A DNA stretch of 48,827 nucleotides from Flavobacteriales bacterium. GTDB taxonomy: Bacteria; Bacteroidota; Bacteroidia; Flavobacteriales_D; Sanyastnellaceae. Positions 1 through 48,827 of this stretch are shown piece after piece. The number at the start of each line of letters is the position of its first letter. The stretch's first letter is position 1. The notes under the pieces are model-generated. The model was given only the letters and a program-made list of their open reading frames with translations. It had not been told where the DNA came from and made no database searches. The stretch covers positions 1 through 48,827 of the forward strand of contig CANKYR010000005.1 of NCBI GenBank assembly GCA_947488195.1, in the 5' to 3' direction. The position numbers and the translations under genes were made by a program.

Positions 1-1254
1 ACGGGTATTCATCATCCGTCTGGTGACTTAAAAAAGATTTCATTCGAAAACAATGCGGTTCCGCAGGGAACATGGTCTGGAGCGCAAACATGGGATGTGC
101 AGCAATGGGATGATGGAATCACTGAAGGAGGGTCTTCAGGTTCGCCGTTATTTGATCAAAATCACAGAATTATTGGTCAATTGTTCGGTGGAGCTTCTGC
201 TTGTAACGGTTCAACTGAAAACGGTCAGGGCGATTCCTACGGTAGATTTGGTGTGAGCTGGGACGCAGGTGCTTCAGCTTCATCTCGATTGAAAGAATGG
301 CTTGATCCAGGAAATACAGGTGCACAAATTATGGATGGATATCCGACAGGTTCGGTAACGGTTCAGCTAGATGCCTCTGCTGCGAGTATTAGCAATGTCC
401 CTTCCAACGTTTGTGGCAATTCGGTTTCTCCTGTTTTATCATTAATGAATAACGGAGCTACAACCCTAACATCTTGCACAATTCAGTATACTGTTAACGC
501 AGGTTCGATTCAAACCATTAACTGGTCTGGATCAATTGCGCAGTATGCTTCGGCTAACGTAAATCTTCCAGCTATTGCACTGGTGAATGGCCCGAACACG
601 ATTAATGTGACTGTCGTTAATCCAAACGGTTCAACAGATCAGAATTCAAACAACAATTCTGTCTCGATCTCATGCAACGCTATAGTAGGCCCAACAGTAA
701 CCGTAACAGTGGACATCACTTTCGATGATTATTCGGAAGAAACTTCTTGGGAAATTCTTCAAAATGGAAACGTGCTGGCTTCATCAAATGGGTTATATCC
801 TGCCGGAGGCACTTCAATAAGCGAATCAGTATGTCTTGCTCTGGGCTGCTATGACTTTGTAATTAGCGACGATTACGGCGATGGACTTTGCTGTGCATAC
901 GGTAATGGAAGCTACGAGGTTTCTAACGCAGCAGGAACTTCATTAGCTGCCGGTGGCACTTTCACAAATTCTGAAACAACCAACTTTTGTGTTTCAGGAA
1001 ATGGCGTCGACAGTATGACTGAAACAGCCATTACACTTTATCCAAATCCTGCGCAAAATGAAATTCAATTGATCGGTGCTTTGGCAAACTCTGCCTTATA
1101 CATAATTGATGTGGCTGGAAATGTTGTTGTTTCAACAAAAACATATAGCGCGAATGTTAGAGTAGACACGTCTTCTTTGGCTAACGGATATTATATCGTG
1201 AAGTTGGTTTCTACAGGTAAAGTAGATTCTCTTCCCCTTATCATTAAAAAGTAA
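1..1254 (+). CDS. Lysyl-endopeptidase-like trypsin-fold serine protease, T9SS type A sorting domain; 5' truncated by window edge
   Basis: Frame open from base 1 (TGIHHPSGDLKKIS...GGSSGSPLFDQNHRIIGQL); C-terminal LYPNPAQNEIQL...GYYIVKLVSTG matches the T9SS CTD pattern. Confidence 0.85.
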   Translation, partial: TGIHHPSGDLKKISFENNAVPQGTWSGAQTWDVQQWDDGITEGGSSGSPLFDQNHRIIGQLFGGASACNGSTENGQGDSYGRFGVSWDAGASASSRLKEWLDPGNTGAQIMDGYPTGSVTVQLDASAASISNVPSNVCGNSVSPVLSLMNNGATTLTSCTIQYTVNAGSIQTINWSGSIAQYASANVNLPAIALVNGPNTINVTVVNPNGSTDQNSNNNSVSISCNAIVGPTVTVTVDITFDDYSEETSWEILQNGNVLASSNGLYPAGGTSISESVCLALGCYDFVISDDYGDGLCCAYGNGSYEVSNAAGTSLAAGGTFTNSETTNFCVSGNGVDSMTETAITLYPNPAQNEIQLIGALANSALYIIDVAGNVVVSTKTYSANVRVDTSSLANGYYIVKLVSTGKVDSLPLIIKK

Positions 1255-1283
1255 ATAGAATCGCGTGTTTTGTGAATAAATAG

Positions 1284-1306
1284 GGCCGGGTAACCGGCCT
1301 TTTTTA
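1284..1306 (+). terminator. Rho-independent terminator
   Basis: GGCCGG-GTAA-CCGGCC stem followed by a T tract. Confidence 0.85.
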
Positions 1307-1345
1307 TTGTTCGGAGCAAGTTGAAAGAGTAATTTCGCAGGACTC

Positions 1346-2500
1346 ATGGAAAAAACATTCGCAATCTGGAATTTGAATTTCTCAACCATTGAATTGACAC
1401 TGCTTTCTGTGGTGGCAATTTCATTTCTTGCTCAGTTGTATTACAATTTTAAGTATTTTCTATCTGCAACAAAGGGAAAGAAAGCAGAAGGAGATTCGCC
1501 AGACGGCGTGTCCGTAATTGTTTGTGCTCGAAACGAAGAGGCGAACTTAATGGAGTTGATTCCAATTATCATGGAGCAAGAGTTTCAGAAATTTCAGTTG
1601 ATAGTTGTGAACGACAGCAGTTGGGATGACACCGCAGATATTCTGAAGGCACTGCAAGTCTCCTACCCAAGCATGCACATCATTGAAATAAATGAGGACA
1701 AGCAAATAATGCAAGGTAAAAAGTTTGCTTTAACCTTAGGTATTAAAGCGGCGATGTATGACGTTGTGCTTTTGACCGATGCCGATTGCAGACCCACAAG
1801 TAGCAATTGGATCACTGAAATGACAAAAGGGGTCGGAGAGAGAAAGGAAATTACATTGGGGTTTAGTGGCTACAAGAAATACCCAGGTTATTTGAATAAA
1901 TTAATACGCTTTGATGCATTTATAACAGGGCTTAATTATTTAGGTTTCGCCAAAACAGGAAGGCCCTACATGGGAGTTGGAAGGAATTTGTGTTACACGA
2001 AAACGGCTTTTTTTCGAATTGGCGGATTCCGTGCGCATTACAAATTGGCTTCTGGAGATGATGATTTGTTCGTGAAGGAAGCGTCAACGGCAAGAAATAC
2101 GCAGAATGTATTTCATTACGAAGCGCAGACTATTTCGGAACCACATAAGATATGGGCCAAATGGTCGTTTCAAAAGAAAAGACATTTTACTACGGCGCCT
2201 CTTTATAAGGGAAGTGTGAAGTTTTCTTTGATGCTTTGGCCATTGACGTATTTTCTTTTGTGGATAGCCGCCATAGCCCTTTCCATCATTTTTCCGAATC
2301 CAATCCTTTGGGCGGTTTTGGGCGGATTAATTTTCCTTCGATACCTCATTCAGTTTATTGTGTTAAATGTATCATGTAATAAGTTGAAAATTTCGAAAGA
2401 TATTCTTTGGTTATTCCCCTTGTTAGAGCATCATCTTTTTTTAGTACATTCGGTCCTTTACCTGCATAACCTCGTTCGTAAACCACAGAAATGGAATTGA
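1346..2500 (+). CDS. Glycosyltransferase family 2 membrane protein
   Basis: GVSVIVCARNEEANL, DADCRP, C-terminal TM helices. Confidence 0.85.
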   Translation: MEKTFAIWNLNFSTIELTLLSVVAISFLAQLYYNFKYFLSATKGKKAEGDSPDGVSVIVCARNEEANLMELIPIIMEQEFQKFQLIVVNDSSWDDTADILKALQVSYPSMHIIEINEDKQIMQGKKFALTLGIKAAMYDVVLLTDADCRPTSSNWITEMTKGVGERKEITLGFSGYKKYPGYLNKLIRFDAFITGLNYLGFAKTGRPYMGVGRNLCYTKTAFFRIGGFRAHYKLASGDDDLFVKEASTARNTQNVFHYEAQTISEPHKIWAKWSFQKKRHFTTAPLYKGSVKFSLMLWPLTYFLLWIAAIALSIIFPNPILWAVLGGLIFLRYLIQFIVLNVSCNKLKISKDILWLFPLLEHHLFLVHSVLYLHNLVRKPQKWN

Positions 2501-3099
2501 CAGATCATTTATCGGATAAAGCCAAAAAGGATTACCAGCTTGTGCTTCGTGCGTTGAACGATAAAGATCAACGAGCATACACCGAAATAATGGGTAGGTA
2601 CAAAGATTCAGTCTACTACATGTTGCTGAAGATGGTAAACAATTCTGATGATGCAGAAGACCTAACCATTGAAACGTTTAGTAAAGCATTCAAAAGGTTA
2701 GATCAATACACTCCTCAATTTGCGTTTTCAACATGGTTGTTCAAGATTGCTTCCAATCATTCCATTGATTTTATTCGAAAGAAAAGAATTAAAGCGATTT
2801 CAATCGATCAAGGATATTCGAATGAAGATGGCGAGTCATACGTAATTCCCGTAAAAGAAGATGGCCTCGATCCTGAAGAGTCCATGGAAAAAGACGAGCG
2901 AGTGCAGCGTATGCGCGATGTTGTTGAAAAATTGAAACCAAGGTACAAGCGCTTGGTTGAATTAAGATATTTTGAAGAAAAATCATACGAGGAAATCTCC
3001 GAGATTTTAGAATTACCCTTAGGAACGGTAAAAGCACAGCTCTTCCGTGCACGCGATTTCATGTTTGAATTAATGAAAACTACCAAGGGTAACTTTTAA
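2491..3099 (+). CDS. RNA polymerase sigma-70 family (ECF) factor
   Basis: Sigma region 2 (DAEDLTIETFSKAFKRLDQY) and region 4 (YEEISEILELPLGTVKAQLFRARDFM). Confidence 0.9.
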   Translation: MELTDHLSDKAKKDYQLVLRALNDKDQRAYTEIMGRYKDSVYYMLLKMVNNSDDAEDLTIETFSKAFKRLDQYTPQFAFSTWLFKIASNHSIDFIRKKRIKAISIDQGYSNEDGESYVIPVKEDGLDPEESMEKDERVQRMRDVVEKLKPRYKRLVELRYFEEKSYEEISEILELPLGTVKAQLFRARDFMFELMKTTKGNF

Positions 3100-3725
3100 T
3101 GTCAATAAGAGAAAAACTATCTCCCTACTTCACCTTTACGGAAGTTCAATGGGAACAATTTCAAAAGTTAGAGGATGTTATTTTAGATTGGAACCAACGT
3201 GTCAACGTCGTTTCAAGAAAGGATACAAGTGAATTTGTTGAGCGGCATGTTTTGCATAGCCTCAGCATTTTTAAATTCTTACCCTTCACCCCGAAATCTC
3301 ATATTCTTGATTTGGGAACAGGTGGTGGATTCCCTGGACTGCCCTTGGCAATAGCAAATCCAGAGTCGGAATTTCTATTGGTAGATAGTATCGGAAAGAA
3401 AATCATGGTCGTTAACGAAGCCATAGAATTCATAGGCCTGAAAAATGTAAAGACGATTCACGGCAGAGCAGAGGAGGTAAAGGGTCAATTCGATTTTGTG
3501 GTAAGTCGTGCTGTTTCGTCTGCTGAGGATCTTGTAACCTGGACCCAAGGCAAGTACAAAAAAGCCGATCAGAACGGTGTTCCGAACGGCTTAATTTGTT
3601 TGAAGGGAGGCGATTTAAAAGAAGAGCTTAAGTCACTTAAGAAACATGCTGAAATCTTCGATTTGTCTCAGTATTTCCCGCAAGAGTTATTCGAAACGAA
3701 GAAGCTCGTCTATATTCCTCAATAA
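3099..3725 (+). CDS. rsmG: 16S rRNA (guanine(527)-N(7))-methyltransferase RsmG
   Basis: HVLHSLSIFKFL...ILDLGTGGGFPGLPLAI. Confidence 0.92.
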   Translation: MSIREKLSPYFTFTEVQWEQFQKLEDVILDWNQRVNVVSRKDTSEFVERHVLHSLSIFKFLPFTPKSHILDLGTGGGFPGLPLAIANPESEFLLVDSIGKKIMVVNEAIEFIGLKNVKTIHGRAEEVKGQFDFVVSRAVSSAEDLVTWTQGKYKKADQNGVPNGLICLKGGDLKEELKSLKKHAEIFDLSQYFPQELFETKKLVYIPQ

Positions 3726-3932
3726 TTATTTTTGCTCAAGCGCATTTCTGAAATGGTAATGTTCCGTTACCCTGTCTTTATTTGCCTGATAAGGACGAAT
3801 TGTTCCTTTTTCATCGCTAAAAAAGCAAGGGCTGAATTTTCCTTGGTGTCCAATAGACTTTACGGCTGAACCGCAAGATGCAAGTCCAGCGCTAATTACA
3901 ACTGCTACAAAAGCTAAGGTTAGTTTGTTCAT
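3726..3932 (-). CDS. Small lipoprotein
   Basis: MNKLTLAFVAVVISAGLASCGS lipobox; 68 aa. Confidence 0.65.
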   Translation of the reverse strand: MNKLTLAFVAVVISAGLASCGSAVKSIGHQGKFSPCFFSDEKGTIRPYQANKDRVTEHYHFRNALEQK

Positions 3933-3967
3933 ACTTGTTAAGTTTTAGATTATAAATGCTCTTCTAC

Positions 3968-4000
3968 AAAAAAGGCACTCAAAAATTGAGAGCCTTTTCT
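3968..4000. terminator. Bidirectional terminator-like hairpin
   Basis: AAAGGC.CTCAA.AAA.TTGAG.GCCTTTT inverted repeat flanked by A and T tracts. Confidence 0.7.
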
Positions 4001-4092
4001 GTAAACCTGCAAGGGAATTTTGAAACCAACACGCAGCTTGGACTGCGTAACCAACTTTAAGACGAAACGTTAAAGGCAGGGTTGCCTCTTTT

Positions 4093-4797
4093 TTAAAGAA
4101 ATTTATAACCAACCCCGCGAATCGATAAAAATCGCTTGTCTGCATTGGGATGCGACTCGAAAATTTTCCGAAAATTTAAAATGAAATTGTCAATTGTGCG
4201 GTTGTGCGTAACCGTGTCATAACCCCAAACTTTTTCAAGAATTTCTTCTCGGCTAACGGCTTCACCCTGCTTGGAAACTAAGAGTTTTAACAACATCATT
4301 TCCCGTTTAGTAATGGCAACAAGGCCTTCTGGTGTTCCTACTTCATATTTATTGAAGTGAACGGTGCAAGGGCCAATGGTAAATGTCTCTAAGTCTTCAA
4401 TGGTTCGGTGACCATCGGATTTTCGGACGATAAGTTTTTTGCTTCGAAGTAAAAGCTCCTCCCACTCAAAGGGCTTCGCTAAATAATCGTCGCCACCGAC
4501 CTTAAGTCCTTCAACTTTGTCTTTGCCTGTGCCTTTGGCTGAAAGAAAGAGCACCGGAGTTTGATTACCACCAAGTCGAAGAGTTTCGCAAATGGAAACA
4601 CCATCCATTTCAGGAAGCATAACGTCGAGAATGATTAAGTCGAAGAATTTTTCCTGAGCACTTTTGAGTGCCGACAGGCCATTCGATTCAACATGTACCT
4701 CAAATCCCTCTAATTCGAAATTGAGTTTTAACGTTTTTGCAATGGAATTCTCGTCCTCTGCAATCAATAACCGATAGATGTTCTGAGTGTTTTTCAC
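4093..4797 (-). CDS. OmpR-family response regulator (GTG start)
   Basis: Receiver domain (LIILDVMLPEMDGVSICETLR, K at LAKPF) plus winged-helix DNA-binding domain. Confidence 0.92.
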   Translation of the reverse strand: MKNTQNIYRLLIAEDENSIAKTLKLNFELEGFEVHVESNGLSALKSAQEKFFDLIILDVMLPEMDGVSICETLRLGGNQTPVLFLSAKGTGKDKVEGLKVGGDDYLAKPFEWEELLLRSKKLIVRKSDGHRTIEDLETFTIGPCTVHFNKYEVGTPEGLVAITKREMMLLKLLVSKQGEAVSREEILEKVWGYDTVTHNRTIDNFILNFRKIFESHPNADKRFLSIRGVGYKFL

Positions 4798-4801
4798 ACC
4801 G

Positions 4802-4809
4802 CAAATTTA
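4802..4809 (-). promoter_or_regulatory. TAnnTTTG -7 element for the response regulator
   Basis: TAAATTTG on minus strand, 4 nt before the GTG start. Confidence 0.6.
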
Positions 4810-4835
4810 TGCTACCTTGCACGCAAATTACAGTT

Positions 4836-5228
4836 ATGGAGCATAAATTCCATCCGGAAAATATGATTTCTCATTTAGGGATCGAAATATTGAAGAATGA
4901 GCCAGGTCGTGTTGAAGCAAGAATGCCCGTTGATAAACGAACCATTCAACCCTTCGGACTTCTTCATGGCGGAGCAAGTGCAGTATTGGCAGAAACAATT
5001 GGAAGCATTGGCGCTCACGAAGCGGTGAAGGCAGAGGGAGGCGTTGCAGTGGGACTAGAGCTAAACATTAATCATTTAAAATCTGCCACAACCGATTTTG
5101 TATACGGTATCGGTGAGCCTATTCATTTGGGCAGAAGCACCCAAGTGTGGGATGTGAAAATTCGCGATCATGCTGGTAGTCTAATTGCTATTGCCCGCTT
5201 AACAGTAATGGTGAAATACGCGAAATGA
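4836..5228 (+). CDS. PaaI/MenI-like hotdog-fold thioesterase (probable DHNA-CoA hydrolase)
   Basis: GLLHGGASAVLAETIGSIGAH; first gene of the menaquinone operon; ATG at 4836. Confidence 0.85.
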   Translation: MEHKFHPENMISHLGIEILKNEPGRVEARMPVDKRTIQPFGLLHGGASAVLAETIGSIGAHEAVKAEGGVAVGLELNINHLKSATTDFVYGIGEPIHLGRSTQVWDVKIRDHAGSLIAIARLTVMVKYAK

Positions 5229-6091
5229 GTATTATTCGACTTCGACTTCCTCAAAATGGGTTTGAAAAAAACTCCGCTGCTGCACGTACGTTTGTTTTGA
5301 GAAGTGAATTTCGGGGTGAATTGAATTTTGTCAGTTCTGATGAACATTACATGCAGTCCGTTGAAAAAGGAATTGCCCTTATTGAGAAGGCTCAGGCAAA
5401 GAAAGTAGTATTAAGTCGAATTGTACCCTTTCCTCATCAAGGCCTTACTGCTGAGGGTATTTTTAATTCGTTCAATGAAAAATTCCCCGATGCAGCCGTG
5501 TTCGCTTTTACAGATGAGAATAACGCGCATTGGATAGGAGCAACACCCGAATTGTTGTTTCGAAAACGAGGAAACTCTTATTCAACAATAAGTCTAGCTG
5601 GAACCCGAAAGGCCGGAACGATAGAAGAATGGGGAAAGAAAGAAATAGAAGAGCAGCATCTAGTTACGGAATTCATTCAACAGGAATTGAAAGTAATCGG
5701 TGCGAGAAATATTCAATGCAACGAATTGCATACGCGCAATGCAGGTTCTATTGAGCATTTGTGCAATGAAATTTCATTTGAATACAGTGGCGATTGGAAT
5801 GAAGTCATGAATACCCTCCATCCAACTCCTGCTGTCTGCGGAATGTCAAGGGAGCAAGCCAAGGGAATCATTGAAGACTTGGAAACACACGATAGGGAAT
5901 ACTATACGGGTCTCATTGGAATAGAACAGGGAGATAATGTCGATGTATATGTCATACTCCGTTGTTTGAAGTACAGCGAGGACCTGCTTCATGTTTTTGT
6001 CGGTGCTGGAATTACAGCAGAAAGTGTCCCAACGTTTGAAGCGCGAGAAACGCGTTGGAAGGCAGAATCGTTGACTAGCGTAATTTTTTAA
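5225..6091 (+). CDS. menF: Isochorismate synthase
   Basis: Chorismate-binding domain (KVVLSRIV, IGATPELLF, LAGTRKAG, HPTPAVCGMSREQA); operon context. Confidence 0.85.
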   Translation: MSIIRLRLPQNGFEKNSAAARTFVLRSEFRGELNFVSSDEHYMQSVEKGIALIEKAQAKKVVLSRIVPFPHQGLTAEGIFNSFNEKFPDAAVFAFTDENNAHWIGATPELLFRKRGNSYSTISLAGTRKAGTIEEWGKKEIEEQHLVTEFIQQELKVIGARNIQCNELHTRNAGSIEHLCNEISFEYSGDWNEVMNTLHPTPAVCGMSREQAKGIIEDLETHDREYYTGLIGIEQGDNVDVYVILRCLKYSEDLLHVFVGAGITAESVPTFEARETRWKAESLTSVIF

Positions 6092-6138
6092 CTTTTGAAC
6101 GATTCATTCGTCGCGGTGTTTCTATCTTCGTGGCCCGC

Positions 6139-7803
6139 ATGAAAATCTCATCGAAAAAAGTAGTCTCCTATATCTTGGGTGCGCTGAAAAGTGCAGGCAT
6201 AACCGATGTTGTGCTCACTCCCGGTTCTCGAAATGCGCCGTTCAGTATTTCAATAGCGAATGATTCTTTTTTCAATGTTTTTTCTATTGTCGATGAAAGA
6301 TCAGCCGCATTTTTTGCAATGGGTCTTTCTCAGCAATCGAAGAGACCAACGGTTTTGATTTGCACAAGTGGAACGGCGTTGTTGAATTACGCTCCTGCCA
6401 TTGCAGAAGCGTATTACCAGCGTATTCCATTGCTCGTGATTTCTGCCGATAGGCCAGAGGAGTGGATCGATAGAGGAGAGGGACAGAGCATTCGTCAGAA
6501 CAATGTCTTTCAAAATTATTCAGATTATTCAGCGTGTTTGTTTGCCGATGAGAAAGAGGCTTCGATGCAGAATAGAGAAATAATTCAAAAGACTTTTCAA
6601 TACCTTCTTTCGAACAACGGTCCCGTTCATTTGAATGTACCCTTTCAAGAACCGTTGTATGAATTAATCGATTGCGAAGAACTTCCTTCATTTCAATTTG
6701 AAACGAAAGAGAAAGCGATTGATGTGTTGAAGGAAGTAAACGAAAGTCTTGAAATAATTCAGCAAGCTGAGAGAATCATGGTTCTTGTTGGGCAGCACGT
6801 TTATGAGTATTTCTCGAAGGAATTGGAGCAATTCAACCAATTGCAACAAGTTGTTGTTCTAACTGAAACGCATGCCAATGTGAACATTGAAAACGCGTTT
6901 CCTTGTATCGATAGATTAATTATGGGTTTAGGCGGAAACGCCCAACAGACTTTGGCTCCAGATGTTTTGATTACGGTTGGAACGAATATCATTTCAAGAA
7001 AAATTAAAGCAATTTTAAGAAAGGCTAAGCCGAAGCATATTCAAGTGGGATTGAATGAAAAGAAGATGGACACATTTGATTGTCTTGAACTTCAATGCAA
7101 TCTTACTCCACAAGAGTTTTACAATTCATTGAAAGAGATTGAAAGTAAATCTGAGTGGAAGAACAACTTACTTTCCATTCAAGAAAATCAAATTAAACAA
7201 GTGGAAGCTTGGTTGCCCAGTGCTCCGTTTTCCGACTTAACTGTTTTTTATTCTTTGTTGAAAGCTATTCCAAATGGAATGGATGTTCAAATGGGAAACA
7301 GTTCGGTGGTTCGATACATTCAACTTTTCAATCAGAATAAAAAGTTGACTTATTTTGGAAACCGAGGTGTCGCTGGAATAGACGGTTCAACAAGCACCGC
7401 CATTGGCGCGGCTTGGAAAACCAGGAAGCCTACTCTTTTGATTTCAGGAGATCTTTCTTTTCACTACGACAGCAATGCTTTCTGGAATAACTACCTTTCA
7501 AGTGAATTGAAAGTCATTGTCATTAACAACGGCGGTGGCGGAATTTTTAGGATTATTGACGGATCGAAAGACACCGAACATCTTGAACAGTTTTTTGAAA
7601 CATCACATAGCAGCAAGTCCATCAAAGGCATTGCAGATTTATACAGCCTGAATTATTTCTGCGCAGCGAATAATGATGAATTGAATGAAGCGTTACCTTT
7701 GTTTTTTAACCAGAGCCATGTTTCTGTGTTGGAAATATTCACACCAAAAGAAGATAATCCGAAGGCATTGGACGCCTTCTTTCAACATACACAAAAGATA
7801 TGA
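6139..7803 (+). CDS. menD: 2-succinyl-5-enolpyruvyl-6-hydroxy-3-cyclohexene-1-carboxylate synthase
   Basis: [43 protein letters not shown]; ThDP enzyme. Confidence 0.95.
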
Positions 7804-8618
7804 GTACACAATGGACATCCATAAAAACCTACGAGGATATTCGATTTGAATTCTATGAGGGTATAGCGAAAATTACAATCAATAGACCGCAAGTGTATAA
7901 CGCTTTCAGACCACAAACCAATGTAGAAATGATTGAGGCCATGGACATTTGTCGCGAGCGTCAAGACATTGCCGTTGTAGTTTTAACCGGTGAAGGCGAC
8001 AAAGCATTTTGTAGCGGCGGAGATCAAAACGTAAAAGGTGTTGGTGGTTATGTAGACGAGCGTGGAGTGCCTCGTTTGAATGTATTGGATTTACACAAGC
8101 GCATTCGTGAACTGCCTAAGCCCGTTATTGCTATGGTGAATGGTTATGCCATTGGAGGCGGACACGTGCTGCACGTTGTGTGTGATTTAACTATTGCTTC
8201 TGACAATGCTCGTTTCGGACAAACAGGTCCGAAGGTGGGAAGCTTCGACGCAGGCTTTGGATCGAGCTATTTGGCAAGACAAGTGGGGCAGAAGAAGGCA
8301 AGAGAGATTTGGTTTTTGTGTGAACAATACACCGCTGCTGAAGCTGAGGCAATGGGCATGGTGAACAAAGTTGTGAAGTTGGAAGAATTAGAAGCAACAA
8401 CCGTTCAATGGTGCAAGACCATCATGAAAAGAAGTCCTTTGGCCATTCGCATGATTAAGCGCGGATTGAACGCTGAATTAGATGGACAACGAGGGCTAAT
8501 GGAATTCGCAGGAGATGCGACATTACTTTATTATTTGACTGAAGAAGCACAAGAAGGAAAGAAAGCTTTTCTTGAAAAACGCGATCCCGATTTTCAACAA
8601 TTTCCGAAGTTCCCATAA
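7800..8618 (+). CDS. menB: 1,4-dihydroxy-2-naphthoyl-CoA synthase
   Basis: Crotonase fold: [41 protein letters not shown]. Confidence 0.95.
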
Positions 8619-9511
8619 TGGTGAAACATTGGATTACCGCCATGCGCTTGCGCACGCTTCCTTTAGCGGCAGCAGGTATCTTGGCAGGCAGTGCAGGATT
8701 GAAGGCTGAGATTTATTCGTCTTCGATTTTTGTATTTGCTCTATTAACCGCATTGGCTCTGCAAATTTTTTCGAATCTAGCAAATGACTACGGCGATTTT
8801 CAAAACGGTGCAGATGGAAAAGACCGCGTAGGTCCGGCGCGCATGGTTCAAAGTGGAAATATTTCCGCAGAACAAATGAAACGCGGACTTTATGTTTCAG
8901 GTGCCATTGCATTCGCATTGGGAGTTTTGTTGTTGAATGAGGTTTTTGTTGTGAAGAAAAACTGGCTTGGATTCGGAATTTATTTGGGTGTTGGAATCTC
9001 CGCTATTTGGGCGGCATTCAAATATACTGCGGGAAAGAATCCTTATGGATACAAGGGTCTTGGCGATTTGTTTGTCTTCTTGTTTTTCGGAGTGGTTTCA
9101 GTGTTGTCGATGTCATATTTCCTTTCGGGAAAGATTGGCTTAATAGCCATTTTGAATACAGTTATCGTTGGAATGTTAAGCATGGCTGTGTTGCACTTGA
9201 ATAACCTACGCGATCACATTTCAGACGCGAAGGCAGGAAAGCTCACATTAGTGGTGAAGCTAGGTTTTGAAAAAGGAAAGAAATTGCATTTCGTTTGGTT
9301 GGGTTCTGCATTCCTAGCAGCGGTGGCTGAAGTATTCATTACCACTTCTCATTACGCATTCTATTTGCTTCCATTTGCTATACTTGTCGTGCATGCCAAA
9401 AAAGTATATTCCTGCACGAATCCGCAGCTTCTCGATTCAGAATTAAAGAAGGTAGCACTTTCAACATTCGCTATTGCACTGCTCTTGCTCATTTTTTTGC
9501 CGAATGTGTAA
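8618..9511 (+). CDS. menA: 1,4-dihydroxy-2-naphthoate polyprenyltransferase
   Basis: UbiA-type prenyltransferase (NLANDYGDFQNGAD, NNLRDHISDAKAGKLTL). Confidence 0.93.
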   Translation: MVKHWITAMRLRTLPLAAAGILAGSAGLKAEIYSSSIFVFALLTALALQIFSNLANDYGDFQNGADGKDRVGPARMVQSGNISAEQMKRGLYVSGAIAFALGVLLLNEVFVVKKNWLGFGIYLGVGISAIWAAFKYTAGKNPYGYKGLGDLFVFLFFGVVSVLSMSYFLSGKIGLIAILNTVIVGMLSMAVLHLNNLRDHISDAKAGKLTLVVKLGFEKGKKLHFVWLGSAFLAAVAEVFITTSHYAFYLLPFAILVVHAKKVYSCTNPQLLDSELKKVALSTFAIALLLLIFLPNV

Positions 9512-9521
9512 GTTCGAATTG

Positions 9522-9529
9522 TATATTTG
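9522..9529 (+). promoter_or_regulatory. TAnnTTTG -7 element inside the men operon
   Basis: TATATTTG ending 3 nt before ATG 9533. Confidence 0.45.
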
Positions 9530-9532
9530 AGC

Positions 9533-10645
9533 ATGTCTTCAAACAGAGAAATCAAAGGAATAGCAATCTCTTACCTATTGGCAATTGTTGGTACAATATT
9601 GTCGAATGAAACATTTGTTCTCAAGGATATTATATATGTTCTAAAGTCAACTCCGCCATACAGAAATACGCAGGAGATTTATTTTATTTGGTTTGGATTT
9701 TTCCCGGCGCTTTTCCTTTTTTTAAACGGGTATACTATGACGCTCGCTTTTAAATCAAAAAAGCAGAGCTCAAGCCGATTAATGGGCCACTACAGCAGAA
9801 GAGGTTTGGTCCTTCTTGCATTGGGCTTATTGTTTGTGGATTTTTGGCCAGCGAATATTTTGATTATCGCAGGAATTTGTTTTTTTGTTTCGCCCTTGTT
9901 TATTCGTTGGGATGCTGTAATGCTTGAGATTTTGCTCTTTGCAATTGTCCTGCTTTCCTCGGTGTTAGGAAATATAGATATCCCCATATATCCATCTTTC
10001 GCAGGGTTCAAACTTCAGGACGTTAGTGCTATAAATATCGTTGGCTTTTTATTCTTTAACGGCTATTATTCAGTCTTTCCTTGGATTTCATTTTTTATTC
10101 TGGGTATTGTTTTCGGAAAATCTCGCGTAAAGGTGAGAGGTTGGTTTCCACCAATAGCTGTCTTTGGAGCTGTTATGACGATTGCAGGAATAGTGGTTCA
10201 ACCGTTTCTGAACAATATGTTTGGAGATATCGGCGAGTTGAATGTTTTCTCGAACAACATCATGAGTATTCGCTTTCATAGTTTTTCTTTTATTCTGTTT
10301 GAGTCTGGGCTTGTATTAATGGCCGTCAGCGCGATGAATTATTTTGGAAAGAAATGGAATGAAACAATTTCAGGAGCTAAAATTATTGGATGGATAGATC
10401 GGTTCTCGTCTTCAAAATATACCTTGTACTTTTTTGTGTGTTTGGAAACAGGCATTCTCTGGTCGTTGGTGAAAGGAGGAAATCAAGCCAGAATTTATTG
10501 GTTTAAATCGGCATATATCCTAATCCCAACTTCACTAGTCATGTTAGCTTTTTCGTTTCTTCTGGTTATTTGGTGGAAGAAGAAAGTCACCGATAAAGCC
10601 CCTGTTGAGTGGTTGCTCAAGAACATTTCAGGTTCTAGGAAATGA
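9533..10645 (+). CDS. Polytopic membrane protein, HGSNAT/DUF418-like acyltransferase-type
   Basis: About 10 hydrophobic segments; FPWISFFILGIVFGK resembles HGSNAT/DUF418-type families. Confidence 0.5.
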   Translation: MSSNREIKGIAISYLLAIVGTILSNETFVLKDIIYVLKSTPPYRNTQEIYFIWFGFFPALFLFLNGYTMTLAFKSKKQSSSRLMGHYSRRGLVLLALGLLFVDFWPANILIIAGICFFVSPLFIRWDAVMLEILLFAIVLLSSVLGNIDIPIYPSFAGFKLQDVSAINIVGFLFFNGYYSVFPWISFFILGIVFGKSRVKVRGWFPPIAVFGAVMTIAGIVVQPFLNNMFGDIGELNVFSNNIMSIRFHSFSFILFESGLVLMAVSAMNYFGKKWNETISGAKIIGWIDRFSSSKYTLYFFVCLETGILWSLVKGGNQARIYWFKSAYILIPTSLVMLAFSFLLVIWWKKKVTDKAPVEWLLKNISGSRK

Positions 10646-11634
10646 GATGGATATTTTCTCATCGAATCCTTCAGTTCAATAAACCGGCAAAGACAAGTCG
10701 AGATGTTCTCTTCACTCGTGATAGTTGGATACTCCAGTTAGTAGATTCAGATGCAAGTATCTTGGGTGAAGGAGAGGTTGCTCCGTTGTGGGGATTAAGC
10801 AAAGAGTCGAAAGAAGAAGTCTTGTCTGAATTAGATCGCATAGCCAACATAGAGGATAGCAATGTGTCTTCATACGTTTCTTCAGTGCAATGCGCCATAG
10901 ATGCGGCACTAGCAGGATTCCATTCGAAACAAATAGATTTCCCTTTCCTTCCGAAAAATGAATTGGGTGCCATTCCAATCAATGGACTCATTTGGATGAA
11001 TGATATTGAGGAGATGCGAATGGAAGCGAGAAGAAAATTCGATGAAGGAAGCAGATGCATTAAATTGAAAATTGGAGCATTGAATTTCAATGACGAATTG
11101 AATTTGATTCGTGAAATTCGGTCATGGGGAAATGAAGAGGAGTTAACGATACGTGTCGATGCAAACGGAGCTTTTGCATTAGAAGACGCATTAGATAAAT
11201 TGAATCAGCTTTCGGAATTTAACTTGCACAGTATTGAGCAACCCATTAAGGCTGGGCAATTAGAGTCCATGTTTAAATTGTGCGCGGAATCGCCTGTTCC
11301 CGTTGCTTTCGATGAAGAACTGATTGGAATCAATCCAGAAGATTTTGAATCGTTTTTAGAATTGGGCAAGCCTGCTTTTATTGTGGTGAAGCCATCGCTT
11401 CATGGCGGATATACGGCTGCTGAAAAATGGAAGGCCTGGGCCGATAAGCATGGAATTAGTTTTTGGATAACCTCTTCCTTAGAGAGCAATGTTGGTTTAA
11501 ATCATCTTGCGAATTGGGTGTGTAAAATGAAGTTGGAACGAGTTCAAGGTTTGGGCACGGGAAGCCTATTCAGCAACAACAGTGAAGCGAAGTGGAAGGT
11601 GGAAGGCGAATTACTTATTCCGATTGAATCATGA
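10642..11634 (+). CDS. menC: o-succinylbenzoate synthase
   Basis: Enolase superfamily: KLKIGA, RVDANGAF, FDEELIG, VVKPSLHGG. Confidence 0.9.
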   Translation: MRWIFSHRILQFNKPAKTSRDVLFTRDSWILQLVDSDASILGEGEVAPLWGLSKESKEEVLSELDRIANIEDSNVSSYVSSVQCAIDAALAGFHSKQIDFPFLPKNELGAIPINGLIWMNDIEEMRMEARRKFDEGSRCIKLKIGALNFNDELNLIREIRSWGNEEELTIRVDANGAFALEDALDKLNQLSEFNLHSIEQPIKAGQLESMFKLCAESPVPVAFDEELIGINPEDFESFLELGKPAFIVVKPSLHGGYTAAEKWKAWADKHGISFWITSSLESNVGLNHLANWVCKMKLERVQGLGTGSLFSNNSEAKWKVEGELLIPIES

Positions 11635-12584
11635 TTAACCTTGCACTTTCAGGAAGCGATATGATTTTGGCTTACGCTGAAATTGAAAAAGAATGGAACG
11701 AGTCAGAATTAATTTCCTTTCAAACTTCCGGTTCTACAGGAACACCGAAAGTGGTCACATTTAAGAAGGAGCAGGTCATTCGTTCGGCGCAACGAACAGC
11801 ATCTTCCTTCAACCTAAACAAAAACGCTGAAGTTTTCTGTGCATTGCCTCCCATTTATGTAGCTGGAAAAATGATGGCTTTGCGCGCAATCATAAATGAA
11901 TGGAACCTCACTTGGCAATCGCCTTCAACCCATCCTGAAATTTTAAAGCCCTTTGATTTTGCAGCCTTTACGTCGCAGCAGTGCGCTCAAATAATTGGAA
12001 GTTCTTCGTCTGCATTAAATAACATTAAACACATTTTGCTTGGAGGTGGTTCCGTTTCAAATCAAATAATTCAATTCGCAAATGGCGTTGCATCAAATAT
12101 TTGGGAAGGATACGGCATGACAGAAACCCTTACCCACGTTGCCATGCGAGACGTTAAAGCCCAAACGTTTTTCAGAGCGCTCAAGGGTGTTCAGTTTTCA
12201 CAAGGCGAAAGAGGAAATTTAATCATTGAAGATTCGTGGTTGAAACTTCCTTCCTTCGAAACAAACGATACCGTTGAATTGGTTGAAGACGGATTTGTGG
12301 TGAAAGGAAGAACGGATCATGTAATTATTTCTGGAGGGGTGAAGTTATTTCCGGAAGAAATCGAAAGTATTCTTTCGACAATCATTCTTCAACCTTACTA
12401 CATCTCTTCATTACCCGACGAAGTTCTCGGGCAAAAGGTCGTGCTGTATGTGGAAGGCGACACGCAACATTTCCAACTAGAAAGAATAAATCAATTGGAT
12501 TTGGGCATTCGTAAGCCACGAGAAATAATTTTCAAACCGAAGTTCAATCGAACCGCTAGCGGTAAAATCATTCGCGAATCATGA
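11631..12584 (+). CDS. menE: o-succinylbenzoate--CoA ligase (short AMP-binding enzyme)
   Basis: FQTSGSTGTPKVV, EGYGMTETLTHVA, RTASGKIIR. Confidence 0.9.
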   Translation: MINLALSGSDMILAYAEIEKEWNESELISFQTSGSTGTPKVVTFKKEQVIRSAQRTASSFNLNKNAEVFCALPPIYVAGKMMALRAIINEWNLTWQSPSTHPEILKPFDFAAFTSQQCAQIIGSSSSALNNIKHILLGGGSVSNQIIQFANGVASNIWEGYGMTETLTHVAMRDVKAQTFFRALKGVQFSQGERGNLIIEDSWLKLPSFETNDTVELVEDGFVVKGRTDHVIISGGVKLFPEEIESILSTIILQPYYISSLPDEVLGQKVVLYVEGDTQHFQLERINQLDLGIRKPREIIFKPKFNRTASGKIIRES

Positions 12585-13159
12585 AAATAGTATTTGCCTC
12601 AGGAAATAAAAAGAAACTTCAAGAGATTCAAGCGGCTTTGCCTTCGGGCATTGAAGTGGTTTCCATGCGCGACGTTGGGGTAAATGAAGAGATTCCTGAA
12701 ACCACAGGAACGTTGGAGGGGAATGCGGAACAGAAAGCGCGGTACGTTTTTGAAAAAATGGGACTGGCTTGTTTTTCAGACGACACTGGATTAGAGATTG
12801 AAACATTGAATGGAAGGCCGGGGGTAGACTCGGCTATTTACGCAGGAGAACCTCGCTCAAACGAACGGAACATAGAAAAGGTGTTGGAGGAAATGGAAGG
12901 TCAAACCAACAGGAATGCGCAATTTAGATCGGTGTTCTGTTATTGTACTGCGCAAGGAACGCATTATTTCGAAGGAATTGTAAGAGGAAAATTGGGTGTT
13001 GAAATTCGTGGTGCAGATGGTTTTGGGTACGACGGAATCTTTCATCCAGATGGAAATTCACGAACATTCGCTGAAATGACAATTGAAGAAAAGAAATTTT
13101 TGAGTCATCGAGCAAAAGCACTGAAAAAGTTCCTCGAATTTATCGCACACAACTCATAG
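12581..13159 (+). CDS. rdgB: RdgB/HAM1 non-canonical purine NTP pyrophosphatase
   Basis: MKIVFASGNKKKLQEI, FSDDTGLEI, GFGYDGIFHP, SHRAKAL. Confidence 0.93.
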   Translation: MKIVFASGNKKKLQEIQAALPSGIEVVSMRDVGVNEEIPETTGTLEGNAEQKARYVFEKMGLACFSDDTGLEIETLNGRPGVDSAIYAGEPRSNERNIEKVLEEMEGQTNRNAQFRSVFCYCTAQGTHYFEGIVRGKLGVEIRGADGFGYDGIFHPDGNSRTFAEMTIEEKKFLSHRAKALKKFLEFIAHNS

Positions 13160-13169
13160 CAGTTATGTG

Positions 13170-13177
13170 TATTTTTG
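13170..13177 (+). promoter_or_regulatory. TAnnTTTG -7 element for accA
   Basis: TATTTTTG 18 nt before ATG 13196. Confidence 0.5.
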
Positions 13178-13195
13178 TCTTTCCAATTTGAAACT

Positions 13196-14152
13196 ATGGA
13201 AATTTATTTAGAATTTGAATCCCCGATAAAAGAACTTCGTCAACAAATTGAGAAGTTAAAAGAGAGCGAAACGAAGAACGGGGTTGATGTGCACACTGCT
13301 ATTGAAGATTTAGAGCGTGCAGTAGTAGAAAAAACCAACGAGATTTATTCGAATCTTACCCCATGGCAACGTGTGCTCGTAAGCCGTCACCCTGAAAGAC
13401 CTTATACCCTTCAATACATTGAAACAATGACTGAAGGTACTTGGGTTGAGCAGCACGGAGACCGCACCGTTAAAGATGATAAGGCCATGGTTGGCGGATT
13501 CGGATCTATCGACGGAAGAAGCATGATGTTCATTGGTCAGCAAAAGGGAGCAAACACTAAAATGCGTAGCTACCGGAATTTTGGAATGGCTAATCCCGAA
13601 GGATACCGCAAGGCACTTCGTCTGATGAAGTTGGCTGAAAAATTCAATAAGCCTATTGTCACTCTCATCGATACTCCAGGCGCTTTTCCCGGATTGGAAG
13701 CAGAAGAGCGCGGACAAGGTGAAGCAATTGCGCGAAATTTATTTGAAATGATGCGCTTGAAGGTTCCTGTGATATGTATCATAATTGGCGAAGGTGCCTC
13801 CGGTGGCGCATTAGGAATTGGTATTGGAGATCGCGTTTTAATGTTAGAGAATACCTGGTATTCTGTTATTTCTCCAGAGTCTTGTTCTACTATTTTGTGG
13901 AGAAATACAGACCATAAAATTGAAGCCGCTGCTGCGTTGAAACTCACGGCTGATGATATGTTAGCGAATAAATTGGTAGACGGAATTATTCGTGAACCCC
14001 TTGGTGGCGCTCACAATGATCCGGATGCTGCGGCCCTACATTTGAAAGAGGCTATTATCAGCGCATTGAATGAATTAGAGAAATTAGGAGTTGATGAGCG
14101 TACCCAGCAGAGAATCGAAAAATTCTGCGCAATGGGTGTCGTTCAACAATAA
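13196..14152 (+). CDS. accA: Acetyl-CoA carboxylase carboxyltransferase subunit alpha
   Basis: [56 protein letters not shown]. Confidence 0.96.
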
Positions 14153-14220
14153 TTTGAATTTGAGCATTGTAGACTGAATAATTGATTGTAAATTCGTACC
14201 CATTATTAAAAGCTGAAAAA

Positions 14221-15897
14221 ATGAAAAAAGGATTTTCGTCGGTAGTAGTTGCTTTAACGGCAGTTACACTTCTTTTTCAAGGTTGCGCCACTCTTGGTTC
14301 AATGGAGAAACACATGGCAGAACTTAATTTCCAAGTTGAACCTAGTCCATTGGAAGTTCACGGTGACTCTGTAAAGGTTACTATCACAGGTAAGTTCCCT
14401 GAAAAGTATTTTGCTAAAGCGGTCTCTGCACAAGCTACTCCAGCAATTGTTTGGAATGGTGGTGAAGCTACCTACAAGGTGCAAGAATTCAAAGGAGAGA
14501 AGGCAACAGGTAATGGAGATGTTATTCCTTTCAAAACAGGAAAGAGTTTCAAGTACACTGCAACTCTTCCTTACTCTGCAGGTATGGAATCTTCTAAATT
14601 AGAGTTACGTATCAAAGGTGCGAAGGGCAGTAAAACAGCTTCTTTCCCTGCGGTGGAAATTGCGAAGGGTGTAATTACTACCCCTTATTTAATGAAGAGA
14701 GACGATAAAGTAATCGGTTCTAAAGATGCCTTGATTCGTTCTACCGACAAGACTTTCGAAGCTGTCGTTAATTTCGATTTGAACTCTTCTGTATTGAAGC
14801 CAGCTGAAATGAAAGATGCTGACATTGCAGAATTACAAGCTTTATTAACTGCAATCAGCACAAACCCTAAAATGGTTGTGACTCAAATTGAATTGCAATC
14901 TTACGCTTCGCCAGAAGGTGAAATTATATTGAACGATGGTCTAGCTGTTGAGCGTGCTCAAGCTGGAAGCAAAGTAATGACTAACGTATTGAAGACGGCT
15001 AAGCTTGATGTGCTTTACGGTGCATTGGTGAAAGAGAATCCTAAAGGCGAAGACTGGGACGGATTCAAAGCAGCAATGGAGAAGTCAGCAATTGCAGACA
15101 GCGATATCATTGTACGTATTCTTCAAAGAACTACTGACTTAACTGAAAGAGAAACTGAAATCAAGAACATCTCTAAGACGTACACTGAAATCAAAGATTT
15201 GATTTTCCCATCACTTCGTCGTTGTGTTATTCGTGTTTATTACACTGAAAACGGTTACACCGATGCTGAATTGATTTCTTTAGGAAAAACAAACGCTTCT
15301 GTATTGAATTACGAAGAGTTATTGAAAGCAGGTTCTTTGACTGAAGATGCAAACGTTCAAGCAGCAATCTACAAGGAAGCTGAAGGAAAAGCAAACGGTG
15401 ACTACCGTGCGTCAAACAACCTAGGTGTTGTTTATTACGGAATGAACAAGTCTTCAGAAGCTGCTAAGCAATTTGAAAAGGCCTACGGAATGAAGAAGAA
15501 TTCTGAAACGTCTAACAACAACGGTGTAGCTGTTCGTATGAACGGAGACCGCAAAGGAGCGATGAAATTGTTCAGCGAAAGCGGCTCGGCTGAGAGTAAG
15601 TACAACAAGGGACTTATTCTTATTGCAAACGGTGACTACGCCGGTGCTGTATCTACCATGAAAGATGTTAAGTCGTTCAACTCAGCGTTAGCGAAGTTGT
15701 TAAGCGGTGACAACGCTGGTGCGAAGTCTGATCTTGATGCAAGTGGCGACAAGTCTGCATTAGCAGATTACCTTCGTGCAATCATCTGCGCTCGTTCTAA
15801 CGATGCTGCAGGTAAAGATTCAAACTTAAGTTCAGCTATCGCGAAAGATGGTTCACTAGGAGAGAAGTCTAAGACAGATCTAGAATTCGTTAAGTAA
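14221..15897 (+). CDS. Lipoprotein with OmpA-like and TPR-like segments
   Basis: MKKGFSSVVVALTAVTLLFQGCAT lipobox; NNLGVVYYGMNKSSEAAKQFEKAY TPR-like motif. Confidence 0.75.
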   Translation: MKKGFSSVVVALTAVTLLFQGCATLGSMEKHMAELNFQVEPSPLEVHGDSVKVTITGKFPEKYFAKAVSAQATPAIVWNGGEATYKVQEFKGEKATGNGDVIPFKTGKSFKYTATLPYSAGMESSKLELRIKGAKGSKTASFPAVEIAKGVITTPYLMKRDDKVIGSKDALIRSTDKTFEAVVNFDLNSSVLKPAEMKDADIAELQALLTAISTNPKMVVTQIELQSYASPEGEIILNDGLAVERAQAGSKVMTNVLKTAKLDVLYGALVKENPKGEDWDGFKAAMEKSAIADSDIIVRILQRTTDLTERETEIKNISKTYTEIKDLIFPSLRRCVIRVYYTENGYTDAELISLGKTNASVLNYEELLKAGSLTEDANVQAAIYKEAEGKANGDYRASNNLGVVYYGMNKSSEAAKQFEKAYGMKKNSETSNNNGVAVRMNGDRKGAMKLFSESGSAESKYNKGLILIANGDYAGAVSTMKDVKSFNSALAKLLSGDNAGAKSDLDASGDKSALADYLRAIICARSNDAAGKDSNLSSAIAKDGSLGEKSKTDLEFVK

Positions 15898-15916
15898 TTC
15901 GAAAAGATATTTATTG

Positions 15917-15942
15917 AAAAAAGGGACTTCGGTCCCTTTTTT
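15917..15942 (+). terminator. Rho-independent terminator
   Basis: AAGGGAC-TTCG-GTCCCTT with T tract. Confidence 0.9.
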
Positions 15943-15988
15943 ATTTCTCAATAACAGAATCAATCTAAAACTTATTTAACATTGCAGT

Positions 15989-16405
15989 ATGAATACCGAA
16001 GGATATCCGTCGAAGATTGTGATAGCATGGGGTGAAGCCATCTCAGGGAATGTTGCTATTCGAGAATGGTTATTGGCCAACGGCTATCCTGAATTAGGCA
16101 TATTCGTTCACGCGCTCAACAATCAAGACGATGCGCGCACGTGGCTCATGGAAAACAATTTCCCGCACCTCATGGCACTTATCAATGGCGCAGAGGGTAA
16201 CCCGAATGCTTTACTTTGGTTGAAGAAAAATAAGTACGACGTGTTAGAGAAAATGGCACGAGCTGCAGACAATCACGAAGAATCTCTGATGTGGTTACTC
16301 GAGAAGAATTTGCCCGATATGGCCGCTATTGCTCAGCGAATCTCTATTGTAAAAAACGAAATTGAGCGTCGGAATAACGACGTCCATTCCATTTCACCGT
16401 TCTAA
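15989..16405 (+). CDS. Uncharacterised protein with four 25-aa helical repeats
   Basis: WLLANGYPEL / WLMENNFPHL / WLKKNKYDVL / WLLEKNLPDM spaced exactly 25 aa. Confidence 0.7.
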   Translation: MNTEGYPSKIVIAWGEAISGNVAIREWLLANGYPELGIFVHALNNQDDARTWLMENNFPHLMALINGAEGNPNALLWLKKNKYDVLEKMARAADNHEESLMWLLEKNLPDMAAIAQRISIVKNEIERRNNDVHSISPF

Positions 16406-17646
16406 TTTTTTTTCGGGACGTAGGCCAACACATTCATTTTGTCAAATTGAAATGTGTCGATAGCCGCTTGTTGAATTTGATCCGCAGTAATTTCTTCCAA
16501 CTTACGAAACACTTCTTTCATCGTATCAATTCGGTTGAATTCATGCAAGGTTTTTCCTAGGTTGAACATAAGGGCGCTGCCGCTGTCCTGAGCCAAGGCC
16601 ATTTGTCCAATGATTTGTTTCTTCGCTTCCTGAATTTGACGGCCGTTCATTTTGTTTTCCTTGTACCATTCCAATGTTTTTTCACAAAGTTCAATGGACT
16701 TTTTCAAATTCTCCTTGTCGGTGCCTAAATACAAACTAAAAATACCGCAATCGGTGAATGGTGCATACGTGCACTCAACGTGATAAGCCAGTCCGTGTTT
16801 CTCGCGAATAACCATGCTGAGCTTGTTGTTCAATGCCGGCCCACCAAGAACGTTAGTCAGTAACGTAAGAGCTGGACGAAGCTTATGCGAAAAGGCATAT
16901 GCTTTTCCGCCGATTAGAAAATTCACTTGGTGAATGTCTTTTTCAACGTGAATTTTTTTGCCTGATTTTAACGTGGGCTTAATTCTTTTTTGAGTGAAAA
17001 GCGAGAGCTTTTCTTTGCCCAAATGTTTCTCAAGAATCAATTGAAGTTTTTCAATGGGAATATTTCCAGCCGAAGAAAAAACCAATTGTTCTGCCGTTAA
17101 ATTTCTTTTGCGGAAACGTTCAAGATGCGAACGCTTCATGGCGTTAATGCTTTCTTTTGTTCCGAGAATGCTGCGCCCGATGGCGTGCTTACCAAACAAA
17201 TGTTCTTCGAACTCTTCGAATATCATTTCACTCGGACTGTCGAAATAACTATTCAATTCATCGATAATAACTTCCTTTTCCTTTTCAATTTCTTCAGCAG
17301 GAAAGGAAGGGTGAAACGTAATATCGGCAATGAGTTCAATGGCTCTCTCGTAATGCTCTTTCACCATAGAAGCGTGTATCCACGTTTCCTCTTTCGCAGT
17401 GAAAGCATTTAATTCTCCGCCTACAGCATCAAGCCGCGAAAGGATATGATGATTCTTTCTAGTCTTGGTTCCTTTGAAAAAACAGTGTTCAAGAAAATGC
17501 GCAAGACCGTGTTCGTCTTCCTCTTCGTCGCGACTTCCAGCTGCGATCATTAATCCGCAGTGCGCAACGTCGCGATCCATGGGTTGGTGAACCACACGAA
17601 TCCCGTTGGAAAGAGTAAAAACAATTGGATTTGGAAGTAAACTCAA
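16402..17646 (-). CDS. M16 family zinc peptidase (TTG start)
   Basis: GLAHFLEHCFFKGTKTR (HxxEH motif) and distal glutamate region. Confidence 0.92.
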   Translation of the reverse strand: MSLLPNPIVFTLSNGIRVVHQPMDRDVAHCGLMIAAGSRDEEEDEHGLAHFLEHCFFKGTKTRKNHHILSRLDAVGGELNAFTAKEETWIHASMVKEHYERAIELIADITFHPSFPAEEIEKEKEVIIDELNSYFDSPSEMIFEEFEEHLFGKHAIGRSILGTKESINAMKRSHLERFRKRNLTAEQLVFSSAGNIPIEKLQLILEKHLGKEKLSLFTQKRIKPTLKSGKKIHVEKDIHQVNFLIGGKAYAFSHKLRPALTLLTNVLGGPALNNKLSMVIREKHGLAYHVECTYAPFTDCGIFSLYLGTDKENLKKSIELCEKTLEWYKENKMNGRQIQEAKKQIIGQMALAQDSGSALMFNLGKTLHEFNRIDTMKEVFRKLEEITADQIQQAAIDTFQFDKMNVLAYVPKKN

Positions 17647-18164
17647 TGCGCGCAGTTTTCGCCTTTTAGCGTTTTATTTCCACCTTTTCCACCTTCCATT
17701 ATCTGCACGCCGCTTGCGTTGAATACGAGTTGTTTTTGAGGCTCAGTGATTTTAGCAATTTCCTCTTTCGATTTTCCTGCGTCTTCTGCTAAGTGCTGCA
17801 AATAAGCTACACTCAACTCTTTGAAATAGGCTTCTCCTTTTACGAAAGTTTTCTTTCCCTCACACTTCTCCAATGGAACCGCGAATGCATGGTCTTTCAT
17901 GAAGACAGTCATGCCATCTCCAACGGGCATGGCCACTTCCATCCAACAGCCTGCCTTCTGACACGTCTGAACAATACTGCCTTCAAATACACATGAGAAA
18001 CGTGTTTCCGTTTTCATTTTTTCTTGAAGTTCTGAAAGCGAAATGACATTTTCAGCAGTAAACGCTTCACCGTATGATTTGAATTTGTTTTTACCTGATT
18101 TTTGAGCAAAAGCAGATGTTGTCAATAGGCTGAAGGCTATAAATAAGAATGCAAGTTTTTTCAT
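17643..18164 (-). CDS. DUF4920-like secreted protein
   Basis: Signal peptide MKKLAFLFIAFSLLTTSAFA; CQKAGCWMEVAMPVGDGMTVFMKDH. Confidence 0.65.
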   Translation of the reverse strand: MKKLAFLFIAFSLLTTSAFAQKSGKNKFKSYGEAFTAENVISLSELQEKMKTETRFSCVFEGSIVQTCQKAGCWMEVAMPVGDGMTVFMKDHAFAVPLEKCEGKKTFVKGEAYFKELSVAYLQHLAEDAGKSKEEIAKITEPQKQLVFNASGVQIMEGGKGGNKTLKGENCAH

Positions 18165-18180
18165 TTTGAAATATTTAATG

Positions 18181-18188
18181 CAAAAGTA
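18181..18188 (-). promoter_or_regulatory. TAnnTTTG -7 element
   Basis: TACTTTTG on minus strand, 16 nt before ATG 18164. Confidence 0.55.
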
Positions 18189-18195
18189 AGAGAGA

Positions 18196-18960
18196 TTATT
18201 CAAGTTCAAGCGCTAAACCATCATAGGCTAAATGAACATTTGGAGGCAATTCAGCCGTAACGTCTGCATGTTTTCCCAACTGATGGCTAATGTGCGTCAA
18301 ATAGGCTTCTTTGGGCTTAATACGCGCAATTAGTTTAAGGGCTTCGTCGAAAGTGAAATGAGAAGGATGGGCTTCTTTGCGAAGTCCATTCAAAACGAGT
18401 ATTTCACTTCCAATTATTTTTTGAATTTCTTCCTCCGAAATGAAATTCGCGTCTGTGATATAGGTGAAATTTCCAATCCGAAATCCCAAGACTTTCATTT
18501 TGAAATGAAGGACTTCAATAGGAGTGAAGGTTATTCCGTTTATGTTGAAAGGTGAGTTTTCAATTCGATTCAAAATAATTTCAGGAACCCCAGGATATTT
18601 TTTTTCTGAAAAGGCGTAATGAAATTCTCTGCGCAACGCTTCCTCGACTTGCTCGGTGCAATAAACATTAACGGGTTGTCCCATGGTGAAATTAAAAGCC
18701 CTAACATCATCGAGCCCTGCGATGTGATCTTTGTGTTCATGGGTGAAAACAATAGCGTCGAGATGCGTAGCATTGTCGCGAAGCATTTGTTGTCTGAAAT
18801 CAGGTCCCGAATCAATAACAATGTACTGCTCGCCAATGGTCAATGCTACGGCGCTTCTCAAGCGTTTGTCGCGTTCGTCAGTAGAAGCGCAAACTGCACA
18901 TTTGCAAGAGATGAGTGGTACACCCTGACTTGTTCCTGTTCCTAAAAATTTAATGCGCAT
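18196..18960 (-). CDS. MBL-fold metallo-hydrolase (PhnP-like)
   Basis: FLGTGTSQGVPLISCKCAVC, FTHEHKDHIAGLDDVRAF. Confidence 0.9.
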   Translation of the reverse strand: MRIKFLGTGTSQGVPLISCKCAVCASTDERDKRLRSAVALTIGEQYIVIDSGPDFRQQMLRDNATHLDAIVFTHEHKDHIAGLDDVRAFNFTMGQPVNVYCTEQVEEALRREFHYAFSEKKYPGVPEIILNRIENSPFNINGITFTPIEVLHFKMKVLGFRIGNFTYITDANFISEEEIQKIIGSEILVLNGLRKEAHPSHFTFDEALKLIARIKPKEAYLTHISHQLGKHADVTAELPPNVHLAYDGLALELE

Positions 18961-18966
18961 ATTTCA

Positions 18967-18974
18967 CGAAGATA
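18967..18974 (-). promoter_or_regulatory. -7 element (TATCTTCG) for the MBL hydrolase
   Basis: Minus-strand TATCTTCG, 6 nt before ATG. Confidence 0.5.
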
Positions 18975-18979
18975 GAATG

Positions 18980-18987
18980 TACTTTTG
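18980..18987 (+). promoter_or_regulatory. -7 element (TACTTTTG) for the radical SAM gene
   Basis: Perfect TAnnTTTG, 4 nt before ATG 18992. Confidence 0.6.
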
Positions 18988-18991
18988 CAAA

Positions 18992-20302
18992 ATGAAAAAA
19001 TCAATTCATCCGAAGGAAGTCCCTTTCATGGTATACGCCGATGCTGAAGGAAATATTTTTGAAGACACTAATTTTGAAGCAGTAGGCAGATCGGGATACA
19101 ACGTGTATCCGCTAACACCGGAAGATTTTATTGAACTTCCATTCGGAAGTGATTTATTCACCTTGCCGGGAAGACGCCCGTATGGACTTAGCGTTGAAAC
19201 AGGCGAGATGGAATGTCACGAAGACATTCAAGCTGTTGCTAGTTTGAATGCTCCTGCTTATACACAGTTGTATTCGGCAGCCTTTGGAACTGATGAACAA
19301 GATGCACCAACACTTCCATTGTACGCATACACAGCAGTGGGTTGGTACGATGGGAAATTTTATACAACGGCAGTGCGTATTGACGCAGATGAACGTCAAG
19401 ACTTAGAAAATTTCGATCGTGAACATATTTGGGAAGTAACGCGCAAGCGTTTGGAAGAGCATCCGAACAACAGATTGGTTCAGCATTTAGGAAACAACTG
19501 CAGTTTGAAATACTGTTGCCCTGCTGCACGTAACTTTTTTATGGGACGGTGGGAAGCGCCTATTCCTGTTAGTCCGGCGTGTAACAGCAATTGCTTAGGT
19601 TGTATTTCATTTCAACCGGAAGAGCACGAGTTAACTTCTCCGCAAGACCGTTTAGATTTCATTCCAACCGTTGCGGAAATTGTTGAATACACATTGCCAC
19701 ATTTGATGAACGCTGAGCGTCCAATTATAAGTTTCGGACAAGGTTGCGAAGGCGAGCCGTTGCTCGTTTGGCAGACCATTCGCGATGTTATTATTGAATT
19801 GCGAAAACATACTTCTCGCGGTATCATTAACCTAAACACCAACGGTAGCAAGCCAAAGGCGGTGGAAGAGTTAATGAAGGTAGGTTTAGATAGTATTCGC
19901 GTAAGCACGAATTCGCTTCGTAAAAACATTTACGAAGCCTATTACTTACCGAACAACTATAAGTTCGAAGACATTGTTGAGTCAGCTCGTATTGTGCGTC
20001 AATACGGCGGATGGGCAAGCATCAACTACTTCACATTTCCAGGAATGACAGACCATCCGGAAGAATACGAAGCATTGCGAAACTTCATTAAGTACACAGA
20101 CATTAACATGATTCAGTGGCGCAATTTCAACATTGATCCCGATTGGTATTTAGGAAAAATTGGCGTAACGGAATTGCCGGAAGGCATGGGGGTTCGAAAT
20201 GTATTGGATAAAATCAGAGAGGAATTCCCACACGTGGCATATGGCTATTTCAACCCACCACAAGAGATTCAGGTGGAGTACAATAAGCTCAGGAAAGCAT
20301 AA
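18992..20302 (+). CDS. Radical SAM protein
   Basis: CNSNCLGC (CxxxCxxC) and SFGQGCEGEPLLVW. Confidence 0.85.
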   Translation: MKKSIHPKEVPFMVYADAEGNIFEDTNFEAVGRSGYNVYPLTPEDFIELPFGSDLFTLPGRRPYGLSVETGEMECHEDIQAVASLNAPAYTQLYSAAFGTDEQDAPTLPLYAYTAVGWYDGKFYTTAVRIDADERQDLENFDREHIWEVTRKRLEEHPNNRLVQHLGNNCSLKYCCPAARNFFMGRWEAPIPVSPACNSNCLGCISFQPEEHELTSPQDRLDFIPTVAEIVEYTLPHLMNAERPIISFGQGCEGEPLLVWQTIRDVIIELRKHTSRGIINLNTNGSKPKAVEELMKVGLDSIRVSTNSLRKNIYEAYYLPNNYKFEDIVESARIVRQYGGWASINYFTFPGMTDHPEEYEALRNFIKYTDINMIQWRNFNIDPDWYLGKIGVTELPEGMGVRNVLDKIREEFPHVAYGYFNPPQEIQVEYNKLRKA

Positions 20303-20307
20303 ATTTG
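20300..20307 (+). promoter_or_regulatory. TAnnTTTG -7 element overlapping the upstream stop codon
   Basis: TAAATTTG; its TAA is the stop of the radical SAM gene. Confidence 0.4.
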
Positions 20308-20330
20308 AACTAAACAAGATTGGAGGGCAA

Positions 20331-22307
20331 ATGTCACTTTCTACTACCGGGAAAAATTACAGGCCTGAAATAGATGGGTTAAGAGCGATAGCTATTCTTC
20401 CCGTAATCTTATTTCATTTGCAGGCGAGTTACGTTCAGGGCGGATATTATGGTGTCGATGTTTTTTTTGTGATTTCAGGATATTTAATTACGAAAATACT
20501 AGAGTTTCAAATTGTTCATGGAACATTCAGAATGTCTCAGTTCTGGATTCGTCGTGTGAATAGATTGCTACCGGCGTTATTGGTCGTTGTCCTAGTGACT
20601 CTGGTGTTAGCCTTAGTCCTTGTTTTTAAACCAACCGTAGAAAAATTGGGCAGTGATATAATGCCTGCTATTTTTTCATATTCGAATTATCATACGCTGT
20701 ATACTTTTGGCAACTATTGGGGTGGTGAGTCGCAATCTTCTTTCTTCCTTCATCTCTGGTCGCTGGCGGTGGAGGAACAATTTTATCTAGTCTATCCACT
20801 TGCTTTGTTTTTCTGCTATCGACTGTTTCGAAACATTCGGGTTTTAGTTATTTTCTCTTGCGTTGTAAGTTTTGGATATTTCATTTACACACTGAAAATA
20901 AAAGGTGAAATTGACGTAGCGTTTTACACATTGCCCTCCCGAATATGGGAGCTTTCAGCAGGTAGTTTAATTGCTTTATTTGGCTCGAAATTGGCTCAAT
21001 ATAGATGGAAGGGGTTGTGGGCTTTTCTTGGCCTGGCTCTTGTTTTTTACGCCTATTTTTATGGCGGAAAGACCATTGGACTGTATGTTGTTGTTGCTGT
21101 CTTCGGGGCTTCCATGATTGTCTGTTTTGCTAATTCGTCGAACTTCGTTGGGAAAGTATTGTCCAATCCAATACTCGTCTTTATTGGAAAAATTTCCTAC
21201 TCACTTTATCTCTGGCATTGGTGCGTAGTAGTTTTTGCGCAGAATTTTAAATACCAACTTTTTGGTTTCCTCCAATACGAAATTCATCTGGGAATCTTTT
21301 TGCTTTCAATGATTTTGGCAATAGTGAGCTACTATTTTGTTGAGAGTAAAACAAGAAATTACCAACATACTCCTAAAATTGTACTTGGGGGTGTTGTTCT
21401 TGTTATTGGATTAGCGCTGTTCATTCAATCGGATCTTTTCAGTATTGAATACGATTCGAAATACGCGAGACAGAATTTGTATTATTATCAATACGATGTA
21501 TCGCCAGATCAAATGCTAGAAGAGGCCGATGAAGCGCTTTTGGTAAATTGTAATGTAATAAAACGGGAAGAGTCTTTGAACAACGCATACAAGGAAAACG
21601 GGATTGTATTGAATGCTGCTTTGAGTGAACCATCTGTTTTGTTGCTAGGAGATTCTCACGGAGTCATGTGGGCTAAATTGATGAATGACTTATCTGATTC
21701 CTTACAAATTCCAATGACGTTTTTTACGGCGAATTCCGGAAAGCCATTTGTCAATTGGAATCAAATTGAAAAACAAGAAGCAAACGGATATTTCAATGGT
21801 GCGCAAAGAGTAGAATACGCGCGTGCTTTAAAAAGGGCTGTTGAAAAGCAAGGATTGAAATTAGTTTTTATTGCGGTTCGATGGGATGAGTTGAATGAAA
21901 ACGAGAAGGCTCAACTTCATGAGCTGCTTCAAGATCTCGAGTTAAAGGGATTGAAGGTTCTACTGCTTACGCAACCCCCAGTATTGAATTTCATGGAAAA
22001 TAAAAATGCCGCACAGTTTGCAACTTATTTGCATATTGAACCTGTTACCGGGTACAATGCGGTATCGGTTAATTCCGACGAATTGATTCGAGCAAATCAA
22101 TATGCAGTTTCGTTAGCAAGTCAATACAAGAATATTCGTGTTTACGACGTGTATCAAAACATGTTGTTGGAAGGAAAAGTAAAACTGAGTTTAAACAGAG
22201 ATGTTTTATATTTTGATGACGATCATTTGAGTTACATTGGAACAAGTATTCATAGGAAAGCCATGACTGAAATCTTGGTTGAAGAAAATTTGACAAAATG
22301 GAAATAA
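20331..22307 (+). CDS. Acyltransferase family 3 (OafA/YrhL-like) with C-terminal SGNH domain
   Basis: YRPEIDGLRAIAILPVILFH, VDVFFVISGYLI; C-terminal LLLGDSHGVMW. Confidence 0.92.
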   Translation: MSLSTTGKNYRPEIDGLRAIAILPVILFHLQASYVQGGYYGVDVFFVISGYLITKILEFQIVHGTFRMSQFWIRRVNRLLPALLVVVLVTLVLALVLVFKPTVEKLGSDIMPAIFSYSNYHTLYTFGNYWGGESQSSFFLHLWSLAVEEQFYLVYPLALFFCYRLFRNIRVLVIFSCVVSFGYFIYTLKIKGEIDVAFYTLPSRIWELSAGSLIALFGSKLAQYRWKGLWAFLGLALVFYAYFYGGKTIGLYVVVAVFGASMIVCFANSSNFVGKVLSNPILVFIGKISYSLYLWHWCVVVFAQNFKYQLFGFLQYEIHLGIFLLSMILAIVSYYFVESKTRNYQHTPKIVLGGVVLVIGLALFIQSDLFSIEYDSKYARQNLYYYQYDVSPDQMLEEADEALLVNCNVIKREESLNNAYKENGIVLNAALSEPSVLLLGDSHGVMWAKLMNDLSDSLQIPMTFFTANSGKPFVNWNQIEKQEANGYFNGAQRVEYARALKRAVEKQGLKLVFIAVRWDELNENEKAQLHELLQDLELKGLKVLLLTQPPVLNFMENKNAAQFATYLHIEPVTGYNAVSVNSDELIRANQYAVSLASQYKNIRVYDVYQNMLLEGKVKLSLNRDVLYFDDDHLSYIGTSIHRKAMTEILVEENLTKWK

Positions 22308-23578
22308 GGTTTATTAATCATGCAAGTTTCATCATTGAAAGCAAAGAGATTCGTTTGATTTGCGACCCTTGGATAGAGGGAACCGCATTCGATAACGGTT
22401 GGCGACAATTAGCGGAAACTAAATTTCGCTACGATGAATTCAATGATGTTACCCATATTTGGTTTTCTCACGAACATCCCGATCATTTTTCTCCACCCAA
22501 TTTGGTTAAGATTTCGAAGGAAGATCGCGCCAAGATTACGGTGTTATTTCAATCAACTTCAGATCGGAAAGTTTCGCAGTTTTGCCACAAATTGGGCTTC
22601 AAGGAAATTATTGAATTGAAGGAAGATGTTCCATTCAATTTGAATGAAGACTTCAGTATCATCTGCAATGCATATACCGACGGGGATTCATATGCAATGT
22701 TTCAAGTGGAAGGAAAGAAAATTCTGAATTTGAATGACTGCATTGTTAATTCTATTCAAGCCGCTCGAGAGATTCAAGCGAAAATTGGAAACATAGATTG
22801 GCTGTTTACACAATTTGGATACGCCAACAAAATTGGTAATTTGAACGATGTAGATTTGAGAGTTAAAGCCTCAAAAGAGAAGCTGAATCGAATAAATTTG
22901 CAATGCCAGGTGTTTCAACCCTCGGTGGTCATTCCGTTTGCGAGTTTTGTTTATTTCTGTCATGAAGACAATGTGTATTTGAACGAAGGTGTAAACGACA
23001 TTGCAGACGTATATCAATTCATTAAAGAAGAGACAAACGCCACATGCGTAGTCTTATATCCGAATGATAGGTGGAACGAGCACATGGAATGGGACTCTAA
23101 GAGCGCCATTCGAATGTATATTCAAGATTCAAAAGAAAAGGTTGGAAAGGAGTTGTTGCGTTCAGTGAAAATTGAAAAGAATTTGTTGATTGAAAACAGC
23201 AAGAAATTTGTTGGACAATTGAAGATGGGGTTCGCAAGAAAAAAAATGCTGATTGGAAAAATGAATGCTCTAATTTTCTTGACCGATTACAATGAAACCG
23301 TTTTGCTAACCGGAGATAATGGAATAGAATTTCTTTCTTCGGAAGATCAGAACTGGGACTTGTCCCTCAGCTCAGAAGCCTTGAATTATTGTTTTAAGGA
23401 ATTGTGGGGTGGAGAAACGCTGAGAATTAACGGACGGTTTCAGACAGGAAAGCACTACAATAAATTCAGACAGTTCAGCGACATTGCTTCTTGCTTGAAC
23501 AGAAAAGAAGCATTTCCGTATCCATCTTTTTTAGACAGGATAATGGGAAAAATCGCGAATTCTTTTGTAAGAAATTAG
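22298..23578 (+). CDS. UlaG-like MBL-fold hydrolase with C-terminal SCP2-like segment
   Basis: INHASFIIESKEIRLICDPWIEG, WFSHEHPDHFSPPNL. Confidence 0.75.
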   Translation: MEIRFINHASFIIESKEIRLICDPWIEGTAFDNGWRQLAETKFRYDEFNDVTHIWFSHEHPDHFSPPNLVKISKEDRAKITVLFQSTSDRKVSQFCHKLGFKEIIELKEDVPFNLNEDFSIICNAYTDGDSYAMFQVEGKKILNLNDCIVNSIQAAREIQAKIGNIDWLFTQFGYANKIGNLNDVDLRVKASKEKLNRINLQCQVFQPSVVIPFASFVYFCHEDNVYLNEGVNDIADVYQFIKEETNATCVVLYPNDRWNEHMEWDSKSAIRMYIQDSKEKVGKELLRSVKIEKNLLIENSKKFVGQLKMGFARKKMLIGKMNALIFLTDYNETVLLTGDNGIEFLSSEDQNWDLSLSSEALNYCFKELWGGETLRINGRFQTGKHYNKFRQFSDIASCLNRKEAFPYPSFLDRIMGKIANSFVRN

Positions 23579-24615
23579 TGGCTAGCAACACCACACATGT
23601 GGTAAAGCAAACGCGCTCCCACATTGCCGTTCCAGTCGTCTTCGCCTGGAGCAACTTCTACAAGGTCGAAGCCAATGATGTTCTTCTTGGCTTTCAATTG
23701 ACTCAATAAATACAACGCTTGTTGGAATGAAAGTCCACCAGGAACCGGAGTGCCTGTATTTGGACAAAGGGTCGGGTCTAATCCGTCGATATCGAAACTG
23801 ATATACACGTCATTCGGAAGTGCATCGATAATGGCATTGCAACGCTCTTTCCACAATTCCCCTTCGAAGGCTGCACGCTGAATTTCAGCGTCGGTATGAA
23901 CAATGATTCTTCCATTTGAATTCACCACGCGATCGTTTTCCTCTTTACAGAAATCACGAATTCCAACTTGAACCAATTTGGTTATTTGTGGAATTTGAAG
24001 CGCATTGTACATGATAGACGCGTGTGAATACGTGAACCCTTCATAGGCCTCACGCAAGTCCATGTGCGCATCTACGTGAAGTATTCCGAAGTTCTCGTAA
24101 CGCTCAGACAAAGTCTGAAGGTATCCAAGTGGAGTGCTGTGATCACCACCAATTAATCCAACGGTTTTTCCAGCTTCTAACCACTTCTTGGTTTGGTCAG
24201 CTACATACTGAACCATGTCGGCGCAGCCGTCGTTAATTTCTTTTAGAATCTCTACAAGCTCGTCGTCCTCTTCAATGCTTTCGCCTTCTTCCCAAGCTGA
24301 AATAATTTCTTCCGCTTTTTCTTTCAATGAATTACTTCTTGAATGAAGAGCACCGTTCTGCTCGACCATGGCAATGCCTTTCTTCCACAATTCAGGGAAT
24401 TCAGGATGATGAAGATCGACTTGAAGACTTGATTCGAAAATATGCTCAGGACCTTCAGAAGCCCCGCCGCCGTAGCTTACGGTAACCTCCCATGGAACAG
24501 GAAGAAGAACAATATCACTTTCGTCAATGGTGAATGGTAATCCAAACATTTGACTCTCCGCTAAACCCGCACTGTTGGGGTTGAAGGAGTTTATTTTCTC
24601 TTCTTTGTTCGACAT
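23575..24615 (-). CDS. Arginase/agmatinase/formimidoylglutamase family protein
   Basis: IGGDHSTPLG, HVDAHMDLR, SFDIDGLDPT. Confidence 0.88.
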   Translation of the reverse strand: MSNKEEKINSFNPNSAGLAESQMFGLPFTIDESDIVLLPVPWEVTVSYGGGASEGPEHIFESSLQVDLHHPEFPELWKKGIAMVEQNGALHSRSNSLKEKAEEIISAWEEGESIEEDDELVEILKEINDGCADMVQYVADQTKKWLEAGKTVGLIGGDHSTPLGYLQTLSERYENFGILHVDAHMDLREAYEGFTYSHASIMYNALQIPQITKLVQVGIRDFCKEENDRVVNSNGRIIVHTDAEIQRAAFEGELWKERCNAIIDALPNDVYISFDIDGLDPTLCPNTGTPVPGGLSFQQALYLLSQLKAKKNIIGFDLVEVAPGEDDWNGNVGARLLYHMCGVASH

Positions 24616-24621
24616 GTTGAA

Positions 24622-25836
24622 TTAGGCATTCAATACAGTTTTCACTGCATCAGCCGCTTCTTGAAGCGTAATGGCAGAGTGAACAGCTAAACCGGATTCG
24701 TCAATTAATTTTTTAGCTTCTACAGCGTTGGTTCCTTGCAAACGAACAATGATTGGAACTTGAATATCTCCAATGTTCTTGTATGCATCTACAACACCTT
24801 GTGCAACACGATCGCAACGCACAATTCCACCAAAAATATTTACTAAAATCGCTTTCACAGTTGTGTCGCGAAGAATCATTCTGAATGCAGTCTCAACTCG
24901 CTTCGCATCTGCCGTACCTCCAACGTCAAGGAAGTTTGCAGGCTCTCCGCCGCTCAACTTAATAATGTCCATGGTTGCCATAGCCAAGCCCGCTCCGTTC
25001 ACCATACAACCCACGTTTCCATCTAAGTTCACGTAGTTCAAACCAGCTTCGCCAGCTTCAACTTCAATCGGATCTTCTTCTGTAGTGTCGCGCATTGCAG
25101 CGTAATCTGGGTGACGGAACAATCCGTTTCCATCAAGAGTAACTTTTGCATCAACAGCAAGAATGCGGTCGTCAGAAGTTTTTAGAACAGGATTAATTTC
25201 GAACATAGAGGCATCGCAACCTACATAAGCGTTGTATAATTTCTTTGTGAAGGAAATCATTTCCTTGAAAGCACCACCCGAAAGACCTAGGTTGAACGCG
25301 ATGTTTCTTCCTTGAAAATCGGTAACGCCAGTCATTGGATCAATGAGTTCTTTAAAAATGCGCTCAGGCGTTTTTTCAGCAACTTCTTCGATATTCATTC
25401 CGCCGTCTGGAGAATAAACGATAACGTTTCTTCCCGCAGCGCGGTCCAATAAAATACTCATATAGAACTCACGAGGCTCAGATGCACCCGGAGAATAAAC
25501 GTCTTCAGCAACAAGAACGGTTTGAACCAACTTGCCTTCAGCTTTGGTTTGAAGAGTTACCAAGTGTCCGCCTAAAATACCTTTTGCTTTTTCAGCAACT
25601 TCACCCAATCCTTTCGCTAAAACAACACCACGTGATCCTGTCTCAGTTACTGCACCTTTCCCACGGCCACCCGCGTGAATCTGCGCCTTTACTACGAACC
25701 ATCCGGTTCCAGTTTCAGCTTGCAATTTTTCTGCAACCGTAGTTGCCTCCTCAGGGGTAGTTGCAACATAACCGCGTTGCACGGTTACGCCGAATTGTGA
25801 AAGGATACTTTTTCCTTGATATTCGTGAATGTTCAT
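24622..25836 (-). CDS. sucC: Succinyl-CoA synthetase (ADP-forming) beta subunit
   Basis: MNIHEYQGKSILSQFGV, VNIFGGIVRCDRVA. Confidence 0.95.
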   Translation of the reverse strand: MNIHEYQGKSILSQFGVTVQRGYVATTPEEATTVAEKLQAETGTGWFVVKAQIHAGGRGKGAVTETGSRGVVLAKGLGEVAEKAKGILGGHLVTLQTKAEGKLVQTVLVAEDVYSPGASEPREFYMSILLDRAAGRNVIVYSPDGGMNIEEVAEKTPERIFKELIDPMTGVTDFQGRNIAFNLGLSGGAFKEMISFTKKLYNAYVGCDASMFEINPVLKTSDDRILAVDAKVTLDGNGLFRHPDYAAMRDTTEEDPIEVEAGEAGLNYVNLDGNVGCMVNGAGLAMATMDIIKLSGGEPANFLDVGGTADAKRVETAFRMILRDTTVKAILVNIFGGIVRCDRVAQGVVDAYKNIGDIQVPIIVRLQGTNAVEAKKLIDESGLAVHSAITLQEAADAVKTVLNA

Positions 25837-25898
25837 AGTTCAATATTTGCGACGCGAATGTACTAAATAATGACGAAGTTTTTGTTCATCTTTGTACT

Positions 25899-26549
25899 AT
25901 GATTCATGCATCGGGAATTTATAAGGGATACGGAAAGGTTCAAGTATTGAATAACGTTTCGTTAGACATTCAAAAAAGTGAAATTGTTTCAATCGTAGGT
26001 GCTAGCGGAGCTGGTAAAACAACGCTTTTGCAAATCCTTGGCACGTTGGATAATCCAGATAAGGGAAAGGTGACTATCGATGGTGTGAATCCCTTCCAAT
26101 TGAAACAGCGCGAGCTTGCTCGTTTTCGAAATTTACATCTAGGTTTTGTCTTTCAATTCCACAATTTATTGGCTGAATTTACCGCTAATGAAAATGTGTG
26201 TATTCCTGCGCTTATTGCAGGAGTTGAAAAGAAAGAAGCTGAAAAAAAAGCAGCCTTTTGGTTGGAAAGATTAGGCCTTAGCCACAGAGCTGAACATAAG
26301 CCGTCTGAAATGTCGGGAGGAGAGCAACAGCGCGTAGCAGTAGCAAGAGCGTTAATGAACAATCCGAAAGTGGTCTTCGCCGATGAGCCTTCAGGAAATT
26401 TAGACAAGGCGAATGCGGTTGCACTGCACAATCTGTTTTTCGAATTAAGAAATGAATTTCATCACAGCTTCGTCATAGTAACGCACAACGAAGAATTGGC
26501 CTCACAAGCAGATCGCAAGATTGTGATGAGCGACGGTCAGATTATTTAA
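25899..26549 (+). CDS. LolD-like ABC transporter ATP-binding protein
   Basis: [11 protein letters not shown] Walker [16 protein letters not shown] signature, [12 protein letters not shown] Walker B. Confidence 0.92.
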
Positions 26550-26931
26550 TAAACGATGTCGCCCAGATTGAGCGGGAAAGTTTGAATAGAATCGGGAATA
26601 GAAGAATTGTGAAAGCGATCCCCGTCAATAAAAATGTTTTCGGGTGAGTTAAAAAACCAAATTCCAAGATGCCAAGGGCATCACAAGCTTTGAGCGCAAT
26701 TAAAATTGCCAACCACATGGTTACGGTAAGTCCCCAACTCACATAAGCAGCTCCGAAATAAAATCCAGGTTCGGGATTGAAATTAGTTCCACATTCAACG
26801 CATTCAGATTTTACTTGACCGAGTTTATTGAAGGAGAGAATGGATTCGTTCACGAACAAATGGCCTTTGCCGCAATGTGGGCATTTCATTTTCAGGACTT
26901 TCCCGAAGGCTGTTTTTGATTCAGTTTCCAT
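26542..26931 (-). CDS. DUF983 family zinc-ribbon membrane protein
   Basis: [10 protein letters not shown]...[23 protein letters not shown]. Confidence 0.85.
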
Positions 26932-26965
26932 TGTGCGAAGTTAGTTGGAATTAAAAAACACGATA

Positions 26966-26981
26966 TGTGACAGAAGTCACT
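26966..26981. promoter_or_regulatory. Crp/Fnr-like palindromic operator candidate
   Basis: TGTGA-CAGAAG-TCACT, upstream of the DUF983 gene. Confidence 0.4.
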
Positions 26982-27977
26982 TTATTGGCAAATGAGCGTG
27001 TCGTAATATGCACCATAGCCCGCCCAAACGCCCAATCCACCTTCAACATTGGATTTCACATTGCTTGGAGAGGCAAAAGGAGATCCCTGATTCGCCAATT
27101 GATCTTCGTATGATTTATAAAATTTATAAACGTTCATATCGATACTGCAACCGCGGACTACAACCGTATCTCCTCTTTTGAAAAAGCCTCGCTCTTCACG
27201 ACGGTCGTCGAATTTATCACTGAATGCGATTGCCCCTCGGTAATAGGCGAAATCAAAATTTAGTCCATTGAAAAATTCATCATCGTATACACTAGGCATT
27301 GGACTTATGTAGATTAGATCCTTTTGTTGCCCGCGTAAATAAGTGTCTCTTGTTATCCATTGGGGATAATGACTAATTCGCTTGGCAGACCAACGGTAGG
27401 CATTTCCTAACGAATCTGGATCTGTCATATTTCCATAAATAAAACCCAAAGAATCGAGTGGGTTCCCCGAAGGCGATTCAAACCAAAGGCTATCAAGCGG
27501 AACAGGAAAATTCACTTTAGTGACAGCCTGCAAATGATGATAGTCTTTGTCAACAATGAGAGTATATGTTTCTCCGGACAGTCCAAGTGCCTGTGGTGAC
27601 AAGGAGGTGTAAACACAAATATTTAAACCGAGCACAGCTTCTGGTGATAGACCTGAAATTTGAGAAGCAAGCATAAGTTGTTCAATAGTCATATCTACTG
27701 GGCAAAACATGTCCAACGTTAGTGTGTCTGTTCCATGAACCATTTTCACTTGAGCATCCTTTACATAAGAATTGGCAAGGGCATTTAAGTCTGCAGGATC
27801 GAAGTAACCTGCCGAATAGCTAAGTACGACAATCGGAGCTTGCCCCGGCTCAATGCTCCCTTGTACAACAATTTTCGCGTCCGCTTGAGGTAAATCAACC
27901 GTAATGTCTTTTTCGCAGCCGACAAGAAATAGAACAGCCACTATCACAATTCCTAAAGCACCAAACGATTTTTTCAT
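26982..27977 (-). CDS. DUF4249 family lipoprotein
   Basis: MKKSFGALGIVIVAVLFLVGCEKDITVDLPQADAKIVVQGSIEPGQAPIVVLS. Confidence 0.8.
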   Translation of the reverse strand: MKKSFGALGIVIVAVLFLVGCEKDITVDLPQADAKIVVQGSIEPGQAPIVVLSYSAGYFDPADLNALANSYVKDAQVKMVHGTDTLTLDMFCPVDMTIEQLMLASQISGLSPEAVLGLNICVYTSLSPQALGLSGETYTLIVDKDYHHLQAVTKVNFPVPLDSLWFESPSGNPLDSLGFIYGNMTDPDSLGNAYRWSAKRISHYPQWITRDTYLRGQQKDLIYISPMPSVYDDEFFNGLNFDFAYYRGAIAFSDKFDDRREERGFFKRGDTVVVRGCSIDMNVYKFYKSYEDQLANQGSPFASPSNVKSNVEGGLGVWAGYGAYYDTLICQ

Positions 27978-28053
27978 GTTTGTAAAATTACAATCAATTT
28001 CTTCCGACAATAAAAATATTTTGGTGTCGTTTTTGTTCAACTTGAAATCAAAT

Positions 28054-28061
28054 TATTTTTG
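28054..28061 (+). promoter_or_regulatory. TAnnTTTG -7 element for htrA
   Basis: TATTTTTG 20 nt before ATG 28082. Confidence 0.5.
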
Positions 28062-28081
28062 TCAATATAAATTAAAAAAGT

Positions 28082-29521
28082 ATGAAAAAGAGTCTAGTCA
28101 CTTTCGCCGCAGCCTTTGCTGGCGGTATTATTGCCCTGGCTGCATACCATTTTGTGGTGAAGCCTAATTCGAGTTCTCTCGATTGGAATTCAAATGTTCC
28201 CGCAACTTTTGCGAATTATTCGGGAATGCCCGGCGCTGGCGGAGATTTCGTTGTAGCCGCCGAACGAACCGTGAATTCAGTGGTTCATGTTAAAACTGAA
28301 ATAAAAACAACTTCTTACGATCCTTGGGGTGGCTTCTTTGGTTATCAGCAACAACCACAAACACAAATGGCCTCAGGCTCGGGTGTCATTATTTCAGCAG
28401 ATGGCTACATTATCACGAACAACCACGTCATAGAAGGTGCTGAAAAAGTGACAGTCACTTTAAACAACAACAAAAATTACGAAGCAACTTTGGTCGGAAG
28501 AGACCCAAGTTCTGACATTGCTGTTTTGAAAATAGACGAGTCGAATCTTCCTTCGATTGCATGGGGAAACAGCGACGCGGTTCACATTGGACAATGGGTG
28601 CTCGCAGTGGGAAATCCTTTTGAATTAACATCTACCGTTACGGCTGGTATCGTTAGCGCAAAGGGAAGAAACATCAATATCATTGGCGAGGGTAAAGGTT
28701 CGGAAGTTCTTCCTGTAGAATCCTTCATTCAGACAGATGCAGCGGTAAATCCAGGTAATAGCGGTGGAGCCTTGGTCAATACCAACGGAGAACTCATCGG
28801 AATAAACACAGCCATCGCTTCGCGCACAGGATCATATGCAGGTTATTCTTTTGCAATTCCCGCTTCCATTGCAAAGAAAGTCGCCGATGATATTATAGAA
28901 TTCGGAAATGTTCAGCGCGGGTTCTTGGGCGTCCAAATTTCAGCAGTTACGGAAGAGCAAGCCAAAGAAGCAGATTTACCGGTGGTTTCGGGAGTATACA
29001 TAAACAATGTAACAGCGGGAGGTGCTGCTGAATCAGCAGGTCTAGAAGCTGGAGATATTATTTTGAAAGTGGCTGATTATTCGGTTTCTACCGTTCCGCA
29101 ATTGCAGGAGCAGATTAGCAAGTTCAGACCGGGCAACAAGGTGAATTTAATTATTTGGAGAAATGGGAAAGAAAAAAATATGGAAGTCGAGCTGAAGAAT
29201 AAATCAGGAAAGGCCGAATTGGAAAATTTCGAAGAGATTGCTGCTGAAAATATTTCTTCGCTGGGCGCTGAATTTACTTCCCCTTCAGAGAGTGAGTGCA
29301 AAGCCTTACGTATTCAAGGCGGTGCAAAAGTGGGAGTGCTTTCAGTAGGAAAGCTAAGAAGTGCAGGGGTGAAGACAGGCTTTATTGTTACGAAGGTAGA
29401 CGGAGTTCAAGTGACTTCGCCAGAGCAACTTCAATCGTTGTTGAAATCCAAGTCAGGAGGCATTTTGTTGGAAGGGGTTTATCCGAATGGAACCCGAGCG
29501 TATTATGGCTTCGGTATATAA
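28082..29521 (+). CDS. DegP/HtrA-type serine protease with PDZ domains
   Basis: ITNNHVIEGAE, NSDIAVLKI-like DPSSDIAVLKI, NPGNSGGALVNTNGELIGINTAI. Confidence 0.95.
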   Translation: MKKSLVTFAAAFAGGIIALAAYHFVVKPNSSSLDWNSNVPATFANYSGMPGAGGDFVVAAERTVNSVVHVKTEIKTTSYDPWGGFFGYQQQPQTQMASGSGVIISADGYIITNNHVIEGAEKVTVTLNNNKNYEATLVGRDPSSDIAVLKIDESNLPSIAWGNSDAVHIGQWVLAVGNPFELTSTVTAGIVSAKGRNINIIGEGKGSEVLPVESFIQTDAAVNPGNSGGALVNTNGELIGINTAIASRTGSYAGYSFAIPASIAKKVADDIIEFGNVQRGFLGVQISAVTEEQAKEADLPVVSGVYINNVTAGGAAESAGLEAGDIILKVADYSVSTVPQLQEQISKFRPGNKVNLIIWRNGKEKNMEVELKNKSGKAELENFEEIAAENISSLGAEFTSPSESECKALRIQGGAKVGVLSVGKLRSAGVKTGFIVTKVDGVQVTSPEQLQSLLKSKSGGILLEGVYPNGTRAYYGFGI

Positions 29522-29548
29522 ATACCAAGAATTATTTTGAATGAAAAT

Positions 29549-29582
29549 AGCCTCGTGAAATGAATCCGAGGCTGTTTTTTTT
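29549..29582 (+). terminator. Rho-independent terminator
   Basis: AGCCTCG...CGAGGCT stem with T8. Confidence 0.85.
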
Positions 29583-29605
29583 GCTGCAAGTTCATTCGCT
29601 TGAAC

Positions 29606-29613
29606 TATCTTTG
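29606..29613 (+). promoter_or_regulatory. TAnnTTTG -7 element for the GAPDH gene
   Basis: TATCTTTG 57 nt before ATG 29671. Confidence 0.55.
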
Positions 29614-29670
29614 CGGCGTCTTGAAAAAATGATTTTCAAGAAGAAAAATCAACTCATTTAAATTTATTTT

Positions 29671-31131
29671 ATGTCAAACAAACCCTTGTCAAACGACACG
29701 TACAGCAATGAACTGGCGGTGTATGTGAACCAAGAAAAAGCAGCAGTAGATCTCGCGCACATGGTGGGTAAGTTGCTTTTCGATAAATCAATTGAATTGG
29801 TGCTTTTCCGCAATCATCTTGCAGATACACGCATCACAGAAATCCTTCGTTTGCACAAATACGCGGCAGAAGTAGTTGGAAAACCAATCAGCGTTTTTCA
29901 CACGGCTGAATTGGCCACTGAGCTTTACAACATGGACATTGCTCCAGCGAAAATAGATATTGGAAAATTAGCCAGCGAGTGGGCCATCTCTCGTGAGCAT
30001 TTCAATTCACAAAAAGATTTTTTAGAAGATAAGCTTCAGAATTTCACCGAAGAGGGAAAGGACATGGAACCAAGAGACGTTGTCTTGTTTGGTTTCGGTC
30101 GCATTGGTCGCTTGGCTGCACGCGAATTGGTGCGTCAAGCCGGAAGCGGACAACAACTTCGCCTTCGCGCAATTGTTACGCGTGAAGACGATGATTTGTC
30201 AATTAAAAAACGTGCTGCTCTTTTCGAAAACGATTCTGTTCACGGAAGATTCAAAGGAACCGTTGATGTAGATTACGAAAACAAATGTTTAATCGTGAAC
30301 GGTCAGCGCATTTACATGCTCGCAGCGAAAGATCCAGGAGCTGTTGATTACACAGCATATGGAATTCAAGACGCTTTGTTAATCGATAACACAGGTGTAT
30401 ACAAGGATCGTGAAGCATTAAGTGTTCACTTGAAATCAAAAGGAATCAGCAAGGTGTTATTAACCGCTCCTGGAAAGGAAGTTCCGAATATTGTGTACGG
30501 AATTAACCACCGCGATTTAGACATCGAAAGCGAAACAATTTTCTCTGCAGCAAGCTGCACGACCAATGCAATTTCTCCAATTTTGAAAACCATTTTTGAT
30601 GAATTTGGAATTGAAAAGGGGCACATTGAAACGGTTCACGCATACACGAACGACCAGAACTTGTTGGACAACATGCACAAGAAAAGCCGCCGCGGAAGAA
30701 GTGCTGCCGTAAACATGGTAATCACTGAAACTGGCGCTGGTAAGGCTGTTACGAAAGTAATTCCAGCTTTGGCAGACAAGTTGACTTCAAACGCTGTTCG
30801 CGTGCCAACGCCAAATGGTTCGTTAGCCATTATTCACGTTTACACAGATAAGGCCACGTCCGTTGAAGAGGTGAACGCTATTGTTAGAAAGGCCGCTTTA
30901 GATGGAGACTTAGTTAATCAGATTTTCTTCAGCATCAGCGAAGAATTAGTTTCTAGCGATGTTGTTGGAAACGAATGTTGCAGCGTTTATGACAGCCAGG
31001 CTACAATAGTTTCAAAAGATGGAAAGGGCATTGTTCTATACGTATGGTACGACAATGAATTCGGATACACCAAGCAAGTGATTCGCTTAGCGAAGTATGT
31101 TGCGAAGGTTCGTCGCAGCATGTACTATTAA
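29671..31131 (+). CDS. gap: Glyceraldehyde-3-phosphate dehydrogenase, long form with N-terminal extension
   Basis: FGFGRIGRLAARE, SAASCTTNAISPILK, WYDNEFGYTKQVIRLA; 486 aa. Confidence 0.94.
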   Translation: MSNKPLSNDTYSNELAVYVNQEKAAVDLAHMVGKLLFDKSIELVLFRNHLADTRITEILRLHKYAAEVVGKPISVFHTAELATELYNMDIAPAKIDIGKLASEWAISREHFNSQKDFLEDKLQNFTEEGKDMEPRDVVLFGFGRIGRLAARELVRQAGSGQQLRLRAIVTREDDDLSIKKRAALFENDSVHGRFKGTVDVDYENKCLIVNGQRIYMLAAKDPGAVDYTAYGIQDALLIDNTGVYKDREALSVHLKSKGISKVLLTAPGKEVPNIVYGINHRDLDIESETIFSAASCTTNAISPILKTIFDEFGIEKGHIETVHAYTNDQNLLDNMHKKSRRGRSAAVNMVITETGAGKAVTKVIPALADKLTSNAVRVPTPNGSLAIIHVYTDKATSVEEVNAIVRKAALDGDLVNQIFFSISEELVSSDVVGNECCSVYDSQATIVSKDGKGIVLYVWYDNEFGYTKQVIRLAKYVAKVRRSMYY

Positions 31132-31148
31132 TATTTTATGTTGAAGTA

Positions 31149-31177
31149 AAAAGGGCGACCAACGGTCGCCCTTTTTT
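31149..31177. terminator. Bidirectional terminator shared by convergent genes
   Basis: GGGCGACC-AAC-GGTCGCCC flanked by A and T tracts. Confidence 0.9.
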
Positions 31178-31181
31178 GTGT

Positions 31182-32726
31182 CTATTCTTTCGTTCGTTTC
31201 CTCGATACAAACAAGGCCAATCCGACTATGGAACCCAAGAATATGGGAACCTCCCAAGGCTTATTCTTCTTATCAGGATTCTCGTTTTGCAAGAATGCTT
31301 CGTTCGCTTCCATGTCGGAATGAATGTAGGCTTCATCCACTTCAATTTCACTCGGATCCATCGGAGAATTTTCTCCCGGAATAACTTCCCCCTTCAACAT
31401 AGAATCATAAGGTTTGTTAATCATGAATGAAACAAATTCATTGATGTAATTGTCACTACGATTGTTAGGTTTTATTCCCGCTAACGCATACAATTCATCC
31501 ACTTCAACTTTTCTGCGTGAACGCAACGATTCCAAATAGTCTTGCGATTCATCGCAATCGAAAGGGCCTCCAGCAGGATGTGTAAGAATATACCTCGCCT
31601 GAAAATTCTCGGTGTTAGGCGTAATCTGGAAAGTTAGATCCGCTGGGAATTTAGCGTTGCTGTAGCGCACATGAAGCCTTGTGAAGAACACTGGAGAAGC
31701 AGAATTCCAACCGGCCCACCAAACGCCCGCTTCAGCAAAGTCGTTGTAAATAGGCGGATTTCCAACACAAGGATCGCATTTCATTCCGCCCCAGCTTGGA
31801 GTCACATTCCACGCGTATTCCAACATAACCGCGTTCTTTCCCTCACGTGAATATGCGCGAGTGAAAAGGTTTTTGTAGAACTCTCCGAAGATGTCTTTCG
31901 TGTACAACGGAATGTTGCGGTCTGTTGGCACTTTCACCGTTCTGTAGTTGGTGCATTCTACGCGACCAGTCTTCGTAAAAGCATACACAATCATGTCTTG
32001 CTCGCCAGTGCTGTTCGCCATTCCGAGGCGAATAGGCAACATGAATTTAGGGTGGTCGAAGTTAATTTGAATCGGACGCAAATAATCGAATCCGCTGTTC
32101 TTCTGATTGTCAAGATTCACTTTCACAACAAAGAACTTCATGTTGCTCTTGATGTAAGGCTCAAGCACACTCTCCGCAGTAGCTGGAATTTTATAGCCTT
32201 CCTGAATCAAATAGTTTTTCAATCCAGTACTTTCTTTCGCTGAAAGAAGAGCAATATCGTATTCCCCAACGGTGTATTCAGCTTCAATGGTCACATTGAA
32301 TTTTGTTTCAACCATATCATACTTCATTCGAACGCCCGCATCTGTAGAGGTGACTTGCGCACTCCAGTTTGCTTCGTCTAATTCTACAACCTGATAACAC
32401 GGATTAGTGTCGTAATATTCCACCAAACGGGGAGAAGAGTATGCGTCGAGTGTTTCGAAAATTCTGCGATCAACGACTTTAATGTCACCTTCCTGAAGTA
32501 CCACAGGCACAGGCACAACCATAGCGAAATCGCGCACGTCGCCTTTGAAATCGTTCGACATGGTAATGGACGTGCGCGTTCCATCGCGAACCAAAATAAT
32601 TTCGCTCTTGTTATTGAAGAGCGTCGCGTCAGCTTTCGCGACATAAAATCCGCAGAAGGAATAAGCATTAACGCTAGACAGGAGCACCAACAGTGCTGCT
32701 GCCTTAATAAGCAATCTTTGTGTCAT
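31182..32726 (-). CDS. DUF2330 family protein
   Basis: Signal peptide, SFCGFYVAKADATLFNNKSEIILVRDGTRTSITMSNDFKGD; C-terminal TM. Confidence 0.8.
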   Translation of the reverse strand: MTQRLLIKAAALLVLLSSVNAYSFCGFYVAKADATLFNNKSEIILVRDGTRTSITMSNDFKGDVRDFAMVVPVPVVLQEGDIKVVDRRIFETLDAYSSPRLVEYYDTNPCYQVVELDEANWSAQVTSTDAGVRMKYDMVETKFNVTIEAEYTVGEYDIALLSAKESTGLKNYLIQEGYKIPATAESVLEPYIKSNMKFFVVKVNLDNQKNSGFDYLRPIQINFDHPKFMLPIRLGMANSTGEQDMIVYAFTKTGRVECTNYRTVKVPTDRNIPLYTKDIFGEFYKNLFTRAYSREGKNAVMLEYAWNVTPSWGGMKCDPCVGNPPIYNDFAEAGVWWAGWNSASPVFFTRLHVRYSNAKFPADLTFQITPNTENFQARYILTHPAGGPFDCDESQDYLESLRSRRKVEVDELYALAGIKPNNRSDNYINEFVSFMINKPYDSMLKGEVIPGENSPMDPSEIEVDEAYIHSDMEANEAFLQNENPDKKNKPWEVPIFLGSIVGLALFVSRKRTKE

Positions 32727-33552
32727 GGTTGAATTGTTTTTGTGTTGAATGAATCCAGTTGAATGTTTTGCTTGGAAAAAATTTGTTCAGGAGCGGAGTG
32801 AGCGGAGTGAAGCAAACCAAGGCCCAGAGCGGAGCTCCAGTCACAAAATGATAATTTGTGAGGTAGAACGAAGTGAAGGCAACAGCCATCGTCCAGATAA
32901 TTCGCACAGTTCGATTCGTAGGAATGGTCATTGGATCGGTTATCATGAAAAGCGCAAACAACCAAATGCTTCCTGAAGACAATTTATGAAGGAGAACTTC
33001 CCAATTCCATCCCAAGAAAACGATAGTTCTGTAATACTCAAGGGCGAAGAGGGTTGCAATGAAAATAAGTCCTGTGTCCATTCGCTTCACCCGTGAAAGC
33101 ACTGCCAATCCTGCGGTTCCGATAACAAATACAATCACAGTACTGTTTCCCCATTGGGCAGGGGAAATCCAGGCGTTATTGGTAAAAAGTATCACAGCGA
33201 TAATTCCAACGTTAGCCGGATTGAAAAGATGTTGTCCACGAATTTTGAAGATAAATTTTTGTCCAATTGCAATGGCTGCTGCTAATGCATAAAGCATCGG
33301 TTCATTACTCTTGAACAAGAGCGTTAACCCGAATGCTGTAATCAATGCACTTTTGATGGAATGAAGAGGAAGCTTCAGTAAATAAATTCCAATCAGTTGA
33401 ATGGAAAGTGCTGTGCCGAAGGTGAGCGAAATAGCGGTGAATGAATAATCCCAACGAAGGAATACAACGCCTATGCAAACGAAAATAGTTTGAGAAACAA
33501 TTTGAAAATGCCTGGCGTCGCTTTGAAAGAATCGGAGAAAGGATAACAGCAT
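32704..33552 (-). CDS. RnfD/NqrB-like membrane protein
   Basis: GQHLFNPANVGI, SSGSIWLFALFMITDPMTIP. Confidence 0.75.
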   Translation of the reverse strand: MLLSFLRFFQSDARHFQIVSQTIFVCIGVVFLRWDYSFTAISLTFGTALSIQLIGIYLLKLPLHSIKSALITAFGLTLLFKSNEPMLYALAAAIAIGQKFIFKIRGQHLFNPANVGIIAVILFTNNAWISPAQWGNSTVIVFVIGTAGLAVLSRVKRMDTGLIFIATLFALEYYRTIVFLGWNWEVLLHKLSSGSIWLFALFMITDPMTIPTNRTVRIIWTMAVAFTSFYLTNYHFVTGAPLWALVCFTPLTPLLNKFFPSKTFNWIHSTQKQFNHDTKIAY

Positions 33553-33597
33553 AACTTGAATTTTTTATGCTGTACAGGGAAATTCCCTAATGGTTCA

Positions 33598-34326
33598 TCA
33601 ATCGAGATAATCTTTTACAATTTCGTCGAGCTTGGCTTTCATTTCACCCGCGCTTATTGGGGTGTAGGAGCTTGGGATTTGAAAATCTTCTGGAGAGGTT
33701 TTCTGAAAAATCACTTCACGTGCACGCACTTGCATTCGTCTTCCGTATTGTTCAATATCATATCCGAGTAATGTTCCTTCAACACCTGCGTAGGTGTTCC
33801 ACCAGTTGTTTCCGTCTAAATCTAATTTCGTAGTGCTGTATAAATCTACTGAAGGAAGCGAATCGCTCTTGAAATAAGCAATGGTCTTCTTGCACTCGTA
33901 TCCCGAAATAATCATGGTTTCTTCTGTAGCTTCCAAACGAACGGAAGGAAATTGTTTGATCCATTCGTTGTATTCTCCTTCATTCAAATGCATCACATAA
34001 TCACTTCCAAAGCAAGCCAACAAATGATTGAACTCTTTCTTTTTGTGGTCAATAATAAAATCAGATTTCACAATGCCGTATGCCGACTCAATACGGGTGT
34101 GCTGCCTTTCTCCGTCGAAGATACACGTCATCTCACTTGGGAAAAGTGCAAGTTTAATATCGATCGATTCGTAAGGAAAAGTGACGTCGTAAATGATCTT
34201 CCCCTCTTGGTGTCCAAAGTATGGAATGTTGTTGCACGACTGAAAGATAAAAACCGAAATCAATGCAACGAAAAACGTTGGATGGTTCATTTTATTTACA
34301 GCTGTCAATCGTCTCAAAATTTTCAT
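33598..34326 (-). CDS. Lipoprotein, DUF4412/GLPGLI-like
   Basis: FFVALISVFIFQSC lipobox; EGKIIYDVTFP...ISGYECKKTIAYF. Confidence 0.55.
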   Translation of the reverse strand: MKILRRLTAVNKMNHPTFFVALISVFIFQSCNNIPYFGHQEGKIIYDVTFPYESIDIKLALFPSEMTCIFDGERQHTRIESAYGIVKSDFIIDHKKKEFNHLLACFGSDYVMHLNEGEYNEWIKQFPSVRLEATEETMIISGYECKKTIAYFKSDSLPSVDLYSTTKLDLDGNNWWNTYAGVEGTLLGYDIEQYGRRMQVRAREVIFQKTSPEDFQIPSSYTPISAGEMKAKLDEIVKDYLD

Positions 34327-34411
34327 GCACGCAATATTACCACATTTTGAAATTAAAATTGGTGATTTGGGTTGAAGCATTGTAAATTCGGGCTTTCAAT
34401 TCCCTAACCGA

Positions 34412-35119
34412 GTGACTAACAAAATTAACATTGCCATCGATGGCTATTCTTCCTGTGGTAAAAGCACATTAGCTAAAGCCATTGCAAAAAACTTGAATTA
34501 CATCTATATCGATTCGGGAGCAATGTACAGAACTGTTGCGTATTATGCTTTGGAGCACGGTTACGTTCAAAGTGATGGTGTGATTGATGAACAGATGTTG
34601 GTGGAATCGCTTCATTTAATCTTGATTCAATTCAAATACAATTCAGATACCCAAGAGATAGAAACTTTTTTAAACGGGAATTGCGTCGATAAAGAAATTC
34701 GAAGCATGCAGGTGAGTGCTCATGTCTCTGCCATTAGCGCGATCAAGGCCGTTCGTGAAAAGCTCGTTCGCATTCAACAAAGAATGGGCGAGAACGGCGG
34801 TGTAGTTATGGACGGAAGAGATATAGGAACGGTTGTTCTTCCAACTGCTGAATTGAAAGTCTTTATGACTGCCGATGTTGAAGTGAGAGCGCAACGCCGC
34901 TTTCTTCAACTGAAAAATAACGGAGTAGATATCTCCATTGATGATGTTCGTGAAAACATAACCCAACGCGATTTTCAAGACACAACACGCGCTGCAGACC
35001 CTCTGCTAAAGGCTTGGGATGCGATCATTCTCGATAATTCTAATCTAACAGAGGAAGAACAATTTTCGTTTCTTATGGTGCAAGCAAGAAAGGCCATTGA
35101 AATAAAAACGTTGGTCTAG
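34412..35119 (+). CDS. cmk: Cytidylate kinase (GTG start)
   Basis: IAIDGYSSCGKSTLAKAIAKNLNYIYIDSGAMYR, MDGRDIGTVV. Confidence 0.94.
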   Translation: MTNKINIAIDGYSSCGKSTLAKAIAKNLNYIYIDSGAMYRTVAYYALEHGYVQSDGVIDEQMLVESLHLILIQFKYNSDTQEIETFLNGNCVDKEIRSMQVSAHVSAISAIKAVREKLVRIQQRMGENGGVVMDGRDIGTVVLPTAELKVFMTADVEVRAQRRFLQLKNNGVDISIDDVRENITQRDFQDTTRAADPLLKAWDAIILDNSNLTEEEQFSFLMVQARKAIEIKTLV

Positions 35120-35194
35120 TTCATTCACATTTCAATGTTGTAAAATACGTTTAGACTTTTTCAGTTCTCTCTCGTGTGCGAATAACTTTAACAC

Positions 35195-38100
35195 ATGAAG
35201 AAATTTTTGAAATGGCCCGCTCTCGCGTTAGTGATTTTACTCCTCGCATTTCGTCCAATCCTAAAATCTTGCGAAGCATCTTTCGCAGAATCTCGCGCAG
35301 CGTCTTTCGAAGAATCTTGTAATACATCTTACGTAGAATCTTGCGTAGCATCTTGTGAAACATCTTTCGCAGAATCCTGGTCCGACAGCCTCATCAAGAC
35401 CCTTACTCTCGATCAGAAAATTGGACAACTCTTCATGGTTGCGGCATGGAGCGACGAAAAGAAAGAATCGTACAATCCAACGCAAATCGATGCCCTTATC
35501 AAAAATAATGGCATTGGTGGAATTATCTTCTTTCAAGGTGGACCCGTGCGTCAAGCGAAGTTGACGAATAGATTTCAAGCTAAATCAAAAATTCCTTTGC
35601 TCATTGGAATCGATGCAGAGTGGGGGTTAGGCATGCGTTTAGACAGCACCATCTCCTTCCCGCGTGCAATGACTTTGGGCGCTTCCATGGATGAAAAACT
35701 CATTTATGAATTTGGAAAGGAAGTTGCTCGTCAATGCAAGCGCATTGGCGTTCACATGAACTTTGCGCCGGTTGTCGACGTGAATTCAAATCCGAAAAAT
35801 CCTGTTATTTCGAATCGCTCATTCGGTGAAAATGCCGATCGTGTTACCGCCTGCGGAATGGCTTACATGAAGGGAATGCAGGACAATGGAGTGCTTGCCA
35901 ACGCAAAACATTTTCCTGGACACGGAGATACCGATGTCGATTCGCACAAAGATCTTCCTGTTGTAAACAAGAATTATGCACAGCTGTCTTCCAATGAATT
36001 CAAACCCTACAGAGCCTTGTTTGAAAATGGATTGGCAAGCGTAATGGTCGCGCATCTTTCGCTTCCCGAATTCGAAAAAGAAGCACATGTACCAAGTACA
36101 CTTTCAAAAAACATAATAACCGGATTGCTTCGCGATAGTTTGAAGTTCGAAGGATTGGTTCTCACCGATGCCATGAACATGGAAGGCGTTGCGAAATATT
36201 TCCCAGCGGGAGAGGCCGATGTACGGGCGCTTATCGCAGGAAACGATGTGGTGTTGTTCCCGTTGAATGTTCCGTTAGCCATTCAAAAAGTGAAAGAGGC
36301 CATTCAACAAGGACGAATCACTGAAGCTGAAATTACAGCGAAAGCACTAAAAGTGTTGAAGGCAAAAGAACGTGTTGGAGCGAATAAGTTCAAGACTATT
36401 CCAATTAAAGGAATTTCGAAAGATTTGAATTTGCCTTACGCCACAGCATTGCGCCGACGCTGCATTGAAAGTTCGATCACAGTAATTTCGGAAAGTAAAA
36501 TTCCTTACGAGGATTCGTATAAATGGCAAAAACCACTCGGTGTTGTAATTATTGGGGACGATGCTAATTGTGCATTCGCAAAGAGTATGGATCAATACAA
36601 GGCCGTTGAAATTCACGCTCTTTCAAAAGAATGTACAGAGCTAGATATTCACCATGTAATTTCAAAATTGAAAGAGAATTGCTCCGATGTGATTGTCGCG
36701 TTTTTAGGCACAACGAATAAGGCCAATACGAACTTCGGTATTACAACTCACGGAACGCATGCCGCTCATAAAATTGCAGAGCATTTCGCAACAACCGTTG
36801 TTATGTTCGCTTGTCCATATGCGCTTGAAAAATCAGAGTGGAAAGGGATTAACGATTTCGTTGTCGCATATCAGCCCGATGATTTGACGCAGCAAGTAAC
36901 CGCAGATGCCATTTGTGGTATCATTCCTTTTCAAGGTAAATTACCGGTTTCGGTTGGAAGCAGATTCAAAGAAGGACAAGGGAAAACCTTCCAGACAGCA
37001 GGAAGAATGCGATACCTTAAGCCTTCGCAAACGGGTTGGTTCAATTTTGTTTCGAATGGTTCGCAAACAAATGGCAATAACAGTGTTTATGTTGAAGACA
37101 TGATGGCGAATGCACCCACTGAAGTGGAGGGCACTGAACTGAACCTATTTTCCAAAGTAGATGTTATCGTTAAGGAAGGAATGGATCAGGGCGCATACCC
37201 TGGTTGCCGTGTTTTAATCGCGAAAGACGGCGTTATTCTTTACAACAAGAGTTTTGGACACCTAGACAAGGCGAAGACACAGAAAGTGGCTGAGAACTCA
37301 ATTTACGACCTTGCTTCTGTTACGAAAATGCTTTCAACAACAATGGCATTGATGAAGTTGGTAGATGAAGGGAAGATTGATGTCGAAAAAACAATTGGTG
37401 AATACATCGATTTCCCCGAAGGACATCCACATGCGAAAATGCAATTGAAGCGAATGCTGTCTCACACTGCCGGACTTCCAGCATGGAAAGATTTCACCAA
37501 TCTAACAGTGAATGGTGGAGAGTGGGATGGGAATTGTTTATCGAAGGAACACACCGATAAATGCAGCAATCCGGTTTGTGCAGATATGTGGACCACTAAG
37601 GAAATGTCGGATTCGATTTACAAGGAAATTTTAGAAGTGAAATTGACTCCCGATCAAGGCTACCTGTACAGTGATTTAGGATATTACTACTACAAAAAAT
37701 TGATTGAGAAAATTACGGGGATGCCCCTTGATTTCTATGTTTCTGAAACATTCTACAAGCCGATGGGACTGCGTTCTATGGGGTACAATCCAACAAAGAA
37801 TTGGCCAGTGAAAATGATTGCAGAAACTGAGACGGATTCGAAATGGAGACGTCAGGCGGTTCGCGGATATGTGCACGACCAAGGCGCTGCTTTAATGGGT
37901 GGGGTTGGCGGACACGCAGGTCTGTTTGGTAATGCGAACGATTGCGCAGCATTGATGCAATTGTGTTTGAACGATGGTCGATATGGAGCCAACGAATTCT
38001 TTCACCACGAAACAATGGATTTGTTTACCGCACGTCATTTCAAAGACAACAGAAGAGGCCTCGGTTTCGATAAACCAGGATTTACAAATTGGAGTGGTGC

Positions 38101-38305
38101 AACAGGACCATCGGCTAGCGATGAAAGTTTTGGACATTCAGGTTTTACAGGAACCCTATGTTGGGCAGATCCAGCGAACGGAACGGTATTCGTTTTCTTA
38201 AGCAATCGCAACTGTCCAAGTTCTGAAAATTGGAAGATTAACGACCTACGCATTCGTCCTAAAATTCAGGAGGAAATTTACAAACTGTTTCCTATTAAAC
38301 CGTAG
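35195..38305 (+). CDS. Glycoside hydrolase family 3 fused to a beta-lactamase-class (serine hydrolase) domain
   Basis: GH3: KHFPGHGDTDVDSHKDLP, VLTDAMNMEGV; C-terminal: YDLASVTKMLSTT (SxxK), YSDLGYY. Confidence 0.92.
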   Translation: MKKFLKWPALALVILLLAFRPILKSCEASFAESRAASFEESCNTSYVESCVASCETSFAESWSDSLIKTLTLDQKIGQLFMVAAWSDEKKESYNPTQIDALIKNNGIGGIIFFQGGPVRQAKLTNRFQAKSKIPLLIGIDAEWGLGMRLDSTISFPRAMTLGASMDEKLIYEFGKEVARQCKRIGVHMNFAPVVDVNSNPKNPVISNRSFGENADRVTACGMAYMKGMQDNGVLANAKHFPGHGDTDVDSHKDLPVVNKNYAQLSSNEFKPYRALFENGLASVMVAHLSLPEFEKEAHVPSTLSKNIITGLLRDSLKFEGLVLTDAMNMEGVAKYFPAGEADVRALIAGNDVVLFPLNVPLAIQKVKEAIQQGRITEAEITAKALKVLKAKERVGANKFKTIPIKGISKDLNLPYATALRRRCIESSITVISESKIPYEDSYKWQKPLGVVIIGDDANCAFAKSMDQYKAVEIHALSKECTELDIHHVISKLKENCSDVIVAFLGTTNKANTNFGITTHGTHAAHKIAEHFATTVVMFACPYALEKSEWKGINDFVVAYQPDDLTQQVTADAICGIIPFQGKLPVSVGSRFKEGQGKTFQTAGRMRYLKPSQTGWFNFVSNGSQTNGNNSVYVEDMMANAPTEVEGTELNLFSKVDVIVKEGMDQGAYPGCRVLIAKDGVILYNKSFGHLDKAKTQKVAENSIYDLASVTKMLSTTMALMKLVDEGKIDVEKTIGEYIDFPEGHPHAKMQLKRMLSHTAGLPAWKDFTNLTVNGGEWDGNCLSKEHTDKCSNPVCADMWTTKEMSDSIYKEILEVKLTPDQGYLYSDLGYYYYKKLIEKITGMPLDFYVSETFYKPMGLRSMGYNPTKNWPVKMIAETETDSKWRRQAVRGYVHDQGAALMGGVGGHAGLFGNANDCAALMQLCLNDGRYGANEFFHHETMDLFTARHFKDNRRGLGFDKPGFTNWSGATGPSASDESFGHSGFTGTLCWADPANGTVFVFLSNRNCPSSENWKINDLRIRPKIQEEIYKLFPIKP
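35267..35374 (+). repeat. Micro-hairpin tandem array A: 9 x 12 bp (TCT + 3-nt arm + 3-nt loop + complementary arm)
   Basis: TCT-TGC-GAA-GCA / TCT-TTC-GCA-GAA / TCT-CGC-GCA-GCG / TCT-TTC-GAA-GAA / TCT-TGT-AAT-ACA / TCT-TAC-GTA-GAA / TCT-TGC-GTA-GCA / TCT-TGT-GAA-ACA / TCT-TTC-GCA-GAA; in frame in the GH3 gene. Confidence 0.95.
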
Positions 38306-38313
38306 TACTTTTG
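38306..38313 (+). promoter_or_regulatory. TAnnTTTG -7 element for bshA
   Basis: TACTTTTG 25 nt before ATG 38339. Confidence 0.5.
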
Positions 38314-38338
38314 TTACGGAGTTAGGCTCCGTTGTACT

Positions 38339-39472
38339 ATGGAAAAAAAATTGAAAATAGGTATAGTGTGCTACCCCACTTTCGGCGGTAGCGGTGTGGT
38401 GGCAACCGAGTTGGGGAAGGCACTTGCAGAGAAGGGACATGAAATTCATTTCATTACTTATTCGCAACCTGTTCGATTGGGTTCGCTAAGAAAAAATGTT
38501 CGTTACCACGAAGTAAACGTAAGCGACTATCCGTTGTTTTTATATCCGCCTTACGAGCTTGTTCTTGCCAGTAAAATGGTCGACGTAGCCAAGCACGAGG
38601 GTCTTGACCTGTTGCATGTACACTACGCCATTCCGCATGCAAGTGCGGCATACATGGCAAAGCAAATATTGAAAAGAGAAGGGATCAATCTACCGGTAAT
38701 AACCACCCTTCACGGAACAGACATAACGCTATTAGGAAGAGACGCTTCGTTCGAGCCTGTAATCTCTTTTGCCATCAATGAAAGCGATGCTGTAACTGCT
38801 GTTTCGCAAAGCTTGAGAACAGACACATACAAGCTTTTTGGAATCAATATAGACATTGAAGTCATTCCAAACTTCTTGAATCCAACCCCCATAAACGAAG
38901 AAGTTGTTCAGGAAATTCGAGAGGAATACGCGCCCAATGGAACCCCCATGCTCATTCATATTTCGAACTTCCGCCCAGTAAAACGTGTGATGGACGTTAT
39001 GGAAATTTACAAGCGCGTGAATGAATTAATACCTTCCATTTTAATTATGGTAGGCGACGGTCCTGATCGTTCAAAAGCAGAACAATTCGCACGTGATAAT
39101 CAGTTGAACGATGTGATTTTTGTTGGAAATGTAAAGAACCCGATGGAACTTCTGTCAGCGGCAGACGTTATGCTCCTTCCATCCGAATCAGAAAGTTTTG
39201 GTTTAGCAGCATTGGAAGCCATGGCAAGCGGAGTACCTGTTGTATCGAGCAATGCAGGTGGTTTGCCTGAGTTGAACAGACACGGTGTGTCAGGACTCAT
39301 GAGCAACGTGGGAGATGTTGATGAAATGGCGAAACAAGTTTTTTATCTCATTGAAAAAGAAGAACGATTATTGAAATTCAAAGATCAGGCAAGAGAAAGA
39401 GCGAATGCATTTTCACTAGAAGCCGTGCTTCCGTTGTATGAGAATCTGTATGACAAAGTGTTGAATTCATGA
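38339..39472 (+). CDS. bshA: N-acetyl-alpha-D-glucosaminyl L-malate synthase BshA
   Basis: KIGIVCYPTFGGSGVVATELGKALAEKGHEIHFITYSQPVRL; GT4 fold. Confidence 0.94.
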   Translation: MEKKLKIGIVCYPTFGGSGVVATELGKALAEKGHEIHFITYSQPVRLGSLRKNVRYHEVNVSDYPLFLYPPYELVLASKMVDVAKHEGLDLLHVHYAIPHASAAYMAKQILKREGINLPVITTLHGTDITLLGRDASFEPVISFAINESDAVTAVSQSLRTDTYKLFGINIDIEVIPNFLNPTPINEEVVQEIREEYAPNGTPMLIHISNFRPVKRVMDVMEIYKRVNELIPSILIMVGDGPDRSKAEQFARDNQLNDVIFVGNVKNPMELLSAADVMLLPSESESFGLAALEAMASGVPVVSSNAGGLPELNRHGVSGLMSNVGDVDEMAKQVFYLIEKEERLLKFKDQARERANAFSLEAVLPLYENLYDKVLNS

Positions 39473-40035
39473 ACAAGACAGCTCCGCAATTTATAGGAAA
39501 GCGCATTCAAGTTATGCGCGAAAAAGAGCAGTTAACCATAACTATTTCTCAGAGTGTAGAACGCTGGCAGGAAGCACTGCTTTACGCATGGTTGATGGCC
39601 TGGACGTTCTGTGGAGGAGTATTTATTTATTCCTTATTCACAACCCCAAGTGGTGGTGAACAAATCTTCTTTTTAATCTCAACGGCCTTGTGGTCTTTCT
39701 TTTTTTATCGCACCTTGAAAGTACTCATGTGGAGACAAACAGGCAAGGAAATTTTAGTGTTTAAAAAAGGGGAATTGACGTTGCAAAACGCGTTCGGAAC
39801 CCGTGGTAAAAAAGAGAAATTCGATCTAGAAAAAATATCGCAATTGGGATTGGTGAAGCAGGATGAAAATTCGTTCTTTTATTTCCTCGACGATAGCTTC
39901 TGGATTATGGGTGGAGAGCGCTTAGGATTCGTTCATAATCGGACGAAAATCCGATTCGGAAAACAACTAAATCCGCGCGATGCGCAAACCTTACTTCGCA
40001 GCGTAGATAGTGCTGTTAAGGGTTATTCGGCTTGA
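39469..40035 (+). CDS. Uncharacterised membrane protein
   Basis: Two TM helices, overlaps bshA by 4 bp (ATGA). Confidence 0.7.
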
Positions 40036-40522
40036 AAACTAACGATCCAGAATTGATGCAATAACGCAATCCAGTAGGAGGTGGGCCATCCGGAAAAACA
40101 TGTCCTAAATGTCCGCCACATTTACTGCACATCACCTCAGTTCTTACCATACCATATGAGGTGTCTTTTTCTTCTGAAATAACAAGCTCATTAATGGCCT
40201 TAAAGTAACTCGGCCATCCACATCCACTGTCGAATTTAGAATCAGATTGAAACAACTCTTGTCCGCATGCTGCGCAACTGTATGTTCCTATGTCATGATG
40301 GTCCCAAAACTCACCAGTAAACGCTCGTTCAGTGCCTTTCTCGCGCAGAATGCGGAATTGCTCAGGTGAGAGTTCTTTCTTCCATTCTTCTTCTGTTTTA
40401 ACTACCTGTGGGACCATACTGCTTGGGGTGCTTTGATTTTGTTTTTGTTGTGAACAGCTCGCTAAACTTATAACTGCTGCAATGCTAAACGAAACTAATT
40501 TTCTCATGCTTGAACAACTCAT
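40016..40522 (-). CDS. msrB: Peptide-methionine (R)-S-oxide reductase, lipoprotein form
   Basis: [46 protein letters not shown]-terminal lipobox ISLASC. Confidence 0.94.
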
Positions 40523-40548
40523 TTATTCTGAAATTATTTTGTAGTTCG

Positions 40549-43326
40549 TTACGAATTTAATGCGTCGGCTGTATATGATTTCGTTTTCAAGAATGCGTCG
40601 AAAGGCCCGCAATACAGGATGTTCCCACCCTTCTCACCACCTTCAGGTCCAATGTCTACAATCCAATCGGCACAGCGCATAACATCGGTATGATGTTCAA
40701 TTGCAATAACCGTATGTCCCTGTGCAAGCAAAGCTTGAAACGTTATCATCAATTTCTGTACATCGTGAAAATGCAAACCTGTTGTGGGCTCATCAAAAAT
40801 AAAAAGTGTATGCGGTTGATTCGGTCCTTTAATTAGAAATGAAGCAAGCTTGATGCGTTGTGCTTCACCACCAGAAAGTGTGCTGTTGCTTTGTCCGAGT
40901 TTAACATAGTCAAGACCTACAGCTTTAAGCGGAGTTAGTTTTTGTACAATGTGCTTCGCCGAAGTTGAGGAGTCTTCACCAAAGAATTCAATGGCTTGGT
41001 CAACGGTTAAATGCAATACATCGGCTATGTTTTTCCCGCGATACTGAACATCTAAAACTTCTTCTTTGAATCGCTTTCCTTTGCAGGTTTCGCAGACCAA
41101 TTCCACATCGGCCATAAACTGCATCTCAACCGTCTGAATCCCTTCTCCCTCGCAGGTGTCACATCTTCCTCCGGTTACGTTAAACGAGAAAAATGCGGGC
41201 TTCATGTTGCGTTGTTTTGCCAACGGTTGTGAAGTGAATAATGCGCGAATGTCGTCGTATATTTTTAAGTAGGTTGCTGGGTTCGAACGACTGCTTTTTC
41301 CTATCGGATTTTGATCTACAAATTCCAATGCTTTTATGGAAGAAATACTTCCTGAAAGTTCGCTGTAATTCGAACTGTTTTCTGAAATTCCATTCAATGC
41401 ATTTTGAAGAGCAGGGTAGAGAACGCTTTTAATAAGTGTACTTTTTCCAGATCCGCTAACCCCTGTAATGACGATGAATGCGTGAAGAGGTATGTCAATG
41501 CTCGCATTCGATAAATTGTGAAGATTCACTTCTTTCAACGATACAAGATCGTTGAGTTTCTTTTTCGTTTTATCAATGTGAATTTTCTTGTCTCCACGCA
41601 AATATTCTCCGGTTAAGGTCTGGCCTTTTTTCTCGAGATCTTTCGCATTTCCTTCAAACACAATTTCACCTCCTTTCGCCCCAGCTTCTGGACCAATATC
41701 AATGATGTAATCGGCGTTGCGAATAATTTCTTCTTCGTGCTCAACAACAATAACTGTATTTCCTTGATCGCGCAAATTCTTGAGTACTTCAAGCAAGCGT
41801 TTGCTGTCGCGTGGATGCAATCCAATGCTCGGCTCGTCCAAAATATACATAGACCCAACCAACGCGCTTCCCAAGCTTGTCGCAAGGTGTATGCGTTGTG
41901 CTTCACCACCGCTTAGCGTGTTAGAAAGTCTGTTGAGTGTTAAATATTCCAATCCCACTTCGCACAAAAAAAGAAGTCTGTTTTTAATCTCGAGAAGAAT
42001 TCTTTTCGCAATAGACTCTTCGTTCTTCGTTAAAGAAAGTGTCTCGAAAAAGTGCAACGATTTGTGCAAGGGAAGAAGCATCAATTCGGATACAGATGTG
42101 TTTGCAATCTTCACATAATTCGCTTCTTTTTTCAAACGCGTTCCATGACATTCCGGACACGCCGTTCTTCCGCGATAGCGCGACAATAAAACGCGATTCT
42201 GAATCTTATAAGTCTCTGCTTCTAAATATTTGAAGAAGGTATTTATTCCATGAAAATGCGTGCAGCCTTCCCAAATGGTTTTCTTTTGCACTGCGCTTAA
42301 TTCGCGGTAAGGCGTGTGAATGGGTATGTCGGCTTTCTTCGCATTTCGAATCAAATCGTCTTTCCAGCCACTTAGTTTATCACCCTTCCAACAGGCGATA
42401 CAATCTTGATAAATGGAAAGGTTTTCATTGGGTATAACCAATTTCGAATCTATGCCAATGATACTTCCAAATCCTTCGCACGTTTTGCATGCTCCAACCG
42501 GATTGTTGAATGAAAATAAATTCAATGAAGGCTCTTCGAAAACAACTCCATCTTCTTCCAATTGATTAGCGAAGAATTCATATTTCTTTTTATCTGGAAA
42601 GAAAAGCGCACAATGCCCACGTCCCAAGGAAAACGCAAGATCTACGCTATCTCCCAAGCGTGAAGCCTCCAACTCATCGTCTTTCGACATGCGGTCAATG
42701 AGCAAATAGTAAGTGTGTTTGGAAGAGAATTCCGCATCTTGAATTTCAACGAATTCGTTGTTGCAAACCAATCGGCTAAATCCTTGCGCAAGCAAAGTCT
42801 CTTTTCCAATTTGAAAAGAAGTTTCAGATTCTATTTTAAGCGGACAGGCAATAGCGAAGCGTGTTTCATTTTTCAATTTGAAAATCGCATTCACTACATC
42901 TGATGTATTGTTCTTCGTTATTGCTTTTCCAGAAGTGGGCGAGTAGGTTACACCAATGCGTGCATAGAGCAGCTTAATGTAATCGTATATTTCTGTGGAA
43001 GTACCAACGGTAGAGCGAGAACTTCTTCCGGTTACTTTTTGTTCAATGGCAACGGCCGGACTGATTCCTACAATGGAATCTACATCGGGTTTGTCGAAAC
43101 GGCCCAAGAACTGACGTGCGTAAGAGGAGAGACTTTCAACATATCTTCTTTGCCCTTCTGCAAATAGGGTGTTAAAAGCCAAACTACTTTTCCCAGAACC
43201 ACTCAATCCTGTTAGCACAACGAGTTTGTTTCTTGGTATAGAAACAGAAACGTTTTTTAGATTGTGCACGCGTGCACCTTTAATAATGATGTGGGTCTTA
43301 TAACTCTCGTTCTTCACGTCTTTCAT
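40549..43326 (-). CDS. uvrA: Excinuclease ABC subunit UvrA
   Basis: [36 protein letters not shown]; two SGGEAQRI signatures. Confidence 0.96.
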
Positions 43327-43336
43327 GTTGAAGTGT

Positions 43337-43344
43337 CAAAGGTA
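43337..43344 (-). promoter_or_regulatory. TAnnTTTG -7 element for uvrA
   Basis: TACCTTTG on minus strand, 10 nt before ATG. Confidence 0.55.
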
Positions 43345-43554
43345 TTACCTCTTCAATCGGATTATTGTTCATTGGTAGGAAAGAAAAAAATGTAAAAAAT
43401 TATTTGCTATTTGTAAAAACAATTACTATATTCGTTTTGAAGATGTCGGAGTAAAGACATTGAAATTAAAAAATCACATTAAACGCCTATAGAATATAAC
43501 ACTACTTTTTTTCAGTTCCAAATTTAGTTGAACCAAATAAAAAAGGAGGCCGTT

Positions 43555-44139
43555 ATGCGTTTATCACTCGAATCAGATCGTCAATTGGTTACCTTGTATA
43601 TGCAAGGAAACGAACCCGCATTTCGTGAGTTAATGTCTCGCTACAAGTCGAAGGTGTTTGGTAAAATCTACATGTTCGTTCGCGACCGCGAATTAGCAAA
43701 CGATTTATTCCAAGATACATTCTTGAAGGCTGTGCAAGCATTGAAAGACGGACAGTATAACGAAGAAGGTAAATTCTCTGCCTGGATTATGCGTATTGCA
43801 CACAACTTGTGCATAGACCATTTCCGCAACAACAAGAAAATGCCCATTCAACGTGCTACCGATAAGTATGATCCACTAGATTTCGTGAAAGAAACTTCGA
43901 ATAATGTGCTGACGCAGGTTATTCAAAAGGAAGTAACCAAAGAGGTACGCCAGTTAATTGGTATGCTTCCTTCCGAGCAACGCGAAATTGTAATGATGCG
44001 TATTGTTTATGACATGAGTTTCAAGGAAATTGCAGATCACTTGAATATCAGCATCAATACAGCTTTGGGAAGAATGCGCTACGCGTTAATAAACCTTCGT
44101 AAGCACATTGAAAAGCACAACATTAAGCTGGTAATCTAA
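43555..44139 (+). CDS. ECF sigma-70 family factor
   Basis: RELANDLFQDTFLKAVQAL, MSFKEIADHLNISINTALGRMRYALINLRK; GGAGG upstream of ATG 43555. Confidence 0.93.
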   Translation: MRLSLESDRQLVTLYMQGNEPAFRELMSRYKSKVFGKIYMFVRDRELANDLFQDTFLKAVQALKDGQYNEEGKFSAWIMRIAHNLCIDHFRNNKKMPIQRATDKYDPLDFVKETSNNVLTQVIQKEVTKEVRQLIGMLPSEQREIVMMRIVYDMSFKEIADHLNISINTALGRMRYALINLRKHIEKHNIKLVI

Positions 44140-44205
44140 AAAAGATTAGTCGGAGGGCAATATCGAAAGAAAAGGTTGCGTTAAGCCTAAAACTGAAACG
44201 CGCCT

Positions 44206-44316
44206 ATGCAAAATTTTACCCTCCAAGATTTAGTAGCTTTTATGGAGTCGGAAGAAGTAATTCTTTCAGCTTATGAGCAGCTGCAACCGGTTACCAAAAA
44301 TTATATTTGGAACTAA
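44206..44316 (+). CDS. Candidate 36-aa small protein downstream of the sigma factor
   Basis: ATG..TAA frame MQNFTLQDLVAFMESEEVILSAYEQLQPVTKNYIWN, directly before a terminator. Confidence 0.45.
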   Translation: MQNFTLQDLVAFMESEEVILSAYEQLQPVTKNYIWN

Positions 44317-44318
44317 TG

Positions 44319-44347
44319 AAAAGCCACTCGAAAGAGTGGCTTTTTTC
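44319..44347 (+). terminator. Rho-independent terminator
   Basis: AAGCCACTC-GAAA-GAGTGGCTT with T tract. Confidence 0.9.
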
Positions 44348-44352
44348 TTGTT

Positions 44353-44360
44353 TACTTTTG
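44353..44360 (+). promoter_or_regulatory. TAnnTTTG -7 element
   Basis: TACTTTTG ending 4 nt before ATG 44365. Confidence 0.6.
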
Positions 44361-44364
44361 CCCC

Positions 44365-45465
44365 ATGAAATCGCAACGAATCGTCTTATTTTTTTTGGCT
44401 TGCGTTGCTTTTTTTTATTCTTGTTCGAATGGAAACCCTTCGGGCGAAGTGTCTATTCTTTTTCAACCCAAATACGCCAAAGGTTTTCGCGTAGTGAAAA
44501 GTGGAAACGACACCCTCATTCAGTTCCTGTCTCATTCTGATTCTCATTCTGTTTCTCATTCCGTTTCTCTTTCTCAAATCAATCCCGAAAGAATCGCCCT
44601 ACTCAGCACCACGCATACCTATTTCATAGATGCCTTAGATGGAATGAAAAACGTATGCGGAGTGTCCTACGCAGACCGCATTCAGCTTGGGAAATTACAA
44701 GAGCAAATTTCAAAAGGAACAACGCAGAATCTAACTAAAAACGGCGATGTGAATCTAGAAGATTTACTCATGTTGAATCCAACCGTGCTCTTCAGCGTTC
44801 CCTTCGAACCCACGCAGTATCAAACGAAATTGCCGAACTGTTATGTTATCCCAACCTCTGAATACCTGGAAGAGCATCCGTTGGGAAAGACGGAATGGAT
44901 TTATGTTTTTGGGTATGTCCTTCGGAAGAATGTATTGGCGAGAGAGTTGTTTTTGGAAATTGAAAACGCATACCTTGATGCGATGCAAGATTCTTCGAAA
45001 GATGTTTCACAAGATTCTACGAAAGATTCTACGAAAGATGTTTCACAAGGAAGTAGGAGGAAAGTTTTTTTTGCGACGAATAACGGAAGCGACTGGACCG
45101 TGGCGAATAACCAATCGTATTGGGCAATTTTGTTGAAAGATGCGGGGGCGGAATATGTGGGAGCAGAGGAAGGTGTTGGCAATTTGAATTTCGATAAAGA
45201 ACGCATGTTGTTCGCGTTGAATGATGCCGATGCGTATGGCGAGTTGGTGTATTTTCCGAATACATCCAACGTTTCACTCTCACAGCTGCATCCTGAATTC
45301 ATGCAGAGCGGTCCTTTTCAACATAAAAAAATATTTCTCTGCAACGCCGCAGACAACGGCTTCTTCGACAAAGCAATGCTAGAACCGCACATATTACTTC
45401 AAGAATTGAAAAAAGTGTTGAGCGATTCAACCTTTTCAGGAAACTATTTTCAACGAACACAATAG
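44365..45465 (+). CDS. BtuF/FepB-like ABC substrate-binding lipoprotein
   Basis: FFLACVAFFYSCSNG lipobox; PERIALLSTTHTYFIDALDGMKNVCGVSYADRI, NLEDLLMLNPTVLF. Confidence 0.8.
   Translation: MKSQRIVLFFLACVAFFYSCSNGNPSGEVSILFQPKYAKGFRVVKSGNDTLIQFLSHSDSHSVSHSVSLSQINPERIALLSTTHTYFIDALDGMKNVCGVSYADRIQLGKLQEQISKGTTQNLTKNGDVNLEDLLMLNPTVLFSVPFEPTQYQTKLPNCYVIPTSEYLEEHPLGKTEWIYVFGYVLRKNVLARELFLEIENAYLDAMQDSSKDVSQDSTKDSTKDVSQGSRRKVFFATNNGSDWTVANNQSYWAILLKDAGAEYVGAEEGVGNLNFDKERMLFALNDADAYGELVYFPNTSNVSLSQLHPEFMQSGPFQHKKIFLCNAADNGFFDKAMLEPHILLQELKKVLSDSTFSGNYFQRTQ
44530..44574 (+). repeat. 6-bp tandem array (TCT/TCC + NNN)
   Basis: TCT-CAT-TCT-GAT-TCT-CAT-TCT-GTT-TCT-CAT-TCC-GTT-TCT-CTT-TCT, encodes SHSDSHSVSHSVSLS. 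Confidence 0.9.
44979..45050 (-). repeat. Micro-hairpin tandem array B: 6 x 12 bp, same family as array A in opposite orientation
   Basis: Plus strand: TGC-GAT-GCA-AGA-TTC-TTC-GAA-AGA-TGT-TTC-ACA-AGA-TTC-TAC-GAA-AGA-TTC-TAC-GAA-AGA-TGT-TTC-ACA-AGG. Confidence 0.95.
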
Positions 45466-45478
45466 AACACGCAATACT

Positions 45479-45486
45479 TAACTTTG
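45479..45486 (+). promoter_or_regulatory. TAnnTTTG -7 element
   Basis: TAACTTTG ending 4 nt before ATG 45491. Confidence 0.6.
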
Positions 45487-45490
45487 TCGC

Positions 45491-47131
45491 ATGGACTCGA
45501 AAGAATTGGAATTCAACAAGAACGAAGATAAAATGCTTCAGCGCATTGCCGAACTTCAACGTAGATTGAAAAAAATCTACGAAGGAGGAGGGAAGAAGCG
45601 CATGGATAAAGAGCATGAAAAGGGAAAGATGACTGCGCGTGAGCGAGTTGATTACCTTTTGGATAAAGATACTGAGCGCATTGAAGTTGGTGCTTTCGCA
45701 GGCGACGGAATGTACGCTGAACACGGCGGTTGTCCGGCTGGAGGAGTGGTGGTTGTCATGGGATATGTGTCGAAAAAGCTTTGCTTGGTTGTCGCGAATG
45801 ACGCTACAGTCAAGGCGGGCGCATGGTTTCCAATTACAGGAAAGAAAAACCTTCGTGCACAAGAGATTGCCATGGAGAATCACATCCCCATTATTTATTT
45901 GGTAGATAGTGCTGGGGTTTATTTGCCTTTGCAAGACGAGATCTTCCCCGACAAAGAACACTTCGGAAGAATATTCAGAAACAATGCGCGCATGAGTAGC
46001 ATGGGCATTCCGCAGTACGCCGCTGTAATGGGTAGTTGCGTTGCGGGTGGTGCGTACTTGCCTATTATGAGCGACGAAGCTTTAATTGTAGACAAGACAG
46101 GAAGCATTTTCCTTGCAGGTTCATATTTGGTGAAAGCCGCTATTGGCGAGGAAGTCGACAACGAAACACTCGGCGGCGCATCAACGCATTGCGAGATCAG
46201 TGGGGTGACAGATTACAAGGCGCTGAACGACAAAGACGCGTTAGATACCTTGAAGAAACTCTTAAGTTCACAAGGTAAAATTTCCAAAGATGCCGGCTTC
46301 GATCGCATTGCGGCGTCATTACCGAAACGCAAGATGGAAGACGTTTTGGGAATTCTTCCAACCGATAGAACCACTTCATACGAAGTGCGTGAAATGATTG
46401 AATGCTTGGTAGACAACAGTGAATACACAGAATACAAAGCCGAATACGGCAAGAGTATTGTGTGTGCCTACGGACGCATTAACGGTTGGTCGGTTGGAAT
46501 TGTGGCCAATCAGCGCGAGATTATTAAAAGCAAAAAGAACGGCATTCAGTTCGGTGGAGTCATTTACAGTGACAGCGCAGATAAAGCCGCGCGCTTCATC
46601 ATGAACTGCAATCAGAAAAACATCCCGTTGGTATTCCTTCAAGACGTTACCGGATTTATGGTTGGAAGTAAAAGTGAACACGGCGGAATTATAAAAGACG
46701 GAGCGAAGATGGTGAATGCGCAAGCCAACAGCGTTGTGCCGAAGTTCACCATTATTATGGGCAACAGCTACGGTGCTGGCAATTACGCCATGTGCGGAAA
46801 GGCCTACGATCCGCGATTGATTGTGGGTTGGCCAACAGCGCAAGTTGCGGTAATGGGCGGTGCGCAAGCCGCGAAGGTGTTGCTTCAAATTGAAGTGGCC
46901 TCTCTGAAAGGAAAAGGTGAAACCATTACACCTGAGCGTGAAGCAGAAATGTTCAACCGCATTAAATCGAAATACGACGAGCAGACTTCTCCGTATTACG
47001 CCGCCTCTCGCTTGTGGTTAGATGCTGTTATTGATCCGATAGATACGCGCAAATGGATAAGCCTTGGCCTGGAAGCCGCATCGAATGCCCCCGCTGAACG
47101 TGCCTATTCGGTTGGAGTTCTTCAAACATGA
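45491..47131 (+). CDS. Acyl-CoA carboxylase carboxyltransferase (beta) subunit
   Basis: KMTARERVDYLLD, DSAGVYLPLQDEIFPD, GNSYGAGNYAMCGKAYDPRLIVGWPTAQVAVMGGAQAAKVL. Confidence 0.93.
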   Translation: MDSKELEFNKNEDKMLQRIAELQRRLKKIYEGGGKKRMDKEHEKGKMTARERVDYLLDKDTERIEVGAFAGDGMYAEHGGCPAGGVVVVMGYVSKKLCLVVANDATVKAGAWFPITGKKNLRAQEIAMENHIPIIYLVDSAGVYLPLQDEIFPDKEHFGRIFRNNARMSSMGIPQYAAVMGSCVAGGAYLPIMSDEALIVDKTGSIFLAGSYLVKAAIGEEVDNETLGGASTHCEISGVTDYKALNDKDALDTLKKLLSSQGKISKDAGFDRIAASLPKRKMEDVLGILPTDRTTSYEVREMIECLVDNSEYTEYKAEYGKSIVCAYGRINGWSVGIVANQREIIKSKKNGIQFGGVIYSDSADKAARFIMNCNQKNIPLVFLQDVTGFMVGSKSEHGGIIKDGAKMVNAQANSVVPKFTIIMGNSYGAGNYAMCGKAYDPRLIVGWPTAQVAVMGGAQAAKVLLQIEVASLKGKGETITPEREAEMFNRIKSKYDEQTSPYYAASRLWLDAVIDPIDTRKWISLGLEAASNAPAERAYSVGVLQT

Positions 47132-48807
47132 AAAGAAAGTTAGATTATTTTTTTTCGGGTGAAGGGAAGTGGCTTCGCCGCGTCTTGCTTGCAGCAGCTG
47201 CTGTGCGCTTAATTGCTGCTGCTTTTTCGGAAGGGTATCTCATGAGCGACGATCATTTCTTGGCCGTTGAACCGGTTTCTTCATGGGTGCACGGAGAGAA
47301 TTACCACAACTGGTTTCCCAATGAATACAACCACACCGATCACGCCCAGCCCTTCAGTTATGCGTATTATTTTTTGAATTTCGTAATCCTGAAGTTCTGT
47401 GCTGTAATTGGAATTCTGAATCCGTTTATCCAGGCCTTTGTTCTTCGCTTGGCGCATGCCGCCTTGAGTTTATGGGGAGTTTACTTATTTGTAAAACTCG
47501 CTGAACGTCTCATTTCATCGGTCACCTGGCGCATGTATGCCATTTGGTTCTGGGTATTCGGAGGAGTAGTCACTGTTTTCAGCGTTCATCAATTGGTTGA
47601 AACCGCCTGCATACCTTTTGTGTTGTTGGCCTATTTGTATGTCTTGAAGTATTTCGAGCGTGAGCGAATGAGCGCACTAGTCATTGCTGCTATCGCATTT
47701 TCTTTTTCGGTTGGAATGCGTTACCAATTGGTCTTCTTCCCCCTCACGTTGGGAATGTATTTGTTGTGGAAACGCAAGTGGAGTGGGGCGTTGCTCTTCG
47801 GAATCTTCTTCACCCTTGGCTTCGCTCTCACCCAAATCGACAACCTGTTGTTCTGGCACAAACCCATTTATCAGCATTTACTCGACTATCAATCCTACAA
47901 CACCTCGCACTTCGCCGATTACCCGAGTAATGTTTTTTCATACCTGGCTTTAATCACGTATTACATCTTTCCAGTTGTAACAATTGTTTTCCTAATCTCC
48001 CTTCGCCGCAGGCCCTCGCACGAAGTGCCCTCGTCTGAAAGACCCTCGTCCAACGGACCCTCGCATCTTGTGCCCTCGTCCGCAGGACCTTCGTCTATTA
48101 GACCTTCGCACGCAGTGCAAATATTCATCGGTGTAGCAATCTTCATTGTGTTTCACCTAATCTTTCCGAACAGACAAGAAAGGTTCTTACTTCCCGCAGT
48201 CCCATTCGTGTTGTTATTGATGATAAGAACAATTTCCAAGCGCTATTCGTACTCCGCACCCTCGCACGAAGTGCCCTCGTCTGAAAGACCCTCGTCCTTT
48301 GGACCCTCGCATCTTGTGCCCTCGTCTGAAAGACCCTCGTCCACCGGACCTTCGCACATCGTGCACCAGGCCATGCGCTGGTCAATCTACCTCTCCATCA
48401 TCTACACCGTTAGTTATTCCTTTTACATCCCAAAATCAAAATACCTCGAAGCTTCAAAAGCACTATACGAACGCGGCGATTTTCAAAATGTGGTTATCGA
48501 CAATTGGAAAGGAGAGGAGTCGGTTTGGTTGCCGATGCATTATGTTGGGAAATTCGTGCATCCGCTTTCCATGACTTCGTCGAAGACCATTGATCAACTG
48601 AAACAGCAGATCACCCATCAACCTTATTACGATTCGAAACGCCTTCCAGCTCCTGCACCCAACTACCTCATAATCTGGGGTAGGGAAGAGGCATATCCTC
48701 GCGCTAAACAACACGAAGAATGCGGCTTCCAACTCCAGCGTCTTTCTCCTGCTCAAAGCGAAAAAGAAAACGGTTTTGCATTGTATTCTCTCGATTTTTT
48801 GCCTTAG
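47128..48807 (+). CDS. GT22 (Alg9/PIG-B)-like polytopic glycosyltransferase
   Basis: Polytopic; early SDDHF motif; FPNRQERFLLPAVPFVLLL (HxERF-like). Confidence 0.7.
   Translation: MKRKLDYFFSGEGKWLRRVLLAAAAVRLIAAAFSEGYLMSDDHFLAVEPVSSWVHGENYHNWFPNEYNHTDHAQPFSYAYYFLNFVILKFCAVIGILNPFIQAFVLRLAHAALSLWGVYLFVKLAERLISSVTWRMYAIWFWVFGGVVTVFSVHQLVETACIPFVLLAYLYVLKYFERERMSALVIAAIAFSFSVGMRYQLVFFPLTLGMYLLWKRKWSGALLFGIFFTLGFALTQIDNLLFWHKPIYQHLLDYQSYNTSHFADYPSNVFSYLALITYYIFPVVTIVFLISLRRRPSHEVPSSERPSSNGPSHLVPSSAGPSSIRPSHAVQIFIGVAIFIVFHLIFPNRQERFLLPAVPFVLLLMIRTISKRYSYSAPSHEVPSSERPSSFGPSHLVPSSERPSSTGPSHIVHQAMRWSIYLSIIYTVSYSFYIPKSKYLEASKALYERGDFQNVVIDNWKGEESVWLPMHYVGKFVHPLSMTSSKTIDQLKQQITHQPYYDSKRLPAPAPNYLIIWGREEAYPRAKQHEECGFQLQRLSPAQSEKENGFALYSLDFLP
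48013..48117 (+). repeat. Micro-hairpin tandem array C: 7 x 15 bp (CCCTCG + 9-nt micropalindrome)
   Basis: CCCTCG followed by CAC-GAA-GTG / TCT-GAA-AGA / TCC-AAC-GGA / CAT-CTT-GTG / TCC-GCA-GGA / TCT-ATT-AGA / CAC-GCA-GTG (last two spacers CCTTCG). Confidence 0.95.
48259..48363 (+). repeat. Micro-hairpin tandem array D: 7 x 15 bp, sister of array C
   Basis: CCCTCG followed by CAC-GAA-GTG / TCT-GAA-AGA / TCC-TTT-GGA / CAT-CTT-GTG / TCT-GAA-AGA / TCC-ACC-GGA / CAC-ATC-GTG (last spacer CCTTCG). Confidence 0.95.
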
Positions 48808-48827
48808 TAGAAAAATCTATTGGAAAC

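Follow-up and report, generated by a model that had tools for sequence, protein, structure and literature searches.

The window, i.e., the whole 48,827-nt stretch of DNA that was analysed, contains a gene for a secreted GH3 family protein with a tandem array of mini-hairpin units, named Array A, in its coding sequence (Table 1). In the encoded protein the PF00933 match (GH3 N-terminal domain) covers residues 71-389 and the PF00144 match (beta-lactamase) residues 658-1008, and a GH3_C match is weak. The 9-mers of the nine units are, in order, TGC-GAA-GCA, TTC-GCA-GAA, CGC-GCA-GCG, TTC-GAA-GAA, TGT-AAT-ACA, TAC-GTA-GAA, TGC-GTA-GCA, TGT-GAA-ACA, and TTC-GCA-GAA. Three Watson-Crick stem pairs are formed in eight of the nine, the exception being TAC-GTA-GAA with an A.A mismatch. 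The initial annotation had listed GNA loops in eight units, and the list of nine loops was matched exactly on re-reading; the C-GNA-G turn it assigned to most units is present in seven, and the GCGAAGC core in the first unit was located at 35271-35277. Its count of five Cys residues in the array peptide should be four. The array encodes residues 25-60 and thus lies, as had been claimed, between the signal peptide and the GH3 domain, which starts at residue 71. Perfect 9-mers of this kind occupy 1.86% of window positions, and the chance of finding eight in nine units in one phase is approximately 1e-13; in a scan of the 12 phases the phase given here scores 8 and the remaining ones 0-2. The RNA folding z score of Array A is -1.75.

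Three more arrays lie downstream in two other genes. The second TCT-family array runs in the opposite strand direction relative to its host gene and therefore encodes a different peptide, DSSKDVSQDSTKDSTKDVSQ. The hairpins at 48013-48117 are CAC-GAA-GTG, TCT-GAA-AGA, TCC-AAC-GGA, CAT-CTT-GTG, TCC-GCA-GGA, TCT-ATT-AGA, and CAC-GCA-GTG. The spacers of the TCT and CCCTCG arrays in the window are unrelated, and their hairpin grammar is alike. In the gene of the second TCT array, a further repeat of period 12/6 (TCTCATTCTGTT) is found at 44530-44576; read on the minus strand it gives TGA-GAA-TCA-like units and is possibly a decayed hairpin array. Genes were called with our own codon-usage caller and gene starts are therefore approximate.

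Table 1. Mini-hairpin arrays of the window, their host genes, and an example of a unit as an oligonucleotide
Feature	Start	End	Strand	Description
Array A	35267	35374	+	Nine units of 12 bp, each with a TCT spacer and a 9-mer mini-hairpin; the coding strand carries the GNA loops
Host gene of Array A	35195	38305	+	Secreted GH3 N-terminal domain + beta-lactamase domain protein, 1036 aa
Second TCT-family array	44979	45050	-	Six units; the GNA loops are on the host's non-coding strand
Host gene of second TCT array	44365	45465	+	Periplasmic-binding-protein family (Peripla_BP_2), PF01497, E=3.9e-9
15-bp array	48013	48117	+	Spacer CCCTCG/CCTTCG + 9-mer mini-hairpins; 6/7 perfect
Second 15-bp CCCTCG array	48259	48363	+	Seven units, 6/7 perfect hairpins; same ORF as the 48013-48117 array
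Host ORF of both CCCTCG arrays	47128	48807	+	PMT_2 mannosyltransferase similarity, weak, under the Pfam cut-off
Example unit oligonucleotide				T-TGCGAAGCA-T

Array families and unit structure

Approximately 40 arrays with 4-19 units each were found in 1.64 Mb sampled from a 2.19-Mb genome (G000); the sample from a second species (G005) was 0.4 Mb. Perfect mini-hairpins in runs of at least four are found at periods 12 and 14, other periods being scarce except 24 (two times 12), and mirror-repeat controls yielded 0-1 runs per period. Based on the spacer, the arrays fall into the families TCT/AGA (12 bp), AAC-GNA-GTT with a CCAAC-like sequence (14 bp), and CCCTCG (15 bp), and into further families with 3-6 bp stems, 3-4 nt loops, and the constant spacers GAGG, TTGA, GTCATC or AAAGAT. 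No GC-skew strand bias was seen.

When units were picked by the TCT/AGA spacer at period 12, with pairing left out of the selection, 100 of 143 contained hairpins, against roughly 0-9% for other frequent trinucleotides used as period-12 spacer. Stem compensation is strong: among 80 distinct TCT units, also selected without use of pairing, 42 are perfect, compared with a mean of 8.4 and a maximum of 16 in 1000 shuffles of the 3' arms. The excess of GNA loops that the initial annotation expected in other arrays is present, since across 50 genus arrays (338 units, 78% perfect and approximately 20% imperfect) GNA loops account for 72% of the perfect units, and the excess extends to intergenic mini-hairpins genome-wide (see below). 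TNC, the inverted form of GNA, makes up 16/74 of the non-GNA loops (4/60 expected), which agrees with loop inversion by template switching and is not independent evidence for it. On strand choice, G.T and A.C mismatches were counted 9 and 7 times, respectively. Many stems are AT-rich and predicted to be marginal (0 to -1.9 kcal/mol). Whole-array DNA folding showed no energy gain over shuffled sequences (z -0.4 and +0.1), in part because the DNA parameters ignore GNA loops: the set has no GNA bonus and scores d(GCGAAGC) itself at zero.

The C-GNA-G rule in intergenic DNA

In DNA minihairpins, the stability of GNA triloops is tied to a C-G closing pair. Extraordinarily stable minihairpins of the d(GCGAAGC) type are attributed to Hirao et al. 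1994 in PMC11292364. Intergenic DNA was analysed with called arrays and 100 bp on either side masked, and the outer two pairs were compared with the expectation from arm composition for each loop and closing pair (250 classes, in which complements are counted twice). C-GNA-G mini-hairpins are the only over-represented class in G000, with an observed/expected ratio (O/E) of 3.0. The C-G-closed loops GCA, GAA, GTA, and GGA (3.33, 3.04, 2.74, and 2.07, respectively) are the top four independent classes, the median being 1.06. With G-C, A-T or T-A as the closing pair, GNA loops taken together reach about 1.1, the ANG and GNG loop controls about 0.9-1.1, and C-G-closed tetraloops are not enriched (GNRA 1.24, GAAA 1.13). 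The excess does not stem from one amplified copy, since it is seen in 14 of the 16 outer stem pairs and survives the drawing of one site per region (47 vs 23); it is stronger for many GC-rich stems (CC 10.5, GT 7.2, GC 5.7). The intergenic DNA of G005 agrees (40 vs 16.6). No excess was detected in coding DNA outside arrays (O/E 1.10), in intergenic DNA of E. coli K-12 (7 vs 11.3, i.e., 0.6) or in intergenic DNA of viral contigs (23 vs 25.4), and a Bacteroidota outgroup gave 2 vs 1.8 in a very small sample.

GNA is found nearly equally on the sense and antisense strands, with counts of 172/171 upstream and 144/159 downstream. The intergenic excess matches the stability rule of DNA minihairpins and not the RNA tetraloop rule, and the folding strand is DNA rather than RNA because the C-G closing-pair rule holds, GNRA is unenriched, and the orientations relative to genes are close to 1:1. 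The initial annotation had suggested that single-stranded DNA or RNA able to fold is selected or generated; this suggestion is supported and narrowed to DNA, with generation doing at least as well as selection (see Discussion).

Position, turnover, and range of the arrays

Both orientations are seen among the arrays, which lie either between genes or, as insertions that keep the frame, within them; the coding arrays taken alone show both orientations too. The 14-bp arrays are intergenic and often begin at stop codons between convergent genes; the 12- and 15-bp arrays, whose length preserves the frame, are found within genes too. Eight of the nine TCT coding arrays share a single reading frame, D-x-x-Q/K, antisense to TCT, Array A being the exception. 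In aspartokinase the array makes up residues 187-213 and is placed between residues 196 and 198 of a solved homologue (3c1m chain A); it is a clean insertion that keeps the frame of a conserved domain. Further array-bearing genes encode a family-2 glycosyltransferase (GT2), FdhD, and shikimate dehydrogenase. The description of the array site as a permissive linker holds for Array A and fails as a general rule, other arrays being located inside conserved enzyme domains.

Several observations concern the surroundings of the arrays in G000. At several places a recurrent core similar to GAAGCTTCGCTAA...TTGCCGAAGGCATCTT is bracketed by two TCT arrays in divergent orientation, which gives the impression of a larger composite element (C36 5787-5973, C37 15720-15960, C49 13290-13480, C103 6050-6193, and C20 28540-28751). 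Arrays upstream of genes adjoin TATCTTTGC-like sequences (C6 17916-17931, C36 5973-5991, and C37 15924-15945), which resemble the Bacteroidota -7 promoter box (TAnnTTTG), and promoters may be the source of ATCTT spacers or be disturbed by them. At two sites where convergent genes meet (C18 9750-9970 and C3 21860-22110), the AAC-TNC-GTT family is found at the end of one gene and the TTGA family at the end of the other, which looks like an assignment of families to strands. A gene with long imperfect repeats lies beside a TCT array at C7 10419-11978, with a counterpart in G005 (C1, about 333700-334700); this gene is strongly divergent between the two genomes.

GH3 orthologs in four other species of the genus, with proteins 90-94% identical (the species compared are approximately 10% apart at the DNA level), carry arrays at the same place that differ in unit number and sequence. 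The palindromes persist while unit number, codons, and peptide change, which is the reverse of a conserved peptide with non-palindromic codons, the outcome that the initial annotation had named as evidence against itself. Among the compensated stems of these orthologs are CGC/GCG and AGC/GCT, and a unit with a 5-bp stem is present in one species. No array was found in the GH3 orthologs of G007 (58% identical) and of more distant relatives.

In this freshwater genus, the 14-bp pattern is present in eight of the nine sequenced species (genomes 71-99% complete). It had no match in 111 further genomes from the family and order, and a reversed-pattern control had zero matches within the genus. The TCT pattern has 10-88 matches in each of the same eight genomes and 0-3 elsewhere. 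G007 is the sole one of the nine with neither main family; it may be a deep branch, given that its GH3 ortholog is only 58% identical, and may thus provide a natural control. A C-GNA-G pattern of period 12 searched in 299 genomes of the order gave few matches outside the genus, judged by eye to be low-complexity or coding repeats. A generic covariance-model search had matches in six genus genomes and none elsewhere, but its first-look filter was lossy (it missed Array A), so that absence outside the genus in this search is weak evidence. In a scan of IMG/VR for a phage reservoir, matches stayed at background, with 5% paired.

Discussion

Array A is part of a genus-specific DNA mini-hairpin repeat system, to which belong the arrays themselves, compensation in their stems, the C-GNA-G rule, indifference to orientation, and turnover between species. 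We propose, with a probability of roughly 0.55, that the arrays arise by slippage and template switching, coupled to replication, at DNA that folds on itself, and that protein tolerance filters the products. Each unit consists of a short family-specific spacer and a hairpin of 3-5 bp, in which a C-GNA-G turn is typical. When the GNA-bearing strand becomes single-stranded, most simply in replication, the turns would fold; the folded turns would promote whole-unit slippage as well as short bouts of self-templated synthesis (template switching), in which one arm is copied into the other. Together, slippage and arm copying would add, remove, and re-perfect hairpins. New hairpins would persist mostly where they are harmless: between genes at any period, and within genes if the period is a multiple of three and the frame is open and hydrophilic. 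Proteins would thus act as a filter (frame, no stops, hydrophilic peptide), and a function in RNA or protein would be unnecessary. The arrival of an array in a new gene might occur by templated insertion of hairpin-bearing single strands, which is a guess.

The proposed steps have precedents. Template switching can create and maintain perfect stems (PMC8794818), and it inverts loops and equalises arms (PMC8604942); polymerase theta can start stem-loop synthesis from two base pairs (PMC11292364). The template-switch origin in the present case is inferred from comparison between species rather than from observed mutation events. Generation fits the array data at least as well as selection, because the folding energy of whole arrays is not better than that of shuffles, although the DNA parameters lack the GNA bonus. 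The marginal predicted stability of many stems and the lack of a GC-skew bias speak against the proposal. Slippage leaves unaccounted for the spread of one spacer family to many unrelated genes, and the lack of a C-GNA-G excess in coding DNA needs either purifying selection or a restricted substrate. Loss of MutS as the cause was not supported, MutS being intact. SbcD (TIGR00619) was not found in the nine genus genomes, nor in most relatives, including array-free ones; its absence may be at most permissive, and much of the family may lack this hairpin nuclease.

Selection is the foremost alternative, i.e., that a protein (a replication, nucleoid, repair or uptake factor) recognises folded mini-hairpin arrays with constant single-stranded spacers. 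A constant spacer with variable paired stems is the expected trace of recognition of structure plus linker, the C-GNA-G rule and the stronger excess of GC-rich stems suit stable folding, and the recurrent core flanked by divergent array pairs also speaks for it. Set against these points, a number of spacers without any relation to each other do equally well, units shift in number and position from species to species, G007 lacks both main families, and about one fifth of the units are imperfect. We regard such a protein as unlikely, but it stays a serious rival because slippage does not account for dispersal, the enzyme candidates are unsupported, and the result of whole-array folding was null. 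A bolder proposal, which we hold only tentatively, is that a lineage-specific enzyme or replication mode writes family spacers and self-templated C-GNA-G hairpins de novo, seeding new genes; if true, an array would be the written product of DNA foldback synthesis and not a copied repeat.

Dispersal could also be achieved if the arrays were non-autonomous mobile elements, moved by an enzyme whose substrate is single-stranded hairpins, in the way that RAYT/IS200-605 enzymes handle REP sequences. Dispersal does require some transfer step, one family is found in many unrelated genes (with the clean insertion in aspartokinase), and intergenic arrays often form inverted pairs. However, the Y1 transposase (PF01797) was not found in the array-rich genomes G000, G002, G003 (96% complete), and G008, and it is present in array-free relatives and in some other genus members; the arrays can thus dispense with it. 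No reverse transcriptase gene (PF00078, RVT_1) was detected in the nine genus genomes (71-99% complete), and an origin as reverse-transcriptase products (retrons, DGR, group II introns) is not supported. The arrays have no fixed unit, tag or target-site signature, and their spacers vary by family. Mobility of this kind is, in our estimate, rather improbable.

A role of the hairpins in RNA, at transcript ends or in stability or regulation, is far less probable: the frequent start of 14-bp arrays at stop codons between convergent genes and the RNA folding score of Array A would suit it, but GNA is balanced between sense and antisense strands, GNRA and GAAA tetraloops are unenriched, and coding arrays lie in both orientations. 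That the peptide (a Ser/Cys/Glu linker) is the purpose of the repeats and the palindromes are incidental is hardly credible and already contradicted, for although Array A is in frame ahead of the GH3 domain and other coding arrays are mostly hydrophilic D-x-x-Q/K repeats, either strand of one DNA family can be the coding one, the family is found in intergenic DNA too, and ortholog peptides diverge while palindromes persist.

Comparison with known repeats

Rickettsia palindromic elements (RPE; Ogata and co-workers, as described in PMC3767692) are, like the arrays, palindromic and located in frame in conserved genes of one bacterial group, with several families and copies between genes too; RPE are single elements of 100-150 bp, whereas the arrays here are tandem mini-hairpins of 12-15 bp with a constant spacer. 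Stems, loops, and unit number also vary here, unlike in RPE. The in-frame insertion into pre-existing conserved ORFs by which RPE are recognised is found in aspartokinase; the GT2, FdhD, and shikimate dehydrogenase genes bear arrays as well.

REP/BIME sequences share with the arrays small hairpins, inverted pairs, a frequent position between convergent genes, and many species-specific families (PMC3733652). REP are 20-40 bp long with a GTAG or CGTC tag, and the GTAG types accompany RAYT transposases (PMC3733652), whereas the present hairpins are untagged 9-mers with 3-5 bp stems and no consistent Y1 transposase. Membership in the RAYT-mobilised REP was rejected, as neither the tagged 20-40 bp palindrome nor the Y1 transposase accompanies the arrays.

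Mitochondrial palindromic repeats (Allomyces double-hairpin elements, Lobosphaera, Fusarium) are likewise proliferating short palindromes; they differ between close relatives and are thought to be mobile or recombination-prone (PMC7218506). These repeats are organellar, whereas the arrays are bacterial. They are not known to follow a C-GNA-G rule or to form tandem arrays with constant spacers in conserved bacterial genes.

The d(GCGAAGC)-type minihairpins (Hirao et al. 1994, as cited in PMC11292364) obey the same structural rule, a GNA triloop closed by C-G, which by sequence applies to seven of the nine Array A units; they are known as a chemical and structural phenomenon, whereas here the rule is a genome-wide compositional signature. 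Quasipalindrome correction and template-switch mutation (PMC8794818, PMC8604942) predict compensatory double changes, arm equalisation, and loop inversion; the studied cases have longer arms and are isolated, whereas here 3-bp stems are repeated in hundreds of units. CRISPR arrays have long identical repeats of 21-48 bp, unique spacers of similar length, and cas genes; judged by repeat layout and position, the present arrays differ from them in the period of 12-15 bp, the constant part of 3-6 bp, and the location inside housekeeping genes. Among open-licence papers, no account was found of a bacterial genome with GNA mini-hairpin arrays that have constant spacers.

Conclusions

The shaping of genomes by folding of single-stranded DNA is usually argued from long palindromes. 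In this genus, the intergenic DNA displays a precise chemical rule, namely a GNA loop with a C-G closing pair; the second species agrees and the controls do not. The arrays offer a natural system for testing if compensatory changes, normally taken as proof of a selected RNA structure, can arise by DNA template switching. Conserved enzymes of these bacteria repeatedly gain in-frame insertions encoded by hairpins, which are a possible source of new linkers.

Follow-up and report, generated by a model that had tools for sequence, protein, structure and literature searches.

We describe a genus-specific, structure-conserved repeat DNA in a Flavobacteriales bacterium of a freshwater genus in the family Sanyastnellaceae, built of constant spacers and covarying triloop hairpins, and we attribute its palindromic units, with a little more confidence than doubt, to fold-back (template-switch) synthesis. 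Observed in this DNA and its relatives are the anatomy of the units, the covariation of their arms, a strand polarity, several spacer classes, the way the arrays are distributed, their in-frame presence within genes, and sites that are filled in some species and empty in others. The window is the whole stretch analyzed, i.e., 48,827 nucleotides of contig CANKYR010000005.1 (assembly GCA_947488195.1), and its arrays are listed in Table 1.

Each unit of the 12-bp class is a YCT spacer followed by a hairpin with two 3-base arms, the second being the reverse complement of the first, around a loop of three bases. Array B, re-read from the minus strand (45050-44979), runs CCT-TGTGAAACA, TCT-TTCGTAGAA, TCT-TTCGTAGAA, TCT-TGTGAAACA, TCT-TTCGAAGAA, TCT-TGCATCGCA, with GNA loops in five units and an ATC loop in one. 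Its sequence, coordinates, and orientation are as the first-pass annotation had given them, and that annotation was also right that array B matches array A with one difference in 25, that the two arrays have opposite orientations relative to their host genes, that five of the six array B loops read GNA on the TCT strand, and that the array B palindromes are out of phase with codons. Array B is antisense to its host gene, which has orthologues in seven other genus members, and encodes the peptide QDSSKDVSQDSTKDSTKDVSQ in a linker of the BtuF-like protein. In array A, eight of nine stems are fully paired, the unit at 35327 (TAC-GTA-GAA) having one mismatch. A second class, of 15-bp CCCTCG units, had been overlooked; the C1 hairpins are CAC-GAA-GTG, TCT-GAA-AGA, TCC-AAC-GGA, CAT-CTT-GTG (imperfect), TCC-GCA-GGA, TCT-ATT-AGA, and CAC-GCA-GTG, and the peptide segments from C1 and C2 are of the PSSERPSSNGPSH type. 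Period-12 runs of three in-phase 3-3-3 palindromes start at eight window positions against 0.19 expected, with none at periods 9-11, 13, or 14, and no curated RNA family of Rfam matched within the window. The BtuF-like gene also holds another 12-bp repeat at 44530-44576, TCTCATTCTGTT, which encodes SHSDSHSVSHSV and is without the hairpin architecture.

Table 1. Mini-hairpin arrays of the window and the genes that carry them
Feature	Position	Strand	Description
Array A	35267..35374	+	Nine units, YCT class; sense to host gene, directly after signal peptide
Array A host gene	35195..38305	+	GH3 glycosidase fused to beta-lactamase-family domain (PF00933, PF00144)
Array B	44979..45050	-	Six 12-bp units, YCT spacer plus 3-3-3 mini-hairpin; 6/6 stems paired
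Array B host gene	44365..45465	+	Periplasmic binding protein (Peripla_BP_2, PF01497), lipoprotein-like
Array C1	48013..48117	+	Seven 15-bp units, spacer CCCTCG/CCTTCG plus 3-3-3 hairpins
Array C2	48259..48363	+	15-bp class like C1, spacers CCCTCG/CCTTCG
C1 and C2 host gene	47128..48807	+	PMT_2-like membrane glycosyltransferase (PF13231, score below its cut-off)

The repeat was found in one genus only. A search for the single 12-mer gave 40 matches versus 29 by chance, which is weak alone; what is significant is the tandem covarying arrangement. A two-unit pattern matched 131 times in the bacterium's own genome versus five times for the reversed control, and eight of nine genus members were rich in it, with other genera at background. 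A scan of 85,488 species returned 62 stretches in seven Flavobacteriales metagenome-assembled genomes (MAGs), all probably of this genus, and no others. Several of them are titled Chryseobacterium gleum; these MAGs (records CAMCVP, CAMCUG, CAMDFE) carry the repeat, group with the window's genus, and appear mislabeled. When any tandem covarying mini-hairpin was sought without bias, 379 kb of G003-G006 gave 22 arrays (shuffle, 0.4), one of which looks spurious; some of the stretches scanned had been chosen for orthologues of window genes. This search found no array in the 387 kb sampled of G007, a member of the same genus, and in 346 kb from 20 further genera within the family it gave one low-quality match (shuffle, 0.8). 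The genus offers a clean comparison of array-rich species with array-free G007, and so of what starts or stops such repeats. A viral origin was rejected, the single viral-contig match being a chance one without an array. No earlier description of such arrays was found in the literature, most subscription journals lying outside the coverage.

Covariation was assessed on arrays chosen by YCT spacers alone, excluding units that overlapped the query pattern to guard against circularity. Fully paired stems were found in 406 of 516 units and comprised 16 stem types, versus 79 on average and 101 at most with shuffled 3' arms, and the loops of these 406 units, read on the YCT strand, were GNA in 235 and TNC in 21 (~11-fold). 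Between near-identical orthologous arrays, 9.6% of loop, 4.0% of spacer, and 1.7% of stem sites differed, the stem changes (two compensatory, two breaking) being too few to count corrections. Stems are paired equally well in sense, antisense, and intergenic arrays (326/345 intergenic units), and GNA loops make up 76%, 76%, and 68% of these, respectively, with TNC at 3% in each, the shares by context including units fixed by the query. Pairing, the bias toward GNA, and the polarity of the strands are alike in all gene contexts, so an explanation from codons or mRNA fails; the polarity is a property of the DNA element, and mRNA-level structure is ruled out by its indifference to gene direction. 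Mismatches on the GNA strand were T-G wobbles in 16 cases versus the mirror A-C in six (p=0.05), a suggestive excess of the kind that hairpin formation on the GNA strand would produce. Nearest-neighbor folding of arrays A and B predicted no more structure than in shuffled sequence (z -0.4 to +0.2), with parameters that may omit a GNA bonus, and a stable global fold of the arrays was not seen in these predictions.

Genes and gaps are both occupied. Intergenic positions account for 43 of 110 array sites (39%) versus 8.6% of random placements, and genic arrays are found in either orientation and in each of the six frames, not in the single orientation and frame that the first-pass annotation would have expected of a protein repeat. 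Among genic arrays, 32 of 46 lie in the one antisense frame encoding hydrophilic D/G-x-S/A-Q/K, a count that is approximate given simple longest-ORF gene calls and that implies strong filtering by the encoded peptide. Array hosts across the genus include an amino-acid (aspartate) kinase, AroE, phosphoglucomutase (PGM), GT2, an acetyl-CoA-synthetase-like (AcsA-like) protein, and DUF4846 proteins; all but the last of these, as well as the BtuF-like and GH3 genes, are conserved genes with in-frame arrays, and no host protein gave a DUF285-type Pfam match. The earlier proposal of a nucleic-acid element and not a protein motif is hence borne out by pairing and GNA polarity that are independent of gene direction, with frames filtered at the protein level.

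The hairpin rule is common to unrelated spacers (CCCTCG, TCAT, GGAAT, ATTAGT). The CCCTCG class extends beyond the window to C18 and C76 of the own genome and to five other genus members, the counted matches including one plain repeat (G005:C19). Seven of nine genus members carry the TCAT class, mostly with 3-5 bp stems, and in 25 of its 29 distinct hairpins the first base pair left free by the query is complementary. Arrays of this class have CC...GG stems of 3-5 bp, sometimes 6 bp (L093 3323-3556; L201 18577-18612; L091 ~5772-5870). We also observed small covarying triloop arrays with the spacers ATCTT, GGAAT, ATTAGT, ACATTAGT, and GTTTG (L096 7651-7702; L112 9623-9660; L050 3614-3653; L201 4107-4167 and 5961-6012). 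In bipolar arrays, polarity switches from AGR to YCT 37 times and in the reverse direction twice. Left-right spacer pairing was considered for these arrays and rejected, as positional symmetry is absent (115 versus 114.2 by within-side shuffle) and only the spacer type is shared; mirror units were inverted copies in three of 112 cases. An apex, AGGACGCTTCGCGTAGCGACCT, joins AGR and YCT halves at several sites in several species (e.g., L041 304-422, L052 1776-1906, L073 1744-1850).

Orthologous sites are often common across species, with arrays that vary in how long they are, in their stems and orientation, and in the type of spacer. At the btuF site, G000 has six AGA-type units, G004 a tandem GAMQ/GHSE array, G005 an AGG-to-CCT bipolar array, and G007 nothing comparable; an acetyl-CoA-synthetase-like site is filled in G005 and G006 and empty in G000 and G007; and one intergenic site holds YCT/AGR arrays in four species and TCAT hairpins with 4-6 bp stems in G005, and is empty in G000. 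Some orthologous arrays show no difference over 126-201 bp, inside a mosaic whose identity is 80-100%, which suggests recombination between species. Identity between genus members is similarly patchy, from ~73-80% to 100% along a few kb, in L114 versus L093 and in L113 versus L088, which suggests that such recombination is frequent.

From this pattern we infer fold-back synthesis, a selfish or neutral status, and a mode of spread to new sites. The hairpin would belong to one DNA strand, that with the GNA loops; transient single-stranded DNA at the fork would fold at the triloops, and a polymerase would copy one arm from the other by intrastrand template switching (quasipalindrome correction), which would keep the arms complementary regardless of their sequence. 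Slippage and recombination would add, delete, and exchange units, and bipolar arrays would arise by fold-back. New arrays would appear, and existing ones turn over, quickly at places that tolerate extra DNA, i.e., in intergenic gaps and in surface loops or linkers of proteins, genic sites being admitted when the frame yields a hydrophilic peptide; no host benefit would be required. Template switching creates and maintains hairpin stems, as proposed for RNA genes (PMC8794818), Escherichia coli quasipalindromes are perfected by it (PMC7202029), and short DNA hairpins with GNA triloops are unusually stable (PMC10527192, PMC6479982). Counting against this mechanism are folding energies no better than those of shuffled sequence, the small number of stem changes between orthologues, the scarcity of the loop inversions that template switching predicts (TNC loops, only ~5%), the spread of one class to many sites, for which slippage alone does not account, and repair genes that give no reason for the restriction to one genus.

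Among repair genes, MutS is present in all genus members (mismatch repair intact), XseA is patchy, and SbcD (TIGR00619) is above cut-off in two of 30 relatives and in none of the genus, with control genomes scoring. Loss of this hairpin nuclease may be a permissive background; its absence is family-wide and so does not account for the restriction to one genus, and repair loss as a genus-specific cause was rejected given the presence of MutS, the absence of SbcD across most of the family, and the patchy XseA. No reverse transcriptase was found in the genus. It is also conceivable, albeit doubtful in our view, that this is a categorically new repeat that propagates structure rather than sequence, with several unrelated spacer classes of the genus all forming tandem chains of triloop mini-hairpins that are arbitrary in sequence yet self-complementary, a dedicated DNA-synthesis or fold-back activity writing palindromic units into genes.

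The main rival to template switching is selection for a DNA-binding role, under which the arrays would bind a hairpin- or nucleoid-binding protein (or serve another function of DNA structure) and purifying selection would keep the arms complementary. One loop type on one strand, stems that change more slowly than loops, constant spacers, a constant divergent polarity, and sites common across species would all suit such an element. However, arm sequence and spacer class vary freely from unit to unit and from site to site, a given site may have its whole array exchanged or missing in another species, G007 lacks arrays in the sequence sampled, and intergenic arrays are not clearly more common in convergent than in divergent gaps, such that we regard a selected element as unlikely.

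Less likely still are REP-like miniature transposons, a tag and hairpin that a Y1 (RAYT/IS200-type) transposase would mobilize in single-stranded form. The transposase domain PF01797 is found in four of nine genus members but in neither G000 (85% complete) nor the array-rich, 96%-complete G003, and the lack of a reverse transcriptase is a further point against mobilization. The arrays are like REPs (PMC3733652) in joining a tag to a hairpin, in the orientation of inverted dimers, and in being inserted within genes, but not in their stems (3-5 bp versus 5-13 bp) or in their tags, GTAG and CGTC being absent. A protein-level repeat, in which hydrophilic linkers (DxSQ/GxSE) are selected and palindromes are a by-product of codon use, would explain the single frame that dominates genic arrays, but we think it very improbable given the equally well-paired intergenic arrays, the use of both strands and several frames with a GNA polarity blind to gene direction, and the unrelated peptides from other spacer classes. 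Finally, every carrier is a MAG, but an assembly or binning artifact can practically be dismissed, as orthologous arrays are exact between independent MAGs (201 bp identical in G000 and G004), open reading frames are present, and the flanks can be aligned.

If fold-back synthesis is right, the arrays would be natural DNA conserved in its base-paired form but free in its sequence, down to single triloops and inside core enzymes. Hairpin-driven mutation could then be watched shaping proteins, and there would be a direct test of whether replication alone keeps hairpin arms complementary, which is debated for RNA and REP evolution.

Several known systems share parts of this design. Like REP, BIME, and REPIN sequences (GTAG- or CGTC-tagged palindromes, PMC3733652), the arrays have a short tag beside a hairpin, several families distinguished by stem and loop, a preferred orientation of inverted pairs (here the 37 versus two switches), and intergenic sites with some intragenic copies, REPs being mostly intergenic. 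Unlike REPs, which are 20-40 bp long with 5-13 bp stems of family-specific sequence, they are tandem units of 12-15 bp with stems of 3-5 bp that vary between neighbors; the GTAG/CGTC tag and its listed variants are absent, the spacers being YCT, CCCTCG/CCTTCG, TCAT, GGAAT, and ATTAGT, and, unlike in GTAG REP families, neither G000 nor G003 yielded a RAYT. Rickettsia palindromic elements (RPE; PMC10969869) and the coding palindromes of Wolbachia and Methanocaldococcus jannaschii are likewise in-frame palindromic DNA in protein-tolerated places of housekeeping genes, but RPEs are ~150 bp, dispersed, and encode a conserved peptide, whereas the tandem 12-15 bp units here encode peptides that vary by frame and class. 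PARCELs (palindromic amphipathic repeat coding elements, PMC2996958) are also tandem palindromic coding repeats in bacteria, but have 75-bp units with a conserved 25-residue DUF285 motif, whereas the arrays here have periods of 12-15, lack a protein motif, and lie in many cases between genes. Quasipalindrome or template-switch mutations (PMC7202029, PMC8794818) make inverted-repeat arms perfectly complementary, with stems possible in one event, but are known as scattered changes, in contrast to genus-wide tandem arrays with constant spacers. The bacterial tandem repeats of Subirana and Messeguer (PMC8161180) share a fixed unit size and variable sequence, but their units are 20-21 or 52 nt, and no hairpin or palindrome rule turned up in the searched text. 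As the arrays lack the defining tag, stem length, unit size, and transposase, we do not count them as members of the REP or RPE families; we class them as a variant of intragenic palindromic repeat DNA distinct from both, and see in them a sign of a little-known kind of repeat DNA driven by structure.
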